Source: Gemmatimonadaceae bacterium (GTDB taxonomy: Bacteria > Gemmatimonadota > Gemmatimonadetes > Gemmatimonadales > Gemmatimonadaceae). Taken from it: a stretch of 64,000 bases of DNA. The position numbers were made by a program, and so were the translations under genes. Location of the stretch: contig JANJUF010000018.1 of the NCBI GenBank assembly GCA_024710705.1, forward strand, positions 1-64,000. Direction: 5' to 3'. The notes beneath the pieces are model-generated. The model saw only the letters and a program-made list of their open reading frames with translations, did not search any database and was not told where the DNA came from. Shown piece by piece: positions 1 to 64,000 of this stretch; within the stretch, counting starts at the first letter, position 1; the number at the start of each line of letters is the position of its first letter.

Positions 1-40
1 GCGCCTGCGGCACCGTGAGGTTCAAGAAGCGCTGGCGGAG
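1..40 (-). pseudogene. paaA: Continuation of paaA beyond an in-frame stop (partial, runs off the window)
   Basis: Read on the minus strand in the same frame as the upstream 229-residue ORF, these bases translate to LRQRFLNLTVPQA right after the TAA at 43-41. PaaA proteins have the same segment at this place (NDELRQRF...TVPQ), so the TAA replaces the conserved Glu codon. The reading frame is otherwise intact as far as the window shows. The segment belongs to the C-terminal third of PaaA, whose rest lies outside. Confidence 0.75.
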
Positions 41-730
41 TTAGTCGTTCTTCTTCAGCTTCACGCGCCAATTGAGCAGTTCGGCCGAGTTCGGCGAGTC
101 CTTGTCCGACGGCCCGAACATCATCAACGACGGCCACCAGAAGCGGTTCACCGCGTCCTGCAGCATCTCGCGCTGCGCCGGCGTGCCCTTGGCCAGCGTG
201 GCGCAAATCTCGAAACCCTGGCGCTTGTGGAAGTTCTCTTCCTTGCAGATGCGCACCATGGCGCGGGCGTAGGGGCCGTAGGACGCCTTGGCCAGCACCG
301 TCTGGTTCACGATCGCCGCGCCATCCACGAACCAGCCGATCACGCCCATGTCGGCCCAGCTCAGCGTCGGGTAATTGAAGATGCTCGAGTACTTCGCGCT
401 GCCGTCCAGCAGCTGGTTGTAGAGGTCGTGCCGGTCCACGCCCAGCGTCTCGGTCCCGCAGTAGATGTAGAGCCCGTGCCCCGCCTCGTCCTGCACCTTG
501 GCGATGAGGCTCATCTTGCGGCGCAGCGAGGGCGCTCGGGTGATCCAGTTGCCCTCGGGCAGCATGCCGACGATCTCCGAATGCGCGTGCTGCGCCATCA
601 TCCGCGTCAGCTGCTTCCGATAGCGCTCCGGCATCCAGTCCTTGGGCTCGATGCTCTCGCCGGCGGCGATGCGCGCCTCGAAGGCGTCGAGGAGGGCCGG
701 ATCCTCTGGGGGAACGGTCGTCTGGCTCAT
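41..730 (-). CDS. paaA: 1,2-phenylacetyl-CoA epoxidase subunit PaaA, cut short by a nonsense codon
   Basis: Catalytic alpha subunit of the PaaABCE di-iron oxygenase, a soluble complex that epoxidises the ring of phenylacetyl-CoA in aerobic phenylacetate breakdown. The 229 residues follow the family closely from the N-terminus. Iron-ligand regions are visible at HAHSEIVG (48-55, E52), DEAGHG (81-86, E82 and H85) and KEENFH (163-168), and [13 protein letters not shown] (205-217) is a family signature. Known PaaA proteins are about 310-330 residues; this one ends at D229 with TAA although homology continues in frame to the window edge. The start ATG at 730 fits the family N-terminus. The gene is divergent from a crotonase 70 bases away; the other paa genes would lie outside the window. 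The stop may be a real inactivating mutation or a sequence error. Confidence 0.9.
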
Positions 731-756
731 GGATGCAATCTATAGTTGAACGGCGT

Positions 757-773
757 GGCGCGACAATCGCGCC
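757..773. promoter_or_regulatory. Perfect 7-bp inverted repeat between paaA and the crotonase gene
   Basis: GGCGCGA (757-763) and TCGCGCC (767-773) are perfect reverse complements with a 3-base gap, in the 70-base space between two divergent genes. Its placement suits an operator for a paa regulator, but it matches no operator I can name. Confidence 0.3.
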
Positions 774-789
774 GGGGGCTCAGGAACCC

Positions 790-795
790 TATCTT
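790..795 (+). promoter_or_regulatory. Candidate -10 element (TATCTT) for a leaderless start
   Basis: TATCTT ends 5 bases before the ATG at 801, and there is no purine-rich ribosome binding site between them. If this is the -10 hexamer, transcription would begin at or next to the start codon. No convincing -35 element is visible. Confidence 0.3.
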
Positions 796-800
796 CCCGC

Positions 801-1589
801 ATGACCAAGAACGTCGACGCCGCCGCATCGGTGCCCGAGACCGGGCGTGTCCACCTCTCCGTCGCCGATGGCATCGGCACCGTGGAGTTCTTTCATCCCA
901 AGGGCAATTCCCTTCCGAGCGCGCTCCTCCGAGAACTCGCCGCTGCCATCACCACGCTGGGCCACGACCCCGCCGCACGGGTCATCGTGCTGCGATCTGC
1001 CGGCACGGGTGCCTTCTGCGCCGGTGCCTCATTCGACGAGTTCACCGCGCTCTCGGAGCCATCACAGGGCAAGGAGTTCTTCCTCGGCTTCTCGATGGTC
1101 ATCCTGGCGATGATCCGGGCACCGAAGTTCGTGATCACGCGCGTGCATGGCCGCGCGGCCGGGGGTGCGCTGGGCGTGATCGCCGCCAGCGACTACTCCT
1201 TCGCCACCGAAAGTGCGCACGCCAAGCTCAGTGAGCTCCAGGTAGGCATCGGTCCCTTTGTGGTGGGCGTGGTGCTCGAGCGGAAACTCGGACTCGCCCC
1301 GTTCATGAACCTGGCGGTCCACGCTGACTGGCACGATCCCCTGTGGCTGGAGCGGCACGGGCTCTACTCGCAAGTCTGCGAGCACGTCACGGCCCTCGAC
1401 GCCATCGTGCAGGGCCACGCTGCGCGCCTCGCTGGCTACAATCCCGAGGCCATGGCGGAGATGAAGCGGGTGTTCTGGCGCAACACGGACGACTGGGAGT
1501 CCGTGATGGCCGAGCGCGCCGCAATGAGCGGCCGAATGGTTCTGTCGGACTTCACGCGCGATGCGCTGGCACGATTTCGGACCAGATAA
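801..1589 (+). CDS. Enoyl-CoA hydratase/isomerase (crotonase) family protein
   Basis: 262-residue crotonase-fold enzyme acting on an acyl-CoA in the cytoplasm. The first oxyanion-hole strand is FCAGASFDEF (72-81) and the second is the GRAAGGALG loop (117-125). Aligned by eye with rat enoyl-CoA hydratase, the second catalytic Glu (E164) corresponds to E145 (spacing E-x3-G-x2-P kept), but the E144 position is G125. Loss of one acid is more typical of isomerases than of hydratases. It is divergent from paaA, so a role in phenylacetate or ring-opened CoA-ester breakdown, such as a PaaG-like step, is likely but not proven. The ATG has no clear Shine-Dalgarno sequence. Confidence 0.85.
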   Translation: MTKNVDAAASVPETGRVHLSVADGIGTVEFFHPKGNSLPSALLRELAAAITTLGHDPAARVIVLRSAGTGAFCAGASFDEFTALSEPSQGKEFFLGFSMVILAMIRAPKFVITRVHGRAAGGALGVIAASDYSFATESAHAKLSELQVGIGPFVVGVVLERKLGLAPFMNLAVHADWHDPLWLERHGLYSQVCEHVTALDAIVQGHAARLAGYNPEAMAEMKRVFWRNTDDWESVMAERAAMSGRMVLSDFTRDALARFRTR

Positions 1590-1603
1590 CCTCTTTCCAC
1601 CAA

Positions 1604-1622
1604 ACGTTTTAGTGAAAAACGT
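1604..1622. promoter_or_regulatory. A/T-rich inverted repeat ACGTTTT/AAAACGT
   Basis: ACGTTTT (1604-1610) and AAAACGT (1616-1622) form a perfect 7-bp inverted repeat with a 5-base gap, 15 bases after the crotonase stop and about 90 bases before the kinase gene. It stands out in GC-rich DNA. It could be an operator of the downstream gene or a weak terminator stem; it lacks a U tract. Confidence 0.3.
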
Positions 1623-1714
1623 GAACGGGTTGGGATAATTACGGGGCGCACGCAGCGTTGCGCCGTCCGGGATTCCCGTACATACGTAAGGCGACGGCAC
1701 CCCGAGCCAAGCGT

Positions 1715-3283
1715 ATGCCCGAAGACAAGAATCGATTCCTGGAATCACATCTGCGGGCTGCGGTCGAGTCGGCACCCAGCGGACTCGTCATGGCCGACGC
1801 CGATGGGCGCATCGTGCTCGTGAACCGCGAAATCGAGCGGATGTTCGGGTACGGCCGTGAGGAACTCCTCGGGCAACCCATCGAGATGCTGGTGCCGATG
1901 CGGTCGCGCGGTGCGCATCCCGGCTTTCGTGGCGAGTTCCTCCGCGACCCGCGCGCCCGCTCGATGGGTGCCGGACGCGACCTGTACGGCGTGCGGAAGG
2001 ATGGCGTCGAGGTCCCGGTCGAAATCGGCCTGACGCCCGTGCCGACGGAGTCCGGCGTCTTCGTCCTCGGCGCGGTCGTGGACATCACGACACGACGCCG
2101 CCACGAGGACGAGCAACGTGCGCTCACCGAGCAGCTCCGCCAGGCGCAGAAGCTCGAGGCGGTGGGGACGCTGGCCGGCGGCATCGCGCACGATTTCAAC
2201 AACCTGCTGGGCGGGATCCTCGGCTACGCCGAGCTCATCTCGTTCGCGTCGGCCCCTGGCTCGCCGACACGGCGCGATGCCGACGAGATCCTGGCCATCG
2301 CCGCGCGCGGGCGGTCGCTGGTGGAACGCATCCTGACGTTCAGCCGGCGGCAGGAGGCGCGGCGGCAACCCATGGAACTCAACGGGGTGGTCACGGAAAT
2401 CCACCAGTTGCTGCGCGCCTCCCTCCCCGCCGACATCGAGCTGGTGGTCCGCGTGCCGCACGCACTGCCGCGCGTGATGGCCGATGGCACGTCGGTGCAC
2501 CAGATCCTCATGAACCTCGCGATGAACAGTGCCCACGCCATGCCGCGCGGCGGACGGCTCGAGATCGCCGCCCAACCGCTCTACGTGCGCGACAGCGTGG
2601 CGCGGGCGAACCCCGGACTGCGCGAAGGCGCCTACGTGTCGCTCGAGGTCCGGGACAGCGGCACTGGCATGCCCGAGGAGACCAAGCGCCGGGCCTTCGA
2701 ACCGTTCTTCACCACGAAAGCCACCGGCGAAGGCACGGGCCTCGGGCTGGCCATGGTCCACGGGATCATGCGCGACCACCAGGGCGCCGTGCTCCTCGAG
2801 AGTGAACTCGGCCACGGCACGGTGGTCCGCTGCCTCTTTCCGACGATCGAATCGGAAGAATCCGGCGCAGGCCAGATCGAGCTCATTGACGCGCCGGAAG
2901 GGCGAGGGCAACTCGTGCTGCTCGTGGACGACGAGCCCTCGCTGCTCGAGGTGGGACGGCGGCGGCTCGAGCGACTGGGCTATCGCGTGCGCTCGGCCCC
3001 GTCGCCCCAGCAGGCCCTGGCGCTGCTCGACGACCCGGATTTCGACCCCGACCTCCTGATCACGGACTTCTCGATGCCGATCATGTCTGGGGTCGAGCTG
3101 GCAACGCGGGTCACCGCGACGCGGAAGGAACTCCCAGTCATCCTGCTCACCGGCTTCATCGACGACATCGCGGAGACCATCCTCGCCAGCGCAGGAATCC
3201 ACCAGGTCCTTCGCAAACCGGTAACCATCTCGGAGCTGGCGACGGCCTGCGCGCACGAGTTGGCGCGCAAGCCCGCCCAGTGA
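1715..3283 (+). CDS. Hybrid histidine kinase (PAS-HisKA-HATPase-receiver)
   Basis: 522-residue cytoplasmic sensor with no membrane segment. A PAS domain (about 10-115, with DADGRIVLVNREIERMFGY near its start) is followed by a HisKA domain with H-box GGIAHDFNNLLGG, where H159 is the expected phosphorylation site. The ATPase domain shows the N-box NLAMNSAHAM and G-box GTGLGLAMVHGIM. A C-terminal receiver starts at LLVDDEPS, with D451 in LITDFSMP. I chose the ATG at 1715 over an upstream TTG at 1658 because PAS homology begins just after it. No partner regulator is adjacent, so the output may go through phosphotransfer elsewhere. Its stop abuts the stop of the convergent next gene. Confidence 0.9.
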   Translation: MPEDKNRFLESHLRAAVESAPSGLVMADADGRIVLVNREIERMFGYGREELLGQPIEMLVPMRSRGAHPGFRGEFLRDPRARSMGAGRDLYGVRKDGVEVPVEIGLTPVPTESGVFVLGAVVDITTRRRHEDEQRALTEQLRQAQKLEAVGTLAGGIAHDFNNLLGGILGYAELISFASAPGSPTRRDADEILAIAARGRSLVERILTFSRRQEARRQPMELNGVVTEIHQLLRASLPADIELVVRVPHALPRVMADGTSVHQILMNLAMNSAHAMPRGGRLEIAAQPLYVRDSVARANPGLREGAYVSLEVRDSGTGMPEETKRRAFEPFFTTKATGEGTGLGLAMVHGIMRDHQGAVLLESELGHGTVVRCLFPTIESEESGAGQIELIDAPEGRGQLVLLVDDEPSLLEVGRRRLERLGYRVRSAPSPQQALALLDDPDFDPDLLITDFSMPIMSGVELATRVTATRKELPVILLTGFIDDIAETILASAGIHQVLRKPVTISELATACAHELARKPAQ

Positions 3284-4459
3284 TCAGGCGTACAGCGCCG
3301 TCACCGCGTCCTCGACCGTCTCGCGGTGCCCACCGGAGATGATCCGCGCCGTGGCCTCGTAGCCTGCCGTCTCCAGCCGCTCGGCCGCCTTAAGCATCGT
3401 CGACACTGCGAACGGCACCCCTTCCAGCACCGACAGATACTCCTCGACGGCGGTGAGATATCCCATCATCCCGCCCAGCTCCGTCGGCGCATACACCTTG
3501 CGCGCCTCCCGCAGGACGTCCACGCCGCGATGATCGGGCATCACGAGGTTCTCGCTGCCGCAGATCACCTTGAGGCGGCCGTTGGCCGCGCAGGTCGCCA
3601 CCGAGGTGGCGTCGAGCGTGCCGCCGGCGGCGTTCACAGCCAGGGCGTCCATCGGCATCGCGAGGAAGGCCTGCTTCTCCTCCGGGCCCCAGGTGCGGAT
3701 CCCCATGGCCTCGAGCTCGGCGCGGCGCTCCTCGCGTGATTCGCAGGCGAGGATCGTGACGCCGGCGTGCGGCTGCAGCGCCTTCACGATGTGCATCCCG
3801 ATATTGCCGCAGCCGATGAGCCCGATGGTGGCCTGCTCCAGCGAGACGCCAAAGGCCCGCAGCATGCCACGCATGATCTGGTAGTTGCCTTCACCCGTGG
3901 GAATCGACGTGTCGGCCACGACGCTGCCGGCAAAGCGCGCGTGCAGGAACTCCAACGAGCCCATGGCTCCCCCGGCCATGCGGCCGTGGCCAAGGTCCTG
4001 GCCGGTGGTGATGTGGATGCCGGCGTGGCGCTCCACGTCGTTGAGACACTCGGCCGCCCACGTGAGCATCTCGGCGTCACGCGGGTTGCCCACCCGCGAG
4101 TCCGGCGTGGGGGCGAGCACGCACTTCCCCCCGACGACCCGCGTGAGGTCGCGGCTGGCCAGCGGACCGCCGACGCCGATCACCCGCGACCAGTGGACCT
4201 TCTCTTCCATACCCATGGCGAGGGCGATGGCCTCGCGATCCGTCGTGAAGCCGGCCGAGCGCGTCCGTTCCAGCGGCGCGATCCGGAATCCGCCCAGTGA
4301 CAGCTTGCCTGAGCCCGGCGGCGCGTGGGTGGCGATGGACAGCGTCCAAGGCTGGGCGGGGTGGGTGTAGCGGTACACCCAGATGTTCGCGTTGCGCGTC
4401 CCGGCGAGGTCGGGAACAAGCGCCGCGCAGTCGGCGGGGGAGAGGACGGTGCGTTGCAC
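3284..4459 (-). CDS. Glu/Leu/Phe/Val dehydrogenase family protein
   Basis: 391-residue NAD(P)-dependent amino-acid dehydrogenase-like enzyme. Such enzymes interconvert an amino acid and its 2-oxo acid plus ammonia. The N-terminal half carries an EEKVHWSRV segment and a VVGGKCVL lysine loop like the substrate-binding part of the family. The Rossmann fold shows LIGCGNIGMHIV. The LeuDH-like order of domains is kept, but the substrate pocket is too diverged to name a substrate. The frame stays open far upstream on this strand; I set the start at GTG 4459 because family-like sequence begins there and the divergent S41 peptidase occupies the DNA beyond. Convergent and abutting with the kinase gene. 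Confidence 0.75.
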   Translation of the reverse strand: MQRTVLSPADCAALVPDLAGTRNANIWVYRYTHPAQPWTLSIATHAPPGSGKLSLGGFRIAPLERTRSAGFTTDREAIALAMGMEEKVHWSRVIGVGGPLASRDLTRVVGGKCVLAPTPDSRVGNPRDAEMLTWAAECLNDVERHAGIHITTGQDLGHGRMAGGAMGSLEFLHARFAGSVVADTSIPTGEGNYQIMRGMLRAFGVSLEQATIGLIGCGNIGMHIVKALQPHAGVTILACESREERRAELEAMGIRTWGPEEKQAFLAMPMDALAVNAAGGTLDATSVATCAANGRLKVICGSENLVMPDHRGVDVLREARKVYAPTELGGMMGYLTAVEEYLSVLEGVPFAVSTMLKAAERLETAGYEATARIISGGHRETVEDAVTALYA

Positions 4460-4550
4460 GCTGAAATGTAAGGGAGCCGGGGGCCCCCCCGCACCGGTGC
4501 GCGAGTCGGTATTTTCCCCTCGGCGTCCCGCTTGCCCTGGAGTGATCTCG

Positions 4551-5864
4551 ATGCGTCGGTTCCTGATTGGTGCGACTCTCGTTCTGTTGCTGGCTCCGCG
4601 GCTCGGGGCGCAGGGGCATCTGGCATCCCTCGACTCGGCGTGGGCGGCCATCGGCCGCACGTACTTCGATTCGGCGTTGGTGGCCGGACCGTGGCGCACG
4701 CTGCACGACTCCCTCCGACAGGGATTGGGCACCGAGCCAGCGCTGGACTCGGTCCGCCGCGCGATCCGCACCTTGATCGCGTTCCCCAGGCAATCGCACT
4801 TCGCACTCATCCCTGCCGACGCGGTGCCGCCGCCCGGCAGCGGGCGGACGAGCTCGCGCGGAGTCCCCGGCAGCACGGGCATTGACGTCCGGATGATCGG
4901 CGACACGCTCGTGGCGTGGCGGGTCACGCCGGGTAGTCCCGCCGCGTCCGCCGGCGTGCGGCCAGGCGACATCATCTCGCATCTCGACACCACATCGATC
5001 GCGGGCGTCGTCTCGCGGCTGGGCACGGCCCTTCCGGCGGACTCGCGCCGGCGCCGGATGCTCGCCACGCAGTACGCGATGTCGCAGCTCGGCGGCAGCA
5101 CCGGCGACACCGTCAGGCTCACGCTTCGTCTGGATGACGGGAGCCCGCGGGCGCTCACCTTGGTGCGCGCGACGCTCGCCGGCCGCGTCCAGCAGTACGG
5201 CAATCTCCCGCCGCTGGCCGTCCGGGCCTCGTTGGACTCCGTGCCCGTGCGGACGACGCGCGGCCTCGTCCAGATCCCGGTCGTGCACTTCTCATCGTGG
5301 TTTCCCATCATCATCCCGGATCTCGACCGCTACCTCTTCGCCGCTCGCGGAGCGCCGGGTCTCATCCTCGATCTCCGCGGCAACCCCGGGGGCGTCGTGG
5401 GCATGGTGGGCGGCGTGGCCGGCCACTTCACCGACACGGTCGTGAGCCTTGGCACGATGTACGGCCGCGGCTCCACCCTGCACCTCCGCACCAATCCGCG
5501 GGTGGTGAATGGCGCCGGCCAGCGGACCACGACGATCACCGTGCCGGTGGCCATCCTGGTGGATGACTTCTCGGCCAGCGCCACCGAGTTCTTCAGCGCC
5601 GGGATGCAGGCACTGGGGCGGGCCCGCATCTTCGGGGTCGCGACGGCGGGGCAATCCCTCCCGGCCGCGATGTTCCGGCTCCCCAGCGGCGATGTCCTGA
5701 TGCACCCCATCGCCGACCACGAGGACCCAAGCGGGCGCCGAGTGGAAGGGTCCGGGGTAACACCTGACACCCCTGCGCCGTTGACCCGTACGGACCTCCG
5801 TACCGGTCGCGACGCGGCGCTCGAAGCGGCACGCGAGTGGCTCGCGCGCACCATCAAGCAGTGA
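4551..5864 (+). CDS. S41-family (C-terminal processing-like) serine peptidase, exported
   Basis: 437 residues. A signal peptide (residues 1-20, cut after LGAQ) sends it to the periplasm. A PDZ-like segment follows at about 105-150 (VTPGSPAASAGVRPGDII), then the peptidase core with ILDLRGNPGG and the nucleophile region DDFSASATEFF (serines at 341-343). S41 enzymes trim or degrade envelope proteins from the C-terminus. The ATG at 4551 has a GGAG element 9 bases upstream. The frame is open back to 4383, but that part lies before the signal peptide and is not coding. It starts a run of four or so forward genes. Confidence 0.88.
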   Translation: MRRFLIGATLVLLLAPRLGAQGHLASLDSAWAAIGRTYFDSALVAGPWRTLHDSLRQGLGTEPALDSVRRAIRTLIAFPRQSHFALIPADAVPPPGSGRTSSRGVPGSTGIDVRMIGDTLVAWRVTPGSPAASAGVRPGDIISHLDTTSIAGVVSRLGTALPADSRRRRMLATQYAMSQLGGSTGDTVRLTLRLDDGSPRALTLVRATLAGRVQQYGNLPPLAVRASLDSVPVRTTRGLVQIPVVHFSSWFPIIIPDLDRYLFAARGAPGLILDLRGNPGGVVGMVGGVAGHFTDTVVSLGTMYGRGSTLHLRTNPRVVNGAGQRTTTITVPVAILVDDFSASATEFFSAGMQALGRARIFGVATAGQSLPAAMFRLPSGDVLMHPIADHEDPSGRRVEGSGVTPDTPAPLTRTDLRTGRDAALEAAREWLARTIKQ

Positions 5865-5913
5865 TTCGATGCACGTCCCAAGCTCGCAACTCCCTCCCCT
5901 TGCAGAGGTCCCG

Positions 5914-6657
5914 ATGACCCGCCCGTCCATCCGTTCCACCGTGCTCGCCGCTGCGCTCCTGGCCCTCGCCTCCGGCTCGCTCGCCGCGCAAGACCCCGCA
6001 GCCATCCTCGCGCGTTATCGGCAAGCCATCGACCCGCAGGGGCTCATTCCCTCGGTCCAGGGGATGAAGTCCACGCTCACGATGGAAGTCCCCTCCATGG
6101 GAATGAACGCGACCATCAACGCCGTGCAGCGCCGCCCCAACAAGATGGTGATGACAATCGAGATTCCCGGACTCGGCGAGATGCGGCAGGGGTACGACGG
6201 CGAGACGGCGTGGGCCAGCGATCCCATGCAGGGACCGCGACTGGTCACGGGCCAGGAAGCCGCAGCGCTGGTGGACGGGGCCGATATGGGCTCGATGTCA
6301 CGGTCGCCGGAGCAGTTCACCAAGATGGAACCGGCCGGCGAGGGCGAGGTGGACGGCGAGAAGACCGCCTGCATCAAGCTCACGTGGAAGTCGGGGCGCG
6401 AAACGACGGAGTGCTACTCGGTGACGAGCGGGCTGCTGCTCGAGACCCGGGCGAAGTCCATGACGCAGATGGGCGAGATCGAAGCGGTCTCGCGCATCTC
6501 CGACTACCGCAACGTCGGCGGCATCATGGTGCCGCATAAGATGACGCAGAACGCGATGGGCATGCAGCAGATCATGACCACGATGTCGGTGGAGTTCGGC
6601 CCGCAGCCGGCGGCGCTCTTCGAGCTTCCGGCGGAGATCAAGGCGCTCAAGCCCTGA
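5914..6657 (+). CDS. Exported outer-membrane-lipoprotein-sorting-like protein
   Basis: 247 residues with a signal peptide ending at about ASGSLAAQ. The rest looks like the LolA/LolB-related 'outer membrane lipoprotein-sorting protein' group: ILARYRQAI near the start, a stretch of paired beta strands with MKSTLTMEVP and KMVMTIEIPGLGEM, and a cysteine pair (about residues 151 and 165). The call rests on overall pattern, not on a diagnostic motif. The start at 5914 is supported by GAGG at 5905-5908. It follows the S41 peptidase by 49 bases and precedes an alpha/beta hydrolase by 13, so the three are probably co-transcribed. Confidence 0.6.
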   Translation: MTRPSIRSTVLAAALLALASGSLAAQDPAAILARYRQAIDPQGLIPSVQGMKSTLTMEVPSMGMNATINAVQRRPNKMVMTIEIPGLGEMRQGYDGETAWASDPMQGPRLVTGQEAAALVDGADMGSMSRSPEQFTKMEPAGEGEVDGEKTACIKLTWKSGRETTECYSVTSGLLLETRAKSMTQMGEIEAVSRISDYRNVGGIMVPHKMTQNAMGMQQIMTTMSVEFGPQPAALFELPAEIKALKP

Positions 6658-6670
6658 TCCCGAGACGGCG

Positions 6671-7624
6671 ATGACCTCGGTCGCGAGACGGCTCGGCAAG
6701 TTCGTCCTCGTGGTCGGCGGGCTCAAGGTGATCGCGCTCGGCGCGATGGCCGCGTGGCTGCTACGCGACCCGACCCCCACCTTTGACGCGCGCCGCAGCA
6801 CGCTCGCGCGCGCCGAGGTCGGTCCCGTCACCAGCGACGGCGTCACGAGCGAGCAGGACGTGCGCATCGTGGCCAGCAGCGGGCTGAGCTTCGAGGTGGC
6901 CATCCGCAGGCCCGCGGCACCCGAGGCGGTGGTGGCGCGCCGCCAACTCTTCGTCGTGCTCGGCGGACACGAGCGCGGCAAGGGTGCGGCCCAGCTCATC
7001 GGCGATACGCGGGGCGCGATCTTCGCGTCCCTTGAGTATCCCTTCGACGGCAACCACCGCGCCACAGGACTCGCCGTGCTCGGCGAGGTGCCGGCCATCC
7101 GCCGGGCGCTGTACGACACGCCGCCAGCGGTCTCCCTGGCGCTGGACTATCTCCTGGCTCGCCCCGACGTGGACTCCACGCGGGTGGAGCTGGTGGGAGC
7201 GAGCTTCGGTGCGCCCTTCGCCACCATCGCCGCCGCGCGCGATCACCGCGTCTCGCGGCTGTGGCTGGCCCACGGCGGCGGCGACACCTACGCCCTGATC
7301 GCCCGCGGACTGGAGCGCGAGATCACCAACGCGCCGCTCCGGGCCGGCGTGGCGCACCTCGGCAATCTGCTGGCCTCGGGACCGCGCTTCACGCCGGAGA
7401 AGTGGGTGGGCCAGGTGGCGCCGCGTCCCCTCGTGATGCTCAACGCCGAAGAGGACGAGAAGATCCCGCGGCGCTCGGTGGATCTCCTCTACGCCGCGGC
7501 GGGCGAGCCCAAGGAACTCGTCTGGCTGCCGGGCAAGCACATGATGGGGAGCCGCCCCGAGGTCATCGAGCAGCTCATCGCCGCGGTGCAGGCGCGCGCG
7601 GCTACCGCCCCAGTGCCTCGATGA
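6671..7624 (+). CDS. Alpha/beta hydrolase, membrane-anchored or exported
   Basis: 317 residues with an N-terminal hydrophobic segment (about 12-33) that acts as an anchor or uncleaved signal. The hydrolase core has the nucleophile elbow GASFGAP (Ser178), an acid candidate in NAEEDEK and a late His in GKHMMGSRPE, which is a complete alpha/beta-hydrolase triad. It resembles acyl-peptide-hydrolase or dienelactone-hydrolase-type enzymes; the substrate is unknown. Its last 23 bases overlap the convergent S9 peptidase gene. Confidence 0.7.
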   Translation: MTSVARRLGKFVLVVGGLKVIALGAMAAWLLRDPTPTFDARRSTLARAEVGPVTSDGVTSEQDVRIVASSGLSFEVAIRRPAAPEAVVARRQLFVVLGGHERGKGAAQLIGDTRGAIFASLEYPFDGNHRATGLAVLGEVPAIRRALYDTPPAVSLALDYLLARPDVDSTRVELVGASFGAPFATIAAARDHRVSRLWLAHGGGDTYALIARGLEREITNAPLRAGVAHLGNLLASGPRFTPEKWVGQVAPRPLVMLNAEEDEKIPRRSVDLLYAAAGEPKELVWLPGKHMMGSRPEVIEQLIAAVQARAATAPVPR

Positions 7625-9674
7625 AGAACTCCATCATCCGCTGCTGATTGATGGCCGTGTGCCCGAGGTCGGGGCCCACTTGGACGTCGAAGCTCTTCCC
7701 CGCCGCCTGCAGTGCCCGGATCAACTGCATCGAGTTATTCGGATGCACGTTGTCGTCGGCGGTGCCGTAGTAGATCATCAGCCGTCCGCGCAGAGCCTCC
7801 GCGTACTCCATCGCGTTGCCCTTGGCGTAGCCCTCGGGGTTCGCCTGCGGCGTGTACATGAAGCGCTCGGTGTAGATCGTATCGTAGTGGTGCCAGCTCG
7901 TCACGGCGCTGGCCGCGCTCGCGGCGTGGAACTCGTTCGGATAGCGCAGCAGCGCCAGCGCCGCGGCATAGCCGCCGTAGGACGTGCCGAAGATGCCGAC
8001 GCGGCCGCCGTCCACGAAGGGAAGCTGCGCCAACGCACGTGAGGCCGCCGCGAGGTCGTCGATCTCCACCTCACCCAGCTTCAGGTACAACGCATCGAGC
8101 GCGCGCTTGCCGCGCCCGGCCGCCGAGCGCGTGTCGAGCGACACCACGAGGAATCCGAACTCGGTGAGCGACGACGGCGGCGTGAAGGTCTCGCGGGCGC
8201 CATTCGTGGCCGGCCCGTTGTACACGGAGAACAGCACGGGGTACTGCTTCGTCGGATCGAAGTCCGAGGGATAGTGCACCAGCATCGGCAGCGTGGTGGT
8301 GCCGTCGGCGGCCACATACTCGCGCATCTCCACCGGGCGGAACCCCGCTGCCCGGAACGCGCTCATATCGCTCTCGGCCACGGTCGCCAGCACCCGGCCG
8401 CTCGCGTCGTGCAGCCGCGTCACCGGTGGCGTGCCATGCGTCTGCGAGACCGCCGTGAAGTGCCGCCCGTCGGGGGCGATGCTCACCGTGTGGTGTAGCG
8501 CGGGGTCGGTGAGCCGGCGATCGCCACGCCCGTTCAACCCCACGCGGTGCAGCTGCTGCTTGAGGTAGTTGTCGCCGCTGCGCGCGTAGTACCAGAGTTG
8601 CCCACTGCGCTCGTCCACCTTCACCACGCTCCCGACTTCGAACGGATGCGCGGTGAGCGTGGCCAGCAGTCGCCCCGTGAGATCGTACAGGTAGAGGTTG
8701 CGGAAGCCCGTGCGCTCGCTGGCCCAAATGAAGCGCTTGCCGTCGGCCAGCCAGGTGAGCGCCGGATTGTTCTCCACCCACCCGGTGGGCCACGCCTCGC
8801 GGATCACCACGCGGCAGGTGGCGCTGGCGGGACTGCAGGCCGCGAACTCCATCACGTTCTGGCGGCGATTGGTACGGTTCACCAGGAGCTCGCTGCCGTC
8901 GGGGCTCCAGCGGATGTTGTAGACATAGTGTCCCACGACATCGTCCGTGAACGGCTGACCGTCCCGAATGTCGAGCTGGGTGCTCCGCCCGCTGGCGATG
9001 TCGTACACGAACAGGTCCACGATGGGATTGGCCGTCCCCGCCTTGGGATAGGCCTCGATCTCCACCCCGCCCTGCACCGCCGTCACGTCCGTCTGCAGCC
9101 AGTAGTCGCGTACGGGCTTCTCGTCAAAGCGGTAGTACGCGAGCTTCGATCCATCGGGGGACCACCACATCGCCGTCGTCTGGTCGAGTTCCTCACCATA
9201 CACCCAGCTGGCGGTGCCGTACTTGATCCGCTCCTCGGCGCTTCCGTCGGTGGTGATCTGCCGGACGTCGCGCCCGATGCGGTCCTCGATGAAGATGTTG
9301 CGGTCACGGTAGATGGCGCGCCGCGACGAGTCAGGCGTCCAGGACTCGGTGAGCTGGCGTCCGCGAGCCGGGCCGCCGCGTCCGAATGGCGCTCGCTGCG
9401 CACCGGCGGCCGGCGCCGGTCCGGACGTGCGCGTCGGGACGTCGAAGCGCCGACGTTCCCCGCCTAGCATATAGTCGAAGGAGCGGCCGTCTTCCGACCA
9501 AGTGACCTGCACCCCGCCGTTGCGGACGGCGCCGTTGAGCTTGGGCGCCATCTCCGCCCAGCGGGCATAGCCGGGCATCTCGCGCAGGCGGTCCTGCGCG
9601 GCGGAAGTCGCGGGGAACAGTCCGAGGCTCGCGACGAGCGCGAGCAGCGGCAGCGAAGGGCGGAGCGTCATCAT
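7602..9674 (-). CDS. S9-family prolyl oligopeptidase / dipeptidyl peptidase IV-like protease, exported
   Basis: 690 residues. Signal peptide to about residue 25. An eight-bladed propeller like that of DPP IV follows (TSWVYGEELD and MWWSPDGSKLAYYRFDE are typical). The catalytic domain has GTSYGGY (Ser565), GTADDN (Asp640) and LGHTAINQ (His672). These enzymes release dipeptides, often Xaa-Pro, from peptides in the periplasm. Two tandem ATG codons (9674, 9671) could start it. It overlaps the convergent hydrolase gene by 23 bases. It is one of several exported peptidases here, which suggests peptide scavenging. Confidence 0.92.
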   Translation of the reverse strand: MMTLRPSLPLLALVASLGLFPATSAAQDRLREMPGYARWAEMAPKLNGAVRNGGVQVTWSEDGRSFDYMLGGERRRFDVPTRTSGPAPAAGAQRAPFGRGGPARGRQLTESWTPDSSRRAIYRDRNIFIEDRIGRDVRQITTDGSAEERIKYGTASWVYGEELDQTTAMWWSPDGSKLAYYRFDEKPVRDYWLQTDVTAVQGGVEIEAYPKAGTANPIVDLFVYDIASGRSTQLDIRDGQPFTDDVVGHYVYNIRWSPDGSELLVNRTNRRQNVMEFAACSPASATCRVVIREAWPTGWVENNPALTWLADGKRFIWASERTGFRNLYLYDLTGRLLATLTAHPFEVGSVVKVDERSGQLWYYARSGDNYLKQQLHRVGLNGRGDRRLTDPALHHTVSIAPDGRHFTAVSQTHGTPPVTRLHDASGRVLATVAESDMSAFRAAGFRPVEMREYVAADGTTTLPMLVHYPSDFDPTKQYPVLFSVYNGPATNGARETFTPPSSLTEFGFLVVSLDTRSAAGRGKRALDALYLKLGEVEIDDLAAASRALAQLPFVDGGRVGIFGTSYGGYAAALALLRYPNEFHAASAASAVTSWHHYDTIYTERFMYTPQANPEGYAKGNAMEYAEALRGRLMIYYGTADDNVHPNNSMQLIRALQAAGKSFDVQVGPDLGHTAINQQRMMEFFIEALGR

Positions 9675-9740
9675 CGCGGAACGGGCGAAGGGTGGCTACC
9701 GAACACTACGCGCAGCGCCGCAATCCGCTGACCACGGCCG

Positions 9741-10919
9741 TCAGCGTGTCGGCCAGGGTGGGCCCTGGTCCCGCCGCGTCACGGCCCGCACCCCGCGGTA
9801 CACGAAGCGCTGCACGCGCTTTCCTTCGTAGGTCTCGGTCGTGAAGATGTTCCCGCGCGAGTCGGTAGCAATCGAATGCACGGCAAAGAACTGGCCCGGC
9901 TGGCGCCCGCCGCCGCCGAAGCTCGTCAGCACGGTGAGCGACTTGCGGTCCATCACATACACGCGCTCGTTCTTGCCGTCGGCGAGGTACAGGTAGCGCT
10001 GCTCGGGATCGCGCGAGAAGGCGATGTCCCAGACGGCGCCGTCACCGAGCGTGCGCGGGGCGACCCGCACCTCATTCACGTACTCGCCGCCCTGCCGGAA
10101 CACCTGGATGCGGTTGTTCGGGCGGTCGCAGACGTACACGAGCCCGTCGGTAGACGGTTCGGCACAGTGCACCGGATTCCGGAACTGCTGCGCCAGCGGC
10201 GCATCCGGGTTGTACGGGCCGAGGTTCGAGTCCGACGGCATGTTGCCGTAGGCACCCCAGAATCGCTTCACGGCGCCGGTGGTCATGTCGAGCACGGCCA
10301 CGCGCTTGTTGCCGTAGCCGTCGGCCACGAAGGCCTCGTTGGCGCGCGTGTCGAACGAGATCTTGGCCACGCGCCCGAAGAACTCCGTGCTGCGGCTGTT
10401 GGCGGCCTCGCCCGGACGGCCGAGCTGCGTGAGGAACTGCCCCTCGCGCGTGAACTTCAGGATATGCGAATCGCCCTGCCCGTTCCCGCCGATCCACACG
10501 TTGTCACGATGGTCAATGGCGATGCCATGGTTGGACGCCGGCCAGGTGTACCCCTCGCCCGGTCCGCCCCACGAGCGCACGAGGTTGCCTTCGGGATCGA
10601 ACTCCAGCACCGGCGGGGCCGGCGCGCAGCAGTCGCCGGTGGGCGGGTCCTGCGCAGCGCCAATCTCCGTGCGCGCATTCAGCGACTGATGCCGATGCAC
10701 GATGTACACGTGGTCACGCGAGTCCACGCCGACGCCGATCACGGAGCCGATCACCCACCCGTTCGGCAGGGGCTTGGGCCAGAAGGGATCCACTTCGAAC
10801 ACCGGAGCCTGCACCGGCTGCTGGGCGAGGGAGGCGCCGAGCCGCGCCTGGCCGATGGCCAACGTGAGGATCACCGCGCCGAGCGTTCCGGCCGTGACGA
10901 GCGTACGCGTACGGGACAT
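9741..10919 (-). CDS. NHL-repeat six-bladed beta-propeller protein, exported
   Basis: 392 residues with a signal peptide (cut near ASLAQQ). NHL-type blades are clear: GVDSRDHVYIVHRHQ, IDHRDNVWIGGNGQGD, YVCDRPNNRIQVFR and ATDSRGNIFTTETYEGKR. Such propellers include peptidyl-alpha-hydroxyglycine amidating lyase-like enzymes as well as pure binding proteins; I cannot assign a reaction. The frame is open far upstream, but the ATG at 10919 precedes the signal peptide. It is divergent from the HupE, cytochrome c and quinoprotein genes with an 85-base gap, so it probably shares their promoter region. A paralogue lies at 16884-17966. Confidence 0.8.
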   Translation of the reverse strand: MSRTRTLVTAGTLGAVILTLAIGQARLGASLAQQPVQAPVFEVDPFWPKPLPNGWVIGSVIGVGVDSRDHVYIVHRHQSLNARTEIGAAQDPPTGDCCAPAPPVLEFDPEGNLVRSWGGPGEGYTWPASNHGIAIDHRDNVWIGGNGQGDSHILKFTREGQFLTQLGRPGEAANSRSTEFFGRVAKISFDTRANEAFVADGYGNKRVAVLDMTTGAVKRFWGAYGNMPSDSNLGPYNPDAPLAQQFRNPVHCAEPSTDGLVYVCDRPNNRIQVFRQGGEYVNEVRVAPRTLGDGAVWDIAFSRDPEQRYLYLADGKNERVYVMDRKSLTVLTSFGGGGRQPGQFFAVHSIATDSRGNIFTTETYEGKRVQRFVYRGVRAVTRRDQGPPWPTR

Positions 10920-10987
10920 CCGAGCTCCGGTCCGAAGTGTTTGCTGCCGTATCGGGCGCGCCCGGTGTGAGGGCGCGCCGCATATGC

Positions 10988-10993
10988 TATATC
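10988..10993 (+). promoter_or_regulatory. Candidate -10 element (TATATC) upstream of the HupE-cytochrome-quinoprotein genes
   Basis: TATATC lies 8 bases before GTG 11002 and 11 before ATG 11005, in the 85-base divergent gap. Spacing would give a very short or absent leader. The reading is tentative. Confidence 0.25.
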
Positions 10994-11004
10994 TCCCCAC
11001 CGTG

Positions 11005-12366
11005 ATGCACCAGCCACGCACCCTGCTTGCCATCGCGGTCGGCGCCCTGCTCCTCGGCGCGCCCCGCGCCCTCGACCCGCACGAGATCCCCGAACGGGTG
11101 GCCGTGCGGGGATGGGTCGTGCCGCGCGATGCCACTCTTACGCTGTACCTGCGCGTCCCGCTGGAGGCGATGCGCGACCTCGACTTCCCGTTGCGCGACG
11201 ATGGGGCGCTCGACCTCGTGCGCGTGCGCGAGCTGCTGCCCGATGCGGCGCGACTCTGGATCGCCGCCGGCTTGGCGGTGGAGGCCGATGGCGAGGCCGT
11301 GGCCGGGCCCCGCATCACCGGCGCACGGCTCGCGCTGCCAGACGACCGTGCGTTCGAATCGCTCGACGCCGCGGCGGCGAACTTCGAGGCGCCGCTGCTC
11401 GGCGACAGCGTCGCGATCGTGTGGCAGCAGGCGCTGTTCGACGTGCGACTCGAGTACACCTTGCCGCGCGCCGGTGCCGCCATCACACTCACGCCGGCCC
11501 TCGCTCGCCTCGGCGTGCGCACCACGACCGTGCTGCACATCGCGCTCGAAGGCGGCGAGGTCCGCACCCTGGCCTATCCCGGCGACCCGGGGCGGGTCGC
11601 GCTCGACCCCTCGTGGTGGGCCAGCGCATGGCAGTTCATCGGCGAGGGCTTCCGCCACATCCTCGGCGGGCTCGACCACCTGCTCTTCGTACTCTGCCTC
11701 GTGCTCCCGCTGCGACGCTGGCGCGCGCTCGTCGTCATCGTCACGGCGTTCACGCTCGCGCACTCGCTGACCTTGGGCGCGGCCGCCCTCGGCGTGGTAC
11801 CCACCGCGCTCTGGTTCCCGCCCCTTGTCGAAACGCTGATCGCGCTGAGCATTGTGTGGCTTACGGTGGAGAACGTGCTGCTGCCCGCGGAGCGGCTGGA
11901 GGGCCGCTGGAAGCTCGCCTTCCTGTTCGGTCTCGTGCACGGTTTCGGCTTCTCGTTCGCGCTGGTGGACGTGTTGCAGTTCGCCGGCGGCAACCTCGTG
12001 ACGGCACTCGCCAGCTTCAACGTGGGCGTGGAACTGGGCCAGCTGCTCGTCCTCGCCCTGGCGATGCCGGCGCTCGCGCTCCTGCGGCGAGTGGTCCCCG
12101 AGGAGCGTGGCCATCTCATCGTGTGGGTTGGGTCGGCGTTCATTGCCCATACCGCGTGGCATTGGATGGCCGAGCGCTGGGCGGACTTCCGTGCGCACGA
12201 GCTGGCCATCTCGGCGCCCGTGCTCGACGCGACGTTCGCACTGCACCTCATGCGCGCCGCGCTGGTGGCCGCGCTCGCGCTGGCCCTCGGGCTGGCCTTC
12301 CGGCACATTCTCCGTCGATTCGCGCCGTCCGACGCCCCTGCCCCCGACCCACAGCATACGCCGTGA
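11005..12366 (+). CDS. HupE/UreJ-type membrane protein with an exported N-terminal domain
   Basis: 453 residues. A signal peptide (about 1-22) and an exported domain of some 185 residues precede a C-terminal bundle of six to seven membrane helices. The bundle starts with the HupE/UreJ signature GFRHILGGLDHLLFVL and TAFTLAHSLTL. HupE/UreJ proteins are linked to nickel or cobalt uptake, but this two-domain form occurs widely beside periplasmic enzymes with unclear cargo. The ATG at 11005 was preferred because it directly precedes the signal peptide; GTG 11002 and ATG 10984 are alternatives. Its stop overlaps the next start by four bases (GTGA), which implies coupled translation with the cytochrome. 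Confidence 0.82.
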   Translation: MHQPRTLLAIAVGALLLGAPRALDPHEIPERVAVRGWVVPRDATLTLYLRVPLEAMRDLDFPLRDDGALDLVRVRELLPDAARLWIAAGLAVEADGEAVAGPRITGARLALPDDRAFESLDAAAANFEAPLLGDSVAIVWQQALFDVRLEYTLPRAGAAITLTPALARLGVRTTTVLHIALEGGEVRTLAYPGDPGRVALDPSWWASAWQFIGEGFRHILGGLDHLLFVLCLVLPLRRWRALVVIVTAFTLAHSLTLGAAALGVVPTALWFPPLVETLIALSIVWLTVENVLLPAERLEGRWKLAFLFGLVHGFGFSFALVDVLQFAGGNLVTALASFNVGVELGQLLVLALAMPALALLRRVVPEERGHLIVWVGSAFIAHTAWHWMAERWADFRAHELAISAPVLDATFALHLMRAALVAALALALGLAFRHILRRFAPSDAPAPDPQHTP

Positions 12367-12791
12367 TCCGCACCATCATCCTTGCCGTAGTGTTGCTCGC
12401 GCTCAGCTCACCTGCGCCTGCCCAAGAGGCCACGCGCTCCACCGCCGACGGCGTCTACACCCGCCAACAGGCCGACGCCGGGCGCGATCTCTTCGCCTAT
12501 GCCTGCCAGTCCTGCCACGCCCCCACGCAGCATTCCGGCGCGCCCTTCCAGAGCAAGTGGTTCGGCCGCACCCTTGGCGAGCTATTCGGCTACCTGCGCC
12601 GCGAGATGCCGCAGACGGATCCTGGCACCATGAGCGACGAGGAGTATGCCGCGCTGACGGCGTACATGATGCGCATCAACGGCATGCCCACCGGCAGCGT
12701 CCCTCTCGCGGCGGACTCCGCCGCGTTGCATCGTATCCGCATCGATTCCGTCCCCACCACGGCCGGCGCGCAACGCTCACGCCGCCGCTGA
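12363..12791 (+). CDS. Small exported c-type cytochrome (paralogue 1)
   Basis: 142 residues, GTG start overlapping the HupE stop. Signal peptide ends at PAQE (about 21). One heme site, CQSCH (48-52), then a candidate distal Met in EMPQTDPG and a last helix AALTAYMMRINGMP. This is a class I monoheme cytochrome fold of normal size. It sits 22 bases before a quinoprotein dehydrogenase and is the obvious electron acceptor. It is clearly paralogous to the product of 19474-19905, sharing the GRD-F--AC-SCH pattern and the (I/L)AY-M--NG-P-G--PL-ADSA tail. Confidence 0.88.
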   Translation: MIRTIILAVVLLALSSPAPAQEATRSTADGVYTRQQADAGRDLFAYACQSCHAPTQHSGAPFQSKWFGRTLGELFGYLRREMPQTDPGTMSDEEYAALTAYMMRINGMPTGSVPLAADSAALHRIRIDSVPTTAGAQRSRRR

Positions 12792-12813
12792 TCACGCACC
12801 ACCGGAGCTCCCG

Positions 12814-15015
12814 ATGTCCCGTCCGCTCGTCCACTGGCTCGCGCTCGCCCTCCTCCTCCCCGTCGCGCTTGACGCGCAGCACGTGCGCCCCATCACGGCC
12901 CCCGGCGGCGTCGGCCCGGTCGCCAAGCCCGACGCGCGCGGCAGTGTCGTCGGCGAATGGCGCGTCTGGGGCGGCGATGCCTGGAGCTCGCGCTACGCCC
13001 CGCTCGACCAGATCAACGCCCGCAACTTCGATTCCCTGACCGTCGCCTGGCAGTGGAACGCCGGCGCCTTCGGCAGCGACGAGTACTACCGCACCACGCC
13101 GCTGTATGCGAACGGCCGCCTCTTCACTGTGGCCACCACGCGCCGCATCGCCGCCGCCATCGATCCCGAAACGGGCGAGACGCTGTGGTCGTACCGGCTC
13201 GAGGAAGGCATCCGCTGGCAGAAGGCGCCGCGCCAGTTCGCCGGCCGCGGCCTCACGTACTGGACCGACGGCACCATCGAGCGCATCATCGTCGTCACGC
13301 CTGGCTACCACATGGTCTCGCTCGATGCGCGGACCGGCATCCCCGACCCGAACTTCGGCGTGGACGGGATCGTGGACCTGCAAGCCGGACTCGGCTTCGA
13401 CCTCGTGCCGCTGGCCGTGGACGACTCGGGGCCCATCATCATCTCCGACGCCGCGCCGCTGCGCCGCGCCCGTCCGGGCGAGGGCTGGGACCCGGTCACG
13501 CGCACCGGCGCCGACGGCAGCGTGGGCATCGACCCCGTGCACGGGCAGATCGCCAACAGCTCACCGGCGATCATGGTCAACGACGTCATCGTCGTCGGCA
13601 ACTCGGCCATCCACGGCTACTACCCGATCCGCGTCCGCAATCTCCCCGGCTACATCCGCGGCTTCGACGTGCGCACCGGCCGCCAGATGTGGCGCTTCAA
13701 TCTCGTGCCGCAGCCCGGTGAGTTCGGCGCCGAGACCTGGGAGCGCGGCTCGGCCGTGGGCACCGAGGGCGTCGGGAAGAATGATGCCTGGGCCACCTAC
13801 TCGGCGGATCCCGCACTCAACCTGGTGTACATCCCGGTTGGCATGCCGCTGATGGACGAATACGGTGGCCACCGCCCGGGCGACAATCTCTACGGCAACT
13901 CGCTGGTGGCAATCGACGCCAAGACCGGCCAGCGCAGATGGCACTTCCAGATGGTGCACCACGACATCTGGGACTACGACACGCCGATGGCGCCGAACCT
14001 CTTCGACGCGGTGATTGATGGCCGACCGCGCAAGGTGATCGCGCAGACGACCAAGCAAGGCTGGATCTACACGTTCGACCGCGCCACGGGCGAGCCCATC
14101 TGGCCGATTGTCGAACGCCCGGTGCCCGCCAGTGACGTGCCGGGTGAGCGCGCGTCGCCGACCCAGCCGATTCCGACGAAGCCTGAGCCCTACGCGCAGC
14201 AGGGGCTCGAGGAAGAGGACCTGATCGACTACACGCCGGCCATCCGCGACTCGGCGCTGGTCCTCGCCCGCAAGTGCCGCATGGGCCCGTACTTCATTCC
14301 CGCCGTGCTCGCCGACGGCAGCGGCCCCACGGGGCTGCGGTGTTCGTGGTACGCACCGGGCGCCTCGGGCGGCACGAACATTGATGGCGGCGCGGCGGTG
14401 GATCTCGAGACCGGCATGATGTACGTGGCTGCGCTCAGCGGGCTCTCGACGATTTCGTTGGCGAAGGATCCGTGCTCGGAGTTCCGCTTCAGCTCCCCGC
14501 GCGACAACTGCGGCCTCATCGGCGCCCTTCCCCCGCCGCCCGGCTATGTGGCGCCTGAGAGCCGCGGCGGCGGATTCGGGGGCCGCGCGGCGGCGTCATT
14601 GCTGCACGGCGTCTCGATCCTCAAGCCGCGCGAACTCGGCGGCATCACGGCCTACGACATGCGCTCGGGCGAGAAGCGCTTCTGGTTGCCCAACGGCGGG
14701 TACATCCCGGTGACGAGCAACGACCCGCTCTTCGCCGGCGTGACGCTGCCGCCGCGCCCGGCCGGCGGCCAGGCACAGGCCATCGTGACGAAGACGCTGC
14801 TCATCTACGGCACCGGCCGCTCGGGTGGCGTGCCCAACACGCCGCCGCGGCTCTTCGCGGTGGACAAGGCCACGGGCCGGCAAGTCGGTGCGGTGGAGAT
14901 CCCCGCCCGCACCACCGCGCTGCCGATGACGTTCATGCATCGGGGCAAGCAGTACATCGTGTTCGCGACTGGAGCGGGTGCCACCACCGCTTTGGTTGCG
15001 TTGCGCCTTCCCTAG
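12814..15015 (+). CDS. PQQ-dependent dehydrogenase (quinoprotein), exported
   Basis: 733 residues with a signal peptide to about 22 (LDAQH). The mature protein is an eight-bladed quinoprotein propeller: GGDAWSSRYAPLDQINA opens it, RIAAAIDPETGETLW and HHDIWDYDTPMAPNLF are family signatures, and WIYTFDRATGEP is a repeated blade motif. It oxidises an alcohol or sugar with PQQ in the periplasm; the substrate cannot be read. It has no heme domain, so the cytochrome encoded 22 bases upstream likely takes the electrons. A paralogue lies at 32790-34784. It ends at a strong bidirectional terminator. Confidence 0.9.
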   Translation: MSRPLVHWLALALLLPVALDAQHVRPITAPGGVGPVAKPDARGSVVGEWRVWGGDAWSSRYAPLDQINARNFDSLTVAWQWNAGAFGSDEYYRTTPLYANGRLFTVATTRRIAAAIDPETGETLWSYRLEEGIRWQKAPRQFAGRGLTYWTDGTIERIIVVTPGYHMVSLDARTGIPDPNFGVDGIVDLQAGLGFDLVPLAVDDSGPIIISDAAPLRRARPGEGWDPVTRTGADGSVGIDPVHGQIANSSPAIMVNDVIVVGNSAIHGYYPIRVRNLPGYIRGFDVRTGRQMWRFNLVPQPGEFGAETWERGSAVGTEGVGKNDAWATYSADPALNLVYIPVGMPLMDEYGGHRPGDNLYGNSLVAIDAKTGQRRWHFQMVHHDIWDYDTPMAPNLFDAVIDGRPRKVIAQTTKQGWIYTFDRATGEPIWPIVERPVPASDVPGERASPTQPIPTKPEPYAQQGLEEEDLIDYTPAIRDSALVLARKCRMGPYFIPAVLADGSGPTGLRCSWYAPGASGGTNIDGGAAVDLETGMMYVAALSGLSTISLAKDPCSEFRFSSPRDNCGLIGALPPPPGYVAPESRGGGFGGRAAASLLHGVSILKPRELGGITAYDMRSGEKRFWLPNGGYIPVTSNDPLFAGVTLPPRPAGGQAQAIVTKTLLIYGTGRSGGVPNTPPRLFAVDKATGRQVGAVEIPARTTALPMTFMHRGKQYIVFATGAGATTALVALRLP

Positions 15016-15055
15016 ATCTTTTTGCACCAGAGGCACAGGGACACAGAGAACGCAG

Positions 15056-15100
15056 ATTGAAAGGGGGCTCGGCATCTGAACGCCGAGCCCCCTTTTCAAT
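15056..15100. terminator. Bidirectional intrinsic terminator inside a larger palindromic repeat
   Basis: GGGGGCTCGGC (15063-15073) pairs perfectly with GCCGAGCCCCC (15082-15092) around an 8-base loop. The arms extend as ATTGAAA and TTTTCAAT with one bulged base, so both strands have a U-rich 3' side. It lies between convergent genes ending at 15015 and 15136. Outer arms of the GGCACAGGGACACAGAG type (from about 15030 and to about 15124) are also inverted, so the whole unit looks like a dispersed palindromic repeat used as a terminator. Confidence 0.88.
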
Positions 15101-15135
15101 TTCTGTGCCTCTGTGTCCCTGTGGCCAAGCAGTTC

Positions 15136-16887
15136 CTACTGGTAGAACCGCCAGGACGCCCGATAGTCGCGAGTCAGAGGCACATTCAGCATCCGCGCAC
15201 GGACCAGTTCCACCGGCATCCGCCCGCCCTGCAAGATCGCGTCGTGGAACTCCTTGTCGGTCATCCGCCCCGACTGCACGAGCTCCCGGTGCAACGCCCG
15301 GAACTGCAGCCCGCCGAGCATATACGCCGCCTGATACATCGGCGAGTAGGTCCCGTTGAACGAGCGCCGCACCTCGGCCTCGGCGTTGGCCCGCTCGTGC
15401 CCCACGCGGTTGACGAGGAAGTCCACCGCTTCCTGTGGCGTCATCGTGCCGAGGTGGAATCGCAGTGAGAAGATGATCCGCGCCGCGCGGTGCGAGCGCC
15501 AGAAGAGCATCCCCATGCGGTCCTGTGGCGTCGGCGCGAAGCCCTTGTCCCAAAGCAGCATCTCCCACCAGAGCGCCCAACCCTCGCCCCAGAATGGCGT
15601 GCTGAACAGCCCGCGGTGCTGGTTGTAGCGCTGCGTCATGAAGCCCTGCAGGTGATGCCCGGGAATCAACTCGTGATGCACCGTCGCCAGGGAGAAGTGA
15701 GGGTTGTTCCCGCGCATCGCCATGAGCTTGTCGTCGTGCTGCATGGAGTCGGTCGGGTACGCAACCTGAATCACCTCGCCACCTAGGAAGAACGGCGACA
15801 CCAACTGCTGCCGCGGCGGCATCATCTCCATGCGCCAGACTTCGTCCGCCAAGGGCGGCACCGTCACCAGATCGCGCTCGGTGATGAAGTTCAGCGAGTA
15901 ACGCGCCAGGTCGCGCACCATCGCCGGCTGGTCGCCCGGCGGCACGAAGGCCTGCTTCACTGCCTCCAGCGCGGCGCGCCAGTCGTCGCCGAAGCCCATC
16001 TCGCGAGCGGCCTTGACCTGCTCCGCCTCGATCCACGCAAACTCGCGCTCGGCGATCTGCAGCAGCTCCTGCGGCGTGTACACGATGAACTCGAAGCCGA
16101 GGTCGGCCGTCACGCCAGGCACGCCGATGGGATCACCGATGATCGGTTCCTCCTCGCCCTGCTTCTGGCCCACGACCACCTCACGGATGGCGGTCGCGTA
16201 GCGCGTCATCCCCTCATTCACGCGACGGAACGGATCGGCCGTCCACCAAGAGAACTCGGGGTCATAGCCGGACGAGAAGCGATGCCAGTTGCGGAGCTGG
16301 GTCTGTAGGCCGCTGAGGTAGTCGAGGGCGCGCAGTCCCACGATGCGCTGGGCGCGTGGGATGTTCGCCGACTGCGGCGCGCGTGCGCGCACGCCGCGGG
16401 TGAGCGAGTCCAACTGCTTGGCGAGGTCGGCGAGGGCCCGCGCGCTCGCCTGGCCGTCGGGCGACTCAAGGCGGCGGCGTTGCTCCTCAAAGCCCGCCAC
16501 CACCGCGCCGAAGGGCACCAAAGGCCGCATCTCGGCCGCCAGACGCGCGTCGCGCGCCAGTTGGTCGAGCTCCTGGCGCAGGCGATTGTCGAGGAGGACG
16601 TAGTCGATCTTCCCCTCTTGGCTCAGTCGGTCGAACGGCATCCGGGCGAGCCGCGCGCGCCACTCGGTGTAGAACGCCGTCAGGCGCTCGGCGCGGGCCG
16701 GCGAATAGGGCACCGACCACCGTCGGAGCAGTGCACCCCGATCGGACACATACAGCGACACCGTGTCGCGCAGCTCGGAGAGCGCCGTGGGCTGCGGCGG
16801 GGCCACGCGCTGCGCCGGCAGCGTCGCCTGCGGGAGCGCCGCGCCGAGCAGCGCGATGCCAAGGACCAGGGCCGACGACGTTCTCAT
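15136..16887 (-). CDS. DUF885 family exported metallopeptidase-like protein
   Basis: 583 residues with a signal peptide ending near LPAQR. The DUF885 signature HHELIPGHHLQG and the later FWGEGWALWWEM supply His and Glu residues arranged as in a zinc peptidase. Members are found beside peptide-using enzymes, and some act as carboxypeptidases or dipeptidases, but the reaction of this one is not known. Its start overlaps the NHL gene stop by four bases, making it the third gene of an oxidase-NHL-DUF885 operon that ends at the bidirectional terminator. Confidence 0.85.
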   Translation of the reverse strand: MRTSSALVLGIALLGAALPQATLPAQRVAPPQPTALSELRDTVSLYVSDRGALLRRWSVPYSPARAERLTAFYTEWRARLARMPFDRLSQEGKIDYVLLDNRLRQELDQLARDARLAAEMRPLVPFGAVVAGFEEQRRRLESPDGQASARALADLAKQLDSLTRGVRARAPQSANIPRAQRIVGLRALDYLSGLQTQLRNWHRFSSGYDPEFSWWTADPFRRVNEGMTRYATAIREVVVGQKQGEEEPIIGDPIGVPGVTADLGFEFIVYTPQELLQIAEREFAWIEAEQVKAAREMGFGDDWRAALEAVKQAFVPPGDQPAMVRDLARYSLNFITERDLVTVPPLADEVWRMEMMPPRQQLVSPFFLGGEVIQVAYPTDSMQHDDKLMAMRGNNPHFSLATVHHELIPGHHLQGFMTQRYNQHRGLFSTPFWGEGWALWWEMLLWDKGFAPTPQDRMGMLFWRSHRAARIIFSLRFHLGTMTPQEAVDFLVNRVGHERANAEAEVRRSFNGTYSPMYQAAYMLGGLQFRALHRELVQSGRMTDKEFHDAILQGGRMPVELVRARMLNVPLTRDYRASWRFYQ

Positions 16888-17966
16888 GGATTCCTCTCGT
16901 AGCGCTTGAGCGCGCGTGGGCCCACTTCGGCGCCGTAGATCACGCCGTTCCTGTCCACTGCCACACCTTCGGCAGCACTGGTGTTACGTGTCTCGCGCAC
17001 CGGATCGGGGATGAAGGCCGTGACCTCGCCCGTACGGGCGTTGCCGATGCGGATGCCGCGTTGCCACTCCGGACGCGACGGCGCGATAGACCCCGACTCC
17101 GAGTCAGCCACGTAGATCACGTCGTTCGCATCAATGAAGATCCCGCTCGCACGCGAGAACTGGTACCAGGTGTCGAGCAGGCGGCCGTGCTGGTCGAGGA
17201 TCAGGATCCGGTCGTTGGAGCGGTCGCCGACGAAGAGCCGTCCTTGCGAATCCATCGCCAAGGCGTGGGGTTGATCGAACGATCCTTCGCCGCTCCCGAC
17301 CACGCTGCCCAGCGACAGCAAGAGCTTGCCACTGCGATCGAACTTGAGCAGTCGCGCGTTCGAGCCCGGGCGCGAGGAATGCCCCTCGGCCACCCAGATG
17401 TCACCGTTCGGCGCCACGAGCACCGCGTTGGGCTGCCAGAAATAGCCCGGCTCGCGTCCGCCACCTTTGGCGCCCAACGTCATCAGCAGCACGCCCTCGG
17501 GTGAGAACTTCAGCACTTGGTGCCCGATGACCTGCGACGAGTCCACCGTGCCAGTCGCGCCAGCGGCCGCGCGCAGCGCCGCCCGGTTGTCGCGTGCATC
17601 GGTGACCCAGACGTTGCCCTCGTGGTCCACCGTCATGCCGTGCGGCCAGGCGACGAGACCGCGGCCGAAAGAGCGCACGAGGTTGCCCTGCGCGTCGAAC
17701 TTGAGGATCGGATCGAGATTCGACGCCGCGCAGTCGTTGGCGCCACAGCGCTCTCCGACCCACACGCTCACGCCATCGCGATCGATCGCCACCGCGCTGG
17801 TGGCGCCCCAGCTGCGTCCATCAGGCATTTTGGCCCAGCCCTCCACCGTGCGGTACGGATTAGGCCGATCGTTCACCGGCGCGACGCCCTGCGCACCGAG
17901 CGCGCCGGAGACCAACACCAGCAGCGCGCCGAGATGCAGCGGGCGCAGCGAGCGAATCCTGTCCAT
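16884..17966 (-). CDS. NHL-repeat beta-propeller protein, exported (paralogue of 9741-10919)
   Basis: 360 residues with a signal peptide (about 1-25, GALGAQG). Repeated NHL blades include AIDRDGVSVWVGER, TVDHEGNVWVTDARDN, LFVGDRSNDRILIL and ID-NDVIYVADSESG. Both this and the earlier NHL protein contain a DPILKF/LEFD-plus-GNLVRSFGRG/SWGGP blade, so they are paralogues. Start ATG 17966 overlaps the upstream TGA by one base; GTG 17969 is equally possible. It lies between an FAD oxidase and a DUF885 peptidase. The fold is close to amidating-lyase propellers, but no reaction can be claimed. Confidence 0.8.
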   Translation of the reverse strand: MDRIRSLRPLHLGALLVLVSGALGAQGVAPVNDRPNPYRTVEGWAKMPDGRSWGATSAVAIDRDGVSVWVGERCGANDCAASNLDPILKFDAQGNLVRSFGRGLVAWPHGMTVDHEGNVWVTDARDNRAALRAAAGATGTVDSSQVIGHQVLKFSPEGVLLMTLGAKGGGREPGYFWQPNAVLVAPNGDIWVAEGHSSRPGSNARLLKFDRSGKLLLSLGSVVGSGEGSFDQPHALAMDSQGRLFVGDRSNDRILILDQHGRLLDTWYQFSRASGIFIDANDVIYVADSESGSIAPSRPEWQRGIRIGNARTGEVTAFIPDPVRETRNTSAAEGVAVDRNGVIYGAEVGPRALKRYERNP

Positions 17967-19369
17967 CACTCCTCCTCATCCCGGCGCGCCGGCTGCGCCT
18001 CGTAGTTGATCGTCGGAAACGCGAACGCCGCATCGAGCGCCGGGTCCGTGCCCTGCCCCAGCACTCGTTTGGCCCCGTACTCGCCGAGCAGTGGCGCGAA
18101 CTTGAATCCCTCCGCCTGCCCAGCGCCCGCCACCCACACATTCGACGCACCCGGCAGCCGATCCACGATGAAGTTGCGATTGGAGCTGCTCTCGTAGTGG
18201 CAGGCGCGCGTCTCGAGCAGCGGTGCCTCGGCCAGCGCCGGGAACACCCGCGCCAGCACGCGTCGCGACCCCTCCACGCGATCCTCGTTGGCGTGGCGCG
18301 AGCTGAGGTCAGGATCCTGCGCGCGCGGATCGGGCACCGGGCGCGGCGGGGGCGGCGCGTCATCGTCGTCATCGGACGGCGGGCGCGGCGCCGCGAATGC
18401 GCCTCGCACGCGGAAGCCGCGACTGTCCACTGGCAGTGCGCCCCAGCCCGTCACGCCTGGCACGTTCCAGCTCGGGATGTTCGGCGCGGTGAAGCTCGTG
18501 TCGCCCTCGGGAGTACCGAAGTAGCACACGTAGCCAAGCGGCGTGCGCATGCGGTCGCCCAGCTGCTCCGGGAAAACCTTCCGCAACCAGGGTCCGCAGG
18601 CGAACACGTATGAGTCGGCGCGCAGCACCGTGCCATCGCCGAGCACGATGCCATCCATTGCGCCATTCGCGATGGTGCCCGGCCGCACGCGCGCCACGCG
18701 GAACTCCACGCCGGCATCGCGTGCCACCGCCAACGTGGCCTGCACCGAGGCCCGCGCCCGCGCCACACCGGCGTCGGGCTCGCACACGATCACGCCGTAG
18801 GGCTCGCTGTTGATCATCGGCCAGCGACGCCTGGCGTCGTCTGGCGAGACCTTCTCGTAGCGCACGCCGAGGGCATCCCACGTCTCCATCGTCCGTGTGG
18901 TGAAGGGCTCGGCACGCTCGCGGAAGATCACATCACCCGTCTCGAGGAAGAATCGCGTCCCGAAGCGGGGGGCGTACTCGGCGTCGAAGTCGCGCCAACG
19001 CGTGATGCTCTCGCGCGCCCAGCGCGTCCACAGCTCCGACGACTCGGCGCGGTCACCGTAGGAGGAGCGGATGCCCCGCGTCTCGTCGCCGCTGGTGGAG
19101 CGCGAGTTGGCGGCGCCGTATTGGTCAATGAGCGTCACCCGCACGCCGGCGCGCGCGAGGTTGAGCGCGGTGAACGTGCCCCAGACGCCGGCGCCGACCA
19201 CGATCACGTGCGAGGAGGCGCCGGCACGAACTGGGCGGGAGGTGGCCTGCGCGGCGAGCGCGGCGGGAACGCTGGAGGCCGTGAGCAGGGCGCCGGCGCC
19301 GAGTCCGGCGAGGCGCAGGAAGTCGCGGCGCGCCACATCGGCGGCATGATCGTCAGACCGGTCAGTCAT
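17966..19369 (-). CDS. Tat-exported FAD-dependent oxidoreductase (sarcosine oxidase/DadA-like)
   Basis: 467 residues. A twin-arginine signal (ARRDFLRLAGLGAGALL, R14-R15) means it is folded with FAD before export. The dinucleotide site is VIVVGAGVWGTFTA followed by GVRVTLIDQ. The next segment, TSGDETRGIRSSYGD, is typical of monomeric sarcosine and N-methyl-amino-acid oxidases, and GAGQAEGFKFAP is the usual C-terminal flavin loop. It probably oxidises an amine or amino acid to an imine in the periplasm. An acidic, proline-rich insert lies at about 333-352. Divergent from a cytochrome c and an exported RidA, 104 bases apart. Confidence 0.86.
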   Translation of the reverse strand: MTDRSDDHAADVARRDFLRLAGLGAGALLTASSVPAALAAQATSRPVRAGASSHVIVVGAGVWGTFTALNLARAGVRVTLIDQYGAANSRSTSGDETRGIRSSYGDRAESSELWTRWARESITRWRDFDAEYAPRFGTRFFLETGDVIFRERAEPFTTRTMETWDALGVRYEKVSPDDARRRWPMINSEPYGVIVCEPDAGVARARASVQATLAVARDAGVEFRVARVRPGTIANGAMDGIVLGDGTVLRADSYVFACGPWLRKVFPEQLGDRMRTPLGYVCYFGTPEGDTSFTAPNIPSWNVPGVTGWGALPVDSRGFRVRGAFAAPRPPSDDDDDAPPPPRPVPDPRAQDPDLSSRHANEDRVEGSRRVLARVFPALAEAPLLETRACHYESSSNRNFIVDRLPGASNVWVAGAGQAEGFKFAPLLGEYGAKRVLGQGTDPALDAAFAFPTINYEAQPARRDEEE

Positions 19370-19473
19370 GAGCGCGAATGGGAGGGAAAAGGGTCGGGCC
19401 GAAGATGCCCCCACGATGCGGTACGCGCAATCGGCGCCGAGGGTTGTCGGGCGCGCTGAGAGGGTTGCCTTCG

Positions 19474-19905
19474 GTGCGGCAGCGCACGAGTTTCCGCTCC
19501 GTGCGCGCCCTCCTGCTCTCGCTCGCCCTCGCCTGCCCCCTTCCCCTCGCCACGCTCCGCGCGCAGGGGAATGTGCCGCCAACCTACACCGACTCCCAGG
19601 CCCTGCGCGGACGCGATTGGTTCGAGTCGGCCTGCCTGAGTTGCCATCCCAGCGCGGCGATGTCCTCGCCCGATTTCAAGATCCGCTGGGGAGGGCTCCT
19701 CGCGCGGGATCTCTACGAGATCATCAGCACCACCATGCCACAGCTCGAGCCCGGCTCGCTCTCGCGTCGAACGTACGTGGACATCATCGCGTACCTGATG
19801 CAGCTGAACGGCATTCCCGCCGGCACCACCCCGCTCACGGCCGACTCGGCCAGTCTCGTCGCCACCCGCCTGCATTTCGGCGCCCCCACCTCCAGCCCCC
19901 GCTGA
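19474..19905 (+). CDS. Small exported c-type cytochrome (paralogue 2)
   Basis: 143 residues from GTG 19474, chosen because GAGAGGG (19458-19464) lies 9 bases upstream and a signal peptide follows at once (LLLSLALACPLPLATLRAQ). One heme site, CLSCH (54-58), a candidate Met ligand in TMPQLEPG, and a C-terminal helix IIAYLMQLNGIPAG. Same length and plan as the cytochrome at 12363-12791. It is divergent from the FAD oxidase and two bases upstream of an exported RidA, so it is the likely electron acceptor of the oxidase. Confidence 0.87.
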   Translation: MRQRTSFRSVRALLLSLALACPLPLATLRAQGNVPPTYTDSQALRGRDWFESACLSCHPSAAMSSPDFKIRWGGLLARDLYEIISTTMPQLEPGSLSRRTYVDIIAYLMQLNGIPAGTTPLTADSASLVATRLHFGAPTSSPR

Positions 19906-19907
19906 CC

Positions 19908-20336
19908 ATGCGCCTCCCCCTCGCTACGCTCGCCGTCGCGCTGTTGCTTCCCGCCGCCCTCGAAGCCCAGGCCCGCGAACCCATCGGCAATCCCTCGGCG
20001 ACGCTCACGCCGGCCATCCGCATCGGGAACATGGTGTACGCATCGGGGCAGCTGGGCCTGCGCAGCGACGCTCCAGACCAGAGCATCGAGACGCAGACCC
20101 GCGCTGCGCTCGAGAACACCAAGCGCGTACTCGAGATGGCCGGCACGACGATGGACCGCGCCGTGCGCTGCACCGTGTTTCTCATCGAGGCGGCCGACTT
20201 TCGCGGGATGAACAGCGTGTGGACGGAGTTCTGGCCCAGCTCGCCACCGGCGCGCAGCACGGTGGTCGTCAAGGCACTCGTCATCCCCGGCGCGAATGTG
20301 GAGATCGAGTGCATGGCCGTGATGCCGACGCCCTAA
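19908..20336 (+). CDS. RidA-family (reactive imine deaminase) protein with a signal peptide
   Basis: 142 residues. A signal peptide (about 1-22, AALEAQA) precedes a complete RidA domain with IGNMVYASGQLG, a trimer-type core, and PARSTVVVKALVIPGANVEIEC at the end, which keeps the catalytic Arg. RidA proteins normally work in the cytoplasm and hydrolyse 2-aminoacrylate and other enamines or imines. Export, and its place two bases after a cytochrome and across from an FAD amine oxidase, suggest that it clears imines made in the periplasm. Its TAA shares bases with the TAG of the convergent gene. Confidence 0.88.
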   Translation: MRLPLATLAVALLLPAALEAQAREPIGNPSATLTPAIRIGNMVYASGQLGLRSDAPDQSIETQTRAALENTKRVLEMAGTTMDRAVRCTVFLIEAADFRGMNSVWTEFWPSSPPARSTVVVKALVIPGANVEIECMAVMPTP

Positions 20337-21466
20337 CGCAGCGTCGTCCACCAAAAGCGGGACCCTTCCACCTCGGCGCGCGCCACGAGATAGCGCGCGC
20401 CGTGCTTGCCGAGGATCGCGTCCTCGGCGCCAGTACGGACGCGCCGCAGGGGTTCGCCGTCGGCGGCGAGGACGAGCCACTCCACCTCCAGGCCGTCGGG
20501 CGTGGGCGTGCCGCGGAGCCAGAGTTCCCCGTCGCCCATTGCCACGAGGCCGGTGAGCACCGGCATCCTCGGCGCCGCGTTCTCGCGCAGTTCCGCGGCG
20601 ATGGCGGCGCGCGCCTGCGGATCAGGGATGCCGCGCACGCGGCGAGTCGCCTCCTCCGCGACGTCCTCCGCCCGCGCCGCTCGTGCCTCAACGGTGAAGC
20701 CGATCCGGCGACGGAGTGCCCCGCTCGGCGCGTAGATGTCCACGCCCAGCGTCGCACCATTGGCGAAGACCACGGTGCTGTCGTCGCGCAGCACGAAGAA
20801 GTCGCCCGGTGCGAGGAGCCGCGGCGCGCTGCGGAACTCGCCGATGGGGAATGTCGGGAGCCGGAAGCCGAGTGTTTGCAGGCGCCGCGGCTCCAGCGAG
20901 GCGCTGTCGAGCGCGAAGACGATCACAGGCATCGAGTCGCCGGGCGTCGGGGGGTTGTCGGCACCCAGGACCCGCAGCTCACCTTGCACGAACCCGAATG
21001 CCGGATGCGGCGCGGCTGGCAGCACTACGACTGAAGTCGCGCGCGAGGTCCCCTCGGGCCCATAGCGCAGCACGCGGCGCGCCATGATGTCAAAGACGAG
21101 TCCCTCCCCATCTCCGGTGAAGTCGAGGAGCCCAGGCATCCGGTACTCTCCCGGCCCACTCCCTTCGCGCCCCACGGGCACGGCGGCATCCGCGCCGGCC
21201 GGCACACGAACGACTTCGGCGCGCCGTCCGCTGAGCACGAGCGTGAGCACGTCGCCAGTGGAATGCACCGCAGCCAGCGGCTGCGTCGGCGGAAGACAGA
21301 CAAGCGGGTCCGCGCAGAGCGGAGCGTCCGGCACCAGGGCAGCCACGGGCACATCCGCGTAGGCGGCTGCCGACCGGATCTCGACCGGCGACCCGGAGTC
21401 GCGGGTTGACTCGCCGCAGGCCATCAGCGCCGCGAGTACAATTGGAAGGCGAAGGAGAGGGCGCAT
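20333..21466 (-). CDS. Lipoprotein, six-bladed beta-propeller-like
   Basis: 377 residues. A lipobox (ALMAC) at residues 14-18 makes it a lipoprotein. The body contains a GREGSGPGEYRMPG motif, which is common at the start of Gemmatimonadota and Bacteroidota '6-bladed beta-propeller' proteins, then repeats such as VFDIMARRVLRYGPEG and VDIYAPSGALRRRIGF. No catalytic motif is seen. The start at 21466 is set by the signal sequence; there is no clear ribosome site. Its stop overlaps that of the convergent ridA-like gene. Confidence 0.65.
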   Translation of the reverse strand: MRPLLRLPIVLAALMACGESTRDSGSPVEIRSAAAYADVPVAALVPDAPLCADPLVCLPPTQPLAAVHSTGDVLTLVLSGRRAEVVRVPAGADAAVPVGREGSGPGEYRMPGLLDFTGDGEGLVFDIMARRVLRYGPEGTSRATSVVVLPAAPHPAFGFVQGELRVLGADNPPTPGDSMPVIVFALDSASLEPRRLQTLGFRLPTFPIGEFRSAPRLLAPGDFFVLRDDSTVVFANGATLGVDIYAPSGALRRRIGFTVEARAARAEDVAEEATRRVRGIPDPQARAAIAAELRENAAPRMPVLTGLVAMGDGELWLRGTPTPDGLEVEWLVLAADGEPLRRVRTGAEDAILGKHGARYLVARAEVEGSRFWWTTLR

Positions 21467-21545
21467 CGGGCGAAACTCGGGGCGCCAGCCGCCGTCGGCA
21501 AGACGGCAGCCCTGCGCGTAATCAAGAACTAATCCGCCACCCCCG

Positions 21546-22031
21546 ATGTCCACGATGCGCCCCTCCCTCGTACTGTGGTCAGCCGCCGCCAGCCTGATGG
21601 TTGCCCCCCTCGCCGCCCAACAGGCACCGGACGCCGCCGCGGCCCGATGGCTCGCCGGCTGCTGGGAGCTCCGGGCCGGCGCCCGCGTCACCCAAGAACA
21701 GTGGATGGCCCCCAGCGGCGGCACGATGCTCGGCATGAGCCGTACGGTCGTCCGCGACACGGTCCGCGAGTGGGAGCACCTGCTCATCGGCCCTGGAGCG
21801 AACGGCGGCGTGGCCTACACCGCGCGACCCGCCCGGCAAGCCGAGACGTCATTCGCGGCCGAGCACCTCAGCGACACGCTGCTGGTCTTCGCGAACCCCG
21901 CGCACGATTTCCCACAGCGCATCCTGTACCGCCGCGTGGGGCGCGATTCGCTGGTGGCACGAATCGAAGGCCCCCGCAGCGGGCAGCTGCGGGGGCTCGA
22001 TTTCCCGATGCGACGGGTGGACTGCCCCTGA
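21546..22031 (+). CDS. DUF6265-like exported protein
   Basis: 161 residues with a signal peptide (cut near PLAAQQ). The mature part opens with WLAGCWELRAGARVTQEQWM, followed by SGGTMLGMSRT, which is the DUF6265 pattern of a small beta-barrel domain of unknown role. Later, FANPAHDFPQRILYR is also typical. Start may be ATG 21546 or ATG 21555. Single gene, convergent with the ABC transporter operon, whose stop begins at the next base. Confidence 0.65.
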   Translation: MSTMRPSLVLWSAAASLMVAPLAAQQAPDAAAARWLAGCWELRAGARVTQEQWMAPSGGTMLGMSRTVVRDTVREWEHLLIGPGANGGVAYTARPARQAETSFAAEHLSDTLLVFANPAHDFPQRILYRRVGRDSLVARIEGPRSGQLRGLDFPMRRVDCP

Positions 22032-22724
22032 CTACGCCACCGCGGCGATCCCCGGTTCGACGACCTTGCCGTCGAACAGGTGCACTTCGCGGTCGGCGTG
22101 CTGGGCATAGCGGTGGTCGTGCGTCACCATGCAGATCGTGCTACCCGCGGCGTGCAGCTCCTGCAGCAGTGCCATCACCGCCTCACCGTTCTTGGAGTCG
22201 AGGTTACCGGTCGGCTCGTCGGCGAGCAGGATGGCCGGGTCACCCGCCACCGCGCGCGCAACCGCCACGCGCTGCTGCTGACCACCGGAGAGCTGCATCG
22301 GGAAGTGCTTGGCCCGGTGGCTCATGCCCACCCGCTCCAGCGCCTTCGCCACACGGTCCTTGCGCTCCGAGACCGGCATGTCGCGATAGGTGAGCGGCAG
22401 TTCCACGTTCTCGGCCACCGTGAGGTCGCCGATCAGGTTGAAGGCCTGGAAGATGAAGCCGATCTGCTTGTTGCGGACCTGCGCCCGTTCGGCCGCGCCG
22501 AGGTTCGCCACTTCGTGACCCGCCAGCTCATACGTGCCGGCGCTCGGCGAGTCGAGCAGGCCGAGGATCGAGAGCAGGGTGGTCTTGCCACACCCGGACG
22601 GGCCGGAAATGGCGACGTACTCTCCCTTATTGATCGAGAAGTGGATGTCGGCGAGCGCGTGCGTCTCGACTTCATCCGTGTAGAACACCTTCTTGATCCC
22701 TTCCATCCGGATCAGCGTCGTCAT
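22032..22724 (-). CDS. ABC transporter ATP-binding protein, MacB/LolD type
   Basis: 230-residue ATPase of a type VII (MacB/Lol-like) ABC system. Walker [10 protein letters not shown] (about 40-48), signature [14 protein letters not shown], Walker [12 protein letters not shown] and the [13 protein letters not shown] switch are all intact. It lies 7 bases after the adaptor gene and two genes after the permease, so the three form one exporter that pushes substrates from the periplasm or inner membrane outwards. Confidence 0.93.
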
Positions 22725-22731
22725 CCCAGCC

Positions 22732-23976
22732 TCACTTGATGCGTACGCGATCCACGTTCGCGTACTGGGTCATGTCAGATAGCACCACACGGTCGCCCAC
22801 GTCCAGCCCACGCAGGATCTCGATGGTGTTCACCGAGCTCCGGCCCAACTCCACGCTCACCCGTACGGCGTAATCGCCGCTAGGTTCCAACTTGAAGAGC
22901 CCGACCGTCCCGGACCCGGGGCCGAAGGCCGGCCGGCCGGTGAACAGGATATTCGGCATCTTCTGGATCTCGATCGTCCCGTCCACGCTGAGGTCGGGCA
23001 CCGCACCCGGGGGCAACGGGCCCTCCAAGGCGACGTCAATCGTGACCGTCCCGCCCACCGCCGACGGGTCCTTGCGTGAGACACGCCCACGGACGATTCC
23101 GTTGCGTGTGTCGATGCTGGCGGGCTGGCCGATGGCGACGTCCTTGGCCTGCGACTCGGGGATCCGCAGCACCGCCTTGAGACTCCCCGGCTGCACGACC
23201 TTGGCCAGCGTGGTGCCCTCGGGCACCCACTGCCCCAGCTGCAGCGTCAGCTCCTGGAGCACGCCATCATCCGGCGCACGGACCTGCAGCGAGCGGAGCC
23301 GAGTCTGCTGGTTGCGGGCGATGGCCTTCAGCTGCTCCACCTGCCCGGCCTGCACCGCGATCTGGCTGTCGATTGCCGCCGCCATCAGGGCCAAGCGCTC
23401 CTGCTCGATCCGATACCGCGTGGTGAACTCCTCGGCTTGAGCCCGGCGATTCCGCGCCTCGAACTCCGAGATCAGGTTGCGCTTCATGAGGGAGTCGGCG
23501 GCCTGCGCCTCCTGCTGCGCGCTCACGAACTGCGTGCGGGTGGTGGCCACCACGCCTTCCTGCGTCAGCAGGTTGCTGCGGAGGTTCGTGCGGAGGTTGA
23601 GCAGGTCGATCTCCGCCTGCCGCACCTGCTGCTCGGCCTGCATCGTCTGGATCTGCAGGTCGGGATTGGAGAGCTCGAGGATGAGGGCGCCCGTCTTGAG
23701 CTGCGCGCCCGACTCGAAGTGCTTGCGCTCCACGCGGGCCGAGGCCTGTGCAGTGATCCAGCGGATCTGCTCGGGCACGAGCGTGCCGGGGCCGCGCACT
23801 TCGCGCACCACGTCGCCGCGGCGCACCGAGTCCACGAGCACCGCCGCGCGGGCCACGGTGGGCACCGCCGGATCGAGGCTCGAGACGGCCACGGTGAGCA
23901 CGATGACGGCCACCGCGCCGCCGACGATGGCGACGGTACGGCCGGTCTTCTTCTGTGGGGCGCGAACGATATCCAT
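22732..23976 (-). CDS. Periplasmic adaptor (HlyD/MacA-family membrane fusion protein)
   Basis: 414 residues. One N-terminal membrane helix (VAIVGGAVAVIVLTVAV), then lipoyl halves around a coiled-coil hairpin (about 115-225, rich in Gln, Glu and Arg: QTMQAEQQVRQAEIDLLNLR), and a beta-barrel with LRIPESQAKDVAIGQPA. It links the inner-membrane permease to an outer-membrane channel that is not encoded here. Start ATG 23976, 20 bases downstream of the permease gene. Confidence 0.9.
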   Translation of the reverse strand: MDIVRAPQKKTGRTVAIVGGAVAVIVLTVAVSSLDPAVPTVARAAVLVDSVRRGDVVREVRGPGTLVPEQIRWITAQASARVERKHFESGAQLKTGALILELSNPDLQIQTMQAEQQVRQAEIDLLNLRTNLRSNLLTQEGVVATTRTQFVSAQQEAQAADSLMKRNLISEFEARNRRAQAEEFTTRYRIEQERLALMAAAIDSQIAVQAGQVEQLKAIARNQQTRLRSLQVRAPDDGVLQELTLQLGQWVPEGTTLAKVVQPGSLKAVLRIPESQAKDVAIGQPASIDTRNGIVRGRVSRKDPSAVGGTVTIDVALEGPLPPGAVPDLSVDGTIEIQKMPNILFTGRPAFGPGSGTVGLFKLEPSGDYAVRVSVELGRSSVNTIEILRGLDVGDRVVLSDMTQYANVDRVRIK

Positions 23977-23996
23977 GAAGTCGTGTCCTGGGACGG

Positions 23997-26501
23997 TCAG
24001 TCGTAACGGAGGGCCTGCATCGGATCAACCTTCGAGGCGCGCAGGGCGGGAATGAAGCCCGCCGCCAGCGCGATGAGCGTGAGGAAGAGCACCGCGCTGC
24101 CGAACACCGCGGGGTCGTGTCCCTCAAGCCGGTACAGCAGTGACTGGGCGGCGCGGCCGAGCGCGAAGGCCGCCGCCACGCCAATGCTGCCACCGATGAG
24201 CACCATCAGGCCCACCTGACGCAGCACGAGGCCGCGCACGCGGGCGCCGTCGGCGCCCAGGGCCATGCGCACGCCGATCTCGCGGGTGCGCTGGGCCACG
24301 GAGTAGGCGAGCACGCCGTAGAGGCCCACGGCGGCCAGCAGCGTCGCGAGGATCGCGAAGGCCGCCGACAGGATGCTGATCATGCGGTCCAGGAAGACGT
24401 TCTCGCGGATCTGCTGCGGCATCGTCTTCAGGTCCTCCACCGGCATGGCCGGCTCCAGGCGCTTCATCATCGCCGGGATGCTTGCCAACAGCTGCTCCGG
24501 AGGGAGCGAGGTGCGCACATAGAAGTTCATGAAGTTCGACCGCGCGTTCTGCCGCCAAGGGGCATAAAACACAGGGGGGACGGTGTCCTTCACCGAGGAG
24601 TATACCACATCCCGGACGTAGCCGACGATGAGGGTGGTCATCGAGTCGCGCGCGGCACCGCGGAAGCCCATGAACTTGCCCACGGGGTTCGGGCCGAGGT
24701 TGAATTTCCGCGCGAAGGTCTCGTTCACCACCGCCACCGGCGTGGCGCCGGCGATGTCGCTGTCGGTGATCTCGCGGCCCTGCAGCAGCTCCATGCCCAG
24801 CGTCGAGAAGTAGGCAGGGCCCACTTCGGTGTAGCGTGAGTTGCAGTCGGTGTCGGGTCCGCACTCAAAGCCCTGCACGCGGACGTCGGTCCCCCAGTTG
24901 GAGCCGGCCACGAGCGGCACCATCGACGAGGTCACGCCCGTCACGCCGGGAATCGCGCGCAGCTCCTCCTCGATGCGGCGCAGCAGCACACCGGCACGGA
25001 GCGTGTCGTAGCCCACGCGCGACGGCGTCACGGAGAAGGTGACCACGTCATCCACGGCGATGCCGAGGTCCACCCTGGTCACGTTATTGAGCGACTTGAG
25101 GAAGAGCCCGGCCGAGACCAGCAGCGCCATGGACAGCGCGATCTGCGCGGTCACGAGCGCGGCGCGGAAGCGCGCCGCGGCGCGCCCACCGGCAATCTGC
25201 CCCGCCCCGGCACGGATGGCGCTGATCAAGTCGGCGCGCGTGCTGTGCAACGCCGGGAAGAGCCCGAAGATGAGTCCGGTGAGAATCGCCGTCACCCCGG
25301 CGAAGATCAGCACCGACGGCTGCAGCCCGAACGACATCGATTCCGCGGCCTCCGGCGGCAGCAGCGCCGAGATGCCGTCGAGGGTCCACTGCGCCACCAG
25401 GAGACTCACCAGTCCGCCCGCCAGCGACAGGATCACCGATTCGGTGAGCAGTTGCGTCAGCAGCTGACGACGCGAGGCCCCGAGCGCCAGGCGCACCCCC
25501 ATCTCGGTGGCGCGGCCCGCGCCGCGGGCGAGCAGCAGGTTGGCGATGTTGGCGCAGGCGATGAGCAGCACCACGCCCGTGATGCTGAAGAGCATCAGCA
25601 GCGGGGTCTCCGCTTCACCGTGGATGCTGCTCTGCCCTCGTGCCCCCGGCTCGACCACCACCTGCTTGGCCTTGAAGCGCGCCATGGTGACGTCGCTCAT
25701 TCCCTCCTGGAGCGGGGCCTCGACCTCCTCGATGATCGGGCGGTACACGGCGTTGAGCCCGGCTGCCGCCTGCTCCATGCTGCTGCCCGGCTTGAGCCGG
25801 CCGAAGGCATAGACCCAATACTCACGACGATTCTCGAACCCGGTGTACGGCACCGTCGAGAAGGCCCCGCGCATCGCCAGGGACACGTACACCGCCGGGC
25901 GGGAGCCCACTGTCGCCCCCTTGAACTCCCGCGGCGTGACGCCGATGATCTCCATCGTCCGGCCATTCACGACCATCGTACGCCCCACCACGTCGGTGCG
26001 CGCGCCGAAGCGCTCGCGCCACAGGTCGTTGCTGATCACCACGACGTCGTGGGCCCCGATGACCTCGTCATCACTGGGCCCGAGCAGGCGGCCCAGGGCC
26101 GGCTGCACGCCCAGCAGCGGGAAGTAGCCGCCCGACACCCACACGCCCTCGGCCACGCTCGGTTCGTTGTCGATCGAGATGCTGGCGCCGAAGTAGCGAT
26201 GCGCGGCGATGCCGGCCAGCGCTGTCTGCTGCCGCTCCAGGTCCCGATACATCGGATAGCTGAAGATCTCGTCGCAGTCGCCCTGCTGGTTGCAGGTGGT
26301 GCTGCCCGGCATGGGGCCCGGCGCGCTCAGGTTCACCAGCTCCTCGGGCGCGTGCACCGGCAACGGCCGCAGCAGGAGCTGGTCGAACATGGAGTAGATG
26401 GCCGCGTTCGCCCCGATCCCCAACGCCAGCGAGAGGATCGCGACGGTGGAGACGAACGGCGTCTTGAGCAGCGTGCGGAACGCGAGGCGGACGTGATGCA
26501 T
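23997..26501 (-). CDS. ABC permease, ADOP family (duplicated MacB-PCD/FtsX)
   Basis: 834 residues with the ADOP plan: an N-terminal helix after RLAFRTLLKTPFVSTVA, with ILSLALGIGANAAIYS, a periplasmic MacB core domain, three helices (about 300-420), then a second core domain (about 450-690) and three more helices to the C-terminus. The last part has GVRMALGADGARVRGLVLRQ and ends FIPALRASKVDPMQALRYD, both hallmarks of the family. ADOP proteins often have no ATPase nearby; this one heads an operon with its adaptor and ATPase. Confidence 0.92.
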   Translation of the reverse strand: MHHVRLAFRTLLKTPFVSTVAILSLALGIGANAAIYSMFDQLLLRPLPVHAPEELVNLSAPGPMPGSTTCNQQGDCDEIFSYPMYRDLERQQTALAGIAAHRYFGASISIDNEPSVAEGVWVSGGYFPLLGVQPALGRLLGPSDDEVIGAHDVVVISNDLWRERFGARTDVVGRTMVVNGRTMEIIGVTPREFKGATVGSRPAVYVSLAMRGAFSTVPYTGFENRREYWVYAFGRLKPGSSMEQAAAGLNAVYRPIIEEVEAPLQEGMSDVTMARFKAKQVVVEPGARGQSSIHGEAETPLLMLFSITGVVLLIACANIANLLLARGAGRATEMGVRLALGASRRQLLTQLLTESVILSLAGGLVSLLVAQWTLDGISALLPPEAAESMSFGLQPSVLIFAGVTAILTGLIFGLFPALHSTRADLISAIRAGAGQIAGGRAAARFRAALVTAQIALSMALLVSAGLFLKSLNNVTRVDLGIAVDDVVTFSVTPSRVGYDTLRAGVLLRRIEEELRAIPGVTGVTSSMVPLVAGSNWGTDVRVQGFECGPDTDCNSRYTEVGPAYFSTLGMELLQGREITDSDIAGATPVAVVNETFARKFNLGPNPVGKFMGFRGAARDSMTTLIVGYVRDVVYSSVKDTVPPVFYAPWRQNARSNFMNFYVRTSLPPEQLLASIPAMMKRLEPAMPVEDLKTMPQQIRENVFLDRMISILSAAFAILATLLAAVGLYGVLAYSVAQRTREIGVRMALGADGARVRGLVLRQVGLMVLIGGSIGVAAAFALGRAAQSLLYRLEGHDPAVFGSAVLFLTLIALAAGFIPALRASKVDPMQALRYD

Positions 26502-26521
26502 CGGCGAGAGTCCGGAAAAGG

Positions 26522-26571
26522 CTTCAGGGGACGTGAGGTGTCAGTCCTCTGACACACCCAGTCCCCTGAAG
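26522..26571. repeat. Palindromic intergenic element (11-bp outer and 7-bp inner stems)
   Basis: CTTCAGGGGAC (26522-26532) is a perfect inverted copy of GTCCCCTGAAG (26561-26571). Inside it GTGTCAG (26538-26544) pairs with CTGACAC (26549-26555) around TCCT. The element sits between the end of a lipoprotein gene and the start of the ABC operon on the same strand. It resembles a REP-type palindrome and may end transcription, but it has no U tract. Confidence 0.7.
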
Positions 26572-26628
26572 GTTTGGAGACACCCTCGCCTACGCCCCCA
26601 CCGAGGAGGCGGTTTCAGCGCAGCGCGG

Positions 26629-27696
26629 TCAGATGTCCGACGGCTCGAGATCCAGCACCCAGATGAGCGGGGCGAGCAGGATCGATGGCACATCGAAGGC
26701 GCCTTGGAACCATGACAGGATCTGTTCGAGCGTCGCCTCCTCCTCCGCCGTGAGCGGCTGGCCATCGGCGTTCACCATCGTCACGACCTCACCGGAAATG
26801 GTGATGGTCGCGAAGGTCTTGTTGCCGACCTTCACCGTGAGGGTTCCCGAGCCGGCCAGGCTGAGGGTTCCGGCCATCTCGACCTTCCGCAGGCCGCGAC
26901 GGAGGACGCCGTAGAACGTGACCGAGCTGTTCCCGAGACCAAGCTGCACGGTGTTCCGCAGGCCGCGCGACGCGATCTCGGTGGTCCAAGTGATGGTGAG
27001 GGTGTTGCCGGAGAGGCTGTAGCCGCTGGCGAGCGAGAACGTCACTTGGTTAACGCCCGTGCCGGCGAACCCTTCGAGGCTGTAGATGACGTTGTCGCCG
27101 ACATCAACGGCGGTGACGGTGTACTCAAGCACCTTGACGGCCCCTTCGGTGAACACCGAGAGCCGCGCCTCACGGCTGCTGGTGCCTGCCGAATAGACGA
27201 TGTCCGCATAGCCGCGCTCCACGAGCGGCTCGGCCGGCAGCAGGCTGCTGTTCAGCTGGTACAGGATGAAGCGCACGCCGTTCGCAGGCGCCCCCGTGCG
27301 CTCAGTCTGGCCATACGCCTCGATCGAGAGGTCCCACTCGAACGTCTTGCCGAGCAGGGTCACCGGAATGGACGCAGCCGTTTCGGAGCTTGCCATCTCC
27401 GCGAGCATATCCCGGTGCCGAATCAGTTGCGCGGTGGGGTCCACCGCGATGACGGCGACCGGCGCGCTGACCGCGGCACCACCCGCCGCCGCGAGCGCGG
27501 CATTCATCCACGGGCCGAGTGCGGTCACGGCGTCCGTCGACGGCGAATCGAATGCCGCCTGCGTCAGGGCGATGTCCTGCTGCATCTCCGCCGGTTCGAG
27601 CGTGGTCGGGAGCTCGGTGGCGTCGCCACACGCGGCCAGCACGATCAGGGTGGCCGCCGACGCGGCCGCGGAACGAAGTCTGGTCAGGGATCGCAT
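26629..27696 (-). CDS. Lipoprotein of unknown function
   Basis: 355 residues from ATG 27696. The N-terminus has a lipobox (LIVLAAC at about 17-23). The rest is rich in beta strands, with SLEGFAGTGVNQVTFSLASG, TVQLGLGNSSVTFYGVLRRG and TLTVKVGNKTFATITISG, and no cysteine cluster or catalytic motif. I do not recognise the family. The frame is open to 27804, but no start with a signal sequence is found there. It is single, with the palindromic element downstream. Confidence 0.6.
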   Translation of the reverse strand: MRSLTRLRSAAASAATLIVLAACGDATELPTTLEPAEMQQDIALTQAAFDSPSTDAVTALGPWMNAALAAAGGAAVSAPVAVIAVDPTAQLIRHRDMLAEMASSETAASIPVTLLGKTFEWDLSIEAYGQTERTGAPANGVRFILYQLNSSLLPAEPLVERGYADIVYSAGTSSREARLSVFTEGAVKVLEYTVTAVDVGDNVIYSLEGFAGTGVNQVTFSLASGYSLSGNTLTITWTTEIASRGLRNTVQLGLGNSSVTFYGVLRRGLRKVEMAGTLSLAGSGTLTVKVGNKTFATITISGEVVTMVNADGQPLTAEEEATLEQILSWFQGAFDVPSILLAPLIWVLDLEPSDI

Positions 27697-27800
27697 ACAG
27701 TCCACCGGGTAAGGGGTCCCGAGGCGCCGCGCCATCCGCGTCGCCTCCCGTTCAACTGTACACCACTGCGCAGGACGCTGCCTCACCTGTGTGACGAACG

Positions 27801-28058
27801 TCACTCCTTCGTGACGGGGGGCCCCGGCTCGCGCTCCACGAGCACCGTGTAGTCGGTTGCCAGGACCGCGACACTCGCCACCGCCGCCCAGAAGGGCAGC
27901 AGGGCGGCTCCGGCGATGCCGGCGTTGAGCGGCAGGTCGAGCAGGACGCGCCCCTGCGGATTGCGCAGCACGATGCGCCGGACGTTGCCTTCCTTGATGG
28001 CCGCCTTGAGGCGCTCCACAAGCTTCGCGCCGCTGACCTTGAACTCTTCCATCGCCAT
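27801..28058 (-). CDS. DUF4342 domain protein
   Basis: 85 residues. The N-terminal part, FKVSGAKLVERLKAAIKEGN, followed by RRIVLRNPQGRVLLDLPL, is the DUF4342 pattern. A C-terminal hydrophobic segment (about 45-70) is probably a membrane helix. The family is of unknown role and is sometimes annotated with elongation-factor-like domains. ATG 28058 has GGGAG six bases upstream. It may share a transcript with the DinB-like gene 59 bases upstream. Confidence 0.75.
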   Translation of the reverse strand: MAMEEFKVSGAKLVERLKAAIKEGNVRRIVLRNPQGRVLLDLPLNAGIAGAALLPFWAAVASVAVLATDYTVLVEREPGPPVTKE

Positions 28059-28117
28059 CGGGTCTCCCAGTGGGGGTCAGGCCTCCGTACGCCGTCCGCG
28101 TCGCGATGGTGTCAGCG

Positions 28118-28624
28118 TCAGGCCGGGCGCTCGGGCCAGTGTACGTCCGGTTGGGCGGGGAGCGGCTGCTCGGTGCCCAGGCGTTCCGCGCTCACCTGGG
28201 CAAAGATGAAGTTCTCGGGCGCCACCGGCGATCCCGACATCCGACGCAAGAGCGCCAGCTGGCCCACGTGGGTCATCACGTCGGCGAACGGGCCCTGCAG
28301 CAACTGGGTGGGTGAGAGCGAGCCGAGCGAGCCATCGGGCGCCAGCGCGTCGCGCACGGACTCGAGCATGGCGTGAAAGCGCCGCTGTTCGTCCGCGAAG
28401 CTCGCCAGGGGTTCGGGCTTCACGGGATAGCTTCCCCCGACCGCGAAGGTGCGCGCGTACCCCAGCACGCTGGTCATGTGGCGCAGGATCTCCACCGGCG
28501 TGCGCACCTGCCCGCCGGCGGCAAAGTCGGGATAGTGGGACGGGGCGTCGCGCAGCGCCTTCTGCGTGCGATACGCAATCGCGGCCAGGAGATGCGCCAC
28601 CAGCCCGCCGGCCGTTCCGGACAT
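28118..28624 (-). CDS. DinB-like four-helix-bundle protein
   Basis: 168 residues, mostly helical, with PVEILRHMTSVLGYA and FADVMTHVGQLALLRRMSG. The spaced histidines (in RHM and THVGQ) fit the DinB/YfiT metal-binding bundle, whose members are thiol-dependent transferases or have no known role. GGAGGGTGAGG lies just before ATG 28624 and supports this start. Followed on the same strand by the DUF4342 gene. Confidence 0.7.
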   Translation of the reverse strand: MSGTAGGLVAHLLAAIAYRTQKALRDAPSHYPDFAAGGQVRTPVEILRHMTSVLGYARTFAVGGSYPVKPEPLASFADEQRRFHAMLESVRDALAPDGSLGSLSPTQLLQGPFADVMTHVGQLALLRRMSGSPVAPENFIFAQVSAERLGTEQPLPAQPDVHWPERPA

Positions 28625-28974
28625 GCCTCACCCTCCCCGCGCTCCGTGAGCGCCATCTCGAAGTCCCCAGCCTGCGCGCGTCGGTCACGTGACCGCTTGC
28701 CTCTCAAGGTAAGAGGGGCGGAACGCGCGCAGAAGCCGAGCGCGTCCACCCCTGGCCCGCCCTCGAAAAGGGACAGTGGAGTGTCCTCCGATGTGTCCGT
28801 CCGCAACGTCGTATCCGTGTGCGGCCGCACGTCTTGCGCGGGCCGCGGAACCCTCGGAACTTGCAGCAGACTGCGGGTACGAGAACACGGACGCGCGGTG
28901 GCGTGATCGCGCTTCTTGAGGTGAGACCTGCGCCGGAGCCCACGTCGGGCTCGCTCCGGATCGGAGGACGACAC
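28625..28974. other. 350-base intergenic region with a 14-bp palindrome
   Basis: No open frame here has a start, ribosome site and family match; it separates divergent genes. The one striking element is CGGTCACGTGACCG (28682-28695), a perfect 14-bp palindrome that could bind a dimeric regulator. The ribosome site GGAGG for the DUF3300 gene is at 28964-28968. I cannot place a promoter with confidence. Confidence 0.5.
28682..28695. promoter_or_regulatory. Perfect 14-bp palindrome CGGTCACGTGACCG
   Basis: Uninterrupted palindrome 58 bases before the DinB-like start (minus strand) and 280 before the DUF3300 start. The length and lack of a spacer fit a protein-binding site better than an RNA hairpin. 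The regulator is unknown. Confidence 0.35.
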
Positions 28975-30591
28975 ATGAAGCGCATGGCACTCGGAGTTGG
29001 ACTCATCTCTGCCCTCTCGCTCGCGGCGCCGGACGCACGGCTCCACGCGCAAGTCGCGCAGCAAGTCGCCGCGGTGGAGCCCTGGACGTCGGAGGAGCTG
29101 GAGAATCTCCTCGCGCCGATCGCGCTCTACCCCGACCCCATCCTCGCACAGGTGCTCGTCGCGGCCACCTATCCGGACCAGGTGATCGCGGCGCAGGCCT
29201 ACGTGCGGGCCTTCGGTCCCGACGGCATTGACGACCAGCCGTGGGAGATCAGTGTGAAGGCTGTGGCGCACTACGCGCCGGTGCTCAACCTCATGGCCGA
29301 GGGCGAGGACTGGATGACGGCGCTGGGCCAGGCCTATGCCACGCAGCCGCGCGATGTGATGGCGGGGGTGCAGAGCCTCCGTCGGATGGCCAACGCGCAC
29401 GGCAACTTGCAGACCACCGAGCAGCAAGTGGTCGTGGTGGAGCGCGAGGTCATCCGCATCGAGCCAGCGCAGCCGCGCATCATCTATGTGCCCACGTATG
29501 ATCCGGCGGTCGTGTACTTCCGTCCGGTGTACATCGCCCGCGCGCACCCGGCGCACTGGGCCTGGGGTGTGGGCTACCCGATCGGCGTCTGGCTGACCTA
29601 CGACTTCGATTGGTACAACCATCACGTCTATTACCACGGCTGGCACCGCGGTCCACGGTGGGTGGTGGTGGCACGTCCGTGGATCGTGATCTCGCCCATC
29701 TATATCGGCCCCCGCTACACGACCGTGGTGGTGAATCGCCGCGTGATCAACCGGCGCTACGATCCGTATCGCCTGCGCGGCTACACCGTGGTGCACAAGC
29801 ACGTCACGTACGACCGGCGTGGCCGTGGGCGCGATGTGGCGCGCGGCTGGACGGGTGGACGCGGCGTGACGCCAGATCGATACCGCCCCTCGCGGCCCGG
29901 CCGCGATGACGATCGTGATCGCGGGCCGAATCGCCCGGACCGTCCGAATCGCCCAGATCGCCCCGACCGTCCGGACCGTCCGGACCGCCCGAATGACCCG
30001 GATCGTCCAGACCGTCCGGATCGTCCTGACCGTCCGGATCGCCCGGATCGGCCTGACCGCGGCAGTCGCTCCGCTGAACCCGATCGTGTGGCACCGATTC
30101 CTGGTGCCCCGCGTCGCGCCCCGGCTGCCACGCAACCGTCGCGGCAGGCGGTGGCGTCGGAGGGCTGGCGCTCGCCTGCCACCACGCGAGGCACGTCGGC
30201 AACGACGAGCCGCACCCCGACCGCGACGCCGCGACCGACGCGTGTGACGGAACGCGTGAGCAATGGCACGTGGAATCCGCGCCCCACCGCGGCCCGGTCC
30301 GACGCGCCGCGGGCGAGTGCGCCGCGGGCCAGCACGCCGCGGGCCAGCGTGCCGCGGGCCAGCGCGCCCCGGGCCAGCGCGCCCCGGGCCTCGGCTCCGC
30401 CATGCGGCGAAGCGCCACGCGCCGCCGCGCGGCCCAGCGGCAAGGGTTCCGCTCCGGCGGCGGCACCTCGGAGCAGCGGCAGCAACGGACGCGCGTCAGC
30501 TCCCCGGAACAGCGGGGGCCGGGCCGCGGCCCCGCGGAGCAGTGGTGGATCGAAGGGGAACTCAAGCGCCCCGCGGCGCGGCGGCAACTAG
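28975..30591 (+). CDS. DUF3300 protein with long Arg/Pro/Asp and Ala/Pro/Arg/Ser repeat tails
   Basis: 538 residues. Signal peptide to about 25, then a DUF3300 domain (about 35-265) with LLAPIALYPDPILAQVLVAATYPDQV near its start, read here as two adjacent motifs of under 20 residues: LLAPIALYPDP and LAQVLVAATYP. Tyr- and Trp-rich strands follow. From about 300 the protein is low complexity: 14 units of the RPD type (29932-30057) and six five-residue units of the APRAS type (30304-30393). The tail is strongly basic and probably disordered, as in envelope proteins that bind wall or polyanions. ATG 28975 has GGAGG upstream. A terminator follows. Confidence 0.8.
   Translation: MKRMALGVGLISALSLAAPDARLHAQVAQQVAAVEPWTSEELENLLAPIALYPDPILAQVLVAATYPDQVIAAQAYVRAFGPDGIDDQPWEISVKAVAHYAPVLNLMAEGEDWMTALGQAYATQPRDVMAGVQSLRRMANAHGNLQTTEQQVVVVEREVIRIEPAQPRIIYVPTYDPAVVYFRPVYIARAHPAHWAWGVGYPIGVWLTYDFDWYNHHVYYHGWHRGPRWVVVARPWIVISPIYIGPRYTTVVVNRRVINRRYDPYRLRGYTVVHKHVTYDRRGRGRDVARGWTGGRGVTPDRYRPSRPGRDDDRDRGPNRPDRPNRPDRPDRPDRPDRPNDPDRPDRPDRPDRPDRPDRPDRGSRSAEPDRVAPIPGAPRRAPAATQPSRQAVASEGWRSPATTRGTSATTSRTPTATPRPTRVTERVSNGTWNPRPTAARSDAPRASAPRASTPRASVPRASAPRASAPRASAPPCGEAPRAAARPSGKGSAPAAAPRSSGSNGRASAPRNSGGRAAAPRSSGGSKGNSSAPRRGGN
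29932..30057 (+). repeat. 14 tandem 9-bp units encoding Arg-Pro-Asp
   Basis: Fourteen consecutive 9-base units give RPD, with variants RPN (units 2 and 7) and DPD (unit 8). Third positions vary between units (CGT/CGC/CGG, CCG/CCA/CCC/CCT), so the array is old or under selection at the protein level and not a fresh duplication. Confidence 0.9.
30304..30393 (+). repeat. Six tandem 15-bp units encoding Ala-Pro-Arg-Ala-Ser
   Basis: Six in-frame 15-base units (first residue A, A, T, V, A, A). Units 2-4 differ only in their first codon and units 5-6 share a CCC codon, so these copies are nearly identical at the DNA level, unlike the RPD array. This suggests recent expansion by slippage. Confidence 0.9.
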
Positions 30592-30641
30592 AACCAGACA
30601 CGTTGCGCGGTGTGGCCGCGCCCGCACCACACGGTTGGACC

Positions 30642-30681
30642 CTGACGCGCGCTTGCCTTCACGGCGGCGCGCGTCAGTTTT
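30642..30681 (+). terminator. Intrinsic terminator after the DUF3300 gene
   Basis: CTGACGCGCGC (30642-30652) and GCGCGCGTCAG (30667-30677) form a perfect 11-bp stem with a 14-base loop, followed by TTTT (30678-30681). It lies 50 bases after the DUF3300 stop and 40 before the next gene. Confidence 0.85.
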
Positions 30682-30721
30682 CCTAGGCACCTTCTCCTCT
30701 CGATCCTCCGGAGTTCGCCTG

Positions 30722-31894
30722 ATGTCGAATCGCCCTGCTCTCTTCGCTGTCGCCTCGCTCCTCGCTTCCTCGCTCCTCACTCCTGCGCTCCTCAACGCCC
30801 AAGGCGAGCCGCAGCGCTCCGTCTATCACCAGTATCGCGTGGTCACCGTAGCCGAAGGCCTCGTGAATCCCTGGTCCATGGCCTTCCTCCCCGGTGGCGA
30901 CCTGCTCATCACGGAGCGCCCCGGGCGCCTGCGTCTCGTGCGCAACGGCCGCCTGGCCGCCGAGCCGGTGGCCGGGCTCCCGTCCATTCGTGTCGGCAAC
31001 CAAGGCGGGCTGCTCGACGTCGTGCCGCACCCCGACTTCGCGCGCAATCGCCTCGTCTACATCTCCTACTCCAAGCCGAGCGAAGACGACACGCGTGGGA
31101 CCACCGCCGTCATCCGCGCCCGCTTCGAGAACGATCGGCTGAACGACGTGCAGGAGATCTTCGAGGCGCAGGCCTGGTCGCAGGGCCAAGGGCACTACGG
31201 CTCGCGCCTCGCCTTCGACCGCAACGGCTACCTCTTCATCACCATCGGCGACCGCCAGGTACCGCCCACCGGCGACCTCGAGCGGCACCCGTCGCAGGAC
31301 CTCAGCACGCATCACGGGAAGATCCTGCGCCTGCACGATGACGGACGCGTGCCCACGGACAATCCCTTCGTGAACACCCCTGGCGCGCTGCCGCAGATCT
31401 ACAGTTACGGGCATCGCAATCCGCAGGGACTCATCGTGCACCCGGTGACCAACGAGGTGTGGGCCACCGAGCACGGGCCCCAGGGTGGCGACGAGCTCAA
31501 CCTGATCGAGGCCGGCAAGAACTATGGCTGGCCGGTGATCGGCTTCGGCGTGAACTACCGCTCCGGCACGGCCATCCACAGCGGCACGGTGCGGCAGGGG
31601 ATGGAACAGCCCGTGAAGGTGTGGGTGCCGAGCATCGCGACCTCGGGCCTGATGGCGTACACGGGCGCGCCGTTCAACGGCTGGCAGGGGAGCGTCTTCG
31701 TTGGCGGGCTCGCCGGCGAGGTGCTGGTGCGCCTCAAGCTCGACGGCACGCGCATCATCGAGGAGGAGCAACTGCTCACGCGGCAGGGCCGCGTGCGCGA
31801 CGTGCGTCAGGGGCTCGATGGCTTTGTGTACCTGGCCTTCGAGAACCGGATGGGCCAACCGACGTCGGTGGTGCGACTCGAACCGGTGCGCTGA
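30722..31894 (+). CDS. PQQ-dependent sugar dehydrogenase (soluble GDH/aldose dehydrogenase type), exported
   Basis: 390 residues with a signal peptide (cut near LLNAQ). The six-bladed fold of soluble glucose dehydrogenase and E. coli YliI is shown by LVNPWSMAFLPGGDLLITER at the start, here NPWSMAFLPGG, then NQGGLLDVVPHPDF, GHYGSRLAFDRNGYLFI and GHRNPQGLI, and EHGPQGGDELNLI, which carries PQQ and calcium ligands. It oxidises an aldose C1 in the periplasm. It is unrelated in sequence to the quinoproteins at 12814 and 32790. Single gene behind a terminator, with its own promoter presumed. Confidence 0.9.
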   Translation: MSNRPALFAVASLLASSLLTPALLNAQGEPQRSVYHQYRVVTVAEGLVNPWSMAFLPGGDLLITERPGRLRLVRNGRLAAEPVAGLPSIRVGNQGGLLDVVPHPDFARNRLVYISYSKPSEDDTRGTTAVIRARFENDRLNDVQEIFEAQAWSQGQGHYGSRLAFDRNGYLFITIGDRQVPPTGDLERHPSQDLSTHHGKILRLHDDGRVPTDNPFVNTPGALPQIYSYGHRNPQGLIVHPVTNEVWATEHGPQGGDELNLIEAGKNYGWPVIGFGVNYRSGTAIHSGTVRQGMEQPVKVWVPSIATSGLMAYTGAPFNGWQGSVFVGGLAGEVLVRLKLDGTRIIEEEQLLTRQGRVRDVRQGLDGFVYLAFENRMGQPTSVVRLEPVR

Positions 31895-31905
31895 CACGCG
31901 CCGCG

Positions 31906-31928
31906 GCCGCCGAGCTCAGCTCGGCGGC
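31906..31928. terminator. Palindrome at the end of the convergent PQQ dehydrogenase and rhomboid genes
   Basis: GCCGCCGAGCT (31906-31916) mirrors AGCTCGGCGGC (31918-31928) about one base. It spans the rhomboid stop codon and begins 12 bases after the dehydrogenase stop. A hairpin terminator without a U tract is possible on either strand. Confidence 0.4.
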
Positions 31929-32704
31929 AGCGGCTTGCGGTCGTCGAGCGGGGCGAAGTTCGAGAGGAAGCGCAGTTCCTCCACGCTCAGGGACTGCATG
32001 CCCTGCGCGCTGATCTTGTCGAGGATGCGGTCCACTTCGTCGCGGGTGAGCTGGTGCACACCCTGCAGGTTGAGCGATTCCCTGCTGAGCCCGACGGCTT
32101 TCTTCACCGCCGCGGGCTCCACGGCGTTCACGCGGGCCTTGAACCGTCGCTGGGCCGAGTTGCGACCGAGCCACCAGAGGTAGATCCAGGCGCCGAGATA
32201 GCCACCGAGGTGGGCGAAGTGGGCCACGCCCCCGCCTCGCCCGCCGAAGCCGGCGTACAAGGCCAGCGCCGTCGTCACGAGCACCAGCACGCGGGCCTCG
32301 ACCGGCAGGATGCCCCAGATGTAGATCTTCTCGCGCGGCCAGAACATGGCGAAGGCGAGCATCACGCCGAACACGCCAGCCGAGGCGCCGATGACGGCCG
32401 CCCCCGGAGTGAACGCCAGCGAGGCCAGCGCCCCGGTGATGCCGCTGAGCAGGTACAGCGTGATGAAGCGCCGTTCCCCGAGCCGCGCTTCCACTCGCGA
32501 GCCGAAGAAGAAGAGCCCCAGCATGTTGAACAGGAGGTGCGTCAGCCCCCCATGCAGGAACATGTAGGTCACGATGGACCACGGCCGCACGATGACGAGG
32601 CGCGGGATGAACACCAGCAGCTCGAGGAGCGCCGGCGCGAGGAAGCCCTGCAACGCGAACATCGCCACGTTGGCGACGAGCAGGCGCGTCACCCACGGCG
32701 TCAT
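31916..32704 (-). CDS. Rhomboid-family intramembrane serine protease
   Basis: 262 residues with six membrane helices. Active-site elements are complete: HGGLTHLLFN (H56 and N60 of the oxyanion site), GASAG with Ser108 in helix four, and AHLGG with His165 in helix six. Rhomboids cut the membrane helices of other proteins. A cytoplasmic C-terminal tail of some 75 residues (from about 187) with LTRDEVDRILDKISAQGM is a helical extension of the kind seen in many environmental rhomboids. ATG 32704 start. Confidence 0.93.
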   Translation of the reverse strand: MTPWVTRLLVANVAMFALQGFLAPALLELLVFIPRLVIVRPWSIVTYMFLHGGLTHLLFNMLGLFFFGSRVEARLGERRFITLYLLSGITGALASLAFTPGAAVIGASAGVFGVMLAFAMFWPREKIYIWGILPVEARVLVLVTTALALYAGFGGRGGGVAHFAHLGGYLGAWIYLWWLGRNSAQRRFKARVNAVEPAAVKKAVGLSRESLNLQGVHQLTRDEVDRILDKISAQGMQSLSVEELRFLSNFAPLDDRKPLPPS

Positions 32705-32789
32705 CGGAGCACACCCATCAGGACGTCACCTTCAGGAACGGGGGGAAATGACAGGGACATCCGACGAAAGATAGTCGGCTGCCCTGGGC

Positions 32790-34784
32790 TCAGCGTGCCG
32801 CCGTCGGTAAGGCAAACGCGATGATGGAGTCGCCCGTTCCCCACACGTCGCCGCCACCGGCGGCGATCACGACGTACTGCCGGCCGTCGAACTCGTACGT
32901 CATGGGCGTGGCCTTCCCGCCCGCGGGCAAGTCGGACCGCCAGAGTTCGCGTCCGCTCCGCGCCTCGAAGGCGCGGATGGCGCGATCGATCGTTGCGCCG
33001 ATGAACACCACGCCGCCCGCGGTCACGATGGCGCCGCCGAGGGACACCGAGCCCCATTCCCGCGGCGTGTTGCCGCCATCGGGTGTGGGGAAGGTGCCCA
33101 GCGGCACGTTCCACGCGATCTCGCCGCTGCGCAGGCTCACGGCCACCAGCGTGCCGAACGGCGGCGGCGTGCACGGCAATCCACTCGGCCCGCGGATGAT
33201 TCGGCGACGCATCACCTGCCCGGTACCACGCATGCGCGTGAACTGGTCGCCGGTGCGGGAGGTGATCTCGCGCGCATCGCGCGCATTGAACTCGCGCTCG
33301 GGAATGAGTTGCACGAGCGCGGCGACGCGATTCACCGGGAGGATGGCGAGATCGTTGACCCGGTCCACCGCCACGCCGCCCCAGTGCGCGCCCCCGATGT
33401 TGGACGGCACCACCAGCGTGCCCTCGCGGCTCGGCGGGGTGAAGGGCCCCTCGTTGCGCAGTGGCGCAAGCAGCGCCGCACAGGCGGCGCGATCGGCGTC
33501 GGTGGGGCCCCAGGCATCGGCGGCCGTGAACGCAAGCGGAACGAGTGGCGGCGTACGCACCGTGAACGGCTGCGTCGGCCACGCCGTCTCGCCGACGATG
33601 CGACTGCGGGGCACGGCCCGTTCCTCGACGGGGAACACCGGCTCGCCCGTCTCCCGGTGGAGGACGAAGAGCATTCCGGTCTTGGTCGCCTGCACCACCA
33701 CCGGGATGTGGATCCCGTCGCGCACCACGTCCGCCAGCGCCGGTGGCGCGGCGTTGTCGTAGTCCCAGAGGTCGTGGTGCACGGTCTGGAAGTGCCAGGC
33801 CACCTCACCCGTGCGCGCGCGCAGCGCCACGATCGAGTTCGCGTAGCGATTGTCACCCGGACGGAGCCCCCCGAAATAATCCGGGGCCGCGCTGCCAGTC
33901 GGCACGAACACCAACCCCCGCGTCGGATCGGCCACGAGGACCGACCACGCGTTGGCTCCACCGGTACGTCGGGCCGAGTTTCGCTGCCAGCTCGAATCGC
34001 TGGGCGCGTCACCGCGCTGGGGAATCGGATCGAACGTCCAGCGCAATGCGCCGGTGCGGGCGTCGAAGGCGCGAATCTCGCCGCTGGCGGGATCCACGCG
34101 GGAGTTGTCGGCGATGGAGCTGCCGAGCACGAGCTGGTCGCCGATCACGAGTGGCGGCGAGGTTTGTTGGTACGAGGAAAACTCCGCGGGCGCGATGCGC
34201 AGTCCGCGGCGGAGGTTCACGCTGCCGTCGCGCCCGAAGCCCTCGCAGCGCGCGCCGGTGGCGGCATCGAGCGCGATGAGCCGCGCGTCAATCGTCGCCA
34301 CGAAGATGCGTCGGGCACAGCGACTCCCGGGAGCCGCGGTGGAGTCTACCCAGTACGACACGCCACGACTCGTGAAGTCGCCGTACCCCGCCTCCACGTC
34401 CACCTCGGCGTCGAAGCGCCAGCGCGCCTCGCCCGTGCCCGGGTGCAGGGCGATCACCCTGCCGAAGGGCGTACTGAGGTACAGGAGGCCATCCACCATC
34501 AGCGGCGTGGCCTCGAGCGACGGTGGGGCCCCGTTGCTGATCGTCACGCCGGCCTCGCCCGTGCGGAACTCCCAGGCGCGCGCCAAGCTGCCGACGTTCG
34601 CGGTGTCGATCTGCGCCAGCGGGGAGAAGCGCGAGCCCCCGGGATCGCGCCCATACGCGGGCCAATCGCCGGCGGCCTGCGCGATGAGTGAATGCGAGGC
34701 GCCGGCCACCGCGAGTGCCACCAACGGACCGACCACGGCCACGCGCCGAAGGGCGCGCTCGGAACGACGGGAGCGCATTCGCAT
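32790..34784 (-). CDS. PQQ-dependent dehydrogenase (quinoprotein), exported (paralogue of 12814-15015)
   Basis: 664 residues. A signal peptide or anchor lies at 13-36. The quinoprotein propeller opens with GDWPAYGRDPGGSRFSPL. VIALHPGTGEARWRF, HHDLWDYDNAAPPAL and LFVLHRETGEPVFPVEER match the earlier quinoprotein segment for segment, and the C-terminus carries AFEARSGRELWRSDLPAGG. No heme motif is present and no cytochrome gene is next to it, unlike the other copy. Substrate unknown. ATG 34784 or 34778. It is followed 85 bases later by the rhomboid gene on the same strand. Confidence 0.88.
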   Translation of the reverse strand: MRMRSRRSERALRRVAVVGPLVALAVAGASHSLIAQAAGDWPAYGRDPGGSRFSPLAQIDTANVGSLARAWEFRTGEAGVTISNGAPPSLEATPLMVDGLLYLSTPFGRVIALHPGTGEARWRFDAEVDVEAGYGDFTSRGVSYWVDSTAAPGSRCARRIFVATIDARLIALDAATGARCEGFGRDGSVNLRRGLRIAPAEFSSYQQTSPPLVIGDQLVLGSSIADNSRVDPASGEIRAFDARTGALRWTFDPIPQRGDAPSDSSWQRNSARRTGGANAWSVLVADPTRGLVFVPTGSAAPDYFGGLRPGDNRYANSIVALRARTGEVAWHFQTVHHDLWDYDNAAPPALADVVRDGIHIPVVVQATKTGMLFVLHRETGEPVFPVEERAVPRSRIVGETAWPTQPFTVRTPPLVPLAFTAADAWGPTDADRAACAALLAPLRNEGPFTPPSREGTLVVPSNIGGAHWGGVAVDRVNDLAILPVNRVAALVQLIPEREFNARDAREITSRTGDQFTRMRGTGQVMRRRIIRGPSGLPCTPPPFGTLVAVSLRSGEIAWNVPLGTFPTPDGGNTPREWGSVSLGGAIVTAGGVVFIGATIDRAIRAFEARSGRELWRSDLPAGGKATPMTYEFDGRQYVVIAAGGGDVWGTGDSIIAFALPTAAR

Positions 34785-34816
34785 TCCGCGAATGTGCGAC
34801 GGCCCCGCGCGATGCG

Positions 34817-35422
34817 CTACTGCCGGACCCAGGTGCTCCGGAAGTCGTGGGTGACTTCCCAGACCAGGTGCCCGACAAGGTCCCCGTAGGCATCCTCCGG
34901 GTCCTGGGCGCCCAAGACGGCCTGCCCATTCACGATGCTCACGGCACCCATCGTCTCACGGATCTGGGCACTGCGCGCCCATACCGTCGCCCCGGACTCA
35001 GCGGCCAGCATGCGGACAGTCAACGCGACGTCGGCTTCCACGGAGGCGCGCAGCCCTCCAAGGACGCTGACACGCGGTTTGAGGTCCGAGACCACGAGGT
35101 GGCCGGCGACCACGCTGCGCACGCCATGCGCCTCCCCCAGCCGCCGGGCCGCGGCGGCGTCCACCGGACCGGTGACCGTGCCAAGCTCGAGCACTTCGAT
35201 GCCAGGTTGTGCCTCGAGCATCGCCGCCAGGAAGCGCTGGGTGGCCAGCGGCGCGAGGGTACCGTTGGCACCTTCGGTGCTGAACGTCACGAGGCCGATG
35301 CGGACGTGCGGCTGGAGGGCCATCCGCGGGTCCACCAACGTGCGCGGACTGCGGCAACCCACGGCCGCGACAAGGAGCAGGGCAGCGACGAAAAGCGGGG
35401 CGTAGCGACGGCGCGGACGCAT
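34817..35422 (-). CDS. Lipoprotein, CsgG/TolB-N-like
   Basis: 201 residues from ATG 35422, which has GAGG seven bases upstream and directly precedes the signal. An upstream in-frame ATG at 35446 is less likely. The lipobox is AAVGC. The core, VRIGLVTFSTEGANGTLAPLATQRFLAAML followed by AAARRLGEAHGVRSVVAGHLVVSD, here described in parts, has the alternating strand-helix pattern of CsgG, FlgO and TolB N-terminal domains. The role is unknown; such lipoproteins sit on the periplasmic face of the outer membrane. Confidence 0.55.
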   Translation of the reverse strand: MRPRRRYAPLFVAALLLVAAVGCRSPRTLVDPRMALQPHVRIGLVTFSTEGANGTLAPLATQRFLAAMLEAQPGIEVLELGTVTGPVDAAAARRLGEAHGVRSVVAGHLVVSDLKPRVSVLGGLRASVEADVALTVRMLAAESGATVWARSAQIRETMGAVSIVNGQAVLGAQDPEDAYGDLVGHLVWEVTHDFRSTWVRQ

Positions 35423-35451
35423 GGAATGCCTCAGGCGAGGGGGCAACTAGA

Positions 35452-35494
35452 AGATGCGGCGCGTGTCGGCCTCAAGCCAGCACGCGCCGCATCT
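35452..35494 (-). terminator. 14-bp perfect hairpin downstream of the DUF4382 gene
   Basis: AGATGCGGCGCGTG (35452-35465) and CACGCGCCGCATCT (35481-35494) are perfect inverted copies with a 15-base loop that contains a smaller GGC/GCC stem. It begins 24 bases after the DUF4382 stop on that strand. There is no run of U, so it may be a weak terminator or an mRNA-stabilising hairpin before the next lipoprotein gene. Confidence 0.55.
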
Positions 35495-35517
35495 ACTACC
35501 CCAGACTGCCCATCAGG

Positions 35518-36147
35518 TCACGGCGTCGCGGGCGGGATGAATCCCTGCAGCACCGGCGTCATGACCCACTGGCCCGAGCCGCCGGCCATCTGGCCGAAGC
35601 TCTGCGCCACGTCGAAGTCCACCACCAGCGTGACCTTGCCGTCCGCGTCGATCACGAGCACGTCGCCCGGGAGGTTCACCTTGAGGCCCGACTGGGCGAA
35701 GCTGGGCATCGTGAGCGACCCACCCACGGTGGCACCCTCCGGCAGGCCGGCGTAGGTGGGCGAAGACGCATAGATGGTCGTCGCGCCCGCCTCACCCTCG
35801 ACCTCGATGTAGGCGCCGCTGATCACGAAGCGCAGCTGACCGTACTGACCTTCGGGGATCTCGACATCCTCGATCAGGGACAGCGTGGTGCCGACGAGCG
35901 TGAGCAGGTCGGTGGTCACGGGTTCGTCGCGCAGGATGATGCGGCCGCCATCGCTGTCCTCGTCGGCCTGGAGATAGATTTGGTCAATCGTCACGACGGC
36001 GGCGACGACGTCACCGGGGGCATCGGTCAGCAGCAGCGAGAGCTCGCCGGTGCGCAACGCCGTGGGGGAGTCGCAGGACACGGCGGTCAACGTGGCCAGG
36101 GCCACGGTGAGTGCGGCGCCGACGGTTCGGCGGAGCGGTGCGAACAT
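35518..36147 (-). CDS. DUF4382 lipoprotein
   Basis: 209 residues. The lipobox LTAVSC is at about 20-25. The DUF4382 pattern follows: GELSLLLTDAPGDVVAAVVT near the start (LLTDAPGD is the key motif), VTTDLLTL, a segment IPEGQYGQLRFVI, and a later LVVDFDVAQSF. The family is a predicted beta-sandwich on the cell surface with no known activity. ATG 36147. A strong hairpin follows the stop. Confidence 0.82.
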   Translation of the reverse strand: MFAPLRRTVGAALTVALATLTAVSCDSPTALRTGELSLLLTDAPGDVVAAVVTIDQIYLQADEDSDGGRIILRDEPVTTDLLTLVGTTLSLIEDVEIPEGQYGQLRFVISGAYIEVEGEAGATTIYASSPTYAGLPEGATVGGSLTMPSFAQSGLKVNLPGDVLVIDADGKVTLVVDFDVAQSFGQMAGGSGQWVMTPVLQGFIPPATP

Positions 36148-36231
36148 TGGGATCTCCTGAATCAGTGACAGGCCGGCGCGATACGCTGGCCCTTACGGAA
36201 GGGACCGCAGCGTTCGCCCGGCGCGTCACAT

Positions 36232-36246
36232 CGGGTCTCGGACCCG
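36232..36246. repeat. Small hairpin CGGGTC/GACCCG at the end of the hybrid kinase gene
   Basis: Perfect 6-bp stem with a TCG loop immediately after the hybrid kinase stop (minus strand, 36250-36248) and 85 bases upstream of the DUF4382 start. Short and without a U tract; a terminator role is possible. Confidence 0.3.
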
Positions 36247-36247
36247 G

Positions 36248-38971
36248 TCAGCCCCGTCCGGCGAGCACCCCTCGGATGGTGGTCAGGAGGGCTTCCGCCG
36301 TGAACGGCTTGGAGATGAAGTACTCGGCGCCGGTGTCGAGCAGGCGCCCGGCCCCCTCGTCAGGGACGTAGCCACTGGAGACGACGATGGGGAGATCCGG
36401 TGAGAGCGCCCGGAGCGCCTTGATGGTCGCGGGACCATCCATGATGGGCATCGACACGTCCGTGATGACCGCCGCCACGCGGTCGCGGTGTTCGCGATAG
36501 GTAGCCAGCGCCGCCTGACCATTCTCCGCGAGCAGCACTTGGTAGCCGTTGCGGGTCAGGATTCGCTCGGCGACCGAGCGAATGGCGGGCTCATCGTCCA
36601 CCACGAGGATCAGCTCACCCTCGCCGGCGGGAAGCTGCCGCGGCTTGGCGGCGACCGGCGAGAGCTTGGTGTCGTCCACCAGCTCCGGGAAATAGCAGGA
36701 GAAGGTGCTGCCGAGTCCGGGCGTGCTGGTGAGCTGCACCGTACCGCCGTGGCCGCGCACGATGCTCATCACGGTCGAGAGGCCCAGCCCGGTTCCCTTC
36801 CCCACTCCCTTGGTGGTGAAGAAGGGTTCGAAGACCATCTGCTGCACCTGCGGCGACATGCCTTCGCCGTCGTCCTGCACGCTGACGACGAGGTAGCGTC
36901 CGGCCGCGACCCCCAGCGCCTGCATCTCGTGCGGCTCGTCCACGGTGCGCCGCTGCAACGTGAGCCGCAGCCGCCCGCCGTCGGGCATCGCATCGCGGGC
37001 GTTCACGACGAGGTTGAGCAGCACCTGGTGCAGCTGCGTGCCGTCGCCCAGCACGAGGCAGGACGTCGTCTCGACGTGGGATTCAAGGGTGATGCTCTTC
37101 GGGAAGGTGTCGCGCACGAGCACTTCGATGTCGCGGAGCGTGCCGCAGAGATCTACCGGCTCACGGCGGCCATCGAGCCCGCGGGCGAAGGTCAGCACCT
37201 GGCGCACGAGATCGGCGCCGCGTCGCACGTTGCCCTCCAGCGAGGTGACGAGGTCGCGCCCGGACGGCCCGGCCAAGTCGCGCAGTAGCTCGAGCGACAT
37301 CATGATCGGTGCCAGGATGTTGTTGAGGTCGTGGGCGATGCCCCCGGCCAACGTGCCGATGCTCTCGAGTCGCTGGGCACGCAGGAACTGCTGCTCGAGG
37401 TTGCGGCGCTCGGTGATGTCGGTATTGATCGCGAGGATGGACTCCGGCTTCCCGGCATCGTCGCGCACGAGGGTCCAGCGGCACTCGGTGATGACCCGAC
37501 GGCCATCCTTTGTGACCTGCCGCAACGTGCCGAACCATTCGCCGCGGTCCAGCAGCGCATTCCGCGCATCGAGGAACTCTTCGGAGCGGTCGTTGATGAG
37601 CGTGTGGGCATTCTGTTCCAGCGCCTCGGCGGCGGTCCAGCCGTAGAGCCGCTCGGCACTCTTGTTCCAGTAGATGATGGTGTCGTCGAGCGCCCGCACG
37701 AGGATGGCGTCCTGGGCCTTGTCGAGCAGTGCCGCCTGCTGCTCGATGCGCCGCTCATTCCGCTTCCGCGCGGTGATGTCGCGGAAGTAGACCGCGAGGC
37801 CATCGCGGGTGGGGTAGGCCGAGACCTCGAACCAGGTGTTCAGGGGTGCGAAGAACTCGTGGAAGTGCACGGCCGTCTGTTCGGCGACGGCGCGCTCATA
37901 CTGCTGCTGGAACTGCGATCCGACGGCCTCCGGGAACTCCGTCCACACGGTCTTGCCGATGAGGTCGAGGGCGGTGCGTTGCAGCAGGCGTTCGCCTTCG
38001 CGGTTCAGGAAGGTCACACGCCAAGCGCGATCGAACATCAGCACTGCGTCGGAAATGCTCTCGAGTGTCTCGCGAAGGCGCTCGGCGAGCTCCCGGCGTC
38101 CCTCGCGGACGCGCCGCGCCTCGGTGATGTCCTGGAAGGCCCCCTGGATCCGGATGATCCTGCCGCCGTCGTCGCGCACGGCCTCGCCGATCGCCCGTAC
38201 CCACCGCCGGCGTCCAGTGGCGGTGACGAACTCCAACTCGAGGTCGAATCCCTCGCCGGCGGCGACGCAGCGATCGATGGCCGCGCGGATCACCGGACGG
38301 GATTCCGCCGCGTAGTACTCCACCGCTCGCGCCACATCCGGGGCCGTGCCGATGGGCTCTTCATGGATGCGGCACACCTCATCCGACCAGACGACATGAT
38401 TGGCCCCGAGCTCGTACCACCAACCGCCCAGCTGGGCGATCCTGCCGGCGATCTCCAGCAGGCTCGTCGTGCGCTCGAGCCGCCGATTGGCCTCCTCGAG
38501 CTGCAGCGACTTCTCCTCCAGCTTCCGGATCAGCGTCTCGCTGTAGACATGCATCGTCTCGCGCGGATCACCCGACGGCGCGCGCGGCAACCGTTCGGCC
38601 GGCACCACCCCGAGGACCTCGCGGATTCGGGCGAGCAGCGCGTCGGGTTCGGAGGGCTTGAGCAGGAATGCGTCGGCCCCGAGATCCATCGCCAACTGGG
38701 CGTCGCGCTCCTCGGTATAGGTGGCCGTGTAGACCACGAAGGGCACGCGCCGCAGCGTGGGATCGGCCTTCCAGTAGCGCAGGAGCGTGTACCCATCCAT
38801 CACCGGCATCAGGAGGTCGGACACCACGAGATCGGGTGTGCGGCTGCGCGCGACGATCAGTGCTTCGGCGCCGTGCCGGGCCTCATCCACGGTGAAGCCA
38901 GAGGCCGTCAGGAGGGCGCGGAGATAGTAGAGATTGTCCGCCTTGTCGTCGACGATGAGGACGCGTGTCAT
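36248..38971 (-). CDS. Hybrid histidine kinase (receiver-PAS-PAS-PAS-HisKA-HATPase-receiver)
   Basis: 907 residues, soluble. The N-terminal receiver (VLIVDDKADN, then LVVSDLLMPVMDG) is followed by a helical linker and three PAS domains: about 195-310, 330-430 and 445-530, the last two with DITARKRNERR and DITERRNLEQQ ends. The H-box GGIAHDLNNILA carries H547. Then come the ATPase domain (GVGKGTGLGLSTVMSI) and a C-terminal receiver (VVDDEPAIRSV, VITDVSMPIMDG). I start at ATG 38971, where the receiver begins; this overlaps the stop of the upstream receiver gene as ATGA. Last gene of a four-gene signalling operon. Confidence 0.92.
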   Translation of the reverse strand: MTRVLIVDDKADNLYYLRALLTASGFTVDEARHGAEALIVARSRTPDLVVSDLLMPVMDGYTLLRYWKADPTLRRVPFVVYTATYTEERDAQLAMDLGADAFLLKPSEPDALLARIREVLGVVPAERLPRAPSGDPRETMHVYSETLIRKLEEKSLQLEEANRRLERTTSLLEIAGRIAQLGGWWYELGANHVVWSDEVCRIHEEPIGTAPDVARAVEYYAAESRPVIRAAIDRCVAAGEGFDLELEFVTATGRRRWVRAIGEAVRDDGGRIIRIQGAFQDITEARRVREGRRELAERLRETLESISDAVLMFDRAWRVTFLNREGERLLQRTALDLIGKTVWTEFPEAVGSQFQQQYERAVAEQTAVHFHEFFAPLNTWFEVSAYPTRDGLAVYFRDITARKRNERRIEQQAALLDKAQDAILVRALDDTIIYWNKSAERLYGWTAAEALEQNAHTLINDRSEEFLDARNALLDRGEWFGTLRQVTKDGRRVITECRWTLVRDDAGKPESILAINTDITERRNLEQQFLRAQRLESIGTLAGGIAHDLNNILAPIMMSLELLRDLAGPSGRDLVTSLEGNVRRGADLVRQVLTFARGLDGRREPVDLCGTLRDIEVLVRDTFPKSITLESHVETTSCLVLGDGTQLHQVLLNLVVNARDAMPDGGRLRLTLQRRTVDEPHEMQALGVAAGRYLVVSVQDDGEGMSPQVQQMVFEPFFTTKGVGKGTGLGLSTVMSIVRGHGGTVQLTSTPGLGSTFSCYFPELVDDTKLSPVAAKPRQLPAGEGELILVVDDEPAIRSVAERILTRNGYQVLLAENGQAALATYREHRDRVAAVITDVSMPIMDGPATIKALRALSPDLPIVVSSGYVPDEGAGRLLDTGAEYFISKPFTAEALLTTIRGVLAGRG

Positions 38972-39360
38972 CCGGCCTGGGGCTCCGTCCGCGGCCAACC
39001 GCTCAAGCGTTCGACGGTGTGCACGAAGTGCTCCGGGTCAATCGGCTTCTCGATGTATCCGGTGCAGCCGGCCTCGAGCGAGCGCTCGCGGTCCCCAACC
39101 ATGGCGTAGGACGTGACCGCGATGATCGGCGTCTGCGCCAGCGCCGGCACGCTGCGGAGCGCACGGGCCACCGCGTAGCCGTCCATGGCCGGGAGCTGAA
39201 TGTCGAGCAGGATGCCGTCCGGCAGCTCGGCCGTGGCCGCCACGAGGCCCGCCGCACCATCCGGCGCGGCGCTCACGCGGTAGCCGTGCCGTTCCAGCAG
39301 GAACGTCGCGAGGTACCGGTTCTGCTCGTTGTCCTCGATGAGAAGCACGCGGCGTGTCAT
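38968..39360 (-). CDS. Single-domain response regulator (receiver only)
   Basis: 130 residues: a receiver with the acidic pair in LLIEDNEQN (E9, D10), acceptor Asp53 in LLDIQLPAMDG, T/S in VTSYAM and Lys in YIEKPID. There is no output domain, so it resembles DivK/CheY-type relay proteins that pass phosphate between kinases. ATG 39360 overlaps the upstream kinase TGA by one base, and its own stop overlaps the next start, so it is tightly coupled with kinases on both sides. Confidence 0.92.
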   Translation of the reverse strand: MTRRVLLIEDNEQNRYLATFLLERHGYRVSAAPDGAAGLVAATAELPDGILLDIQLPAMDGYAVARALRSVPALAQTPIIAVTSYAMVGDRERSLEAGCTGYIEKPIDPEHFVHTVERLSGWPRTEPQAG

Positions 39361-41342
39361 CAGGCGCCCTGGAGGTGCGTAGGAACGATCACGGTGAACG
39401 TGCTGCCGCGTCCAAGGGAACTCTTCACCTCGATCTCCCCGCCAAGCAAGTCTACCAGGCGACGCGAGATCGACAGGCCAAGGCCCGTTCCTTCGTGACG
39501 GCGCGCGAGCCCGGTGTCGAGCTGGCGGAAAGGAAGGAAGAGGACGGAGAGATCTTGCTCGGCGATGCCCGGACCCGTGTCGCAGACGTCGAAGCCGACC
39601 TGCGGCACCGCCTGCCCGTCCCGCACGAGGGCGGGAGCATCCCGGGCCGTGAGCGTCACCTCTCCCGACTCGGTGAACTTCACGGCGTTGGAGAGCAGGT
39701 TGAGCAGGACCTGCTCCAACCGACGCGGGTCGGTATGCAGGGTATCATCGCGCATCTGCGTCACGAGCCGCAGCCGGAGTCCCTTCCGATCGGCCTGGGG
39801 CCGCAGCGTGGCCATGATCCGCTCCAGCAGCGGCGCCAACGAGAAGGTCTCTGGCGCCATTTCCAGCTGGCCGGCCTCGATCTTCGACAGGTCGAGCACG
39901 TCGTTGATCAAGGCCAGCAGATGGCGCGCACTCCAGCGGACCATCTCCAGCTGTCGCGCCTGTTCGTCGTTGAGCGGCCCGGCAAGCTTCTGGAGCACGA
40001 TGCCCGTGAACCCGATGATGGAGTTGAGCGGCGTCCGCAACTCGTGCGACATCGTGGCGAGGAAGGCGGACTTCAGGCGGTCCGCCGACTCGGCACGTTC
40101 GAGGGCTGAACGCAGCTCGGCGGTGCGCTGTTCCACGCGCTGTTCGAGCCCGGTGTTCAGCTCGCGCAGCAAGCGCTCACTGCGCCGTCGCTCGGTCACG
40201 TCGTTGAGCGTCACGAAGGCCAGCCGTCGGGCCTCGGCCGTCTCCACCTGCGCGCCGGAGTAGCTGAAGATGCGCTCCCAGTCGGAATCGTGCCGGCGCA
40301 CGTGCACCTCGAAGCCCTCAAGGCGCTCGCCCCGGCGCACGCGCGCCAGGGGCCACTGCTCCGGTGGCAGCAAGCGGCCCTCGAGCGTGGACACCTCGAA
40401 GAACCGTGCAAACTCGCGCTGGTGTTGCCGGCCCTCTTCCGGGCGGTCGAAGCCGAGCATGCGCAGCGCAGCCGGGTTCCAGTGAAGGAACTCCCCGTCG
40501 GGATCGGCAATGATGAGGCCTTCGCTCAGGTTCTCGACCACGACCTTGAGCCGAGCCTCACTCTCGCGGAAGGCCGCTTCCACGCGCGTGCGCCCGATGG
40601 CCACGGCCGCCAGCTGCGTGGCGATGGTGATGAGATGTCGCTCCCGGCGTCGTGGCAACGCCGGGTGGCCGTAGTACATGGCAAAGGTGCCGGTGACCTT
40701 CCCGCCCGCGTCGAGGATCGGCGTGGACCAACAGGCAACGAGCCCGTGTGGCAGCGCGAAATCCTTGTACGCCGCCCACCGCGGATCGGTGGCGATGTCA
40801 CGCACGTACACCGGCGCTCGGGTGTAGGCGGCCGTCCCGCAGGATCCGGCCAGCGGGCCGATCGGCAACCCGTCAATCAGGTCCATGTACTCCTTCGGCA
40901 GGCTGGGCCCCGCCCCATGCCGCACCCGCTGGCCGTCGTCGTCGAGCAACAGCACCGAACACAGCATCCCCGGCGCATGCGACTCGATGAAGCGCACGAG
41001 GTCGTCCAGCGACTCGTGCAGCGGGCGTCCTTCGGCGACCGCCGCCAGGATCCGGTTCTGTCCCTCGAGCAAGGCCTCGCCAGCCGCGACCCGTACCAGG
41101 ATCCGGCGCAGCATCAGCAAGAGCAGGACCGCCGTGACGACGACGAAGAGCGCGCCCTTGTAGACGCTGAGCTGGACGAGGCGATCGGGATCGCGGACGA
41201 CGATGCCCAGCACGCGATCGGAGAGCAGGATCCAGAGCCCGGCGAAGACGGCGTATGCCGCGGCCGCCTCCCACGCGCGCCGACGCAGGCGCGCCGTCAG
41301 CACGCCCTGCACACGACCACGATCATCACGCGTTGGTGTCAC
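39360..41342 (-). CDS. Membrane sensor histidine kinase with GAF and PAS domains
   Basis: 660 residues. Two membrane helices (about 28-50 and 62-83) enclose a very short outside loop, so the sensing is probably internal. A GAF domain (about 105-240, GSCGTAAYTRAPVYVRDI) and a PAS domain (about 255-385, GLIIADPDGEFLHWNPAALR) come next, then a coiled coil, HisKA with H433 in LATMSHELRTPLNS, and the ATPase domain (LDTGLARRHEGTGLGLSISRR). No receiver of its own; the receiver gene directly downstream is the likely partner. Confidence 0.93.
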   Translation of the reverse strand: MTPTRDDRGRVQGVLTARLRRRAWEAAAAYAVFAGLWILLSDRVLGIVVRDPDRLVQLSVYKGALFVVVTAVLLLLMLRRILVRVAAGEALLEGQNRILAAVAEGRPLHESLDDLVRFIESHAPGMLCSVLLLDDDGQRVRHGAGPSLPKEYMDLIDGLPIGPLAGSCGTAAYTRAPVYVRDIATDPRWAAYKDFALPHGLVACWSTPILDAGGKVTGTFAMYYGHPALPRRRERHLITIATQLAAVAIGRTRVEAAFRESEARLKVVVENLSEGLIIADPDGEFLHWNPAALRMLGFDRPEEGRQHQREFARFFEVSTLEGRLLPPEQWPLARVRRGERLEGFEVHVRRHDSDWERIFSYSGAQVETAEARRLAFVTLNDVTERRRSERLLRELNTGLEQRVEQRTAELRSALERAESADRLKSAFLATMSHELRTPLNSIIGFTGIVLQKLAGPLNDEQARQLEMVRWSARHLLALINDVLDLSKIEAGQLEMAPETFSLAPLLERIMATLRPQADRKGLRLRLVTQMRDDTLHTDPRRLEQVLLNLLSNAVKFTESGEVTLTARDAPALVRDGQAVPQVGFDVCDTGPGIAEQDLSVLFLPFRQLDTGLARRHEGTGLGLSISRRLVDLLGGEIEVKSSLGRGSTFTVIVPTHLQGA

Positions 41343-41358
41343 CTGCCAAGCGCTCCCG

Positions 41359-42219
41359 TCAGTCCTTCGGGATGGTACGCCCGATCAGCACCGTGACGTT
41401 GTCGGTCCCGCCCCCATCGAGCGCGTCCTGAACCAGCTGCTCGCAGGCCTGTTGGGCCGAGGTCATGCCGCCCAGCACCTCGGCGATGCGCTCGTCGCTG
41501 ACGTGCTTGGTGAGCCCGTCGCTGCACAGCAGGTGGACGTTGCGCCAATCGGCGTCCATGGGCGTGACCACCGGCAGCGTCTCCTCCGCCCCGAGCGCGC
41601 TCGAGAGAATGTGCGCGAGGCGCGACTGCCCCGCCGCCTCCGGCGTGAGCGCACCTGAATCCACCAATGCCTGCGCGAACGTCTGGTCGCGCGTGATCTG
41701 CGTGAGCGTCCCGTCGCGCCAACGGTAGTAGCGCGAGTCGCCGACCTGCAGCAGGTAGTAGCGCGGCCAGACGCCAAGGAAGAGCGTAAGCGTCGTCGCC
41801 ATGGCCCGGCTTTCCCCGAGACCCTCGCGCCGCGCGAGGATCGCCTCGTGCGAGCGTAGGGCAGCCCGTTGCAGGGCGTCGGCGAATCCCGTCTCGTTGT
41901 CCTCGCGTCCGAGGTAGCAGGCCATGGAATCGTGCACGTACTGCATCGCCGACTCCACCGCCGTCGCGGCGGCAAGCTGCCCCCCGACTCCGCCACCGAC
42001 GCCGTCGGCCACCATGGCCACGTAGGCCACCCGATCCTCCACGTCGCTGAGCTGCAGCTGGGGCGGCAGGCTCGATGCGATCACGTGGAGTCGCTTGTAA
42101 ATCGAGGCCAGCAGGAAATGATCCTGGTTCTCCTTGCGGACCTTGCCCTGATGCGTCAGGCCGAACGTGTCGAGCTCCGCATCAGTTGGCTTTCGCGTGT
42201 TCGGCGGGTAGCTGGCCAT
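41359..42219 (-). CDS. PP2C-family Ser/Thr protein phosphatase
   Basis: 286 residues from ATG 42219. PP2C metal-site motifs are in order: GKVRKENQDHFLL (D33), MVADGVGGGVGG (D72), QVGDSRYYRW, LCSDGLTKHV and GGTDNVTVLIG. It removes phosphate from Ser/Thr in cytoplasmic proteins. It heads an operon with a sensor kinase (16 bases on), a receiver and a hybrid kinase, an unusual mix of His-Asp and Ser/Thr signalling. The frame is open to 42522 but only because of the overlapping divergent thioesterase region. Confidence 0.92.
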   Translation of the reverse strand: MASYPPNTRKPTDAELDTFGLTHQGKVRKENQDHFLLASIYKRLHVIASSLPPQLQLSDVEDRVAYVAMVADGVGGGVGGQLAAATAVESAMQYVHDSMACYLGREDNETGFADALQRAALRSHEAILARREGLGESRAMATTLTLFLGVWPRYYLLQVGDSRYYRWRDGTLTQITRDQTFAQALVDSGALTPEAAGQSRLAHILSSALGAEETLPVVTPMDADWRNVHLLCSDGLTKHVSDERIAEVLGGMTSAQQACEQLVQDALDGGGTDNVTVLIGRTIPKD

Positions 42220-42259
42220 GGCGGACGGTCCTCGGCGCTGGTCCACAACGAGAGCAACT

Positions 42260-42277
42260 GGTGGCAAAGGTGCCACC
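42260..42277. promoter_or_regulatory. Hairpin/inverted repeat GGTGGCA-AAGG-TGCCACC
   Basis: Perfect 7-bp inverted repeat with a 4-base gap in the 96-base space between the divergent PP2C and thioesterase genes, about 40 bases from each start. A shared operator is plausible; no regulator is encoded nearby. Confidence 0.35.
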
Positions 42278-42303
42278 CGGTACTGGGGAACGCCAGCAGC
42301 GCG

Positions 42304-42309
42304 TAGGTT
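42304..42309 (+). promoter_or_regulatory. Candidate -10 element (TAGGTT) for a leaderless start
   Basis: TAGGTT lies 6 bases before ATG 42316 with only TGGTGG between. If used, the mRNA starts at or beside the ATG. No -35 match is visible. Confidence 0.25.
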
Positions 42310-42315
42310 TGGTGG

Positions 42316-42732
42316 ATGACTGGCGACGCACCGGCCGCGCGATTCGAACGCCCGCTCGAGGTCCTGGCCTCCGACATCGACGGCTTGGGCCACGTGAACA
42401 ACGTCGTGTACCTCCGCTGGGCCCAGGACGTCGCCACGGCGCACTGGGATGCGGCGGCGACCCCGACCCAACGCGAGACCCTCGCGTGGATCGCCCTGCG
42501 ACACGAAATCGACTACAAGCACCCCGCCCTGCCGGGCGACGCCCTGCTCGCATCCACGTGGGTGGGAAGCGCCGAGGCGGTGCGCTTTGAGCGCTTCGTG
42601 GAGATCCTGCGGGCGGGCGACCGAAAGGTCTGCGCCGCGGTGCGGACGATCTGGTGCCCGATCAGCCGCGCGACCGGCAAGGTGACGCGCGTGGACGACG
42701 CGGTGCGACGGGTGTTTTCGACGGGGGGCTGA
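42316..42732 (+). CDS. Acyl-CoA thioesterase, 4HBT hotdog family
   Basis: 138-residue hotdog-fold enzyme that hydrolyses an acyl-CoA. The active-site loop SDIDGLGHVNNVVYLRW (19-35, D22 as the likely acid) and the strand RHEIDYKHPALPGDALL place it with YbgC/FadM-like thioesterases. Substrate chain length cannot be inferred. Single forward gene between two minus-strand operons; its stop is six bases from the convergent next ORF. Confidence 0.88.
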   Translation: MTGDAPAARFERPLEVLASDIDGLGHVNNVVYLRWAQDVATAHWDAAATPTQRETLAWIALRHEIDYKHPALPGDALLASTWVGSAEAVRFERFVEILRAGDRKVCAAVRTIWCPISRATGKVTRVDDAVRRVFSTGG

Positions 42733-42738
42733 GCGCGG

Positions 42739-43653
42739 TCAATAAAAACGCGGCACGCAGGGCGCCACCGCCTGGTTCGTCCCGTCGGTGTCCATGAGCC
42801 GCGACCGCACTCCCGCCGCGCGCGCGAAGGCTGCCACCATCGCCGGGAGTTCATCGAAACTGCCGTCCTCGCTGACCAGTCCCTCAACCCGGTGAACCAG
42901 ATCCGTATCGAACGATTCGAAAAACCGCGCCGCGTGTGAATCGGGATCGGCGCGCCCGCGGGTGCCCTCGTGCGCACGCACGATGCGCACGATTTCCTGC
43001 GTGAGCTCGCGTCGCGTGCAGCTGCGTTGCCCAGGGCGGCGCGTGGCGGTGGCCGCATGGCGCGTCCAGAACTCGCTCCCGGGCGCGAGCGCCGGGAGGT
43101 TGATGTCCACGCGGGCGGTGGCCCGCACCGGCACACCAGCGAGGTACCATCGCCCAGCGTTGGGCCCCCGGCGGATCGGCACCGCGTAGCGCTCCACCAA
43201 GTCCGGGGACACGGCCGCCGAGAGATCAGTCGCGCCGAGATCGGTCATGCGCCGCGGATGGATCGGGAGCTGTGACTGCTCGACTTCCCGCACCTCCTCT
43301 TCGGCGCGCATGCCGCGCCAGTCCCGCGGCAGCACCTGCACGCTCGCACGCAGGGTTCGCTCTCCCTCGGCCACGCGCAACCGCACTTCCACGGTACCGC
43401 TCACCGCGATCGGCCCCGACCAGATGCGCGAGTGCACCGAGTCGCCACGGATGATCGGCGAACCGCGCACGGGATCGAAGCGCCAGCCGAGCACCGCGGC
43501 GATCGCGTCCGTCGGACCCTCGATCGCGCAACGCAGTGCGTCCGCGCGCACCACCGTCGCCGGGCACGAGAGCGTCGGCGCGTCTTGGGCGCCCAGTGGC
43601 CACGCCCAGAGCAGCAGCCCGAGGGCGAGGCGCCTGCTCAGGAGTGTGCGCAC
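42739..43653 (-). CDS. Alternative reading: secreted protein started internally at GTG 43653
   Basis: In-frame nested reading of the ORF above, 304 residues. A basic N-terminus, a hydrophobic core LALGLLLWAWPLGA and an AQD cut site form a normal Sec signal peptide that makes no sense in the middle of a cytoplasmic endonuclease. The mature part has two early cysteines and strands such as TVEVRLRVAEGERTLRASV. A C-terminal region with CTRRELTQEIVRIVRAHEG and SRLMDTDGTNQAVAPC is not recognised. If this start is used, the Vsr gene has lost its stop and the two products share a message. Confidence 0.5.
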   Translation of the reverse strand: MRTLLSRRLALGLLLWAWPLGAQDAPTLSCPATVVRADALRCAIEGPTDAIAAVLGWRFDPVRGSPIIRGDSVHSRIWSGPIAVSGTVEVRLRVAEGERTLRASVQVLPRDWRGMRAEEEVREVEQSQLPIHPRRMTDLGATDLSAAVSPDLVERYAVPIRRGPNAGRWYLAGVPVRATARVDINLPALAPGSEFWTRHAATATRRPGQRSCTRRELTQEIVRIVRAHEGTRGRADPDSHAARFFESFDTDLVHRVEGLVSEDGSFDELPAMVAAFARAAGVRSRLMDTDGTNQAVAPCVPRFY

Positions 43654-44037
43654 GAGGCGCCGCAGTGGCGCCTCACGCTTCAGTTCGCATTCCCAGATCA
43701 CGTGCACGTGCCATCCGGCCGCGCGGAGGAAGTATCGCACCCGCGCGTCCCGGGCCACGTTGGCCTCGAGCTTCTTGCGCCAGAACTCTCGGCGGGTCTT
43801 GGGGAGCGCACGCCCCGCGCAGTCGTGGGCGTGCCAGAAGCAGCCGTGCACGAAGACGACGGTCTTGATTCGCGAGAGCACCACATCCGGCGAACCCGGA
43901 AGGTCGCGGTGGTGCAGCCGGTATCGCAGCCCGGCCGCGTGGAGGGCGCGACGCACGAGCATCTCGGGCTTCGTGTCCTTTCCACGAATGGCCGCCATGA
44001 TGCGGCTGCGAACCGCCGAGACACGCCCCCGAGGCAT
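42739..44037 (-). CDS. Vsr endonuclease domain continuous with a secreted protein of unknown function
   Basis: 432-codon ORF in two unlike parts. Residues 1-125 are a very-short-patch repair (Vsr) endonuclease, which nicks DNA at T:G mismatches in 5-methylcytosine sites. Every key residue falls at E. coli numbering: D51 (LPGSPD), H64, W68 and H69 (HGCFWHAHDC), and zinc ligands C66, H71, C73 and C117 (WECEL). Residues 129-432 start with a signal peptide (RTLLSRRLALGLLLWAWPLGAQ) and continue as an unrecognised exported domain. No stop separates them. GTG at 43653, just after an 8-bp hairpin, could start the second protein separately as 304 residues. No Dcm methylase gene is in the window. ATG 44037 follows the nrdJ terminator. 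Confidence 0.8.
   Translation of the reverse strand: MPRGRVSAVRSRIMAAIRGKDTKPEMLVRRALHAAGLRYRLHHRDLPGSPDVVLSRIKTVVFVHGCFWHAHDCAGRALPKTRREFWRKKLEANVARDARVRYFLRAAGWHVHVIWECELKREAPLRRLVRTLLSRRLALGLLLWAWPLGAQDAPTLSCPATVVRADALRCAIEGPTDAIAAVLGWRFDPVRGSPIIRGDSVHSRIWSGPIAVSGTVEVRLRVAEGERTLRASVQVLPRDWRGMRAEEEVREVEQSQLPIHPRRMTDLGATDLSAAVSPDLVERYAVPIRRGPNAGRWYLAGVPVRATARVDINLPALAPGSEFWTRHAATATRRPGQRSCTRRELTQEIVRIVRAHEGTRGRADPDSHAARFFESFDTDLVHRVEGLVSEDGSFDELPAMVAAFARAAGVRSRLMDTDGTNQAVAPCVPRFY
43654..43674 (-). promoter_or_regulatory. Hairpin directly before the internal GTG in the Vsr ORF
   Basis: GAGGCGCC (43654-43661) and GGCGCCTC (43667-43674) form a perfect 8-bp stem with a 5-base loop, and in the mRNA it ends at the base before GTG 43653. 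The stem contains the GAGG that would serve as ribosome site for that GTG, so it could limit or time internal initiation. Confidence 0.4.
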
Positions 44038-44048
44038 GCCGGTATGAT

Positions 44049-44086
44049 ACTCAAAACAAAACGGGCCGGTCCGAAGGACCGGCCCG
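44049..44086 (-). terminator. Strong intrinsic terminator of nrdJ
   Basis: CGGGCCGGTCC and GGACCGGCCCG (44062-44072 and 44076-44086) form an 11-bp stem with a 3-base loop. On the minus strand it is followed by TTTTGTTTTGA (44061-44051). It lies 30 bases after the nrdJ stop and 12 bases before the Vsr ATG. Confidence 0.93.
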
Positions 44087-44115
44087 CCCGTTCAGCTGAG
44101 AGACTCAGCGCGAAC

Positions 44116-46623
44116 TCACCCGCACTCGCTAAACCCGCACACGTGGCACTTCACGCAGCCTTCCGCGAACTCCAGCTGCGAGCCGCAATCCGGGCAGGTG
44201 CCGATGAACGCATCCCCACCGGAGATGGATTCGAACGCCATCTGCGCGCCGGAGACCGTGGCGCTGGCCTGCGGCTGTGAGACCACCGGCTTCGGCGCGA
44301 TCGCCACCGGCTGCTCGGCCGTCGTCGTCAGCAGTTCCTGCTGCACGCCCTGCTTGGAGCGCATCCAATCCTCGAGCGCGAGCCCGATTGCGTCCGGCAC
44401 GGAGAGCACTTTGTTCGGGCCGAGTCCCACCGCGCGGTCCGACGAAATGCCGCGCAGTTGGCGATGCACCTGCTGGATCGGGATGCCCGAGCGCAGCGCC
44501 AGCGATACCAGGCGTCCCATCGCCTCGGCGTCGGCCATGGCCGAACCACCGGCCTTGCCGAGGTTGATGAAGACCTCGAACGGCTGGCCCTTATCGTCCT
44601 CGGTGATGTGCACGAACATCGTGCCCAGCGGCGTCTCCTTGCGGATGGCCGTGGAGCGGAGGATGTCCGGGCGCGCACGCTTCTGGCGACGCTGGAGATT
44701 CTCGGCTTCGGAATCGAACAGCATCTTCTGCAGGCGGTCGTTGGCCGACTGCAGGTCGGCGAGGCGCTCGTTGAGGTCGGCGATCTCCTGGCGGGTGGCC
44801 GAGTCGTCCACCTTGCCTTCACGCTTGGCGGCGGCGTCGGCGGTGGCACCGGTGGAGAGCACCTGGCCGTCGCGCGAGCCATCGCGGTACACGGTGACGC
44901 CCTTGCACTTCATCTCGAACGCGAGCTCGTAGATGGCGCGGACGTCGTCCTTGGTGGCGGCGTGCGAGAAGTTGGTGGTCTTGGAAATGGCCGAGTCGCA
45001 GTGCAGCTGGAAGGCCGCCTGCATCTTGATGTGCCACTCGGGCGCGATGTTGTTGGCGGTGGCGAAGACCTTCTGCCACTTCACCGGCACCTCGCTGTGG
45101 ATCACCGAGCCGGTCTTGGCGATGCGCTCCATCAGCGCCTCGGAGTACCAGCCCTCCTTCTTGGCGATGGCGACGAAGTCCTCGTTGACGTCGGGCATCA
45201 TCACGCCGGCCTGGTTGCGCATGAAGGCCACGGCGAAGAGCGGCTCGAGGCCCGACGAGCAGCCGGCGATGATGGAGATCGTGCCGGTGGGTGCGACAGT
45301 GGTGACGTTGCAGTTGCGGAGCTTCATCTCCGGCCGAATGCGCTGGCCGTTCTCGTCGCGCGCGCAGGTGGCGTCGGGCCCCCAGATGGATTGCGCCCAC
45401 TCGGGGAACGCGCCGCGCTCCTCGGCCAGCTGGGCCGAGGCCTTCTTGCCCTCGACGTCCACGAACTCCATCACCTTGCGGCCGAACTCCACGCCCTCGG
45501 GCGAGTCATAGACGATGCCGAGGCGGATGAGCGCGTCGGCGAAGCCCATCACGCCCAGGCCGATGCGGCGGATGCGCTTGGACAGCGCGTCGATCTCCGG
45601 CAGCGGGTACTTGTTGGCGTCAATGACGTTGTCGAGGAAGCGCGTGGAGAGGTGGATGTCCTTGGCGAAGGACTTCCAATCCATCTTCCCATTCTCGACG
45701 TAGTAGCCGACGTTGATCGAGCCGAGGTTGCAGACGTCGTAGGCCAGCAGCGGCTGTTCGCCGCAGGGGTTGGTGGCCTCGTAGGCGCCGAGGTGCGGCA
45801 CCGGGTTGTAGCGATTGGCTTCGTCAATGAAGAAGACGCCGGGCTCGCCGGTGCGCCACGCACCCTCGATCATCTTGTCCCAGACGTCCTGGGCCTGCAG
45901 GGTGCCGGTGACCTTCTTGGTCACGGGATCCACGAGTTCATAGGAGCCGCCGGCCTTCAGCGCCTGCATGAACTTCGTGGTCACGCCCACCGAGATGTTG
46001 AAGTTCGTGATCTTGGTGAGGTCTTCCTTGCACGTGATGAACTCCATCACGTCAGGATGATCCACGCGCAAGATGCCCATGTTGGCGCCACGGCGCGTGC
46101 CGCCCTGCTTCACCGCGTCGGTGGACGCGTCGTAGAGCTGCATGAAGGAGATGGGGCCGCTGGCCACGCCGGTGGTGGAGCGCACCATCGAGCCGCGCGG
46201 ACGCAGTCGCGAGAACGAGAAGCCCGTGCCGCCACCCGACTGATGGATGAGCGCCATCGAGCGAAGGGTGTCGTAGATGCCGCTGTGTCCGTTGGAGAGC
46301 GCATCGTCCACCGGCAGGACGAAGCAAGCCGACAGCTGCCCCAAGGGGCGGCCGGCGTTCATGAGGGTGGGCGAGTTCGGCTCGAAGCGCCGCTGCGTCA
46401 TCAGCTCATAGAACTGATTGGCGACCTTCTCCACCTGCTTGTCGGTGGCGCCGTACCGCCGATCCGCTTCCGCGATGGTCGTCGCGACCCGCCAGAACAT
46501 GTCCTCCGGCGTCTCCACCGGCTTACCGGACTTGTCCTTGACGAGGTAGCGCTTCTCGAGAACGGTGCGCGCGTTCTGGGAGAGCGTCGCCGGCGTGGCG
46601 GGCGGGTTGGCGGGGAGCGGCAT
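44116..46623 (-). CDS. nrdJ: Adenosylcobalamin-dependent (class II) ribonucleotide reductase
   Basis: 835 residues. It makes deoxyribonucleotides using a B12 radical, without need for or harm from oxygen. The active site matches T. maritima NrdJ in spacing: thiyl Cys287 inside NPCGEQPL (N285, E289), and the redox pair C100 (LSACFVL) and C298 (YDVCNLGS). A middle region up to about 570 covers the rest of the barrel. A flexible part with QQVHRQLRGISSD follows, and the C-terminus is a zinc ribbon (CPDCG, CVKCHVCG) that likely re-reduces the enzyme. A 472-base gap lies upstream and a strong terminator follows. Confidence 0.97.
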   Translation of the reverse strand: MPLPANPPATPATLSQNARTVLEKRYLVKDKSGKPVETPEDMFWRVATTIAEADRRYGATDKQVEKVANQFYELMTQRRFEPNSPTLMNAGRPLGQLSACFVLPVDDALSNGHSGIYDTLRSMALIHQSGGGTGFSFSRLRPRGSMVRSTTGVASGPISFMQLYDASTDAVKQGGTRRGANMGILRVDHPDVMEFITCKEDLTKITNFNISVGVTTKFMQALKAGGSYELVDPVTKKVTGTLQAQDVWDKMIEGAWRTGEPGVFFIDEANRYNPVPHLGAYEATNPCGEQPLLAYDVCNLGSINVGYYVENGKMDWKSFAKDIHLSTRFLDNVIDANKYPLPEIDALSKRIRRIGLGVMGFADALIRLGIVYDSPEGVEFGRKVMEFVDVEGKKASAQLAEERGAFPEWAQSIWGPDATCARDENGQRIRPEMKLRNCNVTTVAPTGTISIIAGCSSGLEPLFAVAFMRNQAGVMMPDVNEDFVAIAKKEGWYSEALMERIAKTGSVIHSEVPVKWQKVFATANNIAPEWHIKMQAAFQLHCDSAISKTTNFSHAATKDDVRAIYELAFEMKCKGVTVYRDGSRDGQVLSTGATADAAAKREGKVDDSATRQEIADLNERLADLQSANDRLQKMLFDSEAENLQRRQKRARPDILRSTAIRKETPLGTMFVHITEDDKGQPFEVFINLGKAGGSAMADAEAMGRLVSLALRSGIPIQQVHRQLRGISSDRAVGLGPNKVLSVPDAIGLALEDWMRSKQGVQQELLTTTAEQPVAIAPKPVVSQPQASATVSGAQMAFESISGGDAFIGTCPDCGSQLEFAEGCVKCHVCGFSECG

Positions 46624-47095
46624 CGGTACTTCTCCAACGAAAGGTATTGGGCCAAACCTGAGTTGTTCCGGCAGCGGTCCGTTGAGGCGCTGTTCGGCTC
46701 AGGGGGTTGAGGGCGTCCAAGCTACCGCGCACGAGATTCCGCGCAAGAACTTTGTAACGCCCTACGAGCGAACGAGTTACGGGTGGGTCATCACGAATCG
46801 GTCACGAGCCGACGCTTTTCCACGCTACTGCCACTGGCGCCTGTATACAGCACTTTGGCGACACCGACACGACACGAGAACAGCGATCCGTGCACACTAC
46901 GCAAATGTTTACACATCAACAACTTAGAACACCGACTCCCACAGGCCATTTCGGGCGCCGTTCGTGCGGGGGAGGGAACGTACCCACGACTGTCCGCGCA
47001 CGCTAGGTCTTGCCCGGAGACACTACCCGGACGTAGCGAATCCGGCGCGGGTAACGTGCGCGTCCGTAACGAGTGCACTGGAACCGCAACGACGT
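46624..47095. other. 472-base intergenic region upstream of nrdJ, no gene found
   Basis: No open frame with a start site or family match is seen, and base content falls to near-AT-rich values around 46895-46930. A perfect 10-bp palindrome CTGTATACAG lies at 46841-46850. ACATTTGCGTAGTGT on the minus strand (about 46896-46910) faintly resembles an NrdR box but does not match well. I looked for a cobalamin riboswitch, since nrdJ needs B12, and found no convincing conserved core. The region must hold the nrdJ promoter and may hold a long 5' leader. Confidence 0.5.
46841..46850. promoter_or_regulatory. Palindrome CTGTATACAG upstream of nrdJ
   Basis: Perfect 10-bp palindrome 218 bases before the nrdJ ATG, in a region with few other features. 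It has the outer CTGT/ACAG of a LexA box but only 2 bases between, so it is not a LexA site. A regulator site is possible. Confidence 0.3.
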
Positions 47096-47626
47096 TCACT
47101 GCATCCCCCGATACAACTCCTTCAGCGCAGCGTACGTCGCAGCCCCGCGCTCCACGCGCTCGCGTTGCTCGTCGTTCAGCGGCCGCAGCACCTTGGCCGG
47201 CACGCCCACCACCAGGCTGTGCGGCGGGATCTGCATCCCCTCCCCCACCACCGCGCCGGCCGCCACCAGGCTCCCGGCCCCGACCACGGCGCCGTTCAGC
47301 ACCACGGCACCGATGCCAATCAGGGCCCCATCCTCCACCGTGCAGCCGTGCACGACCGCGCGATGCCCGATCGTGACCCCCGCCCCGACCACGCACGGCA
47401 GCCCCGGATCGCAGTGCAGCACTGCACCGTCTTGCACGTTCGTGCCCTCGCCGACCACAATCGCGTCGCGGTCGCCGCGCAGCACCGCGCCCGGCCACAC
47501 GCTCACGTGCGCGCCGAGGCGCACGTCGCCAATCAGCGTGGCGGCGGCGTGCACCCACGCCGTGTCCGGAACGATCGGCCGGCGCGACAACCCCGGCGCC
47601 AGCACCGACGGCGCGCGCTCAGACAT
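47096..47626 (-). CDS. Gamma-carbonic anhydrase family protein
   Basis: 176 residues of left-handed beta-helix with hexapeptide repeats (VGAGVTIGHRAVVHGCTVEDG). Zinc-binding histidines are present at H71, H88 and H93, matching the Cam-type pattern. It may hydrate CO2 or belong to the PaaY/YrdA subgroup, which are thioesterases or of unclear role. ATG 47626 overlaps the TGA of the upstream gene by one base, so the two are translationally coupled. Confidence 0.88.
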   Translation of the reverse strand: MSERAPSVLAPGLSRRPIVPDTAWVHAAATLIGDVRLGAHVSVWPGAVLRGDRDAIVVGEGTNVQDGAVLHCDPGLPCVVGAGVTIGHRAVVHGCTVEDGALIGIGAVVLNGAVVGAGSLVAAGAVVGEGMQIPPHSLVVGVPAKVLRPLNDEQRERVERGAATYAALKELYRGMQ

Positions 47627-50583
47627 CAGAACGTGTTCCCCAGCGTGAAGTAGAGGGTCGTCCCCTGCGAGGCGAACGCCTGCCCGCGCAGCGGTCGCGC
47701 CACGCCCAGTCGGAAGCGATACAGCACGTCATACTGCAACGCGGCATCGAACACGAGCTCGCCTCCGGCCGACGCCATCCAGGTGCGTGCCCCCTCACTG
47801 ATGCAGGGGTTGGACCCGGCCGGCGCCGCGCTGCACCAGGCAGCACCCACATCCGCAAACGCCAGCACCGACAGCTTCTGCAGGAACACCGGTGCCAGCC
47901 CCACGCCGCGCGCCACGCGTGTGAGCGGCGCACGGTACTCGGCGCTTCCCGCCGCAGCGCGGTCGCCCACCTGCGCGGCCGGCGCGAAGCCGCGCACGAA
48001 GAACGTCCGCAGCGGATCGCCCCAGGCGAAGCCCGGCAGCACCTCCAGCGAGCCGCCACTCACCCCGCCCACCGCGAACGGCTCCCACGAGCGCGCGTCG
48101 GACACGCCGTAGGCGCCGCGCACAGCTACCACATGCCGCGCGAAGCCCGGCAGCGGCAGCGACTTGGCGACGCTGCCCTGCGCGATCAGCTCGCCCACCG
48201 ACGCCTCGTCGAGCCCACCATTGATGCGCTGGCGCGCCGTCAGCTGCACCGCCGCGCCGTCCTCCACGCTCACGCTCAGTCCCGGCCGCTGCATCGTGCT
48301 CGCGCCAACTGCCGCCACCAACCGCGGATACTGCTTCGCGTCCACGAGGGGCGAGTCCGCCAGCGAATCCCGCAGGGCCTTGGGATAGATGCGCCCCACG
48401 ACGCGCTCCAGCTCCGCACCGACCAACACATACGTTGACGCCCGCACACGCGGCCGCGCGACGTACGCCGACGCACTGATCACCTGCGACCGAAACGAGA
48501 TGCCGCCCAGCGAATCGCCGAGTTGGTTCACCAGCCGGTAGTGGTTCCAGTCCTGCTCCGCTCCGAGTGAGATCACGGGATTCCCGAACCCGGCGTAGGC
48601 ATAGCCAAGGCTTCCCGTTTGCTCGGGCCGCCGCAGGTTCTGCTGGACCGTGGCCTGCCACACGTGGCGGCCCACCAGGTCGCGCCCGCCGGTCATCGCC
48701 CCGGCGAGCACGGTGTTGTCGTTCGCGACTCCGAACATCGGGAGCCACCACGTCGGGCGCGCCGCGCGCCACGGCCGATAGGGCTCCACGTCGGCGCGAT
48801 CATCGCGCGCAGCGGCGGGGAGTGGCGGCAGGGGCTCGGCGTCACGGGCCGGCGCGCCCCCCAACAGCGGGGGCAGCGCCGGCATCGGGCGCGTGACGAC
48901 CGCCCAGCCGTTCGCGCGAAGCTCCACCGCCGCCAGCACCGTGCCGTCGGACGACGCATCGGGCGTGCGCAGCGCCGTGCGCGTCTCCCAGAGACGGTCA
49001 TATGCGCCCGACCGCACGTCGCCGCGATACACCATCGGTCGCCCCTCGTGATCGCTCACGAAGAGCAGCAGCGTGTCGCCGGGCAACCAGGCCGGGGACG
49101 ACACCACGGCCAAGCGCGTCGGGAGGTCCGTGGCCCGCGGCGCGAAGCGCTGCTGCTCGCGGCCCAACGTGTCGAGCACCACGATGCTGGTGCGCCCGCC
49201 GCGATCCCAGCGGGCGGCGGCGATGCGCGTCCCGTCGCGCGACCAGCGCGGCTCGCTCCAGGTGCGATCGAGCGAACCGGTGGCCACCGTGCGGACGTCC
49301 GGCGCGCCGACCGAACTCAGCACCAACTCCGTGCTGCCGGGCATCGTGCGCAGTGCCACGATCCGACCGGACACCGCGTGCACGTCAGGATGCGCAAGGC
49401 GCCCGTCGGTGGTGAGCCGCGAGCGCCGGCGGCCACGCCCGAGATAGAGATCGCTGCGCACCGAGTAGGGATCGGTGCGATCCAGCTCGGCGTAGATACT
49501 CCGTTCGTCGTCCAGCGGCGCGCTGGCATCCACGCTGTTGCGCCGCGCGAGGCGACGGCGCGTGTCGTCGTCGCGGAGGAGGTAGACCCCGGGATTGCGC
49601 GTCGCCTCGTCGGCCACGTACGTGAGCGCATCGCCCGCGCCGAAGCGCGGGAACGCAGCGGTCCACCCCTGCGTCGTCCGGACGCGTCGGTCCGCCGGCG
49701 CGTCGAAGCGATCCACGCCGGCGGCCGCCCGCGTCAGTGAGTCGCGCCAGGCCGCGTACAACGCCGTGAAGCTCGTGCCCACCGCCTCGCGGGCGCTGGC
49801 ATCCACCCGCCACGGATTGACTCGCGAACTCATCCGGTCCACCAGGCGCGCCATCGCCGCGGCCGAGCCTTGCGCGGGATCGTGCGTGACGGCGCGCTGC
49901 ACCAGCGAGGCGCCGAGCAGGTACGCCACGTTCCCGCCTGGGTGGAATGGATACGGAATGACCATCGCGTCGATGGGCGGCAGCGCCCCCTCGGCAGCGA
50001 GCGCGCGGGCGGCGGCCGGATACTCGGTGCCCGCCAGCCGTCCCCCGCGCGTGAGCTGCGTCTCGTAATGGATGGCCACGCCTTCCAGGAGCCAGCGCGG
50101 CGCGTAGGCGTTCGGGAAGAAAGGCACCGCGCGGCCGAACAGCCGCTGGGCCAGTCCCCACCAGCCTCGCGCCCGGTCCAGGTGGAAGATGTGCGCCATC
50201 TCGTGCGTGACGAGGGCGAGATTCCAGTCCTCGTGGTTGCGCAGCGAGAGCTCGTCCACCGGCGGACGGGCGTACACCACGATGCGGTTCGTCGGGAACG
50301 GGGTGGCGAAGCCGTTGGCGAAATCCGCGTGGTCGGTCACCACCACGTCCACAAATCCTCGTGGGGCCGGCAACTCGGCGGCGAGTCGATCGTAGGCCGC
50401 CTGTGCGTTCGCGAGCGTGCGTCGCGCGAGGGCTTCGAGTTCCGGTGTGAAGTGCACCCGGATCGGGGGTGTCGAGATGCTGCGCCACGGCAGATCGGGG
50501 CGGACCTGCGCCCACGCCGCGCCGGGGACGATCAGCAGCAGCGTCGAGAAGAGCAGCCGGAGCCCTGCGCGCGAGTGGAGCAT
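47626..50583 (-). CDS. Exported gluzincin-like peptidase with propeller and C-terminal outer-membrane barrel
   Basis: 985 residues from ATG 50583. Signal peptide to about 26. Residues 35-290 form a peptidase MA-like domain with HEMAH (H127, E128, H131) and the third ligand Glu167 in WLLEGVA, which is a complete zinc site. Residues 330-620 contain TolB-like repeats (WSRDGTRIAAARWDRGG, SDGTVLAAVELRANGW). The last 330 residues alternate short strands and turns and end GTTLYFTLGNTF, with a terminal Phe like that of outer-membrane barrels. The single chain would place a protease and a binding propeller inside or outside the outer membrane. TATAGA lies 9 bases before the start. Confidence 0.75.
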   Translation of the reverse strand: MLHSRAGLRLLFSTLLLIVPGAAWAQVRPDLPWRSISTPPIRVHFTPELEALARRTLANAQAAYDRLAAELPAPRGFVDVVVTDHADFANGFATPFPTNRIVVYARPPVDELSLRNHEDWNLALVTHEMAHIFHLDRARGWWGLAQRLFGRAVPFFPNAYAPRWLLEGVAIHYETQLTRGGRLAGTEYPAAARALAAEGALPPIDAMVIPYPFHPGGNVAYLLGASLVQRAVTHDPAQGSAAAMARLVDRMSSRVNPWRVDASAREAVGTSFTALYAAWRDSLTRAAAGVDRFDAPADRRVRTTQGWTAAFPRFGAGDALTYVADEATRNPGVYLLRDDDTRRRLARRNSVDASAPLDDERSIYAELDRTDPYSVRSDLYLGRGRRRSRLTTDGRLAHPDVHAVSGRIVALRTMPGSTELVLSSVGAPDVRTVATGSLDRTWSEPRWSRDGTRIAAARWDRGGRTSIVVLDTLGREQQRFAPRATDLPTRLAVVSSPAWLPGDTLLLFVSDHEGRPMVYRGDVRSGAYDRLWETRTALRTPDASSDGTVLAAVELRANGWAVVTRPMPALPPLLGGAPARDAEPLPPLPAAARDDRADVEPYRPWRAARPTWWLPMFGVANDNTVLAGAMTGGRDLVGRHVWQATVQQNLRRPEQTGSLGYAYAGFGNPVISLGAEQDWNHYRLVNQLGDSLGGISFRSQVISASAYVARPRVRASTYVLVGAELERVVGRIYPKALRDSLADSPLVDAKQYPRLVAAVGASTMQRPGLSVSVEDGAAVQLTARQRINGGLDEASVGELIAQGSVAKSLPLPGFARHVVAVRGAYGVSDARSWEPFAVGGVSGGSLEVLPGFAWGDPLRTFFVRGFAPAAQVGDRAAAGSAEYRAPLTRVARGVGLAPVFLQKLSVLAFADVGAAWCSAAPAGSNPCISEGARTWMASAGGELVFDAALQYDVLYRFRLGVARPLRGQAFASQGTTLYFTLGNTF

Positions 50584-50683
50584 CCCCCACAGTCTATATC
50601 CACGGGCCCGGATGGCGCAGGACTCCACTCCCCCCGCCCGCGGTCCATCCGTATATTCGCCCGGACCGTCCAACCCCTCTCGC

Positions 50684-51793
50684 GTGCCCGTGATCCGTTG
50701 CGCATTCTGCGGTCGTGAGAACGACCCGGCCTCGAAGTTCTGCCTCGACTGCGGCAAGCCCGTGGTGGCGAGCGGTGCGCGGATCATTCCCGTGCCCGCC
50801 GCGGCGGCCCAGGGGGGCGCCGACCGCCCCTTCGCCGTGCCGGACACGCGCGTGTCGGTGAAGCCCGTCTCGGGCAACGCTGGCGGGGCCGGCATGAAGA
50901 CACCCTGCCGCTACTGCCAGACCCCGGTCGATCCGACGTTGCCCTTCTGCCCGAAGTGTGGCGGACGCGTGGCTGAGCAGCCGCCAGCACCGAAGTCGAG
51001 CACCATGGTCTGCGGCTCCTGTGGCAACACCGTGACCCAGGGAGTGGATGTCTTCTGCGCCCGATGCGGGGCGCGCGTAGCGCAAAGCGGGGAGCCCCCC
51101 TCGGTGACCGCACCCGGGACGGCCGTGTTCTCGGCCGCCGCCGTGCGGACCGGCCCGAAGATCGCCGTGCTCGATTCTTCCGGGCAGGTCGTGCGCACCG
51201 TGACCATGGACGGACCGGAAGCGACGATCGGCCGCGCCGACGGCGAGATCCGGTTCGGGGACGACGTCTTCATGAGTCCGGTGCACGCCTCGCTGTCGTT
51301 CCGCGACGGGCAGCTCTTCCTGCGCGATCTCGGCTCGCGCAACGGGACCTGGCTCTACCAGTCGGAGCCCTACAAGCTGCAGGACGGCGACACCATCCTG
51401 ATCGGTTCGCAGATCCTGCGCTTCCGCCGCCTCGGCTACCCGGGGCCGAACCCGCCGGAGGCCGACGCCACGCGGCGGCTTGGCTCGTCCACGCCGAGTG
51501 CCGACGTCGCCGTGATGCACCAGCTCCGCGCCGACGGCTCGGCGCGCGACACCTGCCATCTCTCGCCGGCGCGCTCGGTGGTGATTGGACGCGCCGAGGG
51601 CGATTGGCTCTTCCCCTATGACCCGACGATGAGCGGCCGCCACGCCGAGATCCGGAGCGAGGACCTCGAGTTCATCGTGTTGGATCTGGGCAGCCGGAAC
51701 GGCATCGCCGTCGCCGTCCGCGGGGAGCGCCCCGTGCAGGCGGGGCAGCGCATCCTCCTCGGCGACCAGACCCTGCGGGTGGAGAGCCTGTGA
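50684..51793 (+). CDS. Zinc-ribbon protein with two FHA domains
   Basis: 369 residues from GTG 50684; ATG 50612 would add 24 residues without homology. Three zinc-ribbon pairs come first: CAFCG/CLDCG (about 5-25), CRYCQ/CPKCG (75-97) and CGSCG/CARCG (110-132). Two FHA domains follow: about 155-245, with TIGRADG, SPVHASL and LGSRNGTWL, and about 286-369, with VIGRAEG, SGRHAEI and LGSRNGIAV. FHA domains bind phospho-Thr, so this is a likely reader of kinase targets. Its stop overlaps the next GTG by four bases (GTGA), coupling it to a PknB kinase. Confidence 0.88.
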   Translation: MPVIRCAFCGRENDPASKFCLDCGKPVVASGARIIPVPAAAAQGGADRPFAVPDTRVSVKPVSGNAGGAGMKTPCRYCQTPVDPTLPFCPKCGGRVAEQPPAPKSSTMVCGSCGNTVTQGVDVFCARCGARVAQSGEPPSVTAPGTAVFSAAAVRTGPKIAVLDSSGQVVRTVTMDGPEATIGRADGEIRFGDDVFMSPVHASLSFRDGQLFLRDLGSRNGTWLYQSEPYKLQDGDTILIGSQILRFRRLGYPGPNPPEADATRRLGSSTPSADVAVMHQLRADGSARDTCHLSPARSVVIGRAEGDWLFPYDPTMSGRHAEIRSEDLEFIVLDLGSRNGIAVAVRGERPVQAGQRILLGDQTLRVESL

Positions 51794-53490
51794 GCGAACA
51801 GAAAGTCTGTCCGACCTGCGGCACCGAATATCCCCTGAGTGAACGCTTCTGCCCGCGCGATGGAACGGCGCTGCGGTCGGCCAGCGGCGCGGCGGACCTC
51901 TTGGGCTCGGTGGTGGCCGACCGCTACCATATCATGAAGAAGCTCGGCGAAGGTGGCATGGGCACCGTGTACCTCGCCGAGCACGTGAAAATGGGGCGCA
52001 AGAGCGCCCTGAAGGTGATGAATCCGGGGATGAACACCGATCCGGACGCCATCGCCCGCTTCAACCGTGAGGCGTCGAACGCATCGCGGCTCAATCACCC
52101 GAACATCTGCGCCATCTACGATTTCGGCGAGACGCCCGAGGGACTGATCTACCTCGCGATGGAGTTCATCGAGGGGAAGGCGCTCACCGACTTGATCGCG
52201 GCGGACGGCATGCTGGCGCCGCCGCGGGCGGCCAGCATCGTGCACCAGACGGCCGATGCGCTGCAGGTCGCGCACGACGCCGGGATCGTGCACCGCGACC
52301 TGAAGCCCGACAACATCATGGTCACCAAGAACCGCGATGGCAGCGACTTGGTGAAGGTGGTGGACTTCGGCATCGCCAAGGCAAGCTCGAGCGACGCGCA
52401 AAGGGTGACCAAGACGGGGCTCGTCGTCGGCACGCCGGAGTACATGAGTCCCGAGCAGTTGGCCGGCGACAAGCTCGATGGCCGATCCGACCTCTACTCC
52501 CTGGCGCTGGTGGCGTTCAACTGCCTCACCGGCACGCTGCCCTTCCCCAGCGAGACGGCGCAGGAGGCGATGATCATGCGCCTCACGGATCGGCCGCGCA
52601 CGCTGGCCGAGATGCGCCCCGACCGCGACTGGCCCGCGTCCCTGCAGGCGGTGCTGGACAAGGGGCTCGCGCGCGACGTAACGGAGCGCTACCAGAGCGC
52701 GGCGCAGTTCGGGCGCGATTTCGCGGCGGCCATCGCCGAGATGCCGGCGACGCTGGCGACCGAGGGCGCGACGATGGTGATCGGCGCGCAGGGTGCGGGC
52801 GCGCGCGGCGCGGCCACGAAGCCGATTCCGGCGACGCGTGTGGCCGTGAGCGACGAGGTGCGTTCGCCGGTCAAGGGAGGGGCGAGGACACCCGCCCCCG
52901 CGCCGGCCGCATCGAAGGGCAAGCTGGTCCCGATCCTCGCCGGCGCGGCGGTGGTGGCGGTGGCGGGGTTCTTCGGGCTCAAGCAGTTCGGCGGCGCGCC
53001 TGCGCCGACCTCCGGCGACAGCACGGGTGTCGTGCAGACCCCGTCGCCAACGCTCGCGACCGACGGCACGAATGCGACACCTCAGGGCACCGCGACGCCG
53101 GACACGCAGCGGACGACGCGCCCCCTGAACCCGGATCCGGCGCCGCCGCGTAATGGGAGCACGAGCACGCCGAACACTCCGACCGGGACCAACGTGGCGC
53201 AGTTGCTCACGACCTGGCGAACGCGCCTCGAGGCCCTCGAGAGCGAGACCGATGTGGCGGCCGCCGGACGCGTCGCCCGCGACGCGCTGCGCGCACTGGA
53301 TCCGGTGGCCGCGGAGGTCACTGGTATCCAGCTGGACGATACGCGGTATCTCCAACTCCTTGCCAACAACGTCTTGGAGAACACCGACGAGATCTGTCGC
53401 CTCGGCACACTCGTCATGCAGTCGCGCCTCCTGCTGCAGGACCAGCGTGACCTGGCTGGACTCATCCGCCGCAACGCGGGGTGTCCGTGA
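51790..53490 (+). CDS. PknB-type Ser/Thr protein kinase with N-terminal zinc ribbon
   Basis: 566 residues. A zinc-ribbon-like segment (CPTCGTEYPLSERFCPRDG, about 5-23) precedes the kinase domain (about 45-310), with LGEGGMGTVYLAEH, HRDLKPDN (catalytic D170), DFGIAK and a full APE-like segment (GTPEYMSPEQ). One membrane helix lies at about 380-397 (VPILAGAAVVAVAGFFG), followed by a Thr/Pro-rich linker and a helical outside domain of some 115 residues. It phosphorylates Ser/Thr in the cytoplasm, perhaps on an outside cue. GTG start overlaps the FHA gene stop. A phosphatase gene follows 97 bases downstream. Confidence 0.93.
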   Translation: MSEQKVCPTCGTEYPLSERFCPRDGTALRSASGAADLLGSVVADRYHIMKKLGEGGMGTVYLAEHVKMGRKSALKVMNPGMNTDPDAIARFNREASNASRLNHPNICAIYDFGETPEGLIYLAMEFIEGKALTDLIAADGMLAPPRAASIVHQTADALQVAHDAGIVHRDLKPDNIMVTKNRDGSDLVKVVDFGIAKASSSDAQRVTKTGLVVGTPEYMSPEQLAGDKLDGRSDLYSLALVAFNCLTGTLPFPSETAQEAMIMRLTDRPRTLAEMRPDRDWPASLQAVLDKGLARDVTERYQSAAQFGRDFAAAIAEMPATLATEGATMVIGAQGAGARGAATKPIPATRVAVSDEVRSPVKGGARTPAPAPAASKGKLVPILAGAAVVAVAGFFGLKQFGGAPAPTSGDSTGVVQTPSPTLATDGTNATPQGTATPDTQRTTRPLNPDPAPPRNGSTSTPNTPTGTNVAQLLTTWRTRLEALESETDVAAAGRVARDALRALDPVAAEVTGIQLDDTRYLQLLANNVLENTDEICRLGTLVMQSRLLLQDQRDLAGLIRRNAGCP

Positions 53491-53542
53491 CGTACATCAC
53501 GCTCGCCCCCGTGCCCTCCTCGCGCCCCACGCCGCTGTCGCG

Positions 53543-53548
53543 TAAACT
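53543..53548 (+). promoter_or_regulatory. Candidate -10 element (TAAACT) before the PP2C gene
   Basis: TAAACT stands out in the GC-rich 97-base gap between the kinase stop and the phosphatase GTG at 53588, with 39 bases between. No good -35 match is seen. It would allow the phosphatase-protease pair to be made apart from the kinase. Confidence 0.25.
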
Positions 53549-53587
53549 GTGCGTGTTGCGTTCCCATCCACTTCGCACCCGCGCCTT

Positions 53588-54772
53588 GTGACGGGCTCTT
53601 CCTCATCCAGCAGCGGCGTTACCGTCCACGTCTTCGGGCGCACGGACGTGGGGCGCACTCGTGAACACAACGAAGACACGTTTGCCGTCGCCGACCTGAC
53701 GACGTTCAACGCGTCGCTGCAGCCCGAGGTCCGCACCCATCAAGTGGGCGCGCGCGGCTCGCTCTTCATGGTCGCCGATGGCATGGGCGGTGCCGCGGCC
53801 GGCGAGGTGGCCTCGCAGATGGCCGTCGAGACGATCCTCGCCGAACTCGATGCCCGGTGGCGTTCGTCGCCGCAGCACGACACCGAGACCTTCGCCCGCG
53901 CGCTCAAGGCGGCCACGGAAGCGGCCAACGCCAGAATCCATGCGTTCGCGGCATCGCGTCCCGAGAACCGCGGTATGGGGACGACCGCCACCATCGCCGG
54001 TTTCCTGGGCGACCAGCTCTTCCTCTGCCAGGTCGGCGACTCGCGCGGGTATCTCGTCCGCGACGGCACCGCCATCCAGATCACGAAGGACCAGTCGCTG
54101 ATGCAGAAGCTGATCGAAGCCGGGGAGATGACGCCCGAGGAGGCCGAGGTCAGCGAGCGCCGCAACATCATCCTGCAGGCGCTGGGCCCCGAGCCCGCCA
54201 TCAAGGTGGACCTCACCGAGCAGCAGGTGATGCGCGGCGACGTCCTGGTGCTCTGTTCCGACGGCTTGTCAGGGCAGGTCCGCGCCCACGAGATCGCCGA
54301 GGTGGTCCGCACCGAGACCGATCTCATGGAGGTCTGCCGGCGGTTGATCGACCTGGCCAACGAGGCCGGTGGGCCCGACAACATCACCGTGGTCGCTGCC
54401 CGCTTCGAGGGCGAGGGCCTGAAGGCCTCTGGCACCGAGGCCGTGCAGCATCGCGTGTACCGCGGTTCCAACGAGCGCCCGACCATCCCGCTCGACCGCA
54501 GCTCGGTGCCGCACCTGAGCGCCATCGTGCACGAGGATGCCCAGGCCGACATCCCGACCTTGGAGACCGAGCCGTATCGCCCGCCGCGGGTGGCGGTGGG
54601 CAATGCCGGCGACGGACCCACGGTGGAAATCGCGCCGTCGGTGCGCGCGAAGCTTCCCGAACCACCGCCACCGGGAGGTCGCATCCCCACTGGCACCCTG
54701 CGAGCCTTCTTCGGGAGCCTCGCGGCCCTCGTGGCGATCGCCGCGCTGTACGCGTGGTTTCGCCGCGGCTGA
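53588..54772 (+). CDS. PP2C-family Ser/Thr phosphatase with a C-terminal membrane anchor
   Basis: 394 residues from GTG 53588. An upstream GTG at 53549 adds only low-complexity residues. PP2C motifs in order: DVGRTREHNEDTF, MVADGMGGAAAGE, QVGDSRGYLV, LCSDGLSGQV and GGPDNITVVAARF. A linker of about 110 residues follows the domain and ends in one membrane helix (LRAFFGSLAALVAIAALYAWF). This keeps the phosphatase at the membrane beside the kinase. Its stop overlaps the next ATG by one base (TGATG). Confidence 0.92.
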   Translation: MTGSSSSSSGVTVHVFGRTDVGRTREHNEDTFAVADLTTFNASLQPEVRTHQVGARGSLFMVADGMGGAAAGEVASQMAVETILAELDARWRSSPQHDTETFARALKAATEAANARIHAFAASRPENRGMGTTATIAGFLGDQLFLCQVGDSRGYLVRDGTAIQITKDQSLMQKLIEAGEMTPEEAEVSERRNIILQALGPEPAIKVDLTEQQVMRGDVLVLCSDGLSGQVRAHEIAEVVRTETDLMEVCRRLIDLANEAGGPDNITVVAARFEGEGLKASGTEAVQHRVYRGSNERPTIPLDRSSVPHLSAIVHEDAQADIPTLETEPYRPPRVAVGNAGDGPTVEIAPSVRAKLPEPPPPGGRIPTGTLRAFFGSLAALVAIAALYAWFRRG

Positions 54773-56130
54773 TGGCCCTCGAGCTCCACATCACGCGTGG
54801 CGCCCGGGCGGGCGCCCGTGAGCGATTCGAGAAATCGATTGTCGCCATCGGGCGGCATCCCATCAACGATCTGCGGTTCGACGCCGAGCGCGACCTCGAC
54901 GTCTCGTCGCGCCACGCCGAGATCCGCAGCATCGGGGACCGCCACGTGATCGTGGATCTGGGCTCCACCAACGGCACCTTCGTCAACGGCGCCCAGGTGG
55001 ACTCCGAACGTCCGATCTTCGACGGCGATGTCATCACCTTCGGCGCCAACGGTCCGCAGGCGGAGTTCCGCGTGGTCCAGGGTGCCGCGGCCGCACCCGC
55101 CACGCGCGTGTCCAGCGCCGGCCGGCCGTCCACTGAAGTGCGGATCGCGATGGCCGTGGAGAAGCAGACGAGTTCGCTCAAGCGCCTGGTGGTGGCCGTG
55201 TCGAGCCTGGTGATCATCGGGGCGTTGGTCGCCGTCTGGATCACGCGGCGCAGCGCCGAGGAGACGCGCACCCAGCTCGCCGCGCTGCTCGCCGCCAACG
55301 ATTCGCTCTCGCGCTCGCTCGAGGCCCGCCTCACCGAGACCGGGATCGCCAGCGCGTCGCTCGAGGCAGCGCGCGCCGAGACCGCGCGGCTCGCCCAGGA
55401 ACTGCGGGCCCAGCAGGCCCGTGGCGGGGACGTGTCGGGGGCCGCTTCACGCGTGCGCGACGCGCAGGTCCGCACCGCCCAGCTGGCCCGCATCGACTAC
55501 GCCGCCATCGCCGAAGCGAACCAGCGCGCCATCGCCTTCCTGGTCGTCGAGTTCCCCGACAGTGCGCGGACCACCGGCACGGGGTTCAATCTGCTGCCGA
55601 GCGGCCTGATCGTCACCAACCGGCACGTCGTGCAGACGGCCGACGGCATGCGTGCGCAGCGCATCGCCGTGGCCTTCGACGGCACCAGCGGCGAGTGGAA
55701 GCGGGCCAGCATCGAGTTCGTGAGCGAGACGGACGAGCTGGCCTTCCTCCGCATCACCTCGCCCGGCACCTATCCGACGGTCGCCGGCATCGCGCAGGAT
55801 CCCGACGCCGTGCGCGTGGGCGATCCCGTGGCAATCCTCGGGTATCCACTCGGAAACTCGACGGTGGGCATGGGCGGCAGCATCAACACGATGCGGCCGA
55901 CGGCGACTCTCGGCGTCGGCACGGTGAGCCGGCGCGTGGACGGCACCCTGCAGCTGGACGCATTCGCCGCCCAAGGCTCCAGCGGCTCTCCGGTGTTCGA
56001 TGCCCGCGGCCTCGTGGTCGGCGTGCTCTACGGGGGCGCCACCGAAAGCGGCGGCCGGATCGTGTACGCGGTGCCGCACGCGCGACTTGCCGCGCAGCTG
56101 CCTCCCGACGCCCGCGGCGTGTTGCGCTGA
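54772..56130 (+). CDS. FHA domain-membrane helix-trypsin-like serine protease
   Basis: 452 residues in one chain. An N-terminal FHA domain (about 1-95) shows AIGRHPIND, SSRHAEI and LGSTNGTFV. A membrane helix (about 140-160, LVVAVSSLVIIGALVAVWI) and a coiled coil (about 163-235) follow. The C-terminus is a trypsin/HtrA-type protease with His285 (VTNRHVV), Asp321 (DELAFLR) and Ser406 (GSSGSPVF), which lies outside the inner membrane. No PDZ domain. The design suggests that phospho-Thr binding inside the cell controls proteolysis in the periplasm. It ends the FHA-PknB-PP2C-protease gene group. Confidence 0.9.
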   Translation: MALELHITRGARAGARERFEKSIVAIGRHPINDLRFDAERDLDVSSRHAEIRSIGDRHVIVDLGSTNGTFVNGAQVDSERPIFDGDVITFGANGPQAEFRVVQGAAAAPATRVSSAGRPSTEVRIAMAVEKQTSSLKRLVVAVSSLVIIGALVAVWITRRSAEETRTQLAALLAANDSLSRSLEARLTETGIASASLEAARAETARLAQELRAQQARGGDVSGAASRVRDAQVRTAQLARIDYAAIAEANQRAIAFLVVEFPDSARTTGTGFNLLPSGLIVTNRHVVQTADGMRAQRIAVAFDGTSGEWKRASIEFVSETDELAFLRITSPGTYPTVAGIAQDPDAVRVGDPVAILGYPLGNSTVGMGGSINTMRPTATLGVGTVSRRVDGTLQLDAFAAQGSSGSPVFDARGLVVGVLYGGATESGGRIVYAVPHARLAAQLPPDARGVLR

Positions 56131-56145
56131 CCCGCGCGCGCGCCG

Positions 56146-57945
56146 CTAGGGCTGCGGCGGGCGCGGAATGCCAGGCGGTGTCGGTGCCGTCCCCGTGCGA
56201 ATCATCCGGAAGCGCGCCCGTTCCATCTCCAGTAACGCGCGCATCGCCTCCGGCACGAGGCGATCGAGCCCCGCGGCTGGATCGCCCACCGCCGCATTGG
56301 TGGACACGACGCGCATGGCGAATCCGTCCGGCGCCGAGAGATCGCGTAGCTGCACCAGGCGCACGATGCTGTCGCGCGCCGGGATCAACGAGATGGACAC
56401 GATCACGTCGGCCTGCAACCGTTCCTGCACCGTCTGCACGGTCCGTGAGCCGGCGAGCACCGCCGCCACCGAGTCCGCCGGCACCACGATGTAGCGGGGA
56501 TGCGCGGCCAAGGCGCGCCGCAGCGTGTCGGCGAGGACGCTCGCCACCGCGTCGAGATCGGGGCGCGTCCGCGAGGCCCGGGGGAGCGCCACAACGACGC
56601 GACGCCGCGCCGAGCTCCCGCCGGGCACGAACGCGACCGTCTCCATCGCCAGCCGCTCGGCGTCGCGGGCGAGTGCCGCGGCATCCACGACCGCGGGGGC
56701 GCCCTCGCCCACGGACGCGCTGCGCGATTGCCGCCGCAACAGGGAATCGAGCACGGCGCGTTGGATCTGCGCGCGGATCGAGTCTGCCATCGCGACCAGT
56801 GCCGCGCTGTCATTCCCGGTGCCGGTGGACGTCCGCGCCGGCCGTTCGGCGAGACGGCTCGAAACCGCCCGCGCGATGGCCATCGAATCCTCGCGCGTCA
56901 GCAAGGCGGCGGCCGGCGACACGGTCTGCGCCGACTCGGCCGTGGCGAGCGAATCGCGCAGCTGTCCGGCCACCGCCTCCTCGCCGCGACGCTGCCCCAT
57001 CACCCACGCCGCGAACACCACGGCGAGCCCCGCGAGCAGCACGCCGGCCACGCGCGCCCGCGAGGCCGGCCGCAGCGCCGTCATCGGCGCGCTCTCACCC
57101 GACACGAGCGGCAGCGCGTCGAGCGCCGCCACCACCGCAGCGGCCGTCGGCGGGCGATCGTTCGGATCCTTGGCGAGCAGTTGCCGGATGAGGGCCGCCA
57201 GCGCGGGCGGGACGTCGCCGCGCACGCGCTCCACGGGCTCCGGGTCGCGGGTCAGTTGGGCCGCCATCGTCTGTTGCGGCGAGGCCTCCTTGAACGGCAC
57301 CTTGCCCGTGAGCAGCTCGTAACCGAGGAGCCCGAGCGCGTAGAGGTCCATGCGATGGTCGGCCGCCGGGTCGGCCGCGATCTGTTCGGGCGCCATGTAC
57401 GCCGGCGTGCCGATGGCCGTCCCGGCGCTGGTGTACCCGGTGTGCGGCATGGCCGCCGAGATGGCCTTGCTCACGCCGAAGTCGGTGACCATCGCGTGCG
57501 TGCCTTGGATCAGCACGTTCCCCGGCTTGATGTCGCGGTGGATCACGCCGAGCCCGTGCGCGTAGTCGAGGCCCTCGGCCACCTCGCGCATCAGGTGCAC
57601 GACCCGGCGCACGGAGAACTGCTCCCCGCCCCCGATGGCCTCGCGCAGGGAGTGTCCGTTGATGTACGGCATCGTGTACCAGATCAGCGTCCCCTGCTCG
57701 CCGGCGCTGAGCAGCGGCACGATGTGCGGATGCTGCAGCTGCGCGGCGACCTGGATCTCGCGGCGGAACCGTTCGTGATTGACGCCCGCCGAGAGCTCAG
57801 GCGGCAGCACCTTCACGACGACCTTGCGTCCGAGTGCGGTGTCGGTGGCCACGAACACACGGCTCATGCCACCGCCGTGCAACTCGCGCTCGAGCGTGTA
57901 GCCCGGCGCGAGTGCGGCCTGCAAGGTGGCGTGGAAGTCGGTCAC
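56146..57945 (-). CDS. PknB-type Ser/Thr protein kinase with a TolB/FlgO-like outside domain
   Basis: 599 residues, GTG start. Kinase domain (about 16-275) with GGMSRVFVATD, VVKVLPPE, HRDIKPGN, DFGVSK and GTPAYMAPEQ. One membrane helix (about 299-316, VAGVLLAGLAVVFAAWV). The outside part has a helical linker and a C-terminal domain (about 450-590) with RRVVVALPRASR, ASVLADTLRRALAAHP and a VQERLQADVIVSISL segment, the strand-helix order of TolB-N/FlgO/CsgG domains. This combination recurs in Gemmatimonadota-type kinases. It is convergent with the FHA-protease gene, 15 bases apart. Confidence 0.9.
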   Translation of the reverse strand: MTDFHATLQAALAPGYTLERELHGGGMSRVFVATDTALGRKVVVKVLPPELSAGVNHERFRREIQVAAQLQHPHIVPLLSAGEQGTLIWYTMPYINGHSLREAIGGGEQFSVRRVVHLMREVAEGLDYAHGLGVIHRDIKPGNVLIQGTHAMVTDFGVSKAISAAMPHTGYTSAGTAIGTPAYMAPEQIAADPAADHRMDLYALGLLGYELLTGKVPFKEASPQQTMAAQLTRDPEPVERVRGDVPPALAALIRQLLAKDPNDRPPTAAAVVAALDALPLVSGESAPMTALRPASRARVAGVLLAGLAVVFAAWVMGQRRGEEAVAGQLRDSLATAESAQTVSPAAALLTREDSMAIARAVSSRLAERPARTSTGTGNDSAALVAMADSIRAQIQRAVLDSLLRRQSRSASVGEGAPAVVDAAALARDAERLAMETVAFVPGGSSARRRVVVALPRASRTRPDLDAVASVLADTLRRALAAHPRYIVVPADSVAAVLAGSRTVQTVQERLQADVIVSISLIPARDSIVRLVQLRDLSAPDGFAMRVVSTNAAVGDPAAGLDRLVPEAMRALLEMERARFRMIRTGTAPTPPGIPRPPQP

Positions 57946-58026
57946 GGATGGATCAGCGGGTTCGAAATAGTCTACGGTGGTGAGGGTCGTACGGCGAGGC
58001 TCGTTCGCGCAACGGACGTCCCGTCG

Positions 58027-59487
58027 TCACGCCAGGCGTCGGGCCGCTGCTTCCTGCATCGCCCGGTCCCCTCCCCAGGCACAGACTACGTTCGGTACCG
58101 CTGAGAGTTCTGCCGCGAGCGCCGGAGGCCCGAACACCACCGCCACCACCGAACGGCGCGCCGCCCGGGCCTCGGCCACTGCGCGATCGATCCGCTGCCG
58201 CGTGCCCTCGTGGTACCCCGCGCGACCGCGACCGGGTGCCGGCTCGCCACGCACGGCAATCACGACGGCACCGCGTCCGTCCTCGGTCGGTCCGTCCACC
58301 GCCCGCGGATGCAGCCCCATGGCCCGCAACGTCGCGAAGAACGGACCAAAGCGATCACCCTCACCGCGCCACGCCCGATCGGCATCGTCATCCACCGATA
58401 TGACGTCCACCACCGGTCCGATGTTCACGAAGACACCCCGCACGGCGTGCACCACGGTATCGGCCACCTTGCGGGCCCAGAGCACGTCATCGAGTGTGGC
58501 CTCTCGGCTGACGTCACCCGCCGCCCACGCCGCCCAGAAGGCGCGGTGCTCGAGGGCCGCATCCACGCGATCGGGGTGCAGCGTGCCGCCCGCCAGCGCC
58601 GCGTCCAGCGCCTCGGCGACGCCGCCCACATCGCGCGGCGCGAGCAGCAGGTCGCAGCCCGCGCCGATCGCCGCCACCGCGTGCTCGCCCTCACTTGGCC
58701 CCGACCGATCGGCCGTCGTCGGACGCGCGTCACTCACCAACAGCCCATCGAACTGCAGTTCGCCCCGCATCATCTCCTCGAGGATCAGCGACGACTGCGC
58801 GGCCACGGCGCCGCGTGTGTCCAGTCGAGGATACGACACCTGCGACACAAGCACCGTTGCCACACCGGCGTCCACGGCGGCGCGAAACGGAACGAGGTCG
58901 GCAGCCCACAACGTTGCGCCCGCGGCCGCGATCTCTGCCGCGCCGAGGCTCGGATCGTGGAGCGCGCGCCCCGTGCCCGGGAGGCGCATGGCCGTCGCCA
59001 TCACGCCTTCGGCCTGACACGCATCGATCCACGTGACGCCCCACTCGGCTACGCGCTGGGGATCGGCACCGAAGCTGTGCGCGCCGAGGAAGGGATTCCC
59101 CGCTTCGAGGGAGAGGTCGAGGATGGGCGCCAACGCCCAGGTGATGCCGCTGCGGCGCAGCTCCCGCGCCGTGAGCCGCGCGGCGCGGCGGACCACGTCG
59201 TCATCGCGCAGGGCGCCCAAGGCGCCGAACGGCGGCAGCCCGGTGAGTCCGGTGATGGCCCCGCCGGCACCGCGCTCGGCGGGCGCCGCGATGAGCAACG
59301 CGTGCCGTGATGCGCGGCGCAACTCGGCGCCCAGCGTGGATACGGCCGCGGTCGGGCCGTTGGCGATGACGAATCCGCCGACGCCCAGAGCCAGGGCGTC
59401 CTCAATCGCCGCCTCGAGATGCGAGAACCCGCGATCGGGATCCCAGCGCAGCTCCGGAATGAGCAGCGCGGCCGGGGAGCGACTCAC
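58027..59487 (-). CDS. Glycoside hydrolase family 3, NagZ-like, with an altered active-site loop
   Basis: 486 residues, no signal peptide. The GH3 barrel shows ALAPILDLSLEAGNPFLG..SFG, matching the NagZ start, and the nucleophile strand FDGLLVSDA keeps the Asp. The NagZ loop that carries the acid/base His (KHFPGHG then DSH) reads MRLPGTGRA here, so the His of the dyad is missing. A C-terminal alpha/beta domain (from about 340) extends beyond short NagZ. It may cut N-acetylglucosamine from wall fragments by another acid/base, or may not be a NagZ enzyme. GTG start overlaps the anmK stop (GTGA). Confidence 0.75.
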   Translation of the reverse strand: MSRSPAALLIPELRWDPDRGFSHLEAAIEDALALGVGGFVIANGPTAAVSTLGAELRRASRHALLIAAPAERGAGGAITGLTGLPPFGALGALRDDDVVRRAARLTARELRRSGITWALAPILDLSLEAGNPFLGAHSFGADPQRVAEWGVTWIDACQAEGVMATAMRLPGTGRALHDPSLGAAEIAAAGATLWAADLVPFRAAVDAGVATVLVSQVSYPRLDTRGAVAAQSSLILEEMMRGELQFDGLLVSDARPTTADRSGPSEGEHAVAAIGAGCDLLLAPRDVGGVAEALDAALAGGTLHPDRVDAALEHRAFWAAWAAGDVSREATLDDVLWARKVADTVVHAVRGVFVNIGPVVDVISVDDDADRAWRGEGDRFGPFFATLRAMGLHPRAVDGPTEDGRGAVVIAVRGEPAPGRGRAGYHEGTRQRIDRAVAEARAARRSVVAVVFGPPALAAELSAVPNVVCAWGGDRAMQEAAARRLA

Positions 59488-60629
59488 GCGGGGTAGAGCG
59501 CGCCGAGGATGCGCCGCCCGCGGGCGCCGGTGGCGCCGACCACATTACCGGGGCGACGCCGCAGATGCAGCCACCCAAGCAGGGCGAAGGCGACCGCCTC
59601 CTTCGCCTCGCCATCGAAATAGAGTTCGTCGAACGGGCGCACCAGCCGCGGCGAGAGGCACATCGCGATGGCTTCGCGCAGCGCGGGATTGCGCGCACCG
59701 CCGCCGGAAAGGAGCACGTCCGACACCGGCTGCGGCACGAAGCGCTCCACCGCCAGGGCGATGCTGCGCGCAGTGAACCACACCGCAGTGGCAATCACGT
59801 CTTCGTCGGTGCAATCGGGGCGCGCACGGCGACAGCGGGCGTTGAACTCGGCGATGTAGGCATTCGTGAACCGTTCGCGGCCGGTGGACTTCGGCGGTGG
59901 CGCGGCGAACCAGGGATCGGCCAACCGCTCCTCGATCACCGGCTCGATCGGACGGCCACGGAGAGCCAGCGCACCATCCCGATCGAACACCAGGCCGGGG
60001 CGCAGCATACGCGTGAGGCCGTCCACGATGCACACGCCGGGCCCGGTATCGAAGGCGCGCACCGCCGAGAGGTCGGGCTCACGCGCGTCGAGCGGCGGAA
60101 GCACGGTGACGTTGCCGATCCCGCCGAGGTTCTGCAGGAGGCGCCAGCCGTCGGGGCGCGCGAACAGCAGGGCGTCGGCCATCGGGACGAGGGGCGCGCC
60201 CTCGCCGCCGGCCGCCACGTCACGCACACGGAAGTCGGCGATGACGTCAATGCCCGTGCGCTCGGCGATCACCGCCGGCTGCCCGAACTGCCACGTCGCC
60301 TGTGGCGGCGCGTGCCACACGGTGTGGCCATGCGAGGCGATGGCGCGGATTTCGTCGCGCGGGACGCCCGCTTCGGCGATGGCAGCGTTGGCGGCGTCAG
60401 CGAGCCACCCGCCGAGCGCGAAGTCGAGTCGCGCGTACTCGGCCGGTGTCGCCCCCTGCAGCGCGGCGGCGAGTCGGGCGCGCTGCCCCGGCGCGTAGGC
60501 ACGCGCGACCTGAGCCAACAACGCCGGCGCGATACTGCCGTCCTCCCGCTCGGTGAATCGCACCACCGCGGCGGTGATGCCGTCCAGCGAGGTGCCCGAC
60601 ATCAACCCCACGAGCACGTCGCCGCTCAC
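59484..60629 (-). CDS. anmK: Anhydro-N-acetylmuramic acid kinase
   Basis: 381 residues, normal for the family. It phosphorylates and opens 1,6-anhydroMurNAc to MurNAc-6-phosphate in wall recycling. GLMSGTSLDGITAA (8-21) is the ATP and substrate signature, ASHGHTVWH is the sugar loop, and FDTGPGVCIVDG and LSGGGARNPAL are further family motifs. GTG start overlaps the murQ stop by four bases; the gene overlaps the nagZ-like start in the same way. Confidence 0.95.
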   Translation of the reverse strand: MSGDVLVGLMSGTSLDGITAAVVRFTEREDGSIAPALLAQVARAYAPGQRARLAAALQGATPAEYARLDFALGGWLADAANAAIAEAGVPRDEIRAIASHGHTVWHAPPQATWQFGQPAVIAERTGIDVIADFRVRDVAAGGEGAPLVPMADALLFARPDGWRLLQNLGGIGNVTVLPPLDAREPDLSAVRAFDTGPGVCIVDGLTRMLRPGLVFDRDGALALRGRPIEPVIEERLADPWFAAPPPKSTGRERFTNAYIAEFNARCRRARPDCTDEDVIATAVWFTARSIALAVERFVPQPVSDVLLSGGGARNPALREAIAMCLSPRLVRPFDELYFDGEAKEAVAFALLGWLHLRRRPGNVVGATGARGRRILGALYPA

Positions 60630-61543
60630 AATCGATCCACGGGCGGGGGCGGTGCCGCGATGACGCGCCGGATCACACCGCCGGCCGCGTCGAGGCGCGC
60701 CTGCGCCGCCGCGGCATCGAGGTCCAGTGCGTGCATCACCATCGCCAGCTTCACGTGGCCGTCGGCCTTGGCCAGCAACGCCCGCGCCGCGTGGCGGTCC
60801 AGTCCGGTGGTCCCCATCACCAAACGCTCGGCGCGATCGCGGAGTTTGTCGTTGGTCGCGCGCAGGTCCACCATCAGGTTGCCGAAGGTCTTGCCGATGC
60901 GCACCATCGCACCGGTGGTGATGCTGTTCAGCACCAGCTTGGTGGCCGTCCCCGCCTTCAGCCGCGTGGAACCGGTGACGACCTCGGGGCCGGTGATCGG
61001 CAGGATGGCGACGTCGGCATCGGCGATGACGTCAGCCGGCGGTGGCGAGCAGGCGAGGATGACCGTGCGCGCGCCCACCGACCGCGCGTGCCCGAGTGCG
61101 GCGCGCACGTACGGCGTGGTCCCGCTGGCGGCGATGCCGATCACGACGTCGCCCGCACCGACGCCGGCCACGTCGAGGTCGCGCTGCGCGCCATCGGGGC
61201 TATCCTCGGCGCCCTCCTGCGAGCGCGTGAGTGCCGCCGCGCCACCCGCGATGATGCCGACCACCATCGACGGATCGCTTCCGAACGTGGGGGGGCACTC
61301 GGCCGCATCGAGCACGCCGAGGCGACCCGATGTGCCGGCGCCCACGTAGAAGAGCCGATGTCCGGCGCGGAAGGCCGCCTCCACCAGGGTGATGGTGCGT
61401 GCGATGGCCTCGCGCTGCGTGGCGACCGCATCGGCGACCGTGCGGTCCTCGGCGTTCATGAGGTCCACGATCTCCAGCGCCGACGCGAGGTCGATGTCGG
61501 CACTGCGCGGGTTGCGACGCTCGGTGACCCGGGGATCGAGCAC
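60626..61543 (-). CDS. murQ: N-acetylmuramic acid 6-phosphate etherase
   Basis: 305 residues. It removes D-lactate from MurNAc-6-phosphate to give GlcNAc-6-phosphate. A SIS sugar-phosphate domain is clear: TERRNP near the start, YVGAGTSGRLGVLDAAECPPTF with the core GAGTSGRLG, SQEGAEDSPDGA with the catalytic Glu region, and GIAASGTTPYV. KAGTATKLVLN and SITTGAMVRIGK close the fold. GTG 61543 begins the product. First gene of the murQ-anmK-nagZ-like operon, divergent from an exported barrel protein 66 bases away. Confidence 0.96.
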   Translation of the reverse strand: MLDPRVTERRNPRSADIDLASALEIVDLMNAEDRTVADAVATQREAIARTITLVEAAFRAGHRLFYVGAGTSGRLGVLDAAECPPTFGSDPSMVVGIIAGGAAALTRSQEGAEDSPDGAQRDLDVAGVGAGDVVIGIAASGTTPYVRAALGHARSVGARTVILACSPPPADVIADADVAILPITGPEVVTGSTRLKAGTATKLVLNSITTGAMVRIGKTFGNLMVDLRATNDKLRDRAERLVMGTTGLDRHAARALLAKADGHVKLAMVMHALDLDAAAAQARLDAAGGVIRRVIAAPPPPVDRL

Positions 61544-61596
61544 GGCGAGGAGGGGCGAGGGGTGCGTACGCGGTGCCGCGCACGGGGCTACCGGGG

Positions 61597-61602
61597 TAAG
61601 TT
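61597..61602 (+). promoter_or_regulatory. Candidate -10 element (TAAGTT) for a leaderless start
   Basis: TAAGTT ends 7 bases before GTG 61610, with no ribosome site between. It lies in the 66-base gap shared with the divergent murQ operon. Confidence 0.28.
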
Positions 61603-61609
61603 ATCGAAC

Positions 61610-62256
61610 GTGACTATCACTCGCATCCAACTCTCGGGCCTGGCCCTCTGCGCGCTCGCGGCGGCACGGCCCCTCGACGCGCAGCTCATCCGCGTCCCCG
61701 CGCCCGACGAATCGGCACGCCCGGTGAGCGTGGCCCTCAGCGCCGGCTATTTCCTCACCCAGGACCGCTTCGACGGCCAAAGCGGCGTGCAGTGGCAACT
61801 GGGCGACGGCTACCAGTACCGCGCCGCCGTGGACGTGGGGCTGCGCTCGGGGGCCCTCGGGGTCACGGGCAGCATCGCCACCATCCCGATCCGCCGCGAT
61901 GGGGACCCGGCCAGCGACGGCGACATCACGCTGCGGCAGTTCCTCGCCACCTTCCGTTCGCCGCAGGGAGCGGGATTCTCGCAGCTCGTGGAAGTGAGCG
62001 CCGGGCTCTCGCAGTGGGCCAACTACTCCGGTGGCGACGTGCTCTCGGACGAGGACGCCAAGCCACGCAACGCCCTCACCTTCGTGATCGGATACGGGTT
62101 CGGCTTCTCGCTGGGTGAACGGGCGACCGTCACCCTCGTGCAGGACTACGCCACCGTGATCGGTTCGGGGGAGGGTCTCCCCGCCGGCGTGCGGCGCTCG
62201 CAGGAGCAGTTCACCACGCGGCTCGGCATGCGGTATCGCATTCGAGGGGGCCGCTG

Positions 62257-62257
<1 letters not shown>
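61610..62257 (+). CDS. Exported beta-barrel-like protein of unknown function
   Basis: 215 residues from GTG 61610, with a signal peptide (cut near PLDAQ). The mature protein alternates strands and turns: VSVALSAGYFLTQDRF, VDVGLRSGALGVTGSIATIPI, FSQLVEVSAGLSQWANYSGG, TFVIGYGFGFSLGERATVTLVQ and TTRLGMRYRIRG. This suits a small outer-membrane barrel, though the last residue is not aromatic. No family recognised. The stop overlaps the next ATG by one base, so it is co-translated with the gamma-glutamyltransferase. Confidence 0.65.
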
Positions 62258-63999
<1,742 letters not shown>

Positions 64000-64000
64000 G

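Follow-up and report, generated by a model that had tools for sequence, protein, structure and literature searches.

A vsr mismatch endonuclease gene continuous in frame with a putative exported module in a Gemmatimonadaceae bacterium

The locus and its reading frame

The window, i.e., the whole stretch of 64,000 nucleotides that was analyzed (contig JANJUF010000018.1 of assembly GCA_024710705.1), contains on its reverse strand a continuous open reading frame of 432 codons, which runs from an ATG at position 44037 to a TGA at position 42739. It encodes a full Vsr endonuclease domain, a putative Sec-type signal peptide (residues 129–150) and a predicted exported module of 282 residues. The features of the locus are as follows:

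42316–42732, forward strand: convergent thioesterase-like gene, the edge of the empty site described below, bordering the vsr stop in the relative G005
42739–44037, reverse strand: merged open reading frame
42742–43302, reverse strand: C-terminal domain of the exported module (residues 246–432), of no known family, assigned from alignments and the structural model, with no Pfam match
42750–42768, reverse strand: terminator-like hairpin with T run at the 3′ end of the merged frame
42934–42972, reverse strand: HEGT...SH motif (residues 356–368), with H206, E207, G208, S217 and H218 (model numbering) invariant or nearly so
43330–43587, reverse strand: Ig/PKD/FnIII-like β-sandwich (residues 151–236), assigned from the AlphaFold2 model and partial Foldseek matches
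43588–43653, reverse strand: putative Sec-type signal peptide or anchor (residues 129–150), VRTLLSRRLALGLLLWAWPLGA followed by Q, assigned from hydropathy, residues and the tail alignment
43630–44037, reverse strand: Vsr endonuclease domain with its conserved C-terminal tail (residues 1–136), assigned from TIGR00632, Pfam Vsr, the 1cw0 alignment and the tails of relatives
43654–43674, reverse strand: 8-bp hairpin GAGGCGCC-ACTGC-GGCGCCTC directly before GTG 43653, within the Vsr codons for REAPLRRL
44059–44089, reverse strand: intrinsic-terminator-like site that follows the ribonucleotide reductase gene located upstream, 21 bp before the start of the merged frame
44116–46623, reverse strand: ribonucleotide reductase gene upstream of vsr, which delimits the variable locus on the other side

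GC content is highest at the third codon position in nearly every segment of the merged frame, and as this phase is the same through the junction, the merged frame reads as a single coding frame. The initial annotation had described a Vsr protein joined in frame to a secreted-type protein with no stop codon between them, and this is borne out by the 432-codon open frame, the match to the Vsr profile and the hydrophobic stretch at the joint.

As repair enzymes, Vsr proteins are small and vary very little. Stand-alone Vsr proteins comprise about 130–190 residues, a size that is usual and not strictly defining, and the merged protein with its 432 residues lies outside of this range. It contains 313 residues after the WECELK motif, compared to 109 other cellular homologues, in which the tail has a median length of about 24 residues and never exceeds 78, and to 80 homologues from viral contigs (median 30.5, maximum 57). 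A tail of this length, set against these maxima, argues that the merge did not arise by chance. Similarly, the next largest open frame with a strong Vsr match in 395 genomes of the phylum has 288 residues compared to 450 for the merged locus. The merge is exceptional among Vsr proteins, with a comparable extension in none of the approximately 190 homologues measured. A fusion of Vsr with an exported protein was found in no other record searched and is known from one draft assembly (137 contigs, 87.6% complete). No such fusion appears among the titles and abstracts listed in searches of the literature, which is weak evidence of its absence.

Terminator-like sites are located ahead of the merged frame and at its 3′ end, and none is found at the joint of its two parts. 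No sigma-70-like promoter was found in the region, and the vsr ATG at 44037 is not preceded by a good Shine-Dalgarno sequence. Within positions 44037–44058, a TATCAT hexamer precedes the vsr ATG by 6 nt, directly behind the terminator-like site that follows the ribonucleotide reductase gene. From this hexamer and the lack of a good Shine-Dalgarno sequence, the transcript is possibly leaderless.

The Vsr half and its locus in the genus

Residues 8–118 of the 432-residue protein match TIGR00632 with 137.5 bits (E 2.5e-40; model positions 8–119 of 119; curated cut-off 97.85 bits), and the match to Pfam Vsr (PF03852) reaches 100 bits. The phmmer alignment with E. coli Vsr (1cw0) is ungapped, so that the residue numbers are identical in both proteins. 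It had been claimed that all catalytic and zinc residues are at the E. coli positions, and this alignment confirms the claim: the zinc ligands C66, H71, C73 and C117 are all present, and T63 is replaced by valine. The active-site residues E25, D51, H64, H69 and D97 are all present as well (list from PMC12907096). Judged by its sequence, the Vsr half retains the residues needed for nicking at T:G mismatches. Pairwise dN/dS values of the Vsr half against four relatives of the same genus are 0.14–0.21 and mostly reflect the time before the fusion.

The Vsr proteins of these four relatives (G005, G011, G002 and G015) are 78–83% identical to the merged Vsr half. The initial annotation had proposed to compare relatives for a separate vsr stop, and such a stop is present in all four, 4–5 codons past the common tail LVRxLxxRR. 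The proteins end with LVRTLKRRRAALG in G005, LVRVLQQRRRAIR in G011, LVRRLRQRRDAQQ in G002 and LVRTLLRRRDADV in G015, each followed by the stop, and the corresponding sequence in the window is LVRTLLSRRLALGLLLWAW, which is read without a stop. The stop-ended tails of the relatives show that the Vsr tail in the window was inherited and that its stop disappeared immediately after SRR.

In G005, 3 bp separate the end of the convergent thioesterase gene from the vsr stop. In the window, about 0.88 kb of extra DNA lies between the Vsr tail and this thioesterase gene, the landmarks being about 0.9 kb apart, and both flanks are collinear with G005, with the thioesterase gene on one side and the ribonucleotide reductase gene on the other. 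As the vsr stop abuts the same convergent gene, G005 represents the empty site, a clean one that comes from this one relative. Thioesterase copies in G007, G010 and G016 have neither vsr nor exported-gene neighbors. No convincing target-site duplication, flanking repeats, mobile element or element ends were found at the edges of the segment. The most parsimonious scenario is that the lineage of the window acquired about 0.88 kb at the position of the vsr stop. The suggestion of a recent loss of the vsr stop is therefore right as far as the stop is gone, and it falls short because the stop and the thioesterase gene lie side by side in G005: the stop was not lost alone but together with the arrival of the extra DNA. 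A point mutation between two old neighboring genes is ruled out by the same 0.88 kb.

No dcm gene adjoins the merged frame, as had been noted before. The genome search for a cytosine-5 methylase proposed earlier extends this result, as no PF00145 match was found in the assembly; the assembly is 87.6% complete and may lack about 12% of the genome, so that this absence is not proof. With no detectable C5 methylase, vsr looks orphaned in this genome. In G011 and G015, a Dcm-like methylase of the same kind directly precedes vsr, and in G011 a nuclease of the MvaI/BcnI family adjoins the methylase. The gap at this locus contains HigBA-like open reading frames in G005 and VapBC-like ones, judged by eye, in G002. 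The presence of these different genes in the relatives shows that the locus next to the ribonucleotide reductase gene is variable. We infer that restriction-modification cargo came to this stretch and partly went again, leaving vsr behind. A depletion of CCWGG as trace of past restriction was considered and rejected, as the window contains 179 sites compared to 162 ± 11 expected.

Several further observations concern the neighborhoods of vsr. In G011 (locus L121, 918–7243), the ribonucleotide reductase gene is followed by two C5 methylases, FRG, GmrSD_N (DUF262), the MvaI/BcnI-family nuclease and vsr, a gene set that constitutes a restriction-modification/defense island at the genus-variable locus. 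Similar short lipoproteins (GY.RG.VRG.N.PG) flank vsr on different sides in G002 (L123, 6900–7412) and G015 (L122, 7093–7665). Elsewhere in the phylum (L018–L023 and L027), vsr is directly followed by an open reading frame which by eye resembles an EcoRII-type N-terminal region (W..RVS...W.WY).

The exported module and the joint

The C-terminal half of the merged protein had been described as an unknown exported domain. It has no Pfam match, in agreement with this description, and yet it belongs to an unannotated lipoprotein family of the phylum, of which it forms the complete C-terminal module. The family, referred to here as the HEGT family, is present in 38 of 395 phylum genomes (E ≤ 0.001) and absent from the 16 other genomes of the genus. 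The exported module matches the family model with 351.7 bits over positions 1–274 of 274, the window sequence being one row of this model, and independent pairwise matches to the family range from E 1e-27 to 1e-6. Its identity to the best relatives (G184, G117, G183, G108, G040 and G271), which have open frames of 577–671 residues, is 25–31%, and it keeps the GPN, N, HEG and SH residues as well as Cys190 (model numbering) of the family. In the full-length relatives examined, about 280–390 residues precede the module. Most of these proteins have a lipoprotein-type signal, and Vsr is joined to none of them. Loci of this exported, mostly lipoprotein, phylum-wide family are L124, L125, L127–L130, L132, L134 and positions 42742–43587 of the window.

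The AlphaFold2 model of the exported module (pLDDT 94, pTM 0.86) consists of an Ig/FnIII/PKD-like sandwich followed by a mixed domain with three long helices. In Foldseek searches of PDB and BFVD, only the sandwich was matched, partially, to Ig/FnIII/PKD folds, and no solved structure was found that includes the C-terminal domain.

At the joint, the frame past WECELKREAPLRRLVRTLLSRR continues via LALGLLLWAWPLGA and QDAP into the 282-residue module. The hydrophobic stretch LALGLLLWAWPLGA (residues 137–150) directly follows SRR, and according to the tail alignment the first eight residues of the putative signal peptide are ancestral Vsr tail. The Sec signal peptide proposed near residues 129–151 is placed at 129–150 by hydropathy and residues. 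Its hydrophobicity is modest, with a best 19-residue Kyte-Doolittle mean of 1.15, and it lies behind a folded zinc domain of 128 residues, an arrangement that may or may not allow export. In the long frame, the putative signal begins at residue 129 and it would be N-terminal only with a start at GTG 43653.

This raises the possibility that two proteins are made from one frame, the exported protein mainly from GTG 43653 (304 residues, cleaved after LGA), with read-through from the vsr ATG yielding little fusion protein or an unstable one. The GTG is located exactly where a normal signal peptide would start (n-region RTLLSRR, core LALGLLLWAWPLGA), and a signal at the extreme N-terminus is usual, the relatives examined mostly starting with a lipoprotein-type signal. 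Against this, the GTG is an inherited Vsr codon, homologous to the valine of LVR in the Vsr tail of relatives that lack the exported gene. Moreover, no Shine-Dalgarno site precedes it at proper spacing: the sole GAGG is 17 nt away and paired inside the strong hairpin, and the anti-Shine-Dalgarno duplex energy at this start is −2.0 compared to a background mean of −4.0, i.e., poorer than random. There is furthermore no upstream stop permitting translational coupling, and the lack of a sigma-70-like promoter applies here as well. The case of overlapping genes in one frame, as put forward in the initial annotation, is thereby weakened to a doubtful option. The 8-bp hairpin proposed with it does exist, and the start behind it is a weak one. 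Perfect hairpins of 8 bp or more occur 38 times in the 64 kb (overlapping ones and this one counted), and relatives do not preserve this hairpin as such. A search for an RNA element at the joint gave no Rfam match. The combination of GTG and GAGG hairpin as a designed start was rejected, given the distant, paired GAGG and the hairpin's lack of conservation. Internal initiation at GTG 43653 is possible but not favored, and the default product is the chain of 432 residues.

Origin of the merged gene and comparison with known systems

Taken together, the locus is probably a genuine, lineage-specific in-frame fusion of vsr with an exported module, predicted to yield a cytoplasmic Vsr domain, a signal or anchor and an exported domain. 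Among the three cases offered at the outset, a real fusion fits best with the empty site in G005, the inherited tails and the one open frame.

An alternative that we hold only as a tentative possibility is decay, i.e., vsr being useless without a methylase and the fusion being a chance event that is tolerated while vsr is being lost, with a product that is rarely made or inert. The orphan state of vsr would fit this scenario, as would the variability of the locus in the genus and the lack of a sigma-70-like promoter and of a good Shine-Dalgarno sequence before the vsr ATG. Furthermore, a fitness cost and a DNA-damage response are described for a Vsr-like nuclease that lacks its methylase in Caulobacter (PMC12907096), and such a cost would favor loss. 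However, neither half contains a broken codon or stop, the catalytic and zinc residues and the conserved residues of the exported module are intact, the model of the latter is confident, and the dN/dS values of the Vsr half given above speak against decay.

An assembly or sequence artefact, i.e., a chimeric join or an indel that merged two separate genes, would be compatible with the occurrence of the fusion in a single draft assembly and in no other record searched, and it is nevertheless unlikely, as the collinearity of both flanks with G005 excludes a gross chimera and a single indel or substitution is rejected as simple cause: conservation of the Vsr frame extends to codon 136 with the signal peptide directly after it, an ordinary vsr end is restored by no single indel past this codon, the alternative frames remaining open for 75 and 133 codons, and stops reachable in one step (at W144, W146 or Q151) would lie within the signal peptide or directly behind it.

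Returning to the in-frame fusion, the merged gene unites two known kinds of protein in a single lineage, and a plausible mechanism can be outlined from the sequences. An insertion or recombination event would have brought in the approximately 0.88 kb of DNA encoding the exported module. The start of the new signal peptide (VRTLLSRR) would have been recruited from the Vsr tail, and the incoming DNA would have supplied its hydrophobic core. Translation from the vsr ATG would then give one chain of 432 residues, of which the Vsr domain would fold in the cytoplasm with an N-in orientation, residues 132–150 would serve as an internal signal for Sec, and the Ig-like and HEGT domains would be exported. 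Signal peptidase may cut after LGA, so that the exported domain would be freed and Vsr left in the membrane with a hydrophobic tail. Alternatively, the chain may stay uncut as a ToxR-like N-in/C-out protein.

A more far-reaching reading, which we consider improbable, is that of a working membrane-tethered or signal-bearing Vsr: the orphan would have been kept and fused to an exported domain via a signal derived in part from the Vsr tail, either taming a potentially harmful orphan Vsr at the membrane or supplying a new N-in/C-out protein. If true, the membrane-tethered Vsr would represent a signal peptide born at the joint of a gene fusion. 

The locus offers a case, open to experimental test, in which the end of a cytoplasmic protein may have given rise to part of a signal peptide. 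With its un-fused relatives and the empty site, it shows how an orphan probably left by a lost restriction-modification system can become part of a new reading frame, and it adds a case of vsr without a methylase to the question of why cells keep Vsr without an evident source of 5-methylcytosine.

Compared to E. coli Vsr, the merged protein contains the whole domain with the active-site and zinc residues at identical numbers and differs in that it has no stop after the domain, carries in addition a signal or anchor and an exported module, has the T63V exchange and occurs in a genome in which no methylase was found. In the MvaI/BcnI restriction-modification island of G011, vsr is of the same lineage and likewise lies between the ribonucleotide reductase gene and the region of a PP2C-like gene, whereas the window lost or never had the methylase and nuclease, so that vsr alone remains. 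VsrA of Caulobacter (PMC12907096) is likewise a Vsr-like protein whose gene has no adjacent methylase gene; however, Caulobacter has the solitary methylase ScmA elsewhere, whereas none was found in the 87.6% complete window genome, and no exported domain is described for VsrA. With the HEGT lipoprotein family, the window protein shares the Ig-like and HEGT module at full length, including GPN, HEG and SH, but in place of the N-terminal 280–390 residues and the lipoprotein signal it carries Vsr and a non-lipoprotein signal. Finally, ToxR-like N-in/C-out proteins combine a DNA-acting cytoplasmic domain, one membrane-spanning segment and an exported domain. The likeness to the predicted merged protein is one of architecture, with no homology claimed, and the merged protein differs from them in being an enzyme instead of a transcription factor and in its possible signal peptidase site.
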